A stretch of DNA of 40,666 bases, taken from assembly GCA_947627985.1 (NCBI GenBank), contig CANQYD010000017.1, positions 1-40,666 on the forward strand. Direction: 5' to 3'. Shown here in pieces: positions 1 to 40,666 of the stretch. The stretch's first letter is position 1. Each line of letters opens with the position of its first letter. The translations under genes were made by a program, and so were the position numbers. The notes beneath the pieces are model-generated. The model saw nothing but the letters and a program-made list of their open reading frames with translations, was not told the DNA's origin and did no database searches. This DNA comes from an uncultured Clostridia bacterium. Its GTDB lineage: Bacteria; Bacillota; Clostridia; Oscillospirales; Ruminococcaceae.

Positions 1-92
1 CCTTCTGCTGGTACTGTGGCTTGGTGGAAGTGCATAACTATTGCTGTCCGGGGGGACTGCCTCTTACGGGGGTGGGTGGGAGCTGGGGGTGA

Positions 93-179
93 GGGCGAAG
101 CCCGCCCGCGCGCGAGCGCGCGGGCGCTGCCGCCGCTTCGCGGCGTCAGCCGGCGCCGAAGGCGCCGGGGGCTTCGCCC
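93..179. repeat. Hairpin-array repeat, copy A
   Basis: GC-rich chain of perfect short hairpins. In order: GGGC-GAA-GCCC (93-103), a 10-bp palindrome with a 2-nt GA loop (104-125), CGCCGC-TTC-GCGGCG (131-145), CCGGCGCC-GAA-GGCGCCGG (150-168) and GGGC-TTC-GCCC (169-179). The two terminal modules are reverse complements of each other, as in copies B-F. The inner stems differ from the other copies but pair perfectly. It lies upstream of the YitT gene in a stretch (1-390) without a credible gene. The rest of that stretch is a G-rich run before the element and a pyrimidine-rich tract at about 287-370. Confidence 0.85.
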
Positions 180-390
180 GGTGCGCCCTTCGGTTCGCAC
201 AGAGGACAGATGTCAGAAGTAAGAGGGCAGATTTTATCTTTTTCCCTCTCCTTCCGGCAGTGCAGGACTTCAAGCAGCATATGAGATTGCCTCCCCCTAC
301 CCATTTTACTTTCCTCCCACCTCCCCACCTTCCTCCATCGCATCTAACTTTCTATCATTCTAACACTCTATCATCTAAAAGGAGCCCTCC

Positions 391-1251
391 ATGAAAAAAT
401 CCCTGCAAACACTCAAACAACTCCTCATCTGCACCGTCGGCTCGATCATCTACGCCGCCGCGGTCAGCCTTTTCCTCGACCCGAACGGCATCGTGCCCGG
501 CGGATTCACCGGCATCGCGATGATCCTCACCCGCTTCGTACCCCTCTCGACCGGCACCCTGACCCTGATCCTGAACCTGCCGCTCTTAGCGGTCGGGATC
601 GCGTCGTTCGGGCTGAAATTCCTCGCCTCGACCGCCTACTGCGTCGCCGTCTCGTCGGTCTTCATGAACCTCCTCCTGCCGTTCGGACCGCTCACCGACG
701 ACGTCCTGCTGTCCTCGCTTGCGGGTGGCGCGCTGATGGCGATCGGTCTCGAGATCGTCCTGCTTCAGGGCGCGACGACCGGCGGCACCGACATCATCGT
801 CAAAATCGTCAGAAAACATTTTCGCGGGATATCCGCCGGGCGGCTTTTTATCCTGACCGACGGGCTGATCGTGTTTTGTTCGATACTCGTTTTCGGGAAT
901 ATTGACGCCGGACTTTACGCGGCTATCTGCATCATCGTGAGTTCGTCGCTGATGGACGCGATGCTCTACGGACGGGATCAGGCGAAGATGATCATCATCA
1001 TAAGCGACCGCCCGAAGGAGATTTCCGAGACGCTGATGGCTGAGCTCGACGTCGGCGCGACGTTTCTTGAGGGGCAGGGCGCGTACTCCGGCACGGAGAA
1101 AAAGGTGATCCTGTGCGTCGTCAAGAAGTGGCTCCTCGGGCGCGCGCTGAGGATCATCAAGACCGTCGATCATGAGTCATTTTCGATCGTCAGCACCGCC
1201 AGCGAGGTCTTCGGCGAGGGCTACAAAGCGCATGACGGAGAGCAGATTTAG
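391..1251 (+). CDS. YitT family membrane protein with C-terminal DUF2179
   Basis: A 286-residue integral membrane protein of the YitT/DUF161 family. Hydrophobic helices fill roughly residues 1-205, starting with a segment around residues 10-30. The family signature GGTDII lies after the third or fourth helix. A soluble C-terminal DUF2179 domain (about 205-280) carries the typical GATFLEGQGAYSG and KKVILCVV blocks. The ATG is preceded by AAAGGAG at 6-nt spacing. Length matches the family. The biochemical role is unknown; a transport or channel-like function has been suggested for the family but nothing here proves it. It stands alone on the plus strand between repeat-rich segments, and no intrinsic terminator is evident directly after the stop. 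Confidence 0.9.
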   Translation: MKKSLQTLKQLLICTVGSIIYAAAVSLFLDPNGIVPGGFTGIAMILTRFVPLSTGTLTLILNLPLLAVGIASFGLKFLASTAYCVAVSSVFMNLLLPFGPLTDDVLLSSLAGGALMAIGLEIVLLQGATTGGTDIIVKIVRKHFRGISAGRLFILTDGLIVFCSILVFGNIDAGLYAAICIIVSSSLMDAMLYGRDQAKMIIIISDRPKEISETLMAELDVGATFLEGQGAYSGTEKKVILCVVKKWLLGRALRIIKTVDHESFSIVSTASEVFGEGYKAHDGEQI

Positions 1252-1454
1252 ATGTTAGAGCGTTAGAATGTCAGAGGATAGATGCGAGCGATAATGACAG
1301 AATCTGCAACATGGCGGCAACGAGACAAGTCAAAAAGGTTTTGCCCCGCTTTTCCTCAAGTGAACAAGCTGGTTTTGCAACCAATCGCACTTCGCAATCG
1401 TAAACGATTGATTGCTCGTGCTCTTGGACAAAAACCCCGCGTGTTACCGCGGGC

Positions 1455-1634
1455 GGAATCCAAGGGCGGAGCCCTTGGTCGCGCTCCGCAGAACGCGAAA
1501 TCCCCGCAAGAGGGGGAAATGAAAACAGTCCGGTGGACTGTTTTCATCGGGGGAACCCTCGCCGGGGGTTCCCCCAACAAAAAAACCGGCGACGAAATCG
1601 CCCGGAGCCGAGCGAAGCGAGGCTCAAAAACCCC
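1455..1634 (+). repeat. R2 composite hairpin repeat, copy a
   Basis: Series of hairpins: CCAAGGGC-GGA-GCCCTTGG (1460-1478), a perfect 13-bp stem with GGT loop (1519-1547, arm ATGAAAACAGTCC), a 10-bp stem GGGGGAACCC/GGGTTCCCCC (1549-1575), then GGCGA/TCGCC and a GAGCC-containing imperfect hairpin. The same modules occur in reverse orientation at 6474-6696, with about 79 nt (1516-1594) matching apart from one A in an A-run. A further shared block (CGCACTT-CGCAATCG and following) lies to the left at about 1388-1428. In the other copy this block sits on the opposite side of the core, so modules have been rearranged. Confidence 0.8.
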
Positions 1635-1722
1635 CTTCCCCTTTAGGGGGAGGGGGTTGGAGGGTGAGGGTAAGCCCCTCCCTTTTAGGGGATGGGTTGG
1701 GGAGGAGTGAAAGCCGGAAGGG

Positions 1723-1751
1723 TGTGGGGAACCCTGCAAGGGTGCCCCACA
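1723..1751. repeat. Imperfect 12-bp hairpin with GCA loop
   Basis: Arms TGTGGGG-A-ACCCT and AGGGT-G-CCCCACA enclose a GCA triplet, with one A/G mismatch. It resembles the modules of the hairpin-array repeats in its three-base loop. No U-tract follows on either strand, so it is not an obvious intrinsic terminator. Confidence 0.6.
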
Positions 1752-1795
1752 GGGGGTTGCCGAGCGAAGCGAGCAAAATAGCAGGAAGTCTCTGC

Positions 1796-1877
1796 TTCTA
1801 TCATTGGCTGGGATCAGATGGAAGGCTTGCACAAGGTATGGTGCCCCTTACAGGGAAAAGCAGGAGCAGGGGGGCTC
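1796..1877. repeat. Left flank of copy B, shared in inverted form with copy E flank
   Basis: This segment begins CTTCTATC and ends AGGAGCAGGGGGGCTC directly before copy B. Reverse-complementing 39292-39378 gives a related string with CTTCTATC, GGAAGGCT, GCACAAGG, a GCC-AC-GG block and AGGAGCAGGGGGCTC in the same order, directly before copy E. The repeat unit in these two loci is therefore about 160 nt: a flank plus the hairpin array. Confidence 0.7.
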
Positions 1878-1955
1878 GGGGCGAAGCCCCGCTGCCGCAG
1901 GCAGCGCGCCGACGCTTCGCGTCGGCGGTGCGACTTCGTCGCACGGGCTTCGCCC
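1878..1955. repeat. Hairpin-array repeat, copy B
   Basis: Modules in order: GGGGC-GAA-GCCCC (1878-1890), GCTGCC-GCA-GGCAGC (1891-1905), CGCCGACGC stem with TTC loop (1907-1927), GTGCGAC-TTC-GTCGCAC (1928-1944) and GGGC-TTC-GCCC (1945-1955). All stems are perfect. Compared with copies C and D over 77 nt, the only differences are in the loop triplets of modules 2 and 3. A pyrimidine-rich tract containing CTCCCCCGCACC follows. Confidence 0.9.
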
Positions 1956-2089
1956 GGCTCCCCCGCACCTTCCGCCCGGTCCCTCCTGACCCATCAAGCC
2001 CGGAGCCCAGCCCCGACCCCTCCTCGGGGAGGGGCTGTATTCCCCAATAAGTCCGCACACACCTCTCCGGGGTGGGGACTTAAAATAGC

Positions 2090-2125
2090 ATTCCCATAAT
2101 TTTGCCCCTGCAAAATTATGGGAAT
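2090..2125. repeat. Perfect 16-bp inverted repeat with 4-nt loop
   Basis: Left arm ATTCCCATAATTTTGC (2090-2105), loop CCCT, right arm GCAAAATTATGGGAAT (2110-2125), no mismatch. The AT-rich stem is unlike the GC-rich array hairpins around it. The bases that follow on the plus strand, ACCTTTTAATC, give a weak T-run, so a terminator role on that strand is possible. No plus-strand gene lies directly upstream other than yitT, 840 nt away. Confidence 0.75.
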
Positions 2126-2302
2126 ACCTTTTAATCAGGGCAGTGACGACCGGGAAAGCAAAATTTATTACGCCAAATCGCTAAATCTCTTTTATAAAAG
2201 ATTATCTCCCCAAAAAGCAAGAGACGGAAGCCCTTGCCTCTGCCTCATCAATATCCTCTTCTCACTCTGCCCAAAAAAGCCTGCGCGCCCCATCTCCCAC
2301 CA

Positions 2303-2346
2303 TCAAAAAATTAAAAATGAACGGCATGACCGAAGCCATGCCGTTC
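2303..2346 (-). terminator. Intrinsic terminator of the Fn3 protein gene
   Basis: A perfect 10-bp stem GAACGGCATG/CATGCCGTTC (2319-2328 with 2337-2346) has an 8-nt loop. On the minus strand it is followed by a T-rich tract (A-rich at 2304-2317 on the plus strand). It lies 41 nt beyond the stop of the leftward Fn3 gene. Confidence 0.85.
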
Positions 2347-2387
2347 GCGGAGATGGATAATCAAGCTCAAAGAGCCGATTTGGCAAA

Positions 2388-4832
2388 TTACTTGACGTCT
2401 ACAGTTCTGTAGTCGCTCTTGATGCAGGATGCGTCATTGAAGGTGCCCCAAGTGGTGCCGTCCTTAGAAGCCTTGATCCTGACCTTGTAGCTGCCGGCGG
2501 AGAGACCGGTAACAGTCGCGGAAGTGCCGTCAACGGTCGCCTTCTTGGTGTACTTGGTGCTTCCCTCGGGATTGACCCAGACCTGATACTTGACAGCGCC
2601 GCTCGCCGCGCTCCAGCTTACGGTGATGGTGCCGGTGCCGCCGGTGATCGAGGTGATGACGGGCGTTGCGGAACCGGTCGAGCCGGAACCGTCCGGATCG
2701 GGAGCGGTCTTGGTGGAGCTGGTGGTGCCGATGGTCATGGTGAGAATGCCGGAATCTCTGCCGTTTGCAACGACCTTGAAGTCGTAGCTGGTGCCGTTGG
2801 TCAGCTTGTTGACCTTAAGCGCACGGCCGGCAGTGGTGTAAATTCTCTTCCAAGAGGAAGCAGTGGACTTCTTGTAGTAGACCTCATAGTTCGGATTGCC
2901 GCTGGCAGCGTTCCAAGCAAGGGTGATGGAGCCGCTGGTGCCGACGGTGCCCTTGAAGCCGGTGACATAGGCGCTGAGCTTGGGCTCGTCCTTGGTAGTC
3001 TCGGCGGGCTTGGTGGTGGTGGTAGCACCGATCTCGTCGCCTGCCTTGTGGATGGCGTTGCCGACCTCAACAGGTCTGCCGTTCACATAGGCGTAGACAT
3101 AGACCTCAAATCCGACCGACTTGCCCATCGGGATATCGACGGAAGTCTTAGTGGTGTAGATGGGTTCGGTAGTGGTCGCGCCGATGCGGATATAATCGAC
3201 CTCGTACATGGTCGCGCTGGAATTCTTGGTCCAAGACACGGTGGTGGTGGAGGAACTCTTAGCGGTGAGAGTCAGGTTCTTAGTCGAAGAAGGAGTATTC
3301 GCGTTGGCGGAAGAACCGGTGTGAGTTGCGCTCGAAGAAGCGGAAGCGGTGTAGGTTGCGGAGGCAACCATTCCGGTTCCGGAATATCCAGCGCAGAACA
3401 TGCTGAAGCTGGTACCCGCTCCGACGGGGATTGAGAAGACAGAACCGGTGATGTTCGGGATCTGTCTGCTTACGCCGTCAACAGTGTATACACAAGTGTA
3501 AACATTGGAAGGAGTGGTAGTGAGATAAACGGTAGTGGAAGTGCTGCCGACTACCATATAGCAGTTCTGACCCTGAACAGTGGAGCCGTTAGTGGTGCCG
3601 TATCCGCCCAAATTCGGGTAGAGACCGTTGCCGTAGCCGTAACCTGCGTTATAATTGCTGTAGGAGATAGCTCCGTTAGCGGCAATCGAAGCCTGACCGA
3701 TGATGTTAAAGGTGTATCCATCGGCTCTGACGGCATAAACGGTGATCTGAGCAGTGTTGCCGACGACATAAGCCAAATCATAGTAAGTGTTGGTGGTGGC
3801 GTAGTTCTGCTCGATGTTGTTGACAACTGCTTTTACGCTGTAGCTTGCAGCATTGGCAACAGGATTCCAAGAAACTCTGACCTGATTGCCGGTAGGAAGA
3901 TATCCAACGGAAATTCCGTAGCTGGAAGAAGCGGTAGAGTTGTAGTTATAGGTTGCATATCCGACAGCGGCGGAGCTGTTGGTCGGCGGATAAACATAGA
4001 AGTAGAGGGTACCGTATCTCGATGCATAGCTGGTAAAGTCAAACGCGGTTCCGGTGACATACTGCTTGTTGAGAACAGGAGAATACTGGCTGTATGTGGG
4101 CGCATAAATGGTGATATACGCAGCATTGTATCCGGTCCAATAAAGAGTGGTGCCGACTATGCTTGCGACGCCCTGAGCAGTGCTGGTGCCGGTAGTAGTG
4201 CCGGTAGTCGCTCCGTTTACGGCAACAGACTGGATAAGCTTCTTGTTAAGAGAAGAATCCTGATAGCTTACGGAAACAGTACGAAGGTTAGCGTAAGAAA
4301 TTCCGGTGATAGCATAGGAAAGCGTGCTTGCCGTCAGCGGAATGGACGGACCGTTCTTTATGGTCTTAGAGGTCTCGTCGTAGTAGGTGTAATCGATAAC
4401 ATATCCGGCGGCATTGGTAACAGCAGCCCATTCAACGATTGCACCGCTCTGAGCGCTTGAAACCTTAACTGTGCCGACTGTGACGACGGATTCAACTACC
4501 ACCTTATTTGAAGTGATGGTTTCGGGAGCCGATCCTGTGAAACTTGCGGTTACGGAAGCCTCATAGGTGCCACCCGCAGTGATGCTTTGGAAGGTGTAGG
4601 TTGTGACAGTCTTTGCAAGCGAGAGAACCTGACCTACATTTATTCCATCCTTATAAAGAACAACACTGTAACCTGCTGCGCTCGGGTGAGCGTTCCAAGT
4701 GATAGTCATGGTCTTTGCTGTCTTATCGTAGGAAAGCTGCGGCTGATTCCAATCGCTCGCGAAAGCGGAGATCGAAAGAACCGACAAGCTCATTACGATA
4801 GCCATAATGACTGCCAAAATTCTTTTTGTCAT
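2388..4832 (-). CDS. Secreted protein with tandem fibronectin type III-like domains
   Basis: An 814-residue exported protein. The start chosen is the ATG at 4832, preceded by AAAGGAG; a longer frame from 4871 has no such site. The N-terminus is a signal peptide: MTKR, a hydrophobic core to about residue 22, then a cleavage-like AFA-SD. The mature part is about eight Fn3-like beta-sandwich repeats of 80-100 residues. Their typical landmarks are W-N/S/A near strand B (for example TITWNA, RVSWNP, TVSWTK, TLAWNA, TVSWSA) and Y-V/K-V near strand F. Linkers are Ser/Thr-, Gly/Tyr/Asn- and Pro-rich, including a GYGYGNG stretch near the middle and TTTTKPAETTKDEPK. No sortase motif, S-layer homology domain, dockerin or catalytic domain is visible. 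A cell-surface adhesin or polymer-binding role is inference only. Confidence 0.85.
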   Translation of the reverse strand: MTKRILAVIMAIVMSLSVLSISAFASDWNQPQLSYDKTAKTMTITWNAHPSAAGYSVVLYKDGINVGQVLSLAKTVTTYTFQSITAGGTYEASVTASFTGSAPETITSNKVVVESVVTVGTVKVSSAQSGAIVEWAAVTNAAGYVIDYTYYDETSKTIKNGPSIPLTASTLSYAITGISYANLRTVSVSYQDSSLNKKLIQSVAVNGATTGTTTGTSTAQGVASIVGTTLYWTGYNAAYITIYAPTYSQYSPVLNKQYVTGTAFDFTSYASRYGTLYFYVYPPTNSSAAVGYATYNYNSTASSSYGISVGYLPTGNQVRVSWNPVANAASYSVKAVVNNIEQNYATTNTYYDLAYVVGNTAQITVYAVRADGYTFNIIGQASIAANGAISYSNYNAGYGYGNGLYPNLGGYGTTNGSTVQGQNCYMVVGSTSTTVYLTTTPSNVYTCVYTVDGVSRQIPNITGSVFSIPVGAGTSFSMFCAGYSGTGMVASATYTASASSSATHTGSSANANTPSSTKNLTLTAKSSSTTTVSWTKNSSATMYEVDYIRIGATTTEPIYTTKTSVDIPMGKSVGFEVYVYAYVNGRPVEVGNAIHKAGDEIGATTTTKPAETTKDEPKLSAYVTGFKGTVGTSGSITLAWNAASGNPNYEVYYKKSTASSWKRIYTTAGRALKVNKLTNGTSYDFKVVANGRDSGILTMTIGTTSSTKTAPDPDGSGSTGSATPVITSITGGTGTITVSWSAASGAVKYQVWVNPEGSTKYTKKATVDGTSATVTGLSAGSYKVRIKASKDGTTWGTFNDASCIKSDYRTVDVK

Positions 4833-4931
4833 TAAAATACACTCCTTTTTAAAAAAATAGGTTTTGTGCAAACTTCATTGCGTGCCATCGGCAAAGCGCA
4901 CTTCGGCCCGCACAAAAGAATTGCCATCATC

Positions 4932-4960
4932 ATTATAACACCTGATTTCGGATTTGTAAA
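4932..4960 (-). promoter_or_regulatory. Sigma-A promoter of the Fn3 protein gene
   Basis: On the minus strand TTTACA (4955-4960), a 17-bp spacer, then TATAAT (4932-4937). Predicted transcription start is near 4925, giving a leader of about 90 nt before the ATG at 4832. Confidence 0.8.
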
Positions 4961-5054
4961 TAGTTTTTTTGAAAAAAATGAAAAATTTAATTACTTTTTA
5001 AGAAATCTTTGGAAGCGCAAAAGGAAAATTTTTCGGATTTTTTTCGGCTGACTA

Positions 5055-5083
5055 TTGAAATCTCCGCTGAAAGATGTTACACT
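5055..5083 (+). promoter_or_regulatory. Probable sigma-A promoter of the aldose epimerase gene
   Basis: TTGAAA (5055-5060), a 17-bp spacer and TACACT (5078-5083). The leader to the ATG at 5172 would be about 80 nt. The -10 box matches consensus at 4 of 6 positions, so confidence is moderate. Confidence 0.5.
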
Positions 5084-5171
5084 TGTAATACTGATACAGA
5101 CGCCCGTTTATTGCGTCTTGTTGCGGATAATTTTTAATTTTGTGAAAAATGACGGAAAGGGCAGAATAATT

Positions 5172-6218
5172 ATGACAAAAATCACAAAAAAACCATTTGG
5201 AAAGCTCTCGACCGGCGAAGCGGTCACGCTGTTTGAGCTCAGAAACTCCTCCGGCGCATTTGTCGAGATCATCGACTTCGGCGGCGCTATCCGCTCGATA
5301 AACGTCCCCGACAGAGACGGCAAAATCGCCGACGTAGCCCTGGGATACGACTCAGCCGAGGGCTATGAGAATCAGGACAAGTATATCGGCGCTCTCATCG
5401 GTCGCCACGGAAACAGGATCGAAGATGCGGCTTTCAAGATCGGCAGGAGGAAATATATCCTCGCCAAAAACGACGGCAGAAACTCCCTCCACGGCGGTAT
5501 CAAGGGCTTTGATAAGAAGCTCTGGAAAGCCGAGATAGACGGCGAGAGCCTGGTCCTCAAATATCTCTCAAAAGACGGCGAAGAAGGCTTCCCGGGGAAT
5601 CTTTCGGTGACAGTCAGATACTCCTTCAACGACGACAACGCCCTTTCCATCGACTATTCCGCCGAGTGCGATCAGGACACCGTCTGCAATCTCACAAATC
5701 ACTGCTATTTCAATCTCGACGGTGAAAGCGCCGGCTCGATCGAGGGTCATTCTCTCAAGATCAACGCGACCCACTTCACGGTCGGGAATTCCGAATGCCT
5801 GCCGACGGGGTACGTCGCGAAAGTCGAGGGCACGCCGCTTGATTTCACCGATTTTCATGTCATAGGCGAGCGCATCAACGAGCGCCATGAGCAGCTGAAA
5901 TTCGGAAACGGCTACGACCACAACTTCTGTCCCGACGGCGAAGGATTCAGGCTGATGGCGATCCTGAAAGCCGAGAAATCGGGTCGGGTGATGGAGGTCT
6001 ATTCCGATCTTCCCGGCGTGCAGTTTTACAGCGGCAACGCCTTGAACAGCCTTCCTCCGGCAGGAAAGGGCGGCAGGATCATCAACCGCAGAGACGGAAT
6101 GTGTCTTGAGACGCAGTTCTATCCTAACGCTTTAAAGCATAAAAACTTCGCGCAGCCGATCCTGAAAAAGGGTGAAAAGTACCATCATCTGACCGTTTAC
6201 AGGTTTTTGGCGGAATAA
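5172..6218 (+). CDS. galM: Aldose 1-epimerase (mutarotase)
   Basis: A 348-residue cytosolic enzyme that interconverts the alpha and beta anomers of aldoses such as galactose and glucose. Visible family motifs are NSLHGG with H107, NLTNHCYFNL with the catalytic acid His (H177), GYDHNF (about 248-252), PGVQFYSGN (about 281-289) and ETQFYPNA with the catalytic base Glu (E313). The start is the ATG at 5172, preceded by AAAGGG; an upstream in-frame TTG at 5055 would add 39 residues that do not look like the family and overlap the promoter. Length is standard. It is monocistronic and divergent from the Fn3 gene. It may support sugar use together with the cellobiose phosphorylase elsewhere in the window, but the two are not linked in an operon. 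Confidence 0.93.
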   Translation: MTKITKKPFGKLSTGEAVTLFELRNSSGAFVEIIDFGGAIRSINVPDRDGKIADVALGYDSAEGYENQDKYIGALIGRHGNRIEDAAFKIGRRKYILAKNDGRNSLHGGIKGFDKKLWKAEIDGESLVLKYLSKDGEEGFPGNLSVTVRYSFNDDNALSIDYSAECDQDTVCNLTNHCYFNLDGESAGSIEGHSLKINATHFTVGNSECLPTGYVAKVEGTPLDFTDFHVIGERINERHEQLKFGNGYDHNFCPDGEGFRLMAILKAEKSGRVMEVYSDLPGVQFYSGNALNSLPPAGKGGRIINRRDGMCLETQFYPNALKHKNFAQPILKKGEKYHHLTVYRFLAE

Positions 6219-6243
6219 GCCGCGGAAATAGTTTTTGAAAAAA

Positions 6244-6273
6244 GCCGTCTGAAAATTCAGGCGGCGATTTTTT
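6244..6273 (+). terminator. Intrinsic terminator of galM
   Basis: Stem GCCGTCTGA/TCAGGCGGC with one G-U pair and an AAAT loop (6244-6265), followed by a T-run at 6268-6273. It begins 25 nt after the galM stop. Confidence 0.85.
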
Positions 6274-6473
6274 AAATTATGGGAGGGAATGCGGAGGAAT
6301 ATTTTGGCAATTTTGAATGGTGTATAGTGAGTATGGGCATTTTACCCTCACCCCCGACTTGCAGCAAAAACTCTCAGAGCACGGGCAATCCCACGTTTTC
6401 GATTGCAAAGTGCGATGAGCAAGTTTTTGCGCAAGTCATACCCCATTTCCCAAGGGAGAGGGGGCATTTGAGC

Positions 6474-6696
6474 CTCGCTTCGCTCGGCTCCAAGCGACTT
6501 CGTCGCCGGTTTTTTGTTGGGGGAACCCCCGGCGAGGGTTCCCCCGATGAAAACAGTCCACCGGACTGTTTTCATTTCTCCCCCTCCTGCGCTTATTACG
6601 ATAAAAAAGCAAGACGACGGCTCACGCCGTCCTCTTGCTTGGAGATTTCGCGCTCTGCGGAGCGCGACCAAGGGCTCTGCCCTTGGATTCCGCAGC
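6474..6696 (-). repeat. R2 composite hairpin repeat, copy b (inverted)
   Basis: Reverse-complement copy of the R2 repeat at 1455-1634. The 13-bp stem with arm ATGAAAACAGTCC is at 6547-6575, and the CCAAGGGC/GCCCTTGG stem is at 6668-6686. The latter's loop reads AGA in the R2 orientation, against GGA in copy a, while both arms are identical. Between these modules the copy contains the rpoBC terminator hairpin. The CGCACTT-GCAATCG block lies at about 6376-6420. It fills the gap between the convergent galM and rpoC genes. Confidence 0.8.
6603..6640 (-). terminator. Intrinsic terminator of the rpoBC operon
   Basis: A 15-bp stem with one mismatch and a 4-nt loop (6607-6621 with 6626-6640). On the minus strand it is followed by six T residues (A-run at 6603-6608). 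It lies about 140 nt beyond the rpoC stop, inside the inverted R2 repeat. Its stem has no counterpart in R2 copy a. Confidence 0.85.
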
Positions 6697-6782
6697 CTTG
6701 AAAGGCTGGCGAACTTTTTGCCTTGTCATTCAGAAATCTTCATTCTGAATCAGCCTTCCGATTAGTTACCGTTACCCTCTGC

Positions 6783-9700
6783 TCATGCGTTGTCTCCGGC
6801 AGCTTCATGCGACGCCGCGACGGCAGCCGCATACGGCTCGTTCTTGACGACCTCCACGCTGTTGTAGACCTCCATGCCTGTGCCCGCGGGAAGCAGCTTG
6901 CCGATGATGACATTCTCCTTCAAGCCGACCAGATGATCGGTCTTGCCCTTGATTGCCGCGTCGGTGAGCGCCCTCGTCGTCTCCTGGAAGGACGCCGCGG
7001 ACAGGAAGCTCTCGGAGCTCGAAGACGCCTTGGTGATGCCCTGAATGACGTCGCTCGTCTCGATGAGCCTTCCCGACTCGTCGCCGCCGTCGATCTCTTC
7101 CTGAATCTGCATATTCATCTCCGCGATCTCGTTCTTATCCACAAGCGTGCCGGGCAGCAGATAGCTCGAGCCCGGGTCTTCGACCTTGACTCTTCTCAGC
7201 ATCTGTCTCGTGATGACCTCGATATGCTTATCGTTCGGCTCAACGCCCTGCTGACGGTAGACCTTCTGCACCTCGGTGATGATATAGTTCCTGACCGCTT
7301 CGATACCCTGAATCGCCAGTACGTCGGACGGATTCTTTGCGCCCGCAGTCAGCTCGTCGCCGGCTTCGACGGTATCGCCGTCCTTGACCCTGATCCTGTA
7401 ATCCCACGGCACCGGGTACTGCTCGATCTCGCCGGTCTCCTCGTTGGTGACGACGATCACGCGGGATTTTTTGATCTCCTCGATCGCTACCGTTCCGGAG
7501 ATTCTTGCCAAGATCGCGGCTCCCTTCGGCTTGCGGCTCTCAAAGAGCTCCTCAACTCTCGGAAGACCTTGGGTGATGTCCTCAGCCGACGCAACGCCGC
7601 CGGTATGGAAGTTTCTCATGGTGAGCTGGGTACCCGGCTCGCCTATAGACTGCGCGGCGATGATACCGACCGCTTCGCCGGTGGATACGACGGTAGAGCG
7701 CGCAAGGTCCATGCCGTAGCACTTCGCGCAGACGCCTCTGTGCGCCTTGCACTCGAGCACCGAGCGTATCTCGATCCTGTCCTTGCCCTGATTGTGAAGC
7801 TCCTCGACGACCCTCTCGGCGTCCTCGACGCTCATCATTCTGTTCGTCGACATGACTACCTCGCCCGCTTCGTTTTTAAGATCATGGACGAGGAATCTGC
7901 CGGTCAGCCTCTCTTTGAGGTCCTCGATCACGCCGTTGCCGTCGCTGATCTCAAATACCTCAAGACCTACCTCCGCGCCGCAGTCGTATTCGGTGATGAT
8001 GACGTCCTGCGCGACGTCGACAAGACGGCGGGTGAGATATCCCGAGTCGGCGGTCTTGAGAGCGGTATCGGTAAGACCCTTTCTTGCGCCGCGGGAGGAG
8101 ATGAAGTATTCAAGTACGTTAAGTCCCTCGCGGTAGTTTGATCTGATAGGCATTTCTATCGTGGCGCCCGAGGTGTTCGCGATAAGTCCGCGCATACCCG
8201 CAAGCTGTCTGATCTGAGCTACGGAACCTCTCGCGCCGGAGTCCATCATCATGTAGATCGGGTTGTTGACGTCGAAGTTTTGCTTCAAAGCCTCGGTGAC
8301 GTCGTCCGTCGCGTTAGACCATGTGTCGATGACTTTTTTGGACTTCTCGGCTCTTGAAAGTTCGCCGCGCTTATACTGCACGTCGATCTTCGCGATCGCT
8401 TTATCGGCGGCTGCCAGAATTTCCTTCTTAGCCGGAGGAATGACCGCGTCGCCGACCGAAACGGTGAGCGCCGCCTTGGTGGAATACTTGAATCCGAGGG
8501 CTTTTATCGAATCCAGAACCTCGGAAGTGCGGGTGGTGCCGTGTTTGCGGATGCAGCAGTCGATGATCTTCCCGAGACCCTTGTTGTTGACCTTGAAGCC
8601 GAAGCCGATCTCAAGATCGAACATCTTGGCGCTGTCGGTTCTGTCAACTATTCCCAAATCCTGCGGAATATTTTCGTTGAAGATCAGCTTGCCGACGGTC
8701 GCGTCGATGATCTTCGAGACCTGCTTGTCTCCGATCATCTTCGTGACCCTGACTTTTATCTTTGCGTGAAGCGACACGTCCCCGTTCTGGTACGCCATCA
8801 TCGCCTCGTTTACGTCTTTGAATATCTTCCCCTCGCCCTTTTCGCCGTCGCGCTCAAGGTTGAGATAATACGATCCCAAAACCATATCCTGAGTAGGAAC
8901 GGTGACCGGCTTGCCGTCGGCGGGCTTTAAAAGGTTGTTTGCGGCAAGCATCAGAAATCTCGCTTCCGCCTGAGCTTCGACCGAAAGCGGAACGTGAACA
9001 GACATCTGGTCGCCGTCGAAGTCGGCGTTATAAGCGGTACACGCAAGCGGGTGGAGCTTTATCGCCCTGCCCTCTACAAGCACCGGCTCGAATGCCTGAA
9101 TGCCGAGGCGGTGCAAGGTCGGCGCGCGGTTTAGTAGAACCGGGTGACCCTGAATAGCCTCCTCCAAAGCGTCCCAGACCTCCGTCTCGCCTCTGTCGAC
9201 AAGCTTTCTTGCAGCCTTGATATTTGCGGCTTTTCCCTTATCGATAAGCCTCTTCATGACAAACGGCTTGAAGAGCTCGAGCGCCATTTCTTTAGGCAGA
9301 CCGCACTGATACATTCTCAGCTCCGGTCCTACGACGATAACGGAACGTCCCGAGAAGTCGACTCTCTTTCCAAGGAGGTTCTGCCTGAATCGTCCCTGCT
9401 TGCCCTTAAGCATATCCGAAAGGGATTTGAATGCGCGGTTATTGGGACCGGTGACGGGTCTGCCGTGGCGACCGTTGTCGATAAGCGCGTCCACCGACTC
9501 CTGAAGCATTCTCTTCTCGTTTCTGATGATGATGTCGGGCGCGTCGAGCGCGATCATCTTCTTTAAGCGGTTATTTCTGTTGATGACCCTTCTGTATAGG
9601 TCGTTTAAGTCGGAAGTCGCATATCTTCCGCCGTCGAGGGGAACCATAGGTCTTAAATCGGGAGGAATGACCGGCACGACGTCAAGAATCATCCACTCCG

Positions 9701-10367
9701 GTCTGTTGCCGGAATTTCTGAACGCCTCGACGATCTCGAGCCTCTTTAAGAGCTTGATCCTCTTCTGACCCGACGGGAGGTCCTTAAGTTCAGCCTTTAA
9801 GCTGTTAGCCAGAGCCTCGACGTCGATCTCTTCAAGGAGTTTTTTGATGCTCTCGGCGCCCATTCCGGCGACGAATGCGTCCTCATATCTCTCGCGGGCG
9901 TCCTGATATTCCCGCTCGGTGAGAATCTGCTTCTTGACAAGACCTGTGTCGCCCGGGTCGATGACGATATACTTGGTGAAATAGAGTACCTCTTCAAGGC
10001 GCTTTTGGGAGATGTCGAGCATCTGCCCTATCCTTGAAGGCGTGCCCTTGAAGTACCAGATATGGGAGACGGGAGCCGCGAGCTCGATGTGTCCCATTCT
10101 CTCGCGCCGTACCTTAGCCCTCGTGATCTCTACGCCGCATTTGTCGCAGATTTTGCCCTTGAAGCGGATCTTCTTGTACTTTCCGCACCAGCACTCCCAG
10201 TCCTTTGTAGGACCGAAGATCCTTTCGCAGTAAAGTCCGTCCTTCTCCGGCTTCTGGTTGCGGTAGTTGATGGTCTCGGGGAGCAGAACGGCTCCGTGGG
10301 ACCAGCTTCTGATCTGTTCGGGCGAGGCAAGCCCGATCTTTATCGAATCACATACGTTAAAATCCAA
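6783..10367 (-). CDS. rpoC: DNA-directed RNA polymerase subunit beta'
   Basis: A 1194-residue catalytic subunit of RNA polymerase. The start chosen is a TTG at 10367 giving [16 protein letters not shown], which matches the conserved N-terminus and has GAGGG 8 nt upstream; a longer frame from an ATG at 10397 adds ten unconserved residues and lacks a suitable site. Zinc site 1 is C59, C61, C74, C77 (ECWCGK ... CDKCG). The Mg-binding NADFDGD loop is near residue 450. The second zinc site has a Cys in EYDCGAE and three in [13 protein letters not shown]. The trigger-loop region is marked by MRNFHTGG. The gene follows rpoB after a 43-nt gap. Confidence 0.97.
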
Positions 10368-10410
10368 AATACAAACCCTCTTTACTATATTAGTCAAAAG
10401 CCGAAGCGTA

Positions 10411-13400
10411 TCAGATGAAGTCGCCGGAACCGCCGTCGGGATTGCCGTCGGCGTCGATGATGTTGAAGCCCTCTAACGGTCCGTCAAGATCGTCGTCGCC
10501 GTCGTCTCCGTCGTCGATAAAGTCGTCGCCCTCGGGATTTTCATCGAACACGAAGTCATCCTCGGAGGCTTCCTTCTCGGGCTGAACGTCGTAATCGTCG
10601 ACCGGCGGAGGAATGATGTCGTCGTCGAAGTTCTGCGTCAGATCAATCTCCTCGTTCTGCTCGTCCAAAACTCTGACGTCCAAAGCGAGCGACTGGAGCT
10701 CCTTGACCATGACCTTGAACGCCTCGGGAATGCCCGGCTTCGGGACATTCTGACCCTTGACTATCGCCTCAAAGGTCTTGACTCTTCCCGTCGTATCGTC
10801 GGATTTGACGGTGAGGATTTCCTGCAAGGTGTAGGCGGCGCCGTAAGCTTCAAGAGCCCAGACTTCCATCTCTCCGAATCTCTGACCGCCGAACTGCGCT
10901 TTACCGCCCAAAGGCTGCTGAGTGACCAGAGCATAAGGTCCTGTAGAACGCGCGTGAATCTTATCGTCAACAAGGTGATGGAGTTTAAGATAATACATGA
11001 TGCCGACGGTTACGCGGTTGTCAAAGGGCTCGCCGGTTCTTCCGTCATAGAGCACGGTCTTGCCGTCCTCGTCCATGCCCGCAAGTCTGAAGCATTCGCG
11101 GATATCTTCCTCATGAGCGCCGTCGAATACGGGGGTCATGATCTTCCAGCCGAGCTTTTTGGCAGCCATGCCGAGGTGTACCTCGAGCACCTGACCGATA
11201 TTCATACGGGAAGGAACGCCCAAGGGGTTCAAAACGATGTCGAGCGGCGTGCCGTCCTCAAGGAAAGGCATATCCTCCTGAGAGAGGATTCTTGACACAA
11301 CGCCCTTGTTGCCGTGGCGACCCGCCATCTTGTCGCCGACGGAGATTTTCCTCTTCTGGGCGATGTAGCAGCGGACCATCTTGTCTACGCCGGGTGAAAG
11401 CTCGTCGCAGTTTTCGGGCGTAAAGAGTTTGACGTCGACAACGATTCCCGATTCCCCGTGCGGGACTTTAAGGGAGTTGTCCTTGACTTCTCTTGACTTC
11501 TCGCCGAAGATTTCTCTGACAAGCAGTTCGTATGATGTCGGCTCGGATTCGCCTTTAGGCGATACCTTACCCACAAGAATGCTTCCCGAATGCACCTCGG
11601 CGCCGATTCTGATGATGCCGTCCTCATCGAGATCTTTAAGGGCGTCCTCGCTCACGCCGGGGATATCCTTTGTGATCTCCTCGGGGCCGAGCTTTGTCTG
11701 GCGGCACTCGATCTCGTATTCCTCGATATGAATTGAAGTATAAACGTCGTCGCGGACAAGGCGCTCGTTTAAAAGCACCGCGTCCTCGTAGTTATAGCCT
11801 TCCCAGGTCATGAAGCCGATGAGGGCGTTCTTTCCGAGGGAAATTTCACCGTTGCAGGTTGCGGGTCCGTCGCCGATGACCTGATGAGCCTCGATCCTCT
11901 CTCCCTTTGAGACGATGGGTCGCTGGTTGGTGCAGGTGCCGGAGTTGGAGCGCTTGAATTTGGTGAGATTGTAGGTTCTCAGCTCGCCCGAATCCTCCCT
12001 GACGACGATGGTGGAGGCGTCGACCTTCTCGACCACGCCGGCGGCTTCCGATACGACCGCAACTCCCGAGTCAAGGCAAGCCTTGTACTCCATTCCGGTG
12101 CCGACGATCGGGTTCTCGGTGACAAGAAGCGGGACAGCCTGGCACTGCATGTTGGCGCCCATGAGGGCACGGTTGGCGTCGTCGTTTTCGAGGAAGGGGA
12201 TCATCGCCGTCGCGACGGAGACGACCATCTTCGGGGAGACGTCCATGAAGTCGATGTTCTCGCGGTCGATCTCCATGATCTGATCGCGGTATCTTCCGTT
12301 GACCTTGGCGCGCGCAAACTTGTTGTCCTCAGTGAGGGGCTCGTTAGCCTGGGCGACCATGTAGTTATCCTCGACGTCCGCGGTCATATAGACGACCTCG
12401 TCGGTGACGATTCCGGTCTTCTTATCCACCTTGCGGTAGGGCGCTTCGATGAAGCCGTATTCGTTTATCCTCGCAAATGAGGCAAGGTAGGAAATAAGTC
12501 CGATGTTCGGTCCTTCAGGGGTCTCAACGGGGCACATTCTGCCGTAGTGGGAATAGTGTACGTCTCTGACCTCGAAGCCGGCGCGGTCTCTTGACAAGCC
12601 GCCGGGACCGAGAGCCGAAATCCTTCTTTTGTGCCTAAGCTCGGCAAGGGGGTTGGTCTGATCCATGAACTGGGAGAGCGGGGATGAACCGAAGAACTCC
12701 TTCAGAGCCGCGGTGACGGGGCGAATGCTTATCAAAGCCGTCGGGGTGACGACCTCGATGTCCTGGGTCTGGGTCCTCATTCTCTCGCGGATGAATTTGT
12801 CCATTCTCGCAAAGCCGATCCTGAACTGATTCTGCAAAAGCTCGCCAACGCAGCGAATACGCCTGTTTCCGAGGTGATCGATATCATCTACCGTACCTAC
12901 TCCTTCGCAGAGATTGAGGAAGTAAGATATCGTCGCGATGATGTCCTCAAAGACGATATGCCTCGGGATAAGCTCGTCGCGCCTTGCTCTTATCTGCTGC
13001 TGGAGCTCGTAGTCGCCGTCGGCATTCTCCAAAATTTCCCTAAGGACCCTGAACGAGACCTTTTCGTTTATGCCTAAAGATTTTGTGTCGAAGTTGACGA
13101 AGCGGTCGATATCCACCATGCCGGAGCTGATGATCTTGACCTCGTCTATCTGCACGTTGTGGGTGACTTCGCCGGTGGGAGATGTAAGCGTCTCCCTCTT
13201 TTCGACGGTAATATATGCCTCGGTGACGCCGCAGGCTTCGATCTCGAGGGCTTTTTCCATCGAGAGGGTCTCGCCGGCTTCCGCCAAGACTTCGCCCGTA
13301 AGCGGGTCTGCGATGGGTCTTGCAAGCAAATGCCCGGCAAGACGGGAGGCAAGCCCAAGCTTCTTGTTGTATTTATACCGACCGAAGCGGCAGAGATCGT

Positions 13401-14190
13401 ATCTTGCCGGGTCAAAGAAGAGGCTGTCGCGGTAGGAGATGGCGGCGTCTACCGCTGCGCGCTCGCCCGGGCGGAGCTTTTTATAGATTTCCAAAAGACC
13501 CTCGTCGGTGGAGGTGGTGGAGTCCTTCTGGGTGATGGTCGCCTTGAGCCTCGGGTCGTTGTTGAACCACGCGTTGATCTCGTCGTCGGTGCCGATGCCC
13601 AAAGAGCGGATAAAGGTCGTGATGGGTATCTTGCGGTTCTTGTCTATACGGACGTAGACGATGTCGTTTGAATCCATCTCGTATTCAAGCCAAGCGCCGC
13701 GGTTGGGTATGATCTGAGCTTTAAAAAGCTCTTTGCCGGTCTTGTCCCTCTCGACGGCATAGTAAACGCCGGGGGAGCGGACCAGCTGGGAGACGATGAC
13801 ACGCTCCGCACCGTTGATTACGAAGGTGCCCGAGGGGGTCATCAGCGGGAAGTCGCCCATATAGACCTCGGAATCCTTGATCTCGCCGGTCTCGAGGTTG
13901 TTGAGCCTTGCTGTGACCCGAAGCGGAGCCGCATAGGTGGTGTCCCGCTCTTTACACTCGGCGATGGAGTATTTCGGCTCGTCGTCGAGGCGGTAGTCGA
14001 TGAAGCTGAGCTCAAGGTTTTGCTCCTTGATAGAGGCGATGTCGTGGAAGACCTCGCGCAAGCCCTCCTCCAAGAACCACTTGTAGGAATTTGTCTGAAC
14101 CTCGATGAGGTTCGGCATCTCAAGAACTTCGTTTATCTTCGCGAAGCTCTTTCGGACGTTTTTGCCAAGCTGCACGTCCTTGACATTCAT
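10411..14190 (-). CDS. rpoB: DNA-directed RNA polymerase subunit beta
   Basis: A 1259-residue subunit starting [10 protein letters not shown], with AAGGAG 9 nt before the ATG. Conserved blocks include [16 protein letters not shown], the rifampicin-pocket segment [18 protein letters not shown] with ISALGPGGL (Asp, His and Ser at the classical resistance positions are the sensitive-type residues) and [12 protein letters not shown]. The last 70 or so residues form an Asp/Glu-rich tail, including [12 protein letters not shown], after the usual end of the fold; this makes the protein longer than many Bacillota homologues. No rplJ or rplL lies upstream: the neighbour is a divergent lipoprotein gene, so rpoBC forms its own transcription unit here. 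Confidence 0.97.
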
Positions 14191-14354
14191 TGGCGTTCAC
14201 TCCTTCTGACAGATAACGGAAGCAAGATGACGTTGCCCGACTTTATGCACAAAGCCGCTTTAAATGCTGCTGAAAATTTCTCCGTATTGCACAAAGAAAA
14301 TCGCGGTTTTCTCAATCAGGCGCTTATTCTCCATCTTACTTTGATACATAATAC

Positions 14355-14383
14355 AGGATAGCACGGGTTTTAAAATTTGTCAA
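14355..14383 (-). promoter_or_regulatory. Sigma-A promoter of rpoBC
   Basis: On the minus strand a consensus TTGACA (14378-14383), a 17-bp spacer and TATCCT (14355-14360). Transcription would start near 14348, about 155 nt upstream of the rpoB ATG. Confidence 0.8.
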
Positions 14384-14592
14384 GATAAAATCCCGAAAAA
14401 GGCTATTTTCGTAGCATTTGGCAAGTATTTTCCCTTTACATCTTAATTATTGGTGAATCTGCACAAAATAAATCCCCGAGAAAAAATTTTCCCGGGGCGC
14501 AATAATTTCACCGTTTAAAATGTATTATATGTAAAAGGCGCAAGCAAAGCGGATTGTTACAGAATTTTAATCTATTTGTTACCGATTTGTTC

Positions 14593-14620
14593 TTGATTTT
14601 CAAAAAATTCGGTTTATAAT
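14593..14620 (+). promoter_or_regulatory. Sigma-A promoter of the DUF4349 lipoprotein gene
   Basis: TTGATT (14593-14598), a 16-bp spacer and a perfect TATAAT (14615-14620), about 40 nt before the ATG at 14663. Confidence 0.75.
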
Positions 14621-14662
14621 GTAATCATAACGCGCACGCCTTTTAAAGAAAGGAAGGTCAAA

Positions 14663-15676
14663 ATGAAAAATTCAAGAAAAATTATTTCGCTGATTTTATC
14701 GCTCTCGCTCGTAATGCTTCTCTTCTGTTCCTGCGGAGGAGCCGATAAAAGCTATTATTCGGAGGGCAATACGGCGGACATGGCAGCCGCTGCGAACGGC
14801 GACTTCGGCTGGGACGAAAGTTATGACTTAGACGCCGCCGAAGTGCCGCAAGAAGAAGTCGTGGAAGAATACATCGAGTCCGAGGCTGAATACGGCGCCG
14901 CCGCCTCTGCACCCGCTCCCGAGCCCGCTCAGAATTCCGAAAAGACCTCGGACAAGATCATCAAAAACGGCAACTTAAACGTCGAGACCTTGGAGTTCGA
15001 CAAGTTCATCAAAGACCTTGAGAGCGCCGTTTCCGGCTTTGGCGGATACATAGAGAGCTCGTCGGTTTACGGTTCGGTGAATTACCGCTCAGCAAACTAC
15101 ACGGTCAGGGTGCCCGCAGATAAGTACGACGCGTTTGTAGGTAAAGTCGGGGACCTCGCCACCGTCACTTTCTCGGACGAATCGGTGGAGAACGTCACCC
15201 TGAAATATGTCGATATCGAGGCGAGGCTGTCGTCCTTAAAAGCCGAAAGGGACAGCTTCCTGAAGCTGATGGATCAAGCCGAGACCATCGACGAAATCTT
15301 GCAGATACAGAGCTATCTCACCGACGTCAACTACCAGATCGAGAGCTATACTTCGCAGTTTAACGCGCTGAAGGATAAGGTGAGCTACTCCACCGTCAGC
15401 CTCTCGGTGAACGAGGTCGCAAGGATCACTCCCGAGACCCCGAAGACGGTCTGGGAGAGGATATCGGTCGGGATCAGGGAGAGCGTCTATAACGTCACCG
15501 AGGGCGCTAAAGACTTCTTCGTCGGGTTCGTCGTAGCAACGCCGTATCTCGCCATCTATGCCGTAGTCATCGCGATAATTGTTATTGTCATCGTGGTCAT
15601 CATCAAGACGAGCAATAAAAGACAGAAAAGGAAGCTCGAGGAGATGAGAAAGAGGCAGGAGGAGAGTAAGCAGTGA
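14663..15676 (+). CDS. DUF4349 domain lipoprotein
   Basis: A 337-residue predicted lipoprotein. The N-terminal signal sequence ends in a lipobox LFCSC with the acylated Cys near residue 24-25, followed by an acidic, low-complexity linker (about 30-95). A DUF4349 domain covers about 95-255: IIKNGNLNVE, GGYIESS, YTVRVPADKYDAFV, then a predicted coiled coil ARLSSLKAERDSFLKLMDQA and a YSTVSLSV strand. A strong C-terminal transmembrane helix (about 285-312) and a Lys/Arg/Glu-rich cytoplasmic tail follow. The start has AAGGAAGG 7 nt upstream. Members of the family are common in Clostridia and have no settled function. The protein is probably held in the membrane at both ends. Confidence 0.88.
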   Translation: MKNSRKIISLILSLSLVMLLFCSCGGADKSYYSEGNTADMAAAANGDFGWDESYDLDAAEVPQEEVVEEYIESEAEYGAAASAPAPEPAQNSEKTSDKIIKNGNLNVETLEFDKFIKDLESAVSGFGGYIESSSVYGSVNYRSANYTVRVPADKYDAFVGKVGDLATVTFSDESVENVTLKYVDIEARLSSLKAERDSFLKLMDQAETIDEILQIQSYLTDVNYQIESYTSQFNALKDKVSYSTVSLSVNEVARITPETPKTVWERISVGIRESVYNVTEGAKDFFVGFVVATPYLAIYAVVIAIIVIVIVVIIKTSNKRQKRKLEEMRKRQEESKQ

Positions 15677-15684
15677 GGGTGATG

Positions 15685-15714
15685 AAGAGGCAGCTTAAAA
15701 GCTGCCTCTTTTTA
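15685..15714 (+). terminator. Intrinsic terminator of the DUF4349 lipoprotein gene
   Basis: Stem AAGAGGCAGCTT pairing with AAGCTGCCTCTT (15685-15710), followed by T residues. It starts 8 nt after the stop codon. A very similar GAGGCAG/CTGCCTC hairpin is found at 23315. Confidence 0.9.
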
Positions 15715-15780
15715 TAAAAATCCCCCGCGTGCAATAATTTCACCCCGAAAAGCGTATTACGGGTGAAAGGAGACATAATT

Positions 15781-16764
15781 ATGAAAAAAATATTTGCTTT
15801 GATTCTTGCCGGGCTGACGCTTTGCTCATGCGGCGCGAAGCCCGATGAACCCGCTGTTTCAGCCGATCCTGCGGCTGCTCCGATCGACGCGCCGGCTTTT
15901 GATCTTCCGCCGAAGACCAAGATCGCGGACGTGTCGGATATCCAAAATCCTCCCGAAACCGAGGCTTCGGAAAACGTATTGGACGAGCCCGAGCCGGTTG
16001 AGCCGCAGTCTTGGTATGAGATCGGTGAGGAGGACGACCGCGATTTTTCGGATTCCGACCTCATCGACTTCGAGATCGCCGAAAAGTACCGGGAGACGCT
16101 GGTACTGAGGATCAAAAACCTCTCCGACGAGCCGATGGATAGGGGCGGCGGCTTCATCATCGAAAAAAATATCGACGGAAAGTGGACGCGCCTTTACTCG
16201 CAGTCGGACATCATGTTCCCTGCCGCAAACGTCTGGGTGGAGCCGGGGGAAGAGGCGTTTGAGATCATCAGCCTCGAAAAATTCTTCGGCGAGATGCCGG
16301 ACGGGAATTACAGAATTGTTAAAGATTTCAATCCCGAGAGCGATTTTCAGAATCCGATCGAGTTGGCTCAGGAGTTTGATTTTGATGATGGTGATCTGCC
16401 GAACCTGCCGGGTCAGCCGGACGTGATGATGCTTCCCGACAAAATCGAGGAGGGACTGGAGCTGACGGCTGACGCGGATAAGGCGGTCCTGCGCAACCTG
16501 ACCGAGCTCGACGTCGAGTATGGCGAGAATTTCCGGCTCGCGCGGCTGATCGGCGGGAAGTGGTATTATCTCCGCGAGACCGAGCCCGACCGCCCTGTGC
16601 CGGCGGTTTTGCTGACCACGCCCGCGGGCGCCGAGAGCGAGCTCGATTGGGTGGACGTCGGCGTGTACGGTGAGCTGCCCGAGGGAAGGTATGGGATCGC
16701 GATCGCGGTGAACCTTGGGGGCGAGGAAAAGGTGGCGTTCGGGGAGGTTACGGGGGATTATTGA
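15781..16764 (+). CDS. Lipoprotein with two tandem Ig-like (Big_14-type) domains
   Basis: A 327-residue exported protein. The start is the ATG at 15781 with AAAGGAG upstream; an earlier frame from 15763 overlaps that site. The signal peptide ends in LTLCSCG, a lipobox with the acylated Cys near residue 19. A Pro/Asp/Glu-rich linker follows to about residue 90. Two similar domains then share a pattern seen in bacterial Ig-like domains of the Big_14 type: L.I.N....E...G..F.IEK...G.W, then a Pro-containing segment, then W.....V..YGELPEGRYGI/R. The first spans about 95-200 and the second about 220-327. It is preceded by an 8-bp inverted repeat TTTCACCC/GGGTGAAA within the GCAATAATTTCACC motif. 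Function is unknown; extracytoplasmic ligand binding is only a guess. Confidence 0.8.
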   Translation: MKKIFALILAGLTLCSCGAKPDEPAVSADPAAAPIDAPAFDLPPKTKIADVSDIQNPPETEASENVLDEPEPVEPQSWYEIGEEDDRDFSDSDLIDFEIAEKYRETLVLRIKNLSDEPMDRGGGFIIEKNIDGKWTRLYSQSDIMFPAANVWVEPGEEAFEIISLEKFFGEMPDGNYRIVKDFNPESDFQNPIELAQEFDFDDGDLPNLPGQPDVMMLPDKIEEGLELTADADKAVLRNLTELDVEYGENFRLARLIGGKWYYLRETEPDRPVPAVLLTTPAGAESELDWVDVGVYGELPEGRYGIAIAVNLGGEEKVAFGEVTGDY

Positions 16765-16783
16765 TTGGGTGCGGGAGGATACG

Positions 16784-16860
16784 GGGCGAAGCCCCGCTGC
16801 CGAAGGCAGCGCGCCGACGCGCAGCGTCGGCGGTGCGACTTCGTCGCACGGGCTTCGCCC
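16784..16860. repeat. Hairpin-array repeat, copy C
   Basis: Five modules: GGGC-GAA-GCCC, GCTGCC-GAA-GGCAGC (16796-16810), CGCCGACGC stem with GCA loop (16812-16832), GTGCGAC-TTC-GTCGCAC (16833-16849) and GGGC-TTC-GCCC (16850-16860). It starts 19 nt after the lipoprotein stop and is identical over all 77 nt to copy D. The reverse complement of its left flank contains CCTCCCGCACCC, the same string found beside copy F. Confidence 0.9.
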
Positions 16861-16946
16861 GAGTGTGATTCTGCGCTTAGGTATTAGAGGACAGCAGGCA
16901 TTTAGCTCAAGCCCTCTGTTTCTATCGGGGTTCGGCGGTTTATGCA

Positions 16947-16976
16947 AGCCCTGCGGCAGGGCTGGGTGCTTTTTAT
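16947..16976 (+). terminator. Possible intrinsic terminator between repeat copies C and D
   Basis: Perfect stem AGCCCTG/CAGGGCT with a three-base CGG loop (16947-16963), then GGGTGC and a TTTTT run. It could end transcripts of the upstream lipoprotein gene, 180 nt away. The gap between stem and T-run weakens the call. Confidence 0.45.
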
Positions 16977-17051
16977 AAACCTTGATAGGAGAGGAAGCCC
17001 GGGCTCGGGGCTTGGTATCCCTCCCAAACCTTGGCAGAGGCAGAAAGCTCC

Positions 17052-17128
17052 GGGCGAAGCCCCGCTGCCGAAGGCAGCGCGCCGACGCGCAGCGTCGGCG
17101 GTGCGACTTCGTCGCACGGGCTTCGCCC
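17052..17128. repeat. Hairpin-array repeat, copy D
   Basis: Identical in all 77 positions to copy C, 268 nt downstream in the same orientation. It is followed by a pyrimidine-rich tract and then by the 3' end of the leftward cellobiose phosphorylase gene. Confidence 0.9.
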
Positions 17129-17229
17129 TTGTTAGTCCCCATACCTCCCCCCTCTTTAACCCCATCAGCCCCGATATCCCATAACCCCGCCTTTCACGCT
17201 TACTGCTTTTAGGAGCAGCGGGTCAAAGA

Positions 17230-19671
17230 TCAACCCATCACAACCTCGACCTCATGCTCCGTTCCCTTCTCAAACACCGGCAGCACGCTTCCCGAAATCC
17301 TCACGCCGTCGCAAAGGACCGATTTGACGCCCTTTGACACATGCTCCGGATTCTTAACCTTTACATTGTACCTGATACCACGATAAAGCCTTGAAATCTC
17401 GAATCCGTCCCAATCCGACGGTATCGACGGGTCGAGCTTAAGACCGTCATAGTCGGGCTGCACGCCTAAAATATACTGCGAAATCGCGACGAAATTCCAC
17501 GCCGCTGTTCCCGTCAGCCAGGAGTTCTTGGCTTCGCCCATCATGCCTGCGGGCGCGTCTTTTCCGGCGACCATCTGGGCGTAGACATAGGGCTCGGTGC
17601 GGTGAATTTCCGAGATATCCTCCAAAAATGCCGGGGCGATCTTGGAATAATATTCAAACGCCCTGTCCCCGTGACCCACAAATGCCTCGGCACAGATTAT
17701 CCACGCGTTGTTGTGGCAGAAGACGCCCGCGTTCTCCTTGAAGCCCTGCGGATAGGTCGAAATCTCGCCGTATTCGACGTAGTATTTTGTATATGCGGGA
17801 TTATTGAGCACCAGCCCCCGCTCGCAGGCAAGATATTTGTTGACGCTTTCGAGCGCCCTCAGATCCTTGCCGGATTCCTTGCCGAGACCCGACAGTACGG
17901 CAAAACCCTGGGGCTCGATGAATATCTTGCCCTCTTCGCATTCCTTGGACCCGACCTTTCTGCCGAAGTCGTCGTATGCGCGCAGGAACCATTCGCCGTC
18001 CCAGCCGTCCTTCATGACCGCTTCGGTCATTTTTTTGACTGCCGCTTCGGCTTCCTCAGCCTCAGCTTTCATGCCCTCGTGCTTGCAGATTTTTATATAT
18101 TCCGGCACGATGAAGGTAAACATAGCCGCGACAAGCACCGACTCGGCGACTTTGCCGTCTTTTGACGTCGTCGTCTGGAAGCTCTCGCCCGATTCTGTCG
18201 AGAAGCAGTTGAGGTTCAGGCAGTCGTTCCAGTCGGCTCTCATGATGAGCGGAAGCCCGTGGGGACCCAAGTTCTCCGCGACCCGCTTGTAGCTCATCGT
18301 CAGGTGATGCATCATCGGCTTTGCGATGCTCTCGTCGTTATCGTAGGGCACGCTTACATTTAAGATATCCCAATCCCCGGTCTCCTTGATATACTGCGCG
18401 ACCGCAAGGATCATCCAAAGCGGATCGTCCGAGAAGTTTCCGCCGATCTCGCCGTTGCCCTTTTTGGTGAGCGGCTGATACTGATGATAGCAGCTGCCGT
18501 CCGGCATTTGAGTTGAGGCAAGATCGATAAGGCGCTCTCTTGCGCGGTCGGGTATCTGATGCATGAACCCGAGAAGGTCCTGATTTGAATCTCTGAAGCC
18601 CATTCCCCTGCCGATACCGCTTTCAAAATAGGAAGCGGAGCGGGACATATTAAACGTCACCATGCACTGATACTGATTCCAGATATTGACCATTCTGTCA
18701 ACTCTTTCATCGGGGGATTTCACGCTGAACTGCGACAGCAGCGAATCCCAATATGCATTCAATTTCTCAAGCGCTTCATCAGCCTTTTTCGGGTTGCCGA
18801 GGCTGTTTATGATATCGTGTGCTCTTTCTTTTCTGATGGTCCCGTCGGGGTTGAATTTCTGATCGACGGGGTTTTCGACATATCCCAAAATATAAACGAG
18901 CTCTTTTGATTCACCCGGCTCCAAAGTTATCTCCACGCGATGCGAAGCAATAGGCGACCAGCCGTGAGCCACGGAGTTGCGGGACTTGTCCTCAAAGACG
19001 GCGTCCGGCTTGTCAAAGCCGTTATAAAGACCCATGAAGCTCTCGCGATCGGTGTCGAACCCCGAAATCGGCTCGGAGCAGTGATAGAAGGCATAGTGAT
19101 TTCTTCTCTCGCGGTATTCCGTCTTGTGATACAGGGTCGAGCCCTCGATCTCGACTTCGCCGGTCGAGAAGTTGCGCTGGAAGTTGGTGGAGTCGTCGTT
19201 GGCGTCCCATAGGCACCACTCCACAAAGCTGAACATCGAAAAGCTCTTCTTCTGCCCGGAGGTGTTCGTGAGTTTTACCTTATGCACCTCAGCCGCGATA
19301 TCCACCGGGACAAAGAAGGTCAGCTCTGCTCTGATACCGCCGTTTTCGCCGGTGATGACGGTATATCCCATTCCGTGGCGGCAGGAGTAGCTCTCAAGAT
19401 CTCTCTTAACGGGAGACCACGACGGGCTCCAGACCGAGCCGCCGTCGTTTATGTAGAAATATCTTCCTCCCATATCCACCGGGACGTTGTTGTAGCGGTA
19501 GCGGGTGATCCTTCTGAGCCTTGCGTCGCGGTAGAAGCAGTATCCTCCCGCGGTGTTTGATATCAGCCCGAAAAAGCCGTCGGTGCCGAGGTAGTTGATC
19601 CACGGATAAGGCGTCTTTGGGCTTGTGACGACATATTCTCTTTTGGCGTCGTCGAAGTGACCGAATTTCAT
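17230..19671 (-). CDS. Cellobiose phosphorylase (GH94)
   Basis: An 813-residue cytosolic enzyme of glycoside hydrolase family 94, which splits cellobiose with phosphate to glucose 1-phosphate and glucose. The start is the ATG at 19671 with GGAGG 7 nt upstream; an in-frame ATG five codons earlier lacks a site. The N-terminal beta-sandwich domain (about 1-300) contains [18 protein letters not shown] and an SPSWSPV segment. The alpha/alpha-barrel carries [16 protein letters not shown] and ADWNDCLNL, with the family's catalytic acid Asp at D483. The conserved FCHNNAW follows. Length is typical for cellobiose phosphorylase rather than the larger cellodextrin phosphorylases. The gene is monocistronic with a strong promoter, divergent from an XRE regulator that could control it; that link is inference. 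Confidence 0.92.
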
Positions 19672-19704
19672 GATTATTCCTCCCATCGTAAGGTTGCTGT
19701 ATCA

Positions 19705-19733
19705 ATTATACAACAATCAAGCCTGTTTGTAAA
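19705..19733 (-). promoter_or_regulatory. Sigma-A promoter of the cellobiose phosphorylase gene
   Basis: On the minus strand TTTACA (19728-19733), a 17-bp spacer and TATAAT (19705-19710), 33 nt from the ATG. The same pair of hexamers and spacing is found upstream of the Fn3 gene and of iorA. Confidence 0.82.
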
Positions 19734-19782
19734 TAATTTTTGAAAATTTTTTCCCGAGCAGCCTTTTTCGCTTTTTATGGGG

Positions 19783-19811
19783 ATGACATCTCAGCCCGGA
19801 TATGCTAAAAT
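19783..19811 (+). promoter_or_regulatory. Probable promoter of the XRE regulator gene
   Basis: ATGACA (19783-19788), a 17-bp spacer and TAAAAT (19806-19811) with an upstream TG that would make an extended -10. It lies just ahead of AAAGGAGGG, the ribosome binding site of the regulator gene. Confidence 0.6.
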
Positions 19812-19835
19812 AAAATAAAAAAAGGAGGGATCATC

Positions 19836-20354
19836 ACGGACACGGTAAAAATCGGCAAGTTCATATCCGAGCTTCGGCATGAGCGGGGCATGAACCAGAG
19901 CGCCTTCGGCGAGCTCTTCGGGGTGAGCAACAAGACGGTTTCAAGGTGGGAGACGGGGACTTATCTTCCTCCCGTCGAGATCTTGGAGCTGATGTCCCGG
20001 GAGTTCGGCGTCACCATCAACGAGATCATCGCGGGTGAGAGAATGCAGCCCGGGGAATTTGAAAAAAGAGCGGAGGAAAATCTCAAATCCGTTCTTCGGT
20101 GCTCGGCGTTCACATTCAAAGAAAAAGAGGAATATTTTTCAAAGCACTGGGAGAAGCTGCATATTGCACTCAGGATACTTTCGGCGCTCATATGCCTCGG
20201 GATATTTATAATCGGCATATATCAAAAGAGCGCGCTTACCGTAACATTCGCGGCGATTCTGACGGCTGCGGTATCGATCATCTTATACAACATGAAGCGC
20301 TCATACGTCGAGAAAAAGACCTATCTTGAAGATAAAAATTTTAAAGATGAATAA
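19836..20354 (+). CDS. XRE-family helix-turn-helix regulator with two transmembrane helices
   Basis: DNA-binding HTH_3 domain at the N-terminus (ISELRHERGMNQ, then FGELFGVSNKTVSRWETG, then LPPVEILELMSREFGVTINE), a charged middle, two hydrophobic helices (HIALRILSALICLGIFIIG and VTFAAILTAAVSIIL) and a basic tail. The first ATG is at 19890, but starting there removes helix 1 of the HTH and leaves the strong GGAGG at 19824-19828 over 60 nt away. In frame 7 nt after that GGAGG stands ACG (19836), preceded by ATC, giving TDTVKIGKFISELRHERG, a normal XRE N-terminus. I therefore place the start at the ACG, as a non-canonical or mutated start codon; the conservative alternative is 19890. It may regulate a divergent or adjacent gene; targets are unknown. 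Confidence 0.75.
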   Translation, partial: TDTVKIGKFISELRHERGMNQSAFGELFGVSNKTVSRWETGTYLPPVEILELMSREFGVTINEIIAGERMQPGEFEKRAEENLKSVLRCSAFTFKEKEEYFSKHWEKLHIALRILSALICLGIFIIGIYQKSALTVTFAAILTAAVSIILYNMKRSYVEKKTYLEDKNFKDE

Positions 20355-20443
20355 ACGGCAAGAAAGAGGGCAAGAATAACTTTGCCCGAGCATTTTCGGG
20401 TTTATCGGTCATTTCAAGCGAAGCTTTGTACGAAAGGATGAAA

Positions 20444-20656
20444 ATGATGAAAATACTGGATAGAATCGCCCTCTTTCTTTTGATAGTCGGCGGCGTCAAC
20501 TGGGGTCTCGTCGGGATTTTCGGCTTCGACCTTGTAGCCTATCTCTTCGGCGGCTCCGCAGGGCTGATCTCGAGGATCATCTACACCGTCGTCGCCCTCT
20601 GCGCCGTCTGGTGCATATCTCTTTACTTCCGCAACTCCCGGCTTATAGAGGAGTAG
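20444..20656 (+). CDS. DUF378 family small membrane protein
   Basis: A 70-residue protein matching the DUF378 (YuzA-like) family: LDRIALFLLIVGGVNWGLVG, FDLVAYLFG, then a second membrane helix IIYTVVALCAVWCISLYF. The conserved GGVNWGL is clear. The GAAAGG at 20432-20437 lies 6 nt before the ATG at 20444 (9 nt before a second ATG at 20447), so one of these is the start rather than the upstream TTG or ATG. Two transmembrane segments span nearly the whole protein. Function is unknown. It follows the XRE gene by 89 nt, with a weak CCCGA/TCGGG hairpin (20385-20400) between them, so co-transcription is uncertain. Confidence 0.85.
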   Translation: MMKILDRIALFLLIVGGVNWGLVGIFGFDLVAYLFGGSAGLISRIIYTVVALCAVWCISLYFRNSRLIEE

Positions 20657-20662
20657 GATATA

Positions 20663-20702
20663 AAAAATACAGAGCAGGAAAAATCTTGCTCTGTATTTTT
20701 TT
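20663..20702. terminator. Bidirectional terminator between the DUF378 gene and iorB
   Basis: A 16-bp stem with one G-U pair (20663-20678 with 20685-20700): central ACAGAGCA/TGCTCTGT flanked by A-runs and T-runs on both sides. It fits termination of the rightward DUF378 gene and of the leftward iorAB operon. Confidence 0.88.
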
Positions 20703-20703
20703 C

Positions 20704-21276
20704 TTATCTCCGATACCCGAGATCGAACGCCCTGAGGTTTATTTCAAGAGTTTTGGGCGGGACGGATGTCTTGATAGCCTCCACCCAGACCTCTTTCGGG
20801 ATATCCTGCCTCTTTGCGGCGGCTCCCAAGAGCACGATATTTGCCGACTTCGGGCTTCCCGCTTCCTCGGCAAGTTTATCGGCGGGAAGGGAGATCACCG
20901 ATGTTCCCATATCCGAAATTTTATTAAGAATATTTTCGGGATATTTTTCCTTGCCCATGATGACGGGCGCCGGGTCGAGCTTTTGGGTGCTCGATATCAG
21001 TACCCCCTCGGGCTTTAAGTAGCTGAGCCACCTTGCGGATTCAAGCTCTTCAAAGGAGATGATCATATCCGCTTCGCCTTTGTCGATGACGGGGGACCAG
21101 ACCTTGTCCCCGAATCTTACATATGTGACGACCGAGCCGCCTCTTTGGGACATGCCGTGTACCTCGCTGACCTTGACGTCGTAGCCCTGCTCAAGATAGA
21201 CTTTGCCCATGATCTTTGAAGCCAAGAGCGTTCCCTGTCCGCCCACGCCGACGATAAGAATATTTGTAACTGCCAT
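20704..21276 (-). CDS. iorB: Indolepyruvate:ferredoxin oxidoreductase, beta subunit
   Basis: A 190-residue subunit of the oxygen-sensitive enzyme that oxidatively decarboxylates aryl pyruvates (from Trp, Phe, Tyr) to aryl-acetyl-CoA with reduction of ferredoxin. The N-terminus NILIVGVGGQGTLLASKIMG is the glycine-rich motif of the gamma-type domain of pyruvate:ferredoxin oxidoreductases, followed by VSEVHGMSQRGGSV. Length is normal. Its ATG directly abuts the iorA stop (TGAATG), with AGGAGGG inside the end of iorA, so the two are translationally linked. Confidence 0.93.
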   Translation of the reverse strand: MAVTNILIVGVGGQGTLLASKIMGKVYLEQGYDVKVSEVHGMSQRGGSVVTYVRFGDKVWSPVIDKGEADMIISFEELESARWLSYLKPEGVLISSTQKLDPAPVIMGKEKYPENILNKISDMGTSVISLPADKLAEEAGSPKSANIVLLGAAAKRQDIPKEVWVEAIKTSVPPKTLEINLRAFDLGYRR

Positions 21277-23016
21277 TCAGATTCCCTCCTTTTTGATAGC
21301 GCCGAATTTGCACGCGTAGCCGCATATCCCGCAGCCGAGGCACTGCAAGGGGTCGATGAGCGCCTTGCCGTCTTTTTGCGAAAGCGCCGGGCAGCCCACA
21401 TTCAGGCATGCCTTACAGCCGACGCATTTATCCCGATCTACCTCCAAAGGCGCCGAGTGTCTGACATTTTTTAAAAGCGCGCAGGGTCTTCTTGCGATGA
21501 TTAAAGAAGGCTCGTCCTTTGAAAGCTCCTCCAAAACCGTTGACCTCGTCGATTCAACATCATAGGGATCGACCACCCTGACGCTCCGATACCCGACCGC
21601 TTTGGCAAGCGCTTCGAGATCTACGGCTGCCGTCGGGTCGCCCTTTATCGTGAGACCGTTTGCGGGATTGTTCTGGTGCCCGGTCATGCCGGTGATGGAG
21701 TTGTCGAGGACGATGACGGTCGAGATTCCCTGATTGTAGGAAATGTCGATGAGCCCGGTAATGCCGGAGTGAACAAATGTCGAATCACCTATTACCGCGA
21801 CGGATTTTTTCGCCTGCTCCTTGCCTCTTACGGTGTTAAAGCCGTGCAGACCGCTGACCGACGCGCCCATGCAAAGCACAGAATCGATCTGAGCGAGCGG
21901 TGCCTGAGCGCCCAAGGAGTAGCAGCCGATGTCGCCGCTGACATAGAGTCCCAAGCCCTTTAAAGCGTAGAAGAGACCCCTGTGCGGGCAGCCCGCGCAG
22001 AGCATCGGGGGACGGGCTGTCACGCCTTCGGAAATGCTGCGGCAGGGCAGCTCTTCGCCCAAGATCGCCTTTCTGATTATGGACTGCGAGAACTCGCCTT
22101 CAAATGAAAACAGCTCCTTGCCGACGACCTTTATGCCGTGTTTTAAGCAGTGGCTTTCGATGATGTCGTCAAGCTCCTCGACGACGATCACCCGATCGAC
22201 ACCTTCCGCAAATTTTTTGATGAGATCGACGGGCAGGGGATTCACCATGCCGAGCTTCAAATAGCTTGCGCCGTCGCCCAAGGCTTCTTTTGCGTATACA
22301 TATGACGAGCCAGCCGCGATTATCCCGAGCTTTTTATCGCCCCACTCGATCCGGTTGACCCCGGACGTTTCGGCATATTCCTTAAGCTTTATGAGCCTCT
22401 CCTCGACCTTTTTGTGCGCGATCCTTGCCATCGCCGGCATCATGACGTTTTTGGTGACGTTTTTCTCGTACCTGCGCAGAGGCAGCTCTTCCCGGTCATA
22501 TAATTCAACGGGAGAACGGGAGTGGGATATTCTCGTCGAGAGCCGCAGGAGGACGGGGGTATCGAAATCCTCCGAAATCCTATAAGCAAGTTTAGCGTAG
22601 TCGCGGCACTCCGAGGAGTCGCAGGGTTCAAGCATCGGGACTTTTGAAGCGATCGCGTGGCGGCGGGAGTCCTGCTCGTTCTGGGAGGAATGCATTCCCG
22701 GATCGTCGGCGACGGCGCATACCAAGCCCGCGTTAGAGCCTATGTAAGACGCGGTGTAGAGGGGGTCTGCGGCGACGTTGAGACCGACGTGCTTCATCGC
22801 GCAAAAGCTTCTCGCGCCGCCGAGAGAAGCCCCGAATGCCGCCTCGAAAGCGACCTTTTCGTTGGGAGCCCATTCGCAGTAGATTTCGTCGTATTTCACC
22901 GCAGATTCGGTGATCTCGGTGGACGGCGTGCCCGGGTATGCCGAGACAAACTTCACGCCGGCTTCATAGAGACCGCGGGCGACAGCCTCGTTGCCCAAAA
23001 GTAGTGTTTTAGCCAT
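21277..23016 (-). CDS. iorA: Indolepyruvate:ferredoxin oxidoreductase, alpha subunit
   Basis: A 579-residue catalytic subunit. The start is the ATG at 23016 with GGAGG 4 nt upstream, giving MAKTLLLGNEAVARGLYEAG; an earlier ATG at 23049 has no such site. Domain I (pyrimidine-binding) is marked by SAYPGTPSTEI. The thiamine diphosphate domain carries CAGCPHRGLFY, SGDIGCYSLG, VIGDSTFVHSG and DNSITGMTGHQNNP. Two 4Fe-4S ferredoxin motifs end the protein: CVGCKACLNVGCP and CLGCGICGYACKFGA. This is the full domain set of IorA. It indicates fermentation of aromatic amino acids and an anaerobic host. It is transcribed from a strong promoter with a leader of about 55 nt. Confidence 0.95.
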   Translation of the reverse strand: MAKTLLLGNEAVARGLYEAGVKFVSAYPGTPSTEITESAVKYDEIYCEWAPNEKVAFEAAFGASLGGARSFCAMKHVGLNVAADPLYTASYIGSNAGLVCAVADDPGMHSSQNEQDSRRHAIASKVPMLEPCDSSECRDYAKLAYRISEDFDTPVLLRLSTRISHSRSPVELYDREELPLRRYEKNVTKNVMMPAMARIAHKKVEERLIKLKEYAETSGVNRIEWGDKKLGIIAAGSSYVYAKEALGDGASYLKLGMVNPLPVDLIKKFAEGVDRVIVVEELDDIIESHCLKHGIKVVGKELFSFEGEFSQSIIRKAILGEELPCRSISEGVTARPPMLCAGCPHRGLFYALKGLGLYVSGDIGCYSLGAQAPLAQIDSVLCMGASVSGLHGFNTVRGKEQAKKSVAVIGDSTFVHSGITGLIDISYNQGISTVIVLDNSITGMTGHQNNPANGLTIKGDPTAAVDLEALAKAVGYRSVRVVDPYDVESTRSTVLEELSKDEPSLIIARRPCALLKNVRHSAPLEVDRDKCVGCKACLNVGCPALSQKDGKALIDPLQCLGCGICGYACKFGAIKKEGI

Positions 23017-23077
23017 AATACCTCCGGATTTACTGTATTTCCCGCTCATGCTGCGCCGGCGGGATATAGATGTTTTT

Positions 23078-23106
23078 ATTATATCATAAAGGCGGGGTGT
23101 TGTAAA
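23078..23106 (-). promoter_or_regulatory. Sigma-A promoter of iorAB
   Basis: On the minus strand TTTACA (23101-23106), a 17-bp spacer and TATAAT (23078-23083). A 9-bp hairpin GATGCGGTC/GACCGCATC (23124-23146) followed by TTTT on the minus strand lies just upstream and may insulate the promoter. Confidence 0.82.
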
Positions 23107-23314
23107 GGGGAATCGATGGAAAAGATGCGGTCAAAGCGACCGCATCAAGAGGACAGAGGTCGGAAATCAGATATCAGAATTTCAAGGTGTCGCCGTTGGC
23201 GACAGATTTAATTAGCGAGGATAATGAGGGCTGTTTGTACACTCCCCGATGGAAATTTCACCGTATATACACATACCATGCAGGATATATATCGAAGGCG
23301 GACAGCATATAATG

Positions 23315-23342
23315 AAAGAGGCAGTAAAACTGCCTCTTTTTA
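23315..23342 (+). terminator. Plus-strand intrinsic terminator without an upstream gene
   Basis: Perfect 11-bp stem AAAGAGGCAGT/ACTGCCTCTTT with an AAA loop, followed by a T-rich run. No plus-strand coding sequence precedes it, so it may end a small RNA or be a remnant of a lost gene. The stem core is nearly the same as the terminator at 15685. Confidence 0.7.
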
Positions 23343-23528
23343 TCTCACAATAAATCAATTCTCAACCCCTTAGCAGTATTCCCCCGCGTAAAACCGTTGA
23401 GACTTTACTCGGGTAAAATGTTGAAAACTTTTGAGTTTGCAACCGTTTTCGCCCTGCAAAGCTCGGATTTGTCAACATTTTCAACAGCTTTATCAACACT
23501 TTCCGCTTCATATACCCCCTGTAATGTT

Positions 23529-23570
23529 AAAAACTACCCACCGGCGCTTTAGCACGGTGGGATGATTTTT
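23529..23570. terminator. Probable terminator of the Gld-like cassette
   Basis: A 7-bp stem CCCACCG/CGGTGGG (23537-23543 with 23555-23561). On the minus strand it is followed by TAGTTTTT, and on the plus strand by ATGATTTTTT. It lies 28 nt past the stop of the last gene of the leftward cassette. Confidence 0.7.
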
Positions 23571-23588
23571 TATCAATAATTTTACCCC

Positions 23589-23858
23589 TTACTGCCTCGC
23601 GAGCCAGTCGCAGGCGAGGTCCAAAGCCTCGTAAAGAGAATCCTTTTTGGCGGTCTTTGTGATCCTCTTCATCGGGTCGATGCTGTCGTCGGTCAGCATT
23701 CTGTAGAGCTTGACCTCCGTCGCGCAGTTGACCTCCCCGACGCTGTTTTTGCCGGAAAGCGTCATGTAGACGACTTCGCTGTCCCCCATTCTTCCGAAGT
23801 AAATTTCGTTGCCCTTCCTGACGAGCGGCATGCCCTTGTACTCAAAAAATTTCGTCAT
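23589..23858 (-). CDS. Conserved small protein of unknown function, last gene of the Gld-like cassette
   Basis: An 89-residue soluble protein with no signal peptide or membrane helix. The sequence is a mix of short predicted beta-strands (PLVRKGNEIYFG, EVVYMTL) and a C-terminal helix (LYEALDLACDWLARQ). The start has AAGGAGAC 6 nt upstream. It follows the DUF4340 gene by 15 nt, so it is probably co-transcribed with the ABC cassette. I do not recognise a named family. Its constant association with the cassette would have to be tested in other genomes. Confidence 0.7.
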   Translation of the reverse strand: MTKFFEYKGMPLVRKGNEIYFGRMGDSEVVYMTLSGKNSVGEVNCATEVKLYRMLTDDSIDPMKRITKTAKKDSLYEALDLACDWLARQ

Positions 23859-23873
23859 GACTGTCTCCTTCCT

Positions 23874-25349
23874 TTACCAGACGATCTGTAAATCTTCGCC
23901 CTTTGCGCCGTTTTTGAATGCCTCGATGTTCTGCCTCAGCACCTGCAGATAGCCGATCGGCTGAGAGAAGCTCGTGGTGCCGTTGAGCTTGACGGCGACG
24001 CGATTAGCTCCGATGTCGTAGAATTCGAGATTGTCGCCGAAGCCGTCTTTTTTGATGATGTCCATCTTCGCGATGAGTTTATCCTCCGGGGGATCGTCAA
24101 AGCATAAGTCGTCGATCGGGCAGCGGAGAATGAATTGGTAGAATATCTTGAAATCCTCCCCGTCAAATTCCTCGCCGTCCACTTTTCCCGATACCGCTGC
24201 CGCTTCCTCGTCGCCGTCAACGTCGAAGTGATATTTGACGGGATCGTCGCCGAAGTATTCTATGTCGATGTGGTCGAGTTTATAGATATAGTTCGAGGTC
24301 ATCATCGACGATAAAATGTCGATCGGCATGAACGTCGCCCACGGCACTTCAGAGGAATCGAAGACGTATATCACGTCGATCCCCCGGTAATAGCAGTAAT
24401 ACTGAGCCGGGACCGACGTGGGTTCGCCGTTTTCATCGACCTCATACGCAGCCACGTTTCCGATGTCAAGATGATAATTCTGAAGCTCGGCGTCGTAATC
24501 GACGGTGCAGAAGGGATCGTCAAGACCGTACTCCTTAAAGTCCTCCTCCGTCGGGTGAACGCAGGCTACGTCGGCAGCCGTGAGCCCCCAGATACCGTAT
24601 AAGACGGCGTTTGAGTTGGTGATGTCGAGATATGCGTACACCGGCTCTATCATGACCTGCGAGGAAGCCATCGAGACCTCGTCGGAGGCGTAATTTTTGG
24701 TGTCGTCCTCAAAACGGATATCGTAGTCGAGGTCCTTTCTCGTGACGGTCATCCAGTCGATCGTCGGAGCCGTATTGTTATTTGTCAGCTCCTCGGTGAC
24801 GATGAGGCTGAGAAATTCCGTCTCGTCCTCCAAGAAATAGGAAGATGTGCTCTTTAGGACGGTGTAGACGTCGTTTGACCCGCCTACTCTTACATATCTT
24901 GTGTTGTCCTCGGGGGTGTCGTTTCCGACAAAGAGGGAATATTCCGTCCCGTCCCTTAAAACCACGTCTGTCCGGGAAACGGGATTTTCCTCCGAAAGAC
25001 CGTATTTATCAAGGTCCGCTGCGTTTTCCTCTACAAGAGCCTGCGCCGTCATTTCCGCGGCGCACCTTGCCATAGCAGCCATGATGGTGGAATTCTGCCG
25101 AAGCCCGTCAAAATCGTCGATGACAAAACCTCTTGCGCCGTTTCGCACGGTGTATTCCCCCGTTGCGTTGTGAACGGTCATCGTCGCCACGTCGTCGCGG
25201 CTGTATCCGATGATCGATATCCCGGCGCTCCCGGAATCATCTTCCTCGACCTCTTCCTTGGGCTGCGTCAGAATGAGTATCGCCAAAACGATCGCCATTG
25301 AGACCACAAAAAGCCCGATAATAAGGAGGGTGCGCGTTTTTTTCTGCAT
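23874..25349 (-). CDS. DUF4340 domain protein, membrane-anchored
   Basis: A 491-residue protein with a short cytoplasmic N-terminus (MQKKTR), one transmembrane helix (about 8-28) and a large extracytoplasmic part. The repeated DUF4340-type pattern is visible: DKYGLSEENP, SLFVGNDTPEDNTRYVRVGGSNDVYTV, then a second EYGLDDPFCTVDYD and LDIGNVAAYEVDENGE. The start codon overlaps the stop of the GldG-like gene by one base (TAATG), which indicates translational coupling. In this family's usual setting the protein is encoded beside GldG-like proteins and an ABC-2 transporter. The substrate is unknown. It is rich in acidic residues. Confidence 0.87.
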   Translation of the reverse strand: MQKKTRTLLIIGLFVVSMAIVLAILILTQPKEEVEEDDSGSAGISIIGYSRDDVATMTVHNATGEYTVRNGARGFVIDDFDGLRQNSTIMAAMARCAAEMTAQALVEENAADLDKYGLSEENPVSRTDVVLRDGTEYSLFVGNDTPEDNTRYVRVGGSNDVYTVLKSTSSYFLEDETEFLSLIVTEELTNNNTAPTIDWMTVTRKDLDYDIRFEDDTKNYASDEVSMASSQVMIEPVYAYLDITNSNAVLYGIWGLTAADVACVHPTEEDFKEYGLDDPFCTVDYDAELQNYHLDIGNVAAYEVDENGEPTSVPAQYYCYYRGIDVIYVFDSSEVPWATFMPIDILSSMMTSNYIYKLDHIDIEYFGDDPVKYHFDVDGDEEAAAVSGKVDGEEFDGEDFKIFYQFILRCPIDDLCFDDPPEDKLIAKMDIIKKDGFGDNLEFYDIGANRVAVKLNGTTSFSQPIGYLQVLRQNIEAFKNGAKGEDLQIVW

Positions 25350-26905
25350 TATTTATGCCTCCTTCTTATCCAGACGAAGGTGCCGACGGCAAGGACCGCC
25401 ACGGGTATCACGAGCGCAAAGACGAGCGTTAAAGTCCTTGTCTGAGCGGTGGTGATCTCAAACGTCTCGGAGGCGACGGCTTTCGGGGTGATGGTGATAC
25501 CCTCCGATTTGCCGGTGATGTCGTTTAGAAGCGATATCGTGAAGTCGCCGTTGTTGAAGCCGGGATTTCTTATCACCGACGCGTCGAGCATAAGCTCCGA
25601 GCCGAATACTATGACGTTCGTATACGTCGAGATATGGGTGTCCTGATTGATCTTTTTCTGCTTCGCCAGAACCGCCGAGTTGAAGCTTCCCCGCTCGGTG
25701 CCCGCAATATCCGTCTGATACATATCCCGAAGCTCCGCCGAAGCGCTCGAAGCGATCAGCGGCTCGCAGGAATTCGAGGAATCGACATTTTCAAATCTTG
25801 TCGTTATCGCCCTCGAATCCGGCACGAAAAAGGACCTTTCAAGGTTTGTCACGTCCTCAAGATAGTTCTCGGTGACGATGTTCTGAAGAGTATATGTCGG
25901 GGTGTCCTGACCTATCCAGCGGTCGGAATCGGTCTCATAGATGATCTTAGGCTCCACCGTCACGCCGTATTTATATAACAGTCCGTCGATGTTCGGAGTT
26001 GCCGGCTGAGCTGCCGAGGCGACATAGATGATGTCCTTTTCAAGCATTCCTCCGCCCTGAAGCCAGTTTTCAATCTTTGTGATCTCTGCTGTGGTGTAAT
26101 CCACCTTCGGCGCAGGGATTATCGCAAGATCGATATCGTCCGTCAGTTCTCCCGACTGAATGTCGAGCTCTGTGATGAGGTATCCGTTTACGTCCAAAAG
26201 ATCGGTGAGCCCCGATACGTCAGCCTCGTTAGCTCCGGGATATTTTAGCACCGCGACGGTTATCGGGCTCGGATCGGTGACGGTCATTATCGCCGAAGTG
26301 ATCGCCTGCTCGGCGTTGGACTTGAGCTCGATCTGCCTCGAGGTCTCGCCAGCGACAAACATCGAGTGCGCATATTCCGCGCCGTATGCCTGCTCGGCGC
26401 CGCTTAAATAGCTCGCGTAGTCCTCCGGCACGTTCAATAAGTCGGTAAGAGAGACGATCTTGACCCTGTTATGCGTGCCGTCGTCCGGCTCGACGATGAT
26501 ATCCCCCGCCGAGAGCGTCTGCGTATAGTTCGCGACAAAATCGGGGTTAGAAAGCATATCGATATACGTCACCGTGATACCGGCGTTGTGCTGGGTGTAG
26601 TTCTTTAAAAGTTCAGCCGTCTGAGCGGTATAGCCCGATATCCCCCGATACTCCTCCTCGGTGTCTAAGACCGTTATCGCGACGGGCGTCTCGACCGCTT
26701 CGATATACTGCGCGGTCTCGTCGGAGACGGTGTAGATGTTCCCCGAGGTCAGATCGAGTGTGATCGGGAATCTGTCAAACAGCATCGTCGCGACGACGTT
26801 TATAAGCACCACCGCTGCTATCACAAAGACCGTCAGCGCGGTCGCGAAGGAGCCGTATTTCAGGCGCCTTGTATTTAAATGCTCCTTAAAAAATCCGTTT
26901 TTCAT
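25349..26905 (-). CDS. GldG-like ABC transporter auxiliary protein
   Basis: A 518-residue membrane protein. The start is the ATG at 26905 with GGAGG 9 nt upstream; a GTG two codons earlier sits too close to that site. One N-terminal helix (about 20-45) is followed by an extracytoplasmic domain of the GldG/ABC_transp_aux type: LTSGNIYTVSDET, VAITVLDTEEEY, VTYIDMLSNPDFV, then a large alpha/beta region. A C-terminal transmembrane helix (LVFALVIPVAVLAVGTFVWI) and a basic tail RRRHK end it. In Bacteroidota GldG works with GldA and GldF in gliding; in Clostridia such sets occur without gliding, so a transport or envelope role is more likely. Confidence 0.87.
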   Translation of the reverse strand: MKNGFFKEHLNTRRLKYGSFATALTVFVIAAVVLINVVATMLFDRFPITLDLTSGNIYTVSDETAQYIEAVETPVAITVLDTEEEYRGISGYTAQTAELLKNYTQHNAGITVTYIDMLSNPDFVANYTQTLSAGDIIVEPDDGTHNRVKIVSLTDLLNVPEDYASYLSGAEQAYGAEYAHSMFVAGETSRQIELKSNAEQAITSAIMTVTDPSPITVAVLKYPGANEADVSGLTDLLDVNGYLITELDIQSGELTDDIDLAIIPAPKVDYTTAEITKIENWLQGGGMLEKDIIYVASAAQPATPNIDGLLYKYGVTVEPKIIYETDSDRWIGQDTPTYTLQNIVTENYLEDVTNLERSFFVPDSRAITTRFENVDSSNSCEPLIASSASAELRDMYQTDIAGTERGSFNSAVLAKQKKINQDTHISTYTNVIVFGSELMLDASVIRNPGFNNGDFTISLLNDITGKSEGITITPKAVASETFEITTAQTRTLTLVFALVIPVAVLAVGTFVWIRRRHK

Positions 26906-26920
26906 ATTCACGCGCCTCCT

Positions 26921-27625
26921 TTACGACCACCTGCGGCGCTCTAAGACGCGCACGGTCAGGAAGAGGAATATCGCCGTCGCGCTCACAAAGAACAGCACGT
27001 TTGAAAAGTCAAATACCCCGTAGGTGAAGGGGCTGTAGCGCGTTGAAAACGCGAGGTTTGAAAGAATTGAAGCTATCCACTTCACCGGGATGATAGAAGA
27101 TATCGAACCGATCAGGAAAAGCGCCAGCATCGCGGCAAAGCCTCCGATTGCGGCTATCACCTGATTTTCCGTGAGGCTCGATATAAATATTCCGACCGAG
27201 ATAAACGCCGCTCCCAGTAAAAGCAGTCCGACGACGTTTCCGACTACAGTAAGCCATGAGACCGCGCCGAAGAAGGATACCACCACCGCGTAGACGAGCG
27301 TCATGCATACTCCTACCGAATATATTATCATCGCCGAGAGAAATTTCCCGATGACCAAAGAAGTCAGGCTCAGAGGAGCCGTCAGCAGCAGCTGGTCCGT
27401 CTTCTGCCTCTTCTCCTCGGAAAGGGTCCTCATCGTTAAGATCGGTATTAAAACGAGGAGGATATAGAAAAGCCCCGAATACATTCCCGACATGTCGGTG
27501 GAGCCGTACTGAAGGCTCGTCACGCTGAACATTATCCCAGACGCGGCAAAGAAAGCGGTCAGGAAGATGTAGCCTATGAGCGAGTCGAAATATGCCCTTG
27601 TTTCACGCTTTAAAATCGCGACCAT
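26921..27625 (-). CDS. ABC-2 type transporter permease (GldF-like)
   Basis: A 234-residue integral membrane protein with six predicted helices. It begins MVAILKRETRAYFDSLIGYIF and has the cytoplasmic loop MRTLSEEKRQKTDQLLLTAP typical of ABC-2 permeases of this type. The start overlaps the ATPase stop by one base (TGATG) and has GAGGAGG upstream, so translation of ATPase and permease is coupled. It is expected to form the membrane channel of the exporter together with the ATPase encoded just upstream. Confidence 0.9.
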   Translation of the reverse strand: MVAILKRETRAYFDSLIGYIFLTAFFAASGIMFSVTSLQYGSTDMSGMYSGLFYILLVLIPILTMRTLSEEKRQKTDQLLLTAPLSLTSLVIGKFLSAMIIYSVGVCMTLVYAVVVSFFGAVSWLTVVGNVVGLLLLGAAFISVGIFISSLTENQVIAAIGGFAAMLALFLIGSISSIIPVKWIASILSNLAFSTRYSPFTYGVFDFSNVLFFVSATAIFLFLTVRVLERRRWS

Positions 27626-28623
27626 CAGTTCTCAGCCTCCTCATAGTGCTTTTCAAGATCGTCCGCCTTGTCGGACAAAAATTCCGTGACGCTCTCGCCC
27701 ATCGTGAGCTTTAAGAAGATGTCCTCAAGTGACAGCTCGCTGGAGCGCAGTCCCAAGATATACCAGTTTCTCGACATCAGTCTGCGGTTCAGTTCTCTGC
27801 GGATATCGGTGCCCTCCACGGCTTCGATATTGTACTCCCAAACGCCTTTTTCCCGCTGCATGTCGGCGACGACCGTCACCACGCCGGGAATCGTCTGCAC
27901 AAGCTTGATGACCTCGTCTTTGGGTCCGTCTATCCTTGCAATCAGCTTGTGATCGGCTGTCAGCTCGCGGGAGAGATTGTCCGCGGTGTCGTCGGCGACG
28001 ATTTTTCCCTGATTTATGACGACTATCCTGTCGCAGACCGCCTGAACCTCAGACAAAATATGGGAGGAAAGGATCACAGTGTGATTCTTGCCGAGCTTTT
28101 TGATGAGCGTTCTTATCTCGATTATCTGCTTCGGATCAAGTCCCACCGTCGGCTCGTCGAGTATTAAAACATTGGGATTTCCGACCAGCGCCTGAGCCAA
28201 ACCGACGCGCTGTTTATAACCTTTTGAGAGGTTTGCTATCCGCCGGTTGTAGACGTTGTCGATCTTGACAAGCTCGCAGATTTCTTTAAGATGAGTATTT
28301 CTCGGCAGCTTGCAGCCCCTAAGCTCATAGACGAAGCAGAGGTACTCCTTCACTGTCATATCCATATATAGCGGCGGGAATTCCGGGAGATAGCCGATCT
28401 CCCTCTTTGCGGCGATGGGGTCCTCCAAGATGTCGTGACCGTTTATATATGCCTCGCCCGAAGTCGATGAGAGATACCCGGTCAGGATATTCATCGTCGT
28501 GGATTTTCCCGCGCCGTTGGGTCCCAAAAATCCCAAAATTTCGCCGTCGTTGGCTTTAAAGCTTATCCCCGCGACGGCGTGCTTGTCGCCGTAGGTCTTC
28601 ACAAGATTTTTTACCTCGATCAA
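27625..28623 (-). CDS. ABC transporter ATP-binding protein (GldA-like)
   Basis: A 332-residue ATPase. Walker A GPNGAGKST, Q-loop region YLPEFPPLYMDMTV, signature LSKGYKQR, Walker B VLILDEPTVGLDP and the switch His in ILSSHIL are all present. A C-terminal domain of about 100 residues follows, as in ABC-2 exporter ATPases. The start is a TTG (28621-28623) with AGGGGG 8 nt upstream. The gene begins 16 nt after the gltX stop on the same strand, and no terminator is seen between them, so read-through from gltX is likely. Confidence 0.92.
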   Translation of the reverse strand: MIEVKNLVKTYGDKHAVAGISFKANDGEILGFLGPNGAGKSTTMNILTGYLSSTSGEAYINGHDILEDPIAAKREIGYLPEFPPLYMDMTVKEYLCFVYELRGCKLPRNTHLKEICELVKIDNVYNRRIANLSKGYKQRVGLAQALVGNPNVLILDEPTVGLDPKQIIEIRTLIKKLGKNHTVILSSHILSEVQAVCDRIVVINQGKIVADDTADNLSRELTADHKLIARIDGPKDEVIKLVQTIPGVVTVVADMQREKGVWEYNIEAVEGTDIRRELNRRLMSRNWYILGLRSSELSLEDIFLKLTMGESVTEFLSDKADDLEKHYEEAEN

Positions 28624-28639
28624 TTTCTATGCCCCCTAA

Positions 28640-30079
28640 TCAAAGCATGCTGAGGGATTTTTTCATCCTTTTCAGAGTTTCTTCCTTGCCGATGATGTCG
28701 GCGATTTCAAGAGCTCCTCCCGGGGTGAACTGCTTGCCGCTTATCGCGACCCTGACCGACCAGAGAAGCCAGCCGTTTTTCACGCCCAAATCGGCGATTA
28801 AATTAAACAGAGCGTCATGAAGCGCGTCAAAATTCCAGTCAGTAATATTTTCAAGTACCGGGATTGCAGCGGTAAGCGCCTCTTTTGCGGTCTCGGGAGT
28901 GGTTTTCATCTTCTTGTTGGAATAAAGTTCCAGACTGTAGTCCGGCATCTCGTCGAAGAAATCGACCTGCTCGGGAATTTCAGACAGCACCTCGGTTCTC
29001 GGCTGCAAAAGCGAGGCGATTTTGAGTAGGTCGAAGTCCCCCTTGCAGCTCATTCTGATATAGGGCTCGGCATATTCAAGGAATTTTTCCGGGGTCAGCG
29101 CCCTGATATACTCGCCGTTCATCGCCCGAAGTTTAAGCGGGTCAAATATCGCCGGGGACTTGGAAATCCCCGAAATATCAAACTCCTCGACGATCTCGGG
29201 AAGTGTAAATATCTCCCTTTCACCCTTCGGGGACCAGCCCAAAAGCGCGATGTAGTTGACTATCGCTTCGCTCAGATAACCCTTCTTGATGAGGTCGTCA
29301 TAGGAGGCGTCGCCGTCGCGCTTCGAGAGCTTGTGCTGCTTGTCGCGCATGATGTGCTCGACGTGGATATATACCGGCTCATCCCAGCCGAATGCCTTAT
29401 ATAATAAGGTATATTTCGGCGCCGAGGCGAGGTATTCGTTGCCGCGGACGACGTGGGAAATCTTCATCAGGTGGTCGTCGATGACGTTTGCAAAGTTGTA
29501 GGTCGGCAGCCCGTCGGTCTTTAAGAGTATCTGGTCGTCGAGGGTGGTGTTATCTACGGTGATGTCGCCGTAGAGCACGTCGTGGAAGGTCGTCGTCCCC
29601 TCGAGCGGAATTTTCTGGCGTATGACATACGGCACCCCGGCTTCGAGCTTCGCCCTGACCTCCTCGGGGGATAAGTTGCGGCAGTGGCGGTCATACATCG
29701 GGTTGACGCCCGAGGCTTCCTGAACCGCTTTGAGCTCGGTGAGCCGATCTTTGTCGCAGAAGCAGTAATACGCCCCGCCCATCTCGACCAGCTTCTCGGC
29801 GTACTCCTTATAGATCGCCCTGCGCTCGGTCTGGATATAGGGACCGTAGTCGCCTCCGACGTCGGGACCCTCGTCCCAGTTCATGCCGACAGCCCGAAGC
29901 GTGTTGTAGATGACCTCGTTTGCGCCCTCGACATAGCGCTCCTGATCGGTGTCCTCGATTCTCAGGATAAATTTTCCTCCCGCCTTCTTGGCGATGGCGT
30001 AGGTGAAGAGAGCAGTCCTCAGCCCGCCGACATGAAGATAGCCCGTCGGGGAGGGTGCAAATCTCGTTCTGACTTCCAT
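28640..30079 (-). CDS. gltX: Glutamyl-tRNA synthetase
   Basis: A 479-residue class I aminoacyl-tRNA synthetase charging tRNA-Glu. The HIGH-type motif is APSPTGYLHVGG near residue 8-19, and the KMSKS-type loop reads HKLSKRDGD near residue 245. The tRNA acceptor-binding region and the C-terminal anticodon-binding domain complete a normal-length bacterial enzyme. GGAGG lies 11 nt upstream of the ATG. It is 50 nt downstream of ribF on the same strand. I see no T-box leader. Whether it is the discriminating or the non-discriminating form (which also charges tRNA-Gln) cannot be told by eye. Confidence 0.95.
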   Translation of the reverse strand: MEVRTRFAPSPTGYLHVGGLRTALFTYAIAKKAGGKFILRIEDTDQERYVEGANEVIYNTLRAVGMNWDEGPDVGGDYGPYIQTERRAIYKEYAEKLVEMGGAYYCFCDKDRLTELKAVQEASGVNPMYDRHCRNLSPEEVRAKLEAGVPYVIRQKIPLEGTTTFHDVLYGDITVDNTTLDDQILLKTDGLPTYNFANVIDDHLMKISHVVRGNEYLASAPKYTLLYKAFGWDEPVYIHVEHIMRDKQHKLSKRDGDASYDDLIKKGYLSEAIVNYIALLGWSPKGEREIFTLPEIVEEFDISGISKSPAIFDPLKLRAMNGEYIRALTPEKFLEYAEPYIRMSCKGDFDLLKIASLLQPRTEVLSEIPEQVDFFDEMPDYSLELYSNKKMKTTPETAKEALTAAIPVLENITDWNFDALHDALFNLIADLGVKNGWLLWSVRVAISGKQFTPGGALEIADIIGKEETLKRMKKSLSML

Positions 30080-30129
30080 AATTTCAATTACCTCCGGTAT
30101 ATTATTTTGTCTATATTACAAAATGTTTA

Positions 30130-30837
30130 TTATATTCTGTCTGAAAATGTTATTTCCGCTTCACCGTTTGGAATTTTTTGGGCTATTATCTCCGCCCTTT
30201 CCTTCTCGGTGAAGATTTTTATCACCGTTTCCTTCCCGGAAATTTTTACAAGATAATTCCCGGGCTCGGGTATCACACGCTCCTCGGGTAGGCGGATATG
30301 TCCGTCAATGATCTTCCCGATCATCGAATACTCCCGACCCAAAAGAGCGTTTGCCGAGGCTATTTCGCCATGCTCCAAAAGCCCTCTTATCCTCGTCGTC
30401 GAGATCGGCTCCCCCCGATCATAGACCGTCGGGACGATCACAGGCTCGATCCCGAGGGCTCGGCATAAATTCTCAAGTTCGGCGGCGCCTGCATGACCCC
30501 CGGCGCCGAATTTAAAATTCTCGCCGGCGACGACCCGAGCCGCATGAAGCCGGTCCCCAAGAACATCTTTTACAAAATCCGCGGCGGAAATATTCTTAAC
30601 TTTGGAAAAATCTTCCGAAATCACGCGGTCGACCCCGGATTTTAAGAGCATATCCCTCTTTTCAAGGTCGCTCATCAGAAGCTTGCGGTCGCCCTTAGTG
30701 TCCATTCCGAGGGCGTCAAAGGTGTAGACAACCCTCTCGCCGGGGCTTTTAAGAAGCACCCCGACGGCGCTCATATGCCCTCTGTGAAGCCCGTCAAAAA
30801 GTCCGAGCAAAACGCTGACCGAGCCGATTTTAATCAT
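30130..30837 (-). CDS. ribF: RibF-type FAD synthetase with shortened riboflavin kinase region
   Basis: A 235-residue protein; usual bifunctional RibF proteins are about 300-320. The N-terminal FMN adenylyltransferase domain (about 1-165) looks complete: LGLFDGLHRGH nucleotide-binding motif, VAGENFKFGAGG, and ISTTRIRGLLEHGEI. The C-terminal part begins like a riboflavin kinase domain (SMIGKIIDGH) but lacks the PTAN motif needed for ATP and flavin binding; it goes straight to LPEERVIPEPGNYLVKI and ends about 50 residues later. It is probably an FAD synthetase with a non-functional kinase remnant. The start overlaps the end of truB by 8 nt, and the truB-ribF order is the standard one. No frameshift that would restore the missing part is obvious. 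Confidence 0.87.
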   Translation of the reverse strand: MIKIGSVSVLLGLFDGLHRGHMSAVGVLLKSPGERVVYTFDALGMDTKGDRKLLMSDLEKRDMLLKSGVDRVISEDFSKVKNISAADFVKDVLGDRLHAARVVAGENFKFGAGGHAGAAELENLCRALGIEPVIVPTVYDRGEPISTTRIRGLLEHGEIASANALLGREYSMIGKIIDGHIRLPEERVIPEPGNYLVKISGKETVIKIFTEKERAEIIAQKIPNGEAEITFSDRI

Positions 30838-31699
30838 CTCCGAAAAAGTTTTTGACAGCCCGAAGCACCCCGTTTTCAGCCTTTCCTATCCCCAAAAATC
30901 CGCTCCCGAAGACCCGGTAAAGCCCGTTTTCGGGATATTTTACCGACGCGCCGTTTTTATAAAGTCGCTCCGATTTTGTATCGAGCATGATCCCGGGATA
31001 GTCTTCAAAACAGCGCTCGACGGGGATAATCAGTTCATCAAGTTTATTATTATCGGCGGCGCTTTGGACTTCATCAAGCCCTCTGCATGCCGAAATGTCA
31101 AAGCCTTGGGAATATGTGCGCCTTAAAGCCGTCATCGTCCCAAGACACCCGGCGCGCTCCGAAATATCGCAGATAAGCGTGCGGATATATGTTCCCTTCG
31201 AGCAGCTGACATGAAGCCTGCCGCACTGATTTTGCGGGTCAAATTCCGCGATTTTTATATCGAAAATTTCGACCTCTCTCGGCTTCCGCTCGACGGTTTT
31301 TCCCTCTCTTGCGAGCTCATAGAGCCGCTTCCCGTTCACCCGAACGGCTGAATACATCGGCGGAATCTGGCTGATTTTTCCTGTGAATTCCCCGAGGATT
31401 TCGGTTAAATCATCCTTCGAAAGCTTCACGTCGGTTTTTTTGATGATGTCGCCGGTGATGTCGCCGGTGTCGGTGGAAATGCCGAGCTTAAAGTCCGCGA
31501 TATAGCGCTTTTCGCCGTCGGGAAGAAGGTCAATCGCCCTTGTCGCTCTTCCGATAAAGACCGGCAGAACGCCCGTCGCCATCGGATCGAGCGTGCCCGA
31601 ATGCCCGAGCCTGCGGGTCTTTAAAATCCCCCGAAGCTTTGCGACGACGTCAAAAGAGGTGAAGCCCTGCGGCTTGTCGATCGGGATAACTCCGATCAT
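30830..31699 (-). CDS. truB: tRNA pseudouridine(55) synthase
   Basis: A 289-residue enzyme that forms pseudouridine 55 in the T-loop of tRNAs. It begins IGVIPIDKPQGFTSFDVV, and the catalytic Asp is D38 in GHSGTLDPMATG. KRYIADFKLGISTDTGD and CSKGTYIRTLICDI are further TruB motifs. The ATG overlaps the end of the upstream nrnA gene by 4 nt. Length is normal. Confidence 0.95.
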   Translation of the reverse strand: MIGVIPIDKPQGFTSFDVVAKLRGILKTRRLGHSGTLDPMATGVLPVFIGRATRAIDLLPDGEKRYIADFKLGISTDTGDITGDIIKKTDVKLSKDDLTEILGEFTGKISQIPPMYSAVRVNGKRLYELAREGKTVERKPREVEIFDIKIAEFDPQNQCGRLHVSCSKGTYIRTLICDISERAGCLGTMTALRRTYSQGFDISACRGLDEVQSAADNNKLDELIIPVERCFEDYPGIMLDTKSERLYKNGASVKYPENGLYRVFGSGFLGIGKAENGVLRAVKNFFGDD

Positions 31700-32640
31700 A
31701 GCGCCTCCGCGGCGGTCTGCATGACGACGTTCGCGACGTAATCCGCGTCGCCTTTGACGGTACAGCCGGCTGCTCTGATATGCCCGCCTCCGCCGAATTT
31801 TGCGGCGATCGCGGCGGCGTCGGTGTCAACGGTACGGATTGAGACCTTATAGCTCCCGGGGTCCTCAGCCTGCTGCTTTAAAGTGATACCGACCCGCACG
31901 CCCTCGACTGTTAATGGAATCCCGGCAAAAGCGTCGAGCTCCGAACGGTCGATGCTGTAGTGATCGATGATGTCGTTTGTGATGGTGATAAGTGCCACCT
32001 CTCCGCTGTCCGTGAATCTCATCGTCGAGATGACCTTCTGCTCAGCCAAAATTCTGCCTCTTGACTTTATCTGGAACATGATCCTGTTGATCGGCGCGGC
32101 ATGGCAGCCCATCTCCTTGAGTTCGGCAGCAGCGCGGTGAGCCTCGGGGCTGGTGCCTTCAAACATGAAGCAGCCCGTATCCGTCGCGATACCGGTGTAG
32201 AGGCAGTCGGCGATGCGTTTATCCGGCTTTGCCCCCAAAATCTTCAGGACCTTGAAGATGATGAGGCATGTGGCGCAGCTGTCGCCGTCTACATAGCTTT
32301 CCTTTGCAAAGTTGCGGTTTGAAAAGTGATGGTCGATACAGAGATCGATTCTGTCTTTATACTCCTCTTCAAGCGGACTCCCAAGGAGTTTTGTGTCGGC
32401 GACGTCCACCGAGACGACGGTCTTCTCCTCAAAATCCATATCCTCATAGCCCTCTGTCATGTAGGAAAACATGGCGGGGAAGCCGTCGGAATTTTTGACG
32501 TTCGCCCTCTTTCCGACCGATCTTAAATAGTAGCACAGCCCGAGCCCCGAACCTGCGGTATCGCCGTCGGGGTGCCCGTGGGTCAGAATCGTGACGCAGT
32601 CGAGCGCGCTGATCCTTGCGGCAAGCTCCTCAAGGGTCAT
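31696..32640 (-). CDS. nrnA: DHH-family phosphoesterase (oligoribonuclease NrnA-like)
   Basis: A 314-residue DHH/DHHA1 phosphoesterase. The metal-binding motifs HGHPDGDTAGS (about 21-31), VDVAD and CIDHHFSN (about 105) are present, as is the DHHA1 motif GGGGHIRAAGC near the C-terminus. Family members degrade nano-RNAs and/or hydrolyse pAp or cyclic dinucleotide products; which of these applies here cannot be decided by eye. It sits between rbfA and truB with 4-nt overlaps on both sides, a common Clostridia arrangement. Confidence 0.9.
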   Translation of the reverse strand: MTLEELAARISALDCVTILTHGHPDGDTAGSGLGLCYYLRSVGKRANVKNSDGFPAMFSYMTEGYEDMDFEEKTVVSVDVADTKLLGSPLEEEYKDRIDLCIDHHFSNRNFAKESYVDGDSCATCLIIFKVLKILGAKPDKRIADCLYTGIATDTGCFMFEGTSPEAHRAAAELKEMGCHAAPINRIMFQIKSRGRILAEQKVISTMRFTDSGEVALITITNDIIDHYSIDRSELDAFAGIPLTVEGVRVGITLKQQAEDPGSYKVSIRTVDTDAAAIAAKFGGGGHIRAAGCTVKGDADYVANVVMQTAAEAL

Positions 32641-33008
32641 ATATTTTCCTCCTCCGTTTCTTCGGGAATATTTAAATCTTTAAGCATTTTTGAAATATGT
32701 GCGGAATATTCGGCGGAATCGTCCGGCAGAAATCTCAGCTCCGGGGCTTTTCTTATCCCCAGAATCGCGACGATCTCATGCCTTAACAGCCCCGAAGCGC
32801 TCTCAAGCCCTTTTACAGCCTCTTTTGCGGCTTCCATTCCGTCAAGGCTCGAGACGTATACCCTCGCGACGGACCGGTCGCGGGACACATCGACCCTGAC
32901 CACCGTCAGCCTCTCGGCATTTATCCTCGGGTCCTTTAAGTCCCGAAGGTTTCCGCTGATTATCCTCTGAATATCCGATGAAAGCCTCGCGGCTTTGAAA
33001 TCAGCCAT
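32637..33008 (-). CDS. rbfA: 30S ribosome-binding factor A
   Basis: A 123-residue single KH-like domain protein that assists late 30S maturation (16S rRNA 5' end). It starts ADFKAARLSSDIQRIISGNL, with the family's LKDPRI and VVRVDVSRDRSVARVYVSSL. Length is typical. It overlaps nrnA by 4 nt and follows infB by 15 nt. Confidence 0.93.
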   Translation of the reverse strand: MADFKAARLSSDIQRIISGNLRDLKDPRINAERLTVVRVDVSRDRSVARVYVSSLDGMEAAKEAVKGLESASGLLRHEIVAILGIRKAPELRFLPDDSAEYSAHISKMLKDLNIPEETEEENI

Positions 33009-33023
33009 ATTTATCTCCTTATA

Positions 33024-35576
33024 TTACCGGTCCTCTTCCTGCATGACGTAGCCCTCGAAGATGTCGCCTTCCTTGAAGTCGCTGAATTTTTCAAGGGTGA
33101 TGCCGCACTCAAATCCCGCCGCAACATCGCGGACATTGTCTTTAAAGCGCTTGAGGCTGGACATCTTGTCGTCTGCGATGATTATTCCGTCGCGGACGAT
33201 TCTCACCTGATCGTTTCTTGAAATCTTGCCGTCCAAAACATAGCAGCCCGCGACTGCGCCGACGCCGGTGATCTTGTAGACCTGCCTTACCTCGACTCTT
33301 GCGGTATCGACTTCCTTGAACTTCGGTGCAAGCATTCCCTTCATGGCGGTCTGGATTTCCTCGATGGCGTCATAGATGACACGGTATAGGCGCATATCCA
33401 CGCCGTCTCTCTCGGCGTTTGCCTTGGCGACGGGGTCGGGTCGGACGTTGAAGCCGACGATTATCGCATTTGAAGCCGAGGCGAGCATGACGTCGCTCTC
33501 GGACACCGCTCCCACGCCGCCGTGGATGACTTTGACGCGGACTTCGTCGTTGGAAATCTTTTCAAGAGACTGCTTTACAGCCTCCACCGAGCCCTGTACG
33601 TCGGCTTTTACGACGATCGGCAGCTCCTTCATCTCGCCCTCGGATATCTGCGTAAAGAGGTTGTCGAGGGTGACTTTCTGATACTGCTTGAAGATTTCCT
33701 CTTTCTGCTCATGTTTTCTCTGCTCGACGAGCTCTCTTGCGAGTTTTTCATCGGCGACGGCGTTAAAGACGTCTCCCGCGGAAGGAGCTTCGTCAAGACC
33801 GGTGATCTCGACAGGCACCGACGGACCCGCTTCGGTGACGGCTCTGCCCTTGTCGTCGGTCATCGTCCTGACGCGACCTACAGACGTCCCGGCGATGATG
33901 ATATCCCCCATGTGAAGAGTGCCGTTCTGCACCAAAACCGTAGCGACCGGTCCTCTGCCCCTGTCGAGGCGCGCTTCGATGACCGAGCCCTTTGCAAGGC
34001 GGTTGGGGTTGGCTTTGAGCTCCATCACGTCCGCGACCAGAAGGACGTTTTCAAGCAGCTCGTCAATCCCCTCGCCCGTCTTAGCGGACACCGGCACGCA
34101 TACCACGTCGCCTCCCCAAGCCTCGACCACAAGGTCGTGCTCGGTGAGCTGCTGCATGATCCTGTCGGGGTTTGCGCCCTCTTTATCCATCTTGTTGATG
34201 GCGACGATGATCGATACCCCCGCTGCTTTTGCGTGATTTATCGCCTCGACGGTCTGCGGCATGATACCGTCGTCAGCGGCGACGACAAGTATCGCGATAT
34301 CCGTGACCATCGCGCCTCTTAAACGCATGGCGGTAAAAGCCTCATGACCCGGGGTATCAAGGAATGTGATATCCCTGCCGTTGATTTTTACACGGTAAGC
34401 GCCGATGTGCTGGGTAATGCCGCCCGCTTCGGTCGCGGTGACGTTTGCGTGGCGGATTTTATCAAGAAGCGAAGTCTTGCCGTGGTCGACATGACCCATG
34501 ACGACGACGACGGGGCTCCTCTCGACGAGGTCTTCCGCCTTGTCCTCTTCATCTACAATAAGTCTCTCCTCGATCGTGACGACGACCTCTTTCTCGACCT
34601 TTGCGCCCAATTCTTCGGCTACAAGTGAAGCGGTGTCGAAGTCGATAGTCTGGTTTAGATTTGCAAACACCCCAAGGGTCATCAGCTTCTTGACGACCTC
34701 GGAAGCGGTGACTTTAAGGCGGGTCGCAAGCTCGGAGACGACGATCTCGTCGGGTATCATGACCCGAAGCTGCTGCTTTCTTGCGCGCTCCAGCTCAAGC
34801 CTCTTGAGCTTCTCGGCTTCGGTCTCCCGCTTTGATGAGAACTGCTGCTTCTTCTGCTGTTTCGACTTCTGGACCAGTTTCTGCTTTTTCTGATAGTTAT
34901 CGTTATTTTTTCTGCCGCTGTCGGCAAGATTATCGTAGCGCTCGTTGTACTTGTCGATGTTGACGTAGCTTCCCCTCGTATCGACGACGGTCTGCTTTGA
35001 CGTCTCTGCCGACGTGCTGACCCCGCTCGCGATGAGTTTCTGCCGCTCGCCGTGTTCCTGCTTCTTGGCGGGCTTTTTCTCCTGCTTGGGTCTTTGGGGC
35101 TTCGGCTGATTCTGCTGTTTCGCCGGCTCTTTCTGCTTTTGAGGTTCCGGCTTTTTGGCTTCCGGCTCCGGCTTTTTCGGCTCGGGCTTGGGTTCCGGCT
35201 TGGGTTCCGGCTTAGGCTCCGGCTTTTTGGGCTCGACCTTGACTTCCGGCTCGGGCTTTTTAATCTCCGGCTCGGGCTTCTTAGGCTCCGGCTCCGGCTT
35301 TTTGACGTCTTCCGCCGCCGGCTCCTTTGCGGGTTCCGGCTTCTTGGGCTTCTTGGGCTCCGGCTTTGCGGTCTTTGTCTTATCGGCAAAATAACCGTCA
35401 AAGCTGTCCACCTGATTCTTTTTGGTATACAGCTCGAAAATGTAATTTGTCTCCTCCGGTGTAAGACCCGCTCCGGGCTTTTTGATCCCGAAGGGTCCCG
35501 CCAGCGCTTCGATAAGCTCCGCGGAGGGAATTTTAAGGTCCTTGGAAAGATCGGTTATTTTGTATTTTTTTATCAT
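33024..35576 (-). CDS. infB: Translation initiation factor IF-2
   Basis: An 850-residue GTPase that brings initiator tRNA to the 30S subunit. The start is the ATG at 35576 with GGGAG 9 nt upstream; a TTG at 35594 overlaps that site. A first IF2_N domain covers about 1-50. Residues about 70-172 are a Lys/Pro/Glu repeat region built on KPEP and KPEPKPEP units, followed by a Gln/Lys-rich stretch. A second IF2_N domain is at about 273-330. The G domain has GHVDHGKT (361-368), DTPGHEAF and NKMD. Domains II-IV follow to the C-terminus. The Pro/Lys/Glu region corresponds at DNA level to a short tandem repeat at about 35185-35223. It is the core of the nusA-infB operon. Confidence 0.96.
35185..35223. 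repeat. 12-bp in-frame tandem repeats within infB
   Basis: Units of GGTTCCGGCTTG (plus strand) occur about three times in a row. On the coding strand they encode Lys-Pro-Glu-Pro. Related degenerate units extend across about 35150-35330. They are likely to vary in number between strains by slippage; this is inference. Confidence 0.7.
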
Positions 35577-35607
35577 AGGCAATTGCTCCCTCAAGTTTTG
35601 TTTTTAT

Positions 35608-35907
35608 TCATAAAGTAAGCTTTTTCTTTATCGCGTCCGAAAAGCCTTTGTCGGTGACGGCAAGTATCGCGTATCTCTTGCCGACCGTCTCGGCGATACC
35701 GTAAGAGGTCTCGGGGATTATGATCATCTCGGTCTTTGATCTGTCGCAGCGGTATTTCATCTCCGAAAGAGTTTTTTCGGAGGCGTCGGAGGTGATCATG
35801 ACAAGCCTCGCCTCTTTTTTGTCTATCGCCGACTTCACTTCATCAGCGCCGCCGATGAGTTTCCCGGCGCGTCTTGAGATCGAAAGAATTCCTCCTAAGC
35901 CGCTCAT
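35608..35907 (-). CDS. L7Ae/L30e-family RNA-binding protein (YlxQ-like)
   Basis: A 99-residue protein of the ribosomal L7Ae/L30e fold: LSISRRAGKLIGGADEVKSAI, ARLVMITSDASEKTL, and a C-terminal AILAVTDKGFSDAIKK. It is the standard third small gene of the Bacillota nusA-infB operon. Its ATG overlaps the rnpM stop by 4 nt, and infB follows after 31 nt. It probably binds kink-turn RNA; the in vivo target is not established from sequence. Confidence 0.92.
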   Translation of the reverse strand: MSGLGGILSISRRAGKLIGGADEVKSAIDKKEARLVMITSDASEKTLSEMKYRCDRSKTEMIIIPETSYGIAETVGKRYAILAVTDKGFSDAIKKKLTL

Positions 35908-36179
35908 TTACCTGCCTCGCTTTCTATCTCTTCTGCAAGGCGGTCGTAGATGTCGGCTGAAATCTCGCACTCAAGGCTTTTTTCAAGGCGCTTTCCCTTT
36001 CTCGCCTTTTTGAGGCATTCCGGGTCCCGGCATATATATGCCCCTCTGCCCGGCTTTTTGCCGACCGGGTCGAGAGATATCTCCCCCTCGGGTGAGCGGA
36101 CGATCCGAAGCAGCTCTTTTTTGGACTTCGATGCCGTGCAGCCGACGCAGGAGCGCATTGGGATCTTCCGCGTCTTCAT
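35904..36179 (-). CDS. rnpM: RNase P modulator RnpM (YlxR family)
   Basis: A 91-residue basic protein. The start is the ATG at 36179, one base past the nusA stop; longer frames run into nusA. Family motifs: RSCVGCTASKSKKELLRIVR, then DPVGKKPGRGAYICRDPEC, with a Lys-rich helix. YlxR proteins were recently shown in Bacillus subtilis to bind and modulate RNase P, hence the name RnpM. Cys residues in CVGC and ICRDPEC are retained. The position between nusA and ylxQ is canonical. Confidence 0.92.
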   Translation of the reverse strand: MKTRKIPMRSCVGCTASKSKKELLRIVRSPEGEISLDPVGKKPGRGAYICRDPECLKKARKGKRLEKSLECEISADIYDRLAEEIESEAGK

Positions 36180-36180
36180 A

Positions 36181-37323
36181 TCACTCGGACGCCTCCTCAT
36201 GATTCTCTTCGGCGGCTTCGGTAACTTCGGCAACTTCCTCGGCGGGTTCATCTTCCTTGACTTCCGCTTCGGCAGCCTTTGCCCTTTCCTTAGCCTGCTC
36301 CTCGGAGATTATGTCGATCTTGTACTTTGTCAGCCTTGCGGCAAGCTTTGCGTTCTGACCTCTGTTTCCTATCGCCAAAGACAGCTGATTGTCCGGCACG
36401 ACGACGGTGCAGGATTTTGTCTCCCCCTCGTCCACCGTCACCGAGATGACCTCGGCGGGTGCAAGCGCTGCGGCGATGAAGTCGCTGTCGTTTTCACTGT
36501 AGGGGATAAGGTCGATCTTCTCGCCGTGCAGCTCTTTTCTTATTGCCGCAATTCTCGCCTGCTTGGGACCTATGCAAGCCCCGATGGGGTCGATGTTCGG
36601 GTCCTGAGCGTAAACGGCGACTTTCGATCTCGCGCCTGCCTCACGGGATATCGCCTTGATCTCGACGGAGCCGTCGAAAATCTCCGGGACTTCGAGCTCA
36701 AACAGTCTTCTCACGAAGTCCTGATGGCTCCTCGACACCCTTATATAGGGCTTTTTCTCGGCGTTGATATCTACGACGTAGACTTTAATGAGCTCGCCGG
36801 GGATATAGCTCTCGTCGGGGATCTGTTCCGACCTCGGGAAGTAAATTTCGTCCTTGTCGATGGTGATGATGGCGTTGCCCTTCGGCTCGATCTTCTGTAC
36901 CCTTGCGATGACGAGCTCGTGTTCCTTGTCCTTGTACTGCTCGACCATCTTCTCCCTCTCAAACTGTTTGATGTCGGAGCGGATGTCCTGTTTTGCGGGA
37001 TTTACCGACACGCGGCGGAGTTTTTTGGTATCGATGGGTATCTCGACTATGCCGCCGACGTAAGCCGCCGTATCGTAGGTGAGAGCCTGATCTTTAGTGA
37101 TCTGCGTCGCCGGGTCTTCGGGTTCGCCCTCGACGACGGTCTTGATAAGTCCGACCGAGAACTCCTCAGCCTCGGGATCGACGACTACCCGGATTTCGCT
37201 GTTCGGATAGTCCTTCTCGACCGCCTTTCTGATCCTTATCTTGAGCTTCTCGATGAGCATTTCCGCGGGGATTCCGTTTTGCTGCTCGATCATCTTAATC
37301 GCTTCAAAAATTGCCTTGCTCAT
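36181..37323 (-). CDS. nusA: Transcription termination/antitermination factor NusA
   Basis: A 380-residue RNA polymerase-associated factor. The N-terminal polymerase-binding domain (about 1-130) starts MSKAIFEAIKMIEQQNGIPA; an S1 domain (about 135-200) contains GIVEIPIDTKK and VIARVQKIEPKGNAI; two KH domains follow, with AGARSKVAVYAQDPNIDPIGACIGPK... and LAIGNRGQNAKLAARL. The C-terminal 35 residues are Ala/Glu-rich and disordered, as in many Bacillota. No E. coli-type acidic repeat domains are present. It follows rimP by 39 nt. Confidence 0.95.
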   Translation of the reverse strand: MSKAIFEAIKMIEQQNGIPAEMLIEKLKIRIRKAVEKDYPNSEIRVVVDPEAEEFSVGLIKTVVEGEPEDPATQITKDQALTYDTAAYVGGIVEIPIDTKKLRRVSVNPAKQDIRSDIKQFEREKMVEQYKDKEHELVIARVQKIEPKGNAIITIDKDEIYFPRSEQIPDESYIPGELIKVYVVDINAEKKPYIRVSRSHQDFVRRLFELEVPEIFDGSVEIKAISREAGARSKVAVYAQDPNIDPIGACIGPKQARIAAIRKELHGEKIDLIPYSENDSDFIAAALAPAEVISVTVDEGETKSCTVVVPDNQLSLAIGNRGQNAKLAARLTKYKIDIISEEQAKERAKAAEAEVKEDEPAEEVAEVTEAAEENHEEASE

Positions 37324-37362
37324 TTTGTTTATTACCTCGCTTTATACTGATATTTTTCCTTT

Positions 37363-37848
37363 TTATTCCTCTAAATCCTTTTCCCAATCGCTGTCGTCGT
37401 CAAGTTTTACATATGCCGTCTCCGACAGAGCGACTTTTTCCTCATGATCTCCCCGGTCCACCGCTATGCTCTCGCCGTCATAGCCTTTAAGTATCCCGGA
37501 GAATTCCCTTTCGCCGTCTTTGGGTCGGATATAGCGAATCCTCACGGGGTCGCCGATACAGACTTCAAAGTGCTCGGGTCTCTCAAGACGCCTCCCGAGA
37601 CCGGGAGAGCAGACCTCGAAGATGTAGCTTCCCGGGACGGGGTCCTGCTCGTCAAGGAGCTTGTCGAGCGGTCGGTGAAGAGCTTCGCAGTCGGATATCC
37701 CGATCCCGCCGTCCTTGTCGATATAGACCCGAAGATATAGATTCGCGCCCTCTTTTTCATACTTCACGTCCCATAAAAAGAGACCTAATTCGTCGCAAAG
37801 AGGCTCCGCAAGCTTTCTCACCGAGTCCGCCACTCTGCGTTCTGCCAT
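37363..37848 (-). CDS. rimP: Ribosome maturation factor RimP
   Basis: A 161-residue factor for 30S assembly. The start is the ATG at 37848 with AAGGAGG 7 nt upstream; an earlier ATG at 37872 overlaps that site. Typical blocks: LAEPLCDELGLFLWDVKYEKEG, LRVYIDKDGGIGISDCEALHR, DPVPGSYIFEVCSPGLGRRL (the SPGLxRPL-type signature), and a C-terminal Sm-like barrel. It is the first gene of the nusA-infB operon and has its own promoter and a leader hairpin. Confidence 0.94.
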   Translation of the reverse strand: MAERRVADSVRKLAEPLCDELGLFLWDVKYEKEGANLYLRVYIDKDGGIGISDCEALHRPLDKLLDEQDPVPGSYIFEVCSPGLGRRLERPEHFEVCIGDPVRIRYIRPKDGEREFSGILKGYDGESIAVDRGDHEEKVALSETAYVKLDDDSDWEKDLEE

Positions 37849-37874
37849 TTTTATCCCTCCTTGACATTTCAAAG

Positions 37875-37904
37875 AAAAAAGGCGGGAGTCATCTAAATCC
37901 AGCC
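37875..37904 (-). promoter_or_regulatory. Leader hairpin with T-run upstream of rimP-nusA (possible attenuator)
   Basis: On the minus strand GGCTGGA (37904-37898) pairs with TCCCGCC (37887-37881) with one mismatch, extended by A-T pairs, then a run of six T (37880-37875). It lies between the rimP promoter and start codon. It looks like an intrinsic terminator with an imperfect stem. In B. subtilis NusA is known to autoregulate its operon through NusA-dependent termination in the leader; the same control here is inference. Confidence 0.7.
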
Positions 37905-37927
37905 TTTCTCTAATACTTATCGCATAT

Positions 37928-37955
37928 ATTATAACACATTTTTTTCAAAATGCAA
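37928..37955 (-). promoter_or_regulatory. Sigma-A promoter of the rimP-nusA-infB operon
   Basis: On the minus strand TTGCAT (37950-37955), a 16-bp spacer and a perfect TATAAT (37928-37933). It sits immediately past the radC stop at 37961. Transcription would begin near 37921, giving a 70-80 nt leader that contains the terminator-like hairpin. Confidence 0.78.
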
Positions 37956-37960
37956 GTGTT

Positions 37961-38617
37961 TCAGCAAATTTTCTTGAATATTTTCATCGAAAATACCCCG
38001 TCGCGACCGCAGATTATGTGATCCAGCAGGATTATGCCGTGCAAGGTGAGCTCTTTTATCAGCTCCTCCGTCGCGATCTCGTCCGATTCTGAGGGCTGAC
38101 AGCTTCCCGCAGGGTGGTTGTGGGCGATGATTATCCTGCGGCTGTCATAATTTTCAAGAGCTTTTAGGATATCGTCTATGCCGACGGTGACGCCGGCTCC
38201 GTTGCCGCTTGCGACCGTAAGACAGCATATCGCAAAATTTTTGGGATCAAGGCAGGCGATCTTAAACTGCTCGACCGGGATATATTCAAACTGCTTTTTA
38301 AAGTAACGGCAGGCAAACTCCGGCTCGTCGAGGCGCTCGCCGGGAATGCCGCAGCTGCTTATTAAATAGTATATCTCCCTAAGACTGCTGATCAGGTCTG
38401 CTGTCCGGTGATTGACCCCGGGGATTGAGATCAGCTCGTCAAATTTGGCGTTTAAGACATTTGAAATTCCGCCGAAGCGCTCTATCAGCTCCCGGGAGAG
38501 CTTTTCCGGCTCGGAGGCGACATATGTTAGAAGCAGCTCCAGCGCTTCGGTCGGAAGAAGCCCGTCCATGCCGCAGGTCATGAATCTTTCGGTGAGATAT
38601 TTTTTCCTTGCGTCCAT
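37961..38617 (-). CDS. radC: RadC family JAB/MPN-domain protein
   Basis: A 218-residue protein. An N-terminal helix-hairpin-helix part (about 1-90: LLTYVASEPEKLSRELIERFG, ISIPGVNHRTADLI) is followed by a JAB1/MPN domain with the metal-binding motif HNHPAGSCQPSESD (His166, His168, Asp179). The family was once linked to DNA repair; a role in the repair or processing of DNA is no longer accepted for all members, so function is open. It follows folA by 9 nt; GAGGAGG precedes the ATG. Confidence 0.9.
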   Translation of the reverse strand: MDARKKYLTERFMTCGMDGLLPTEALELLLTYVASEPEKLSRELIERFGGISNVLNAKFDELISIPGVNHRTADLISSLREIYYLISSCGIPGERLDEPEFACRYFKKQFEYIPVEQFKIACLDPKNFAICCLTVASGNGAGVTVGIDDILKALENYDSRRIIIAHNHPAGSCQPSESDEIATEELIKELTLHGIILLDHIICGRDGVFSMKIFKKIC

Positions 38618-38626
38618 GGGACCTCC

Positions 38627-39103
38627 TCAGAGCGGGTGTTTTTTATATACCGCAAACTCGTACTTTAAGCCGTCCTCTTCGCCTTTTCCGACCGATTCGC
38701 GCAGGTATTTATCATGATCGAAATCGGGGAAGAATACGTCGGCTTCGGGGTATTCGAGATCTATCTCGGTGAGATAGATCTCGTCCGCAAGATCAATAGC
38801 TTGGGCATAGACCGATCCCCCGCCGATGATGAATGCGTCGCCCGAAGCGGCTTTTATCGCGGAATTTAAATCCGGAAAAATTTCTACGCCGTCGGGGTGG
38901 AAATCGGGCGAACGGGTGATGACGAGATTTCGGCGCTTCGGAAGCGGGCGACCGATGGATTCATAGGTCTTGCGACCCATGATGACGGTGCTTCCGCGGG
39001 TGACTTCCCGAAAATATTTCATGTCCTCGGGAATGTGCCAGAGAAGGGAGTTTTGGGCTCCGAGTTCGAGATTTTTGCCTATGGCGGCGATGAGTTTTAT
39101 CAT
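38627..39103 (-). CDS. folA: Dihydrofolate reductase
   Basis: A 158-residue enzyme that reduces dihydrofolate to tetrahydrofolate with NADPH. Family features: IAAIGKNLELG, the NSLLWHIPEDMKYFREVT segment with Trp22 and the catalytic acidic residue D27, VIMGRKTYESIGRPLP, NLVITR and the FIIGGGSVY motif. GGAGG lies 6 nt upstream of the ATG. It regenerates the folate oxidised by ThyA, whose gene lies upstream on the same strand, but about 445 bp of repeat-rich DNA separates the two. Confidence 0.95.
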   Translation of the reverse strand: MIKLIAAIGKNLELGAQNSLLWHIPEDMKYFREVTRGSTVIMGRKTYESIGRPLPKRRNLVITRSPDFHPDGVEIFPDLNSAIKAASGDAFIIGGGSVYAQAIDLADEIYLTEIDLEYPEADVFFPDFDHDKYLRESVGKGEEDGLKYEFAVYKKHPL

Positions 39104-39211
39104 GTGGGACCTCCGGGTTAGGGTGTTAGAGAGTGGATGGTAGAAGGTAGATGGTGTAGATTGAGGGTATGTGCGGGGCAGAGGGGCTTGGAGGGGTGGG
39201 AGGGGGGAGGA

Positions 39212-39291
39212 GGGCGAAGCCCGGCACGCGAAGCGTGCCCGCCGACGCTTCGCGTCGGCGCGCTGCCCTTCCGGGCAGCGGGGCTTCGCCC
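39212..39291. repeat. Hairpin-array repeat, copy E
   Basis: Modules: GGGC-GAA-GCCC (39212-39222), GGCACGC-GAA-GCGTGCC (39223-39239), CGCCGACGC stem with TTC loop (39240-39260), CGCTGCCC/GGGCAGCG with a TTCC loop (39261-39280) and GGGC-TTC-GCCC (39281-39291). Read on the minus strand, the module order matches copy B: outer, CTGCC-type, CGCCGACGC-type, variable, outer. The variable module has a different but perfectly paired stem. Confidence 0.9.
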
Positions 39292-39378
39292 CGAGCCCCC
39301 TGCTCCTATCAGGGTCCGGTAAAGGCAGACGCCTTGTGCCCAGCCTTCCTTCTTCGCTTCACCTTCGATAGAAGCAGC
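39292..39378. repeat. Flank of copy E, related to the flank of copy B
   Basis: On the minus strand this segment runs CTTCTATC ... GGAAGGCT ... GCACAAGG ... AGGAGCAGGGGGCTC and then enters copy E. The same landmarks in the same order lead into copy B at 1796-1877. On the plus strand its ends form an inverted pair GCTCCTATC and GATAGAAGC. Confidence 0.7.
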
Positions 39379-39446
39379 AGCCCTGTGCCAAGGGTGTGAC
39401 TGCTGCTCGGGGAACCTTTGCCCTCCTTAAGTGCGGACCTGCACAC

Positions 39447-39531
39447 GGGCGAAGCCCCCGGTGCCGAAGGCACCGGCTTCCCCGGCTTCGCCGGGGAAGC
39501 GACCGCGCTCGCGCGCGGTCGGGCTTCGCCC
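39447..39531. repeat. Hairpin-array repeat, copy F
   Basis: Modules: GGGC-GAA-GCCC (39447-39457), CCGGTGCC-GAA-GGCACCGG (39458-39476), a 10-bp stem CTTCCCCGGC with TTC loop (39477-39499), GACCGCGC/GCGCGGTC (39501-39520) and GGGC-TTC-GCCC (39521-39531). All inner stems differ from copies B-E yet pair perfectly; module 2 resembles one in copy A. It ends 18 nt past the thyA stop, beside the tract CCTCCCGCACCC. Confidence 0.9.
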
Positions 39532-39548
39532 TTCCCTCCTCCCGCACC

Positions 39549-40451
39549 CTACTGCGCAATCGGGAATGAAATCTTCCCCATATGCCGATAATCGATAAGC
39601 TTCACGTCCTTAAGCTCCGCAGAATTGTCAAAATCATAGAAATCCCCGATCTCGGGGTTCAGCCAAAGCTTCGGCGCGGGATAGCTCCCGTTTTGGTCAT
39701 ATCTTCCGATTTGCTCCAAAACTCCCTCTTTTTGGTTGACGTAGATATGCGCGTCCTTTACCGACCAATCAAGAGTGCCGGGTTCAAGCCCCGTCACCTG
39801 CGCCAGCATGCACAAAAGCACCGCATATTGCGTCACATTAAAAGGCAGCCCGAGCGGCACGTCGCAGCTTCGCTGGTGCACCCAAGCGTTGAGCCTTCCC
39901 TCGGTCACGTCCCACTCGCTCGACCAGACGCAGGACGGCAGCACGGCGGTTTCGAGATAGTCGTTCTGCCATAGGCTCATCACCATTCTGCGGTCCCCGG
40001 GGTTGTTTTTGAGGCGGTCTATGAGGCTGTCGGTCAGGTTGAATTTGTTGACGATCCAGCCGTAAGCGGTCCCGATGGTGTGCGCCCATTCCTTCCCGAA
40101 AAACTTGTGAACATCAGTCCTGACGAGATTTCCGCTTCCGTCGGGGATCATCTGCACCGCGTTCCAATATCCGTTTTCGTCGATCTCCCACTCGTCCCAA
40201 ATGTGGACGTTGCGGGACTGCAGCCAACGCACATCGTTGGATTTTGCCTGATAGAACCAGAGCATTTCAAGGACCGCCTGTCGGATAAAGAGCTGTTTGG
40301 TGGTGAGTATGGGGAATTCCGAGCCGACGTCGAGCGAAAAGCTGAACGACGGAATTTTAAGGGTATTTACGCCGGTGCGGTTTTGCACCTCGACCCCCTC
40401 GGCGAGAATTTTTTTAAGAAGATTGCAGTAGATATCATCCCAACGCGACAT
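39549..40451 (-). CDS. thyA: Thymidylate synthase (variant active-site neighbourhood)
   Basis: A 300-residue ThyA-type enzyme that methylates dUMP to dTMP using methylenetetrahydrofolate. The start has GGAGG 7 nt upstream. Visible motifs: NRTGVNTL, the FPILTTKQL segment, the QRSCDVPLGLPFN phosphate- and dUMP-binding loop and the KDAHIYVNQ Tyr/His motif. The nucleophile is C174 in LPSCVWSSEW. The residue after it, His in E. coli (Cys146-His147), is Val here, and the usual QF further on is SEW. The rest of the fold appears intact, so this is taken as a functional sequence variant. Its partner folA lies downstream. Confidence 0.93.
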   Translation of the reverse strand: MSRWDDIYCNLLKKILAEGVEVQNRTGVNTLKIPSFSFSLDVGSEFPILTTKQLFIRQAVLEMLWFYQAKSNDVRWLQSRNVHIWDEWEIDENGYWNAVQMIPDGSGNLVRTDVHKFFGKEWAHTIGTAYGWIVNKFNLTDSLIDRLKNNPGDRRMVMSLWQNDYLETAVLPSCVWSSEWDVTEGRLNAWVHQRSCDVPLGLPFNVTQYAVLLCMLAQVTGLEPGTLDWSVKDAHIYVNQKEGVLEQIGRYDQNGSYPAPKLWLNPEIGDFYDFDNSAELKDVKLIDYRHMGKISFPIAQ

Positions 40452-40481
40452 AATTCAGCCTCCAAATATTTATTCATTATC

Positions 40482-40510
40482 AGTATATCACAAACCCTCG
40501 GGGTTTTCAA
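40482..40510 (-). promoter_or_regulatory. Sigma-A promoter of thyA
   Basis: On the minus strand TTGAAA (40505-40510), a 17-bp spacer and TATACT (40482-40487), about 30 nt before the thyA ATG. It is the likely first promoter of the leftward thyA-folA-radC run. Confidence 0.78.
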
Positions 40511-40578
40511 TAGGCTTTTTGGGGGAGGAAGTGTCCAACCCGCCCACAATATGTTATAATAAGATCGAGGTGATGAAA

Positions 40579-40666
40579 ATGTCGAGAGTAGCAAAAATTG
40601 ACGAAAACATATATTGCCCAAAATGCGGGAAGCATGAACATCAGGTAAAACACGGCAAAAACAAGT
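40579..40666 (+). CDS. N-terminal fragment of a protein with a zinc-ribbon motif, cut by the window end
   Basis: An open frame runs off the window after 29 codons. The start is the ATG at 40579 with GAGGTG 6 nt upstream (an ATG two codons earlier is closer to that site). A TATAAT at 40555-40560 could serve as its -10 box; no clear -35 is seen. The visible part is MSRVAKIDENIYCPKCGK and a Lys/His-rich stretch; CPKC suggests half of a zinc ribbon. Too little is present to assign a family; a transposase Zn-ribbon and an unrelated small protein are both possible. Confidence 0.5.
   Translation, partial: MSRVAKIDENIYCPKCGKHEHQVKHGKNK

Follow-up and report, generated by a model that had tools for sequence, protein, structure and literature searches.

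Short intergenic repeats of a Ruminococcaceae genome, probably mobile, with a single-stranded DNA cloverleaf as their predicted conserved form

The window analysed here is a whole stretch of 40,666 nucleotides from an uncultured Clostridia bacterium (contig CANQYD010000017.1), and it contains six members of a repeat family. We consider it reasonably probable, at roughly 60%, that the family consists of mobile repeats, short, non-autonomous and intergenic, which conserve the form of a single-stranded DNA cloverleaf. The consensus of the family is an 11-bp closing stem, GGGC-GNA-GCCC/GGGC-TNC-GCCC, around three near-perfect mini-hairpins, which mostly carry triloops.

Architecture of the elements and their number in the source genome

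The initial annotation of the window had described six elements of one design, and all of them are present as judged by their sequence, by parsing into hairpins and by matches to a model (R1) that was built from nine copies of the source genome (G000), two of them window elements. A search of the window with R1 returned these six at E ≤ 0.0017 on both strands, and the next match had an E of 0.41. Whole elements are given here without a strand. Element 1 (93–179, 87 bp; R1 E 1.5e-4 on the minus strand and 1.7e-3 on the plus strand) consists of the outer 11-mers and hairpins with the loops CGAG, TTC and GAA. Element 2 (77 bp), which folding also supports, had been placed at 1878–1955 and truly starts at 1879; the coordinates of the other five stand as first given. 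On the plus strand, its 5′ outer 11-mer GGGCGAAGCCC (1879–1889) is followed by the inner hairpins CGCTGCC(GCA)GGCAGCG (1890–1906), CGCCGACGC(TTC)GCGTCGGCG (1907–1927) and GTGCGAC(TTC)GTCGCAC (1928–1944) and by the 3′ outer 11-mer GGGCTTCGCCC (1945–1955). The 5′ 11-mer has 1945–1955 as its partner and can also form a GAA mini-hairpin alone. There is no unpaired linker in this layout: the parts of the 77-bp form sum exactly (11+17+21+17+11), so that its only unpaired bases are the three triloops. Elements 3 (16784–16860) and 4 (17052–17128), of 77 bp each, are identical and start 268 bp apart, while elements 5 (39212–39291, 80 bp) and 6 (39447–39531, 85 bp) share the gap between thyA and folA.

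The opening GGGC-GAA-GCCC and the closing reverse complement GGGC-TTC-GCCC are present as described and pair as the 11-bp outer stem (GGGCGAAGCCC/GGGCTTCGCCC), which in every window element encloses three hairpins with nearly no linker. Since each outer 11-mer forms a mini-hairpin by itself (GGGC-GAA-GCCC) and can also pair with the other, the complete fold is a cloverleaf. Folding of five elements and one reverse strand as single-stranded DNA gave this cloverleaf at −43.1 to −48 kcal/mol, with z values of −4.9 to −10.0 and no shuffled sequence folding equally well. The inner hairpins had been called perfect, nearly all with triplet loops; there are indeed three in each element and triplets predominate, but the stem of the middle hairpin in element 1 contains one mismatch, and 4-nt loops occur in three inner hairpins (CGAG in element 1, TTCC in element 5 and TCGC in element 6).

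The initial annotation had named, as a check on the family, a search for further copies in the source genome and in relatives among the Clostridia; many were found in both. Pattern counts over the 2.16 Mb of G000 gave 215 forward and 210 reverse 11-mers, compared with 3 and 0 for a reversed control pattern, and 190 exact inverted pairs at the correct distance, a density of about one copy per 11 kb. A sample of 423 kb, composed of the window and 20 fetched stretches (382,370 bases) picked where 11-mers were listed, contains 48 paired elements of 76–89 bp plus 9 unpaired 11-mers, three of which adjoin a chain of three hairpins whose second 11-mer is altered. Parsing found three inner hairpins in 48/48 pairs, with 140 of 144 stems free of mismatches, 69 distinct stems, and 0–1 unpaired linker bases in 42 of the 48 elements. 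Chains of at least three hairpins also number 48 in the sample, a set not quite identical to the paired elements, and each lies at most 16 nt from an 11-mer. Three block-shuffled copies of the same 423 kb contained no such chain, and a chance origin was rejected on this ground.

Other repeats were seen in the same DNA. The linkers between tandem copies in G000 contain a repeat of ~100 bp whose ends resemble CTTCTGCTYCTAYC and GATAGAAGCAGAAG (for example L054 15257–15461 and window 16861–17051). A second mosaic repeat, with the hairpins CCAAGGGC(GGA)GCCCTTGG and ATGAAAACAGTCC(GGT)GGACTGTTTTCAT, occurs at 1440–1680 of the window, inverted at 6270–6720, and at about 2180–2540 of L102; it is also found near an IS200-type gene.

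Conservation of shape and distribution among related genomes

In bins of the rabbit-gut Lapin series and in the rumen bin RUG14213, the outer stem is kept and the three inner hairpins have other sequences, A/T-rich in RUG14213. The same holds for the congeners in general: the cloverleaf shape is kept, the outer stem is mostly kept and the inner stems differ. Where the outer stem of a congener is altered, it still pairs (GGGCGGAGCCC/GGGCTCCGCCC and GGGCAAAGCCC/GGGCTTTGCCC). Among the matches listed, 92 pairs were parsed from 80 of 87 contig stretches and from four viral contigs; L186–L192, which include one Magnetococcales stretch and two others from outside Clostridia, stayed unparsed. Three hairpins are present in 71 of the 92, all in Clostridia or Ruminococcaceae bins, and of the 21 pairs without three hairpins 18 are in other records and 3 in Clostridia bins. 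Spread to other phyla was rejected, as the 14 pairs in non-Clostridia records among the matches listed have 0–2 inner hairpins, and so was viral or plasmid carriage: in the four viral contigs the pair pattern is present but never encloses three inner hairpins, and one 131-base query gave no match in plasmid and phage collections. A bin assigned to Magnetococcales (L137, L138, L176, L180) contains a different repeat, in which GGGCGAAGCCC and GGGCTTCGCCC surround a short core that is hairpin-free in three of these four loci.

R1 gave 164 matches across 77 chosen sources. The covariation check that had been proposed was carried out on the 150 stored matches (136 distinct rows, model-aligned, with both strands of many elements), and its outcome is strong: 98.9% of the cells pair, against 69.6% after shuffling and no more than 47.8% when the alignment is slid; changes occur on both sides at 31 of 34 pairs; and 1083 cells are altered on both sides versus 16 on one side only. 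In G018 we also saw a long form of ~150 bp (L206 13184–13335, L208 892–1045 and others), with the outer 11-mers, one hairpin per end and, in the middle, an arm TCCGCCGT...ACGGCGGG whose loop measures ~85 nt.

A second model, R2, matches at least 14 of the 31 genomes of the genus (31 candidates scored per genome). Among 149 relatives scanned, it also matches G045, the single positive genome from another genus of the family, whose locus L262 has the outer sequence GCGGCGAAGCCGC and three TTC hairpins. It matched none of 397 other genomes across the phylum, with 11 candidates scored per genome under stricter filters; as few candidates were scored and the filters of the phylum scan were stricter, the R2 counts are floors and the absence from the phylum is weak. 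G017, which has no R2 match yet 11 of the 11-mers on each strand, is probably a carrier. An exact-pattern scan of the class, in a sample without congeners, was positive in 1 of 391 genomes. On a thyA tree of 27 species with a midpoint root, one group of 11 holds 10 of the 11 carriers, G026 being the one outside it; the carrier label needs 3 changes compared with 8.9 for shuffled labels.

Genomic placement, insertion and the search for a mobilising enzyme

All 42 copies of the 423-kb sample that could be classed with a home-made gene caller (6 of the 48 were left unclassed) are intergenic. Counted by copies, co-directional gaps hold 22, convergent gaps 10 and divergent gaps 10; counted by distinct gaps, the figures are 19, 7 and 5, against a background of 213, 35 and 29. 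The distance to a gene end is 17–76 nt in 14 of the 42. Tandem copies are common, at a spacing of about 235–300 bp and with shared linker types, and single copies are often flanked by an imperfect terminal repeat, GTGCGGGAGGAGGG, pointing inward. At 5 of 15 displayed loci, one of them degenerate, this repeat starts 0–4 nt from a stop codon, the loci having been chosen for a near gene end and including one, L057, that is a gene start. Its core GTGCNGRRG is present in 12 of 96 flanks versus 9 of 960 control stretches, while GGRRRGG favours the flanks only mildly (17/96 versus 37/960). In the window, the sequence and locus display place terminal-repeat-like sequences beside element 3 (GGGTGCGGGAGGA, 16767–16779, plus strand), 2 nt past the stop codon at 16762–16764, and beside element 6 (GGTGCGGGAGGAGGGAA, 39532–39548, minus strand), directly behind the thyA stop codon (39549–39551). 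Terminal inverted repeats of the kind that mark MITEs are therefore present, in imperfect form.

Insertion relative to related species, another mark of MITEs, can be seen at two loci. The thyA–folA gap of G000 measures 445 bp with two elements, and the protein matches lie 448 nt apart; in 26 of 26 congeners having both genes they are 12–62 nt apart. Similarly, a gap of 181 nt with one element separates purN from purO in G000, and 7–32 nt do so in the 12 congeners with an alignable purN end (17 genomes that align only the first 196–226 purN residues, and the unmatched G011, were left out). The short gaps of the congeners at both loci indicate that copies entered between existing neighbours in the G000 lineage. 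These empty sites, a comparison with other species, support the earlier suggestion of a non-autonomous mobile repeat. No target duplication was seen by eye at the displayed loci. As a separate observation, G018 (L083, L099) shows a tandem duplication of the 3′ end of thyA and the 5′ end of folA.

An enzyme that might move the repeat was sought between its copies. No transposase domain was found in 17 proteins encoded between neighbouring copies (from 12 of 13 listed gaps, L206 13325–15365 included and smaller overlapping ORFs left out); they are housekeeping-like or belong to no family, and an autonomous partner at these sites was rejected. Another explanation, that this is a true REP/REPIN family moved by a TnpA-REP (RAYT) or an IS200-type Y1 transposase of the host, we regard as unlikely. 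Inverted outer palindromes, intergenic and in high copy number (190 pairs; 42/42 intergenic), resemble REPINs as described in PMC3116915, and Y1_Tnp matches, found in 8 of the 31 genomes of the genus, occur in 6 of 14 carriers versus 2 of 17 others; G000 has two full copies and G004 ten matches. However, 8 of the 14 carriers have none, and G018, with more than 200 11-mers per strand, has only interrupted Y1_Tnp pieces; these genomes are bins. The Y1 copy of G000 that we examined (L102) has no flanking 11-mers. The terminal tag is likewise missing: neither GTAG nor CGTC occurs in any of 96 ten-base flanks, GTAG is in none of the 48 elements, and CGTC is inside 29 of the 48, within arms. GTAG matters for the action of TnpA-REP (PMC8266576). 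With neither tag in the 96 flanks and with no Y1 gene that tracks the repeat, it is not a REP by definition; a clear link to a TnpA-REP, which the initial annotation had advised looking for, is not supported, and we dropped it.

Folding, possible mechanism and relation to known systems

The three-hairpin elements, 48 from G000 and 83 of 99 others, contain 3386 pairs, of which 3366 are Watson-Crick, 4 G-T, 8 A-C and 8 other, the true G-T rate being somewhat higher than counted since the parser penalises mismatches. The triloops are GNA or TNC in 115 of 122 cases in G000 and in 171 of 202 in the others, compared with 28 of the 113 triloops in other hairpins of the G000 sample, and C-G closes 120 of the 122 triloops of G000. 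A GNA loop on one strand and G-C pairs in the stem are what characterises GNA mini-hairpin DNA, and both are found here. DNA mini-hairpins with these traits are extraordinarily stable and nuclease-resistant, according to PMC4686876, which cites Hirao 1994 and Yoshizawa 1997. In addition, the element is symmetric under inversion, and matches to the model occur on both strands. The near absence of G-T pairs, the closure by C-G of GNA/TNC loops, which make very stable DNA mini-hairpins, and the inversion symmetry all suggest that the structure is probably one of DNA rather than RNA. Of the 'structured RNA/DNA element' that had been proposed, the DNA part is thus favoured and the RNA part less so.

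That the repeat is instead a structured RNA (a 3′-UTR stabiliser, terminator or attenuator) spread by copying seems to us improbable. The strong covariation speaks for it, as does the nearness of those 14 copies to gene ends. For a structured RNA, covariation would pass through G-U intermediates and one strand would be transcribed; here covariation is present, but G-T pairs are at the 4 in 3386 given above and the strands are alike. GTAG REPs, by comparison, often have G-T pairs, which their authors read as a sign of RNA function (PMC3733652). The divergent gaps with their 10 copies, the window copies, which have no T-run behind them, and the copy inside the purN–purO pair also argue against an RNA. 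Strong covariation, as this repeat cautions, need not mean a functional RNA.

How a DNA cloverleaf might keep its shape while its sequence changes is suggested by its arms and loops. Perfect arms that differ by just one base pair form 17 pairs, and 4 stems have a mismatch. Fourteen copies of the 77-bp type have identical arms and differ in the central loop, which is GAA or GCA in 8, TTC or TCC in 4 and something else in 2. An orthologous case lies in the pst–pho region (L065 15700–16100, L205 4600–4990, L174 4350–4740, L256 1330–1720): hairpin 1, with identical 9-bp arms, has the loop TTC in G000, G018 and Lapin-028 bin48 and GAA in G028, a loop inversion. The stems are otherwise nearly unchanged among these four genomes, which speaks against fast arm turnover at this locus. 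Strong constraint on this element was considered and rejected, since the region has a mean column identity of 91%, in three as in four genomes, and shared recent DNA explains this equally well. This 91% likeness across four genomes contrasts with an identity of 78% between the thyA proteins of G018 and of G000, and the region with its element has probably been exchanged between gut species.

Spacer inversion and arm homogenisation are described as outcomes of replication template switching in PMC8604942 (and see, for stems, PMC8794818). On this basis we propose template switching here. The cloverleaf would form in single-stranded DNA, for example on the lagging strand, and a putative nuclease or transposase would act on the folded strand and spread copies. 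The outer 11-mers may be the sequence-specific part read by the enzyme, the inner arms counting by their shape. Template switching during replication would use one arm as the template for its partner, perhaps together with selection for folding, and the arms would then change one base pair at a time without loss of the shape. Folding in the cell and movement are deduced from sequence, which does not tell template switching from selection. The full account, in which the inner part of a mobile DNA is passed on as a shape, an enzyme of these Clostridia reads a four-way-junction cloverleaf of GNA mini-hairpins and template switching rewrites arms and flips loops, with almost no inner sequence conserved, is a tentative one and less likely than not.

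BIMEs are known as sites for gyrase or a nucleoid protein. A comparable role of the repeat in chromosome structure would fit its density, intergenic position and tandem clusters, but the absence of an R2 match in 17 of the 31 congeners shows that it answers no general need, and its inner sequence is not conserved; we give this role little credence as the origin of the repeat, though a mobile repeat could have acquired it later. An artefact of assembly or binning, or chance, is scarcely credible: the genomes of known source are all metagenome bins, and all except RUG14213 come from one rabbit-gut series, but shuffled DNA lacks the chains and the rumen bin RUG14213 has the same design.

If the reading as mobile single-stranded DNA cloverleaves is true, what defines this bacterial repeat family would be the secondary structure of its DNA and not its sequence, and it would be a very clean case of compensatory change at the DNA level. 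It would offer a test bed for the spread of palindromic repeats without an evident RAYT, and for template switching versus selection in keeping hairpin stems perfect.

The initial annotation took the family to be undescribed. This agrees with the open-access literature we searched, in which no description of the repeat was found, the occurrences of the 11-mer string there appearing unrelated as judged by their listing; term searches of the available text of PMC12306157, PMC2267715, PMC10969869 and PMC6006769 gave no such element. In our reading the repeat works like a REPIN or MITE. At gathering score, Rfam gave no match in the window, and a scan of 80 kb of copy-rich DNA yielded just a T-box, which lies outside the listed copies (L053:4695–4924). 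The radC RNA (RF01754) is alike in having several GC-rich hairpins, and it was rejected: its match, to one element only, scores 28.7 bits against a cut-off of 40 and extends into thyA with broken pairs. Organelle hairpin elements (sponge RHE, Volvox palindromes) share GC-rich hairpin arrays and intergenic spread, a likeness by description only, and in other hosts. Bacterial MITEs are likewise short, non-autonomous and inserted, with terminal-repeat-like ends; the repeat differs from them in its cloverleaf core kept by shape, in that inspection by eye of the displayed loci showed no target duplication and in that no parent transposon was found among the 17 proteins between copies. REPINs, or REP doublets, with their RAYTs share inverted end palindromes, intergenic position, high copy number, families particular to each genome and clusters, and a supplementary legend of PMC3116915 mentions a 'clover' configuration. 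Compared with REPINs, the repeat lacks the GTAG/CGTC tag, a tracking Y1 gene and nearly all G-T pairs, and it has three extra inner hairpins whose stems vary freely.
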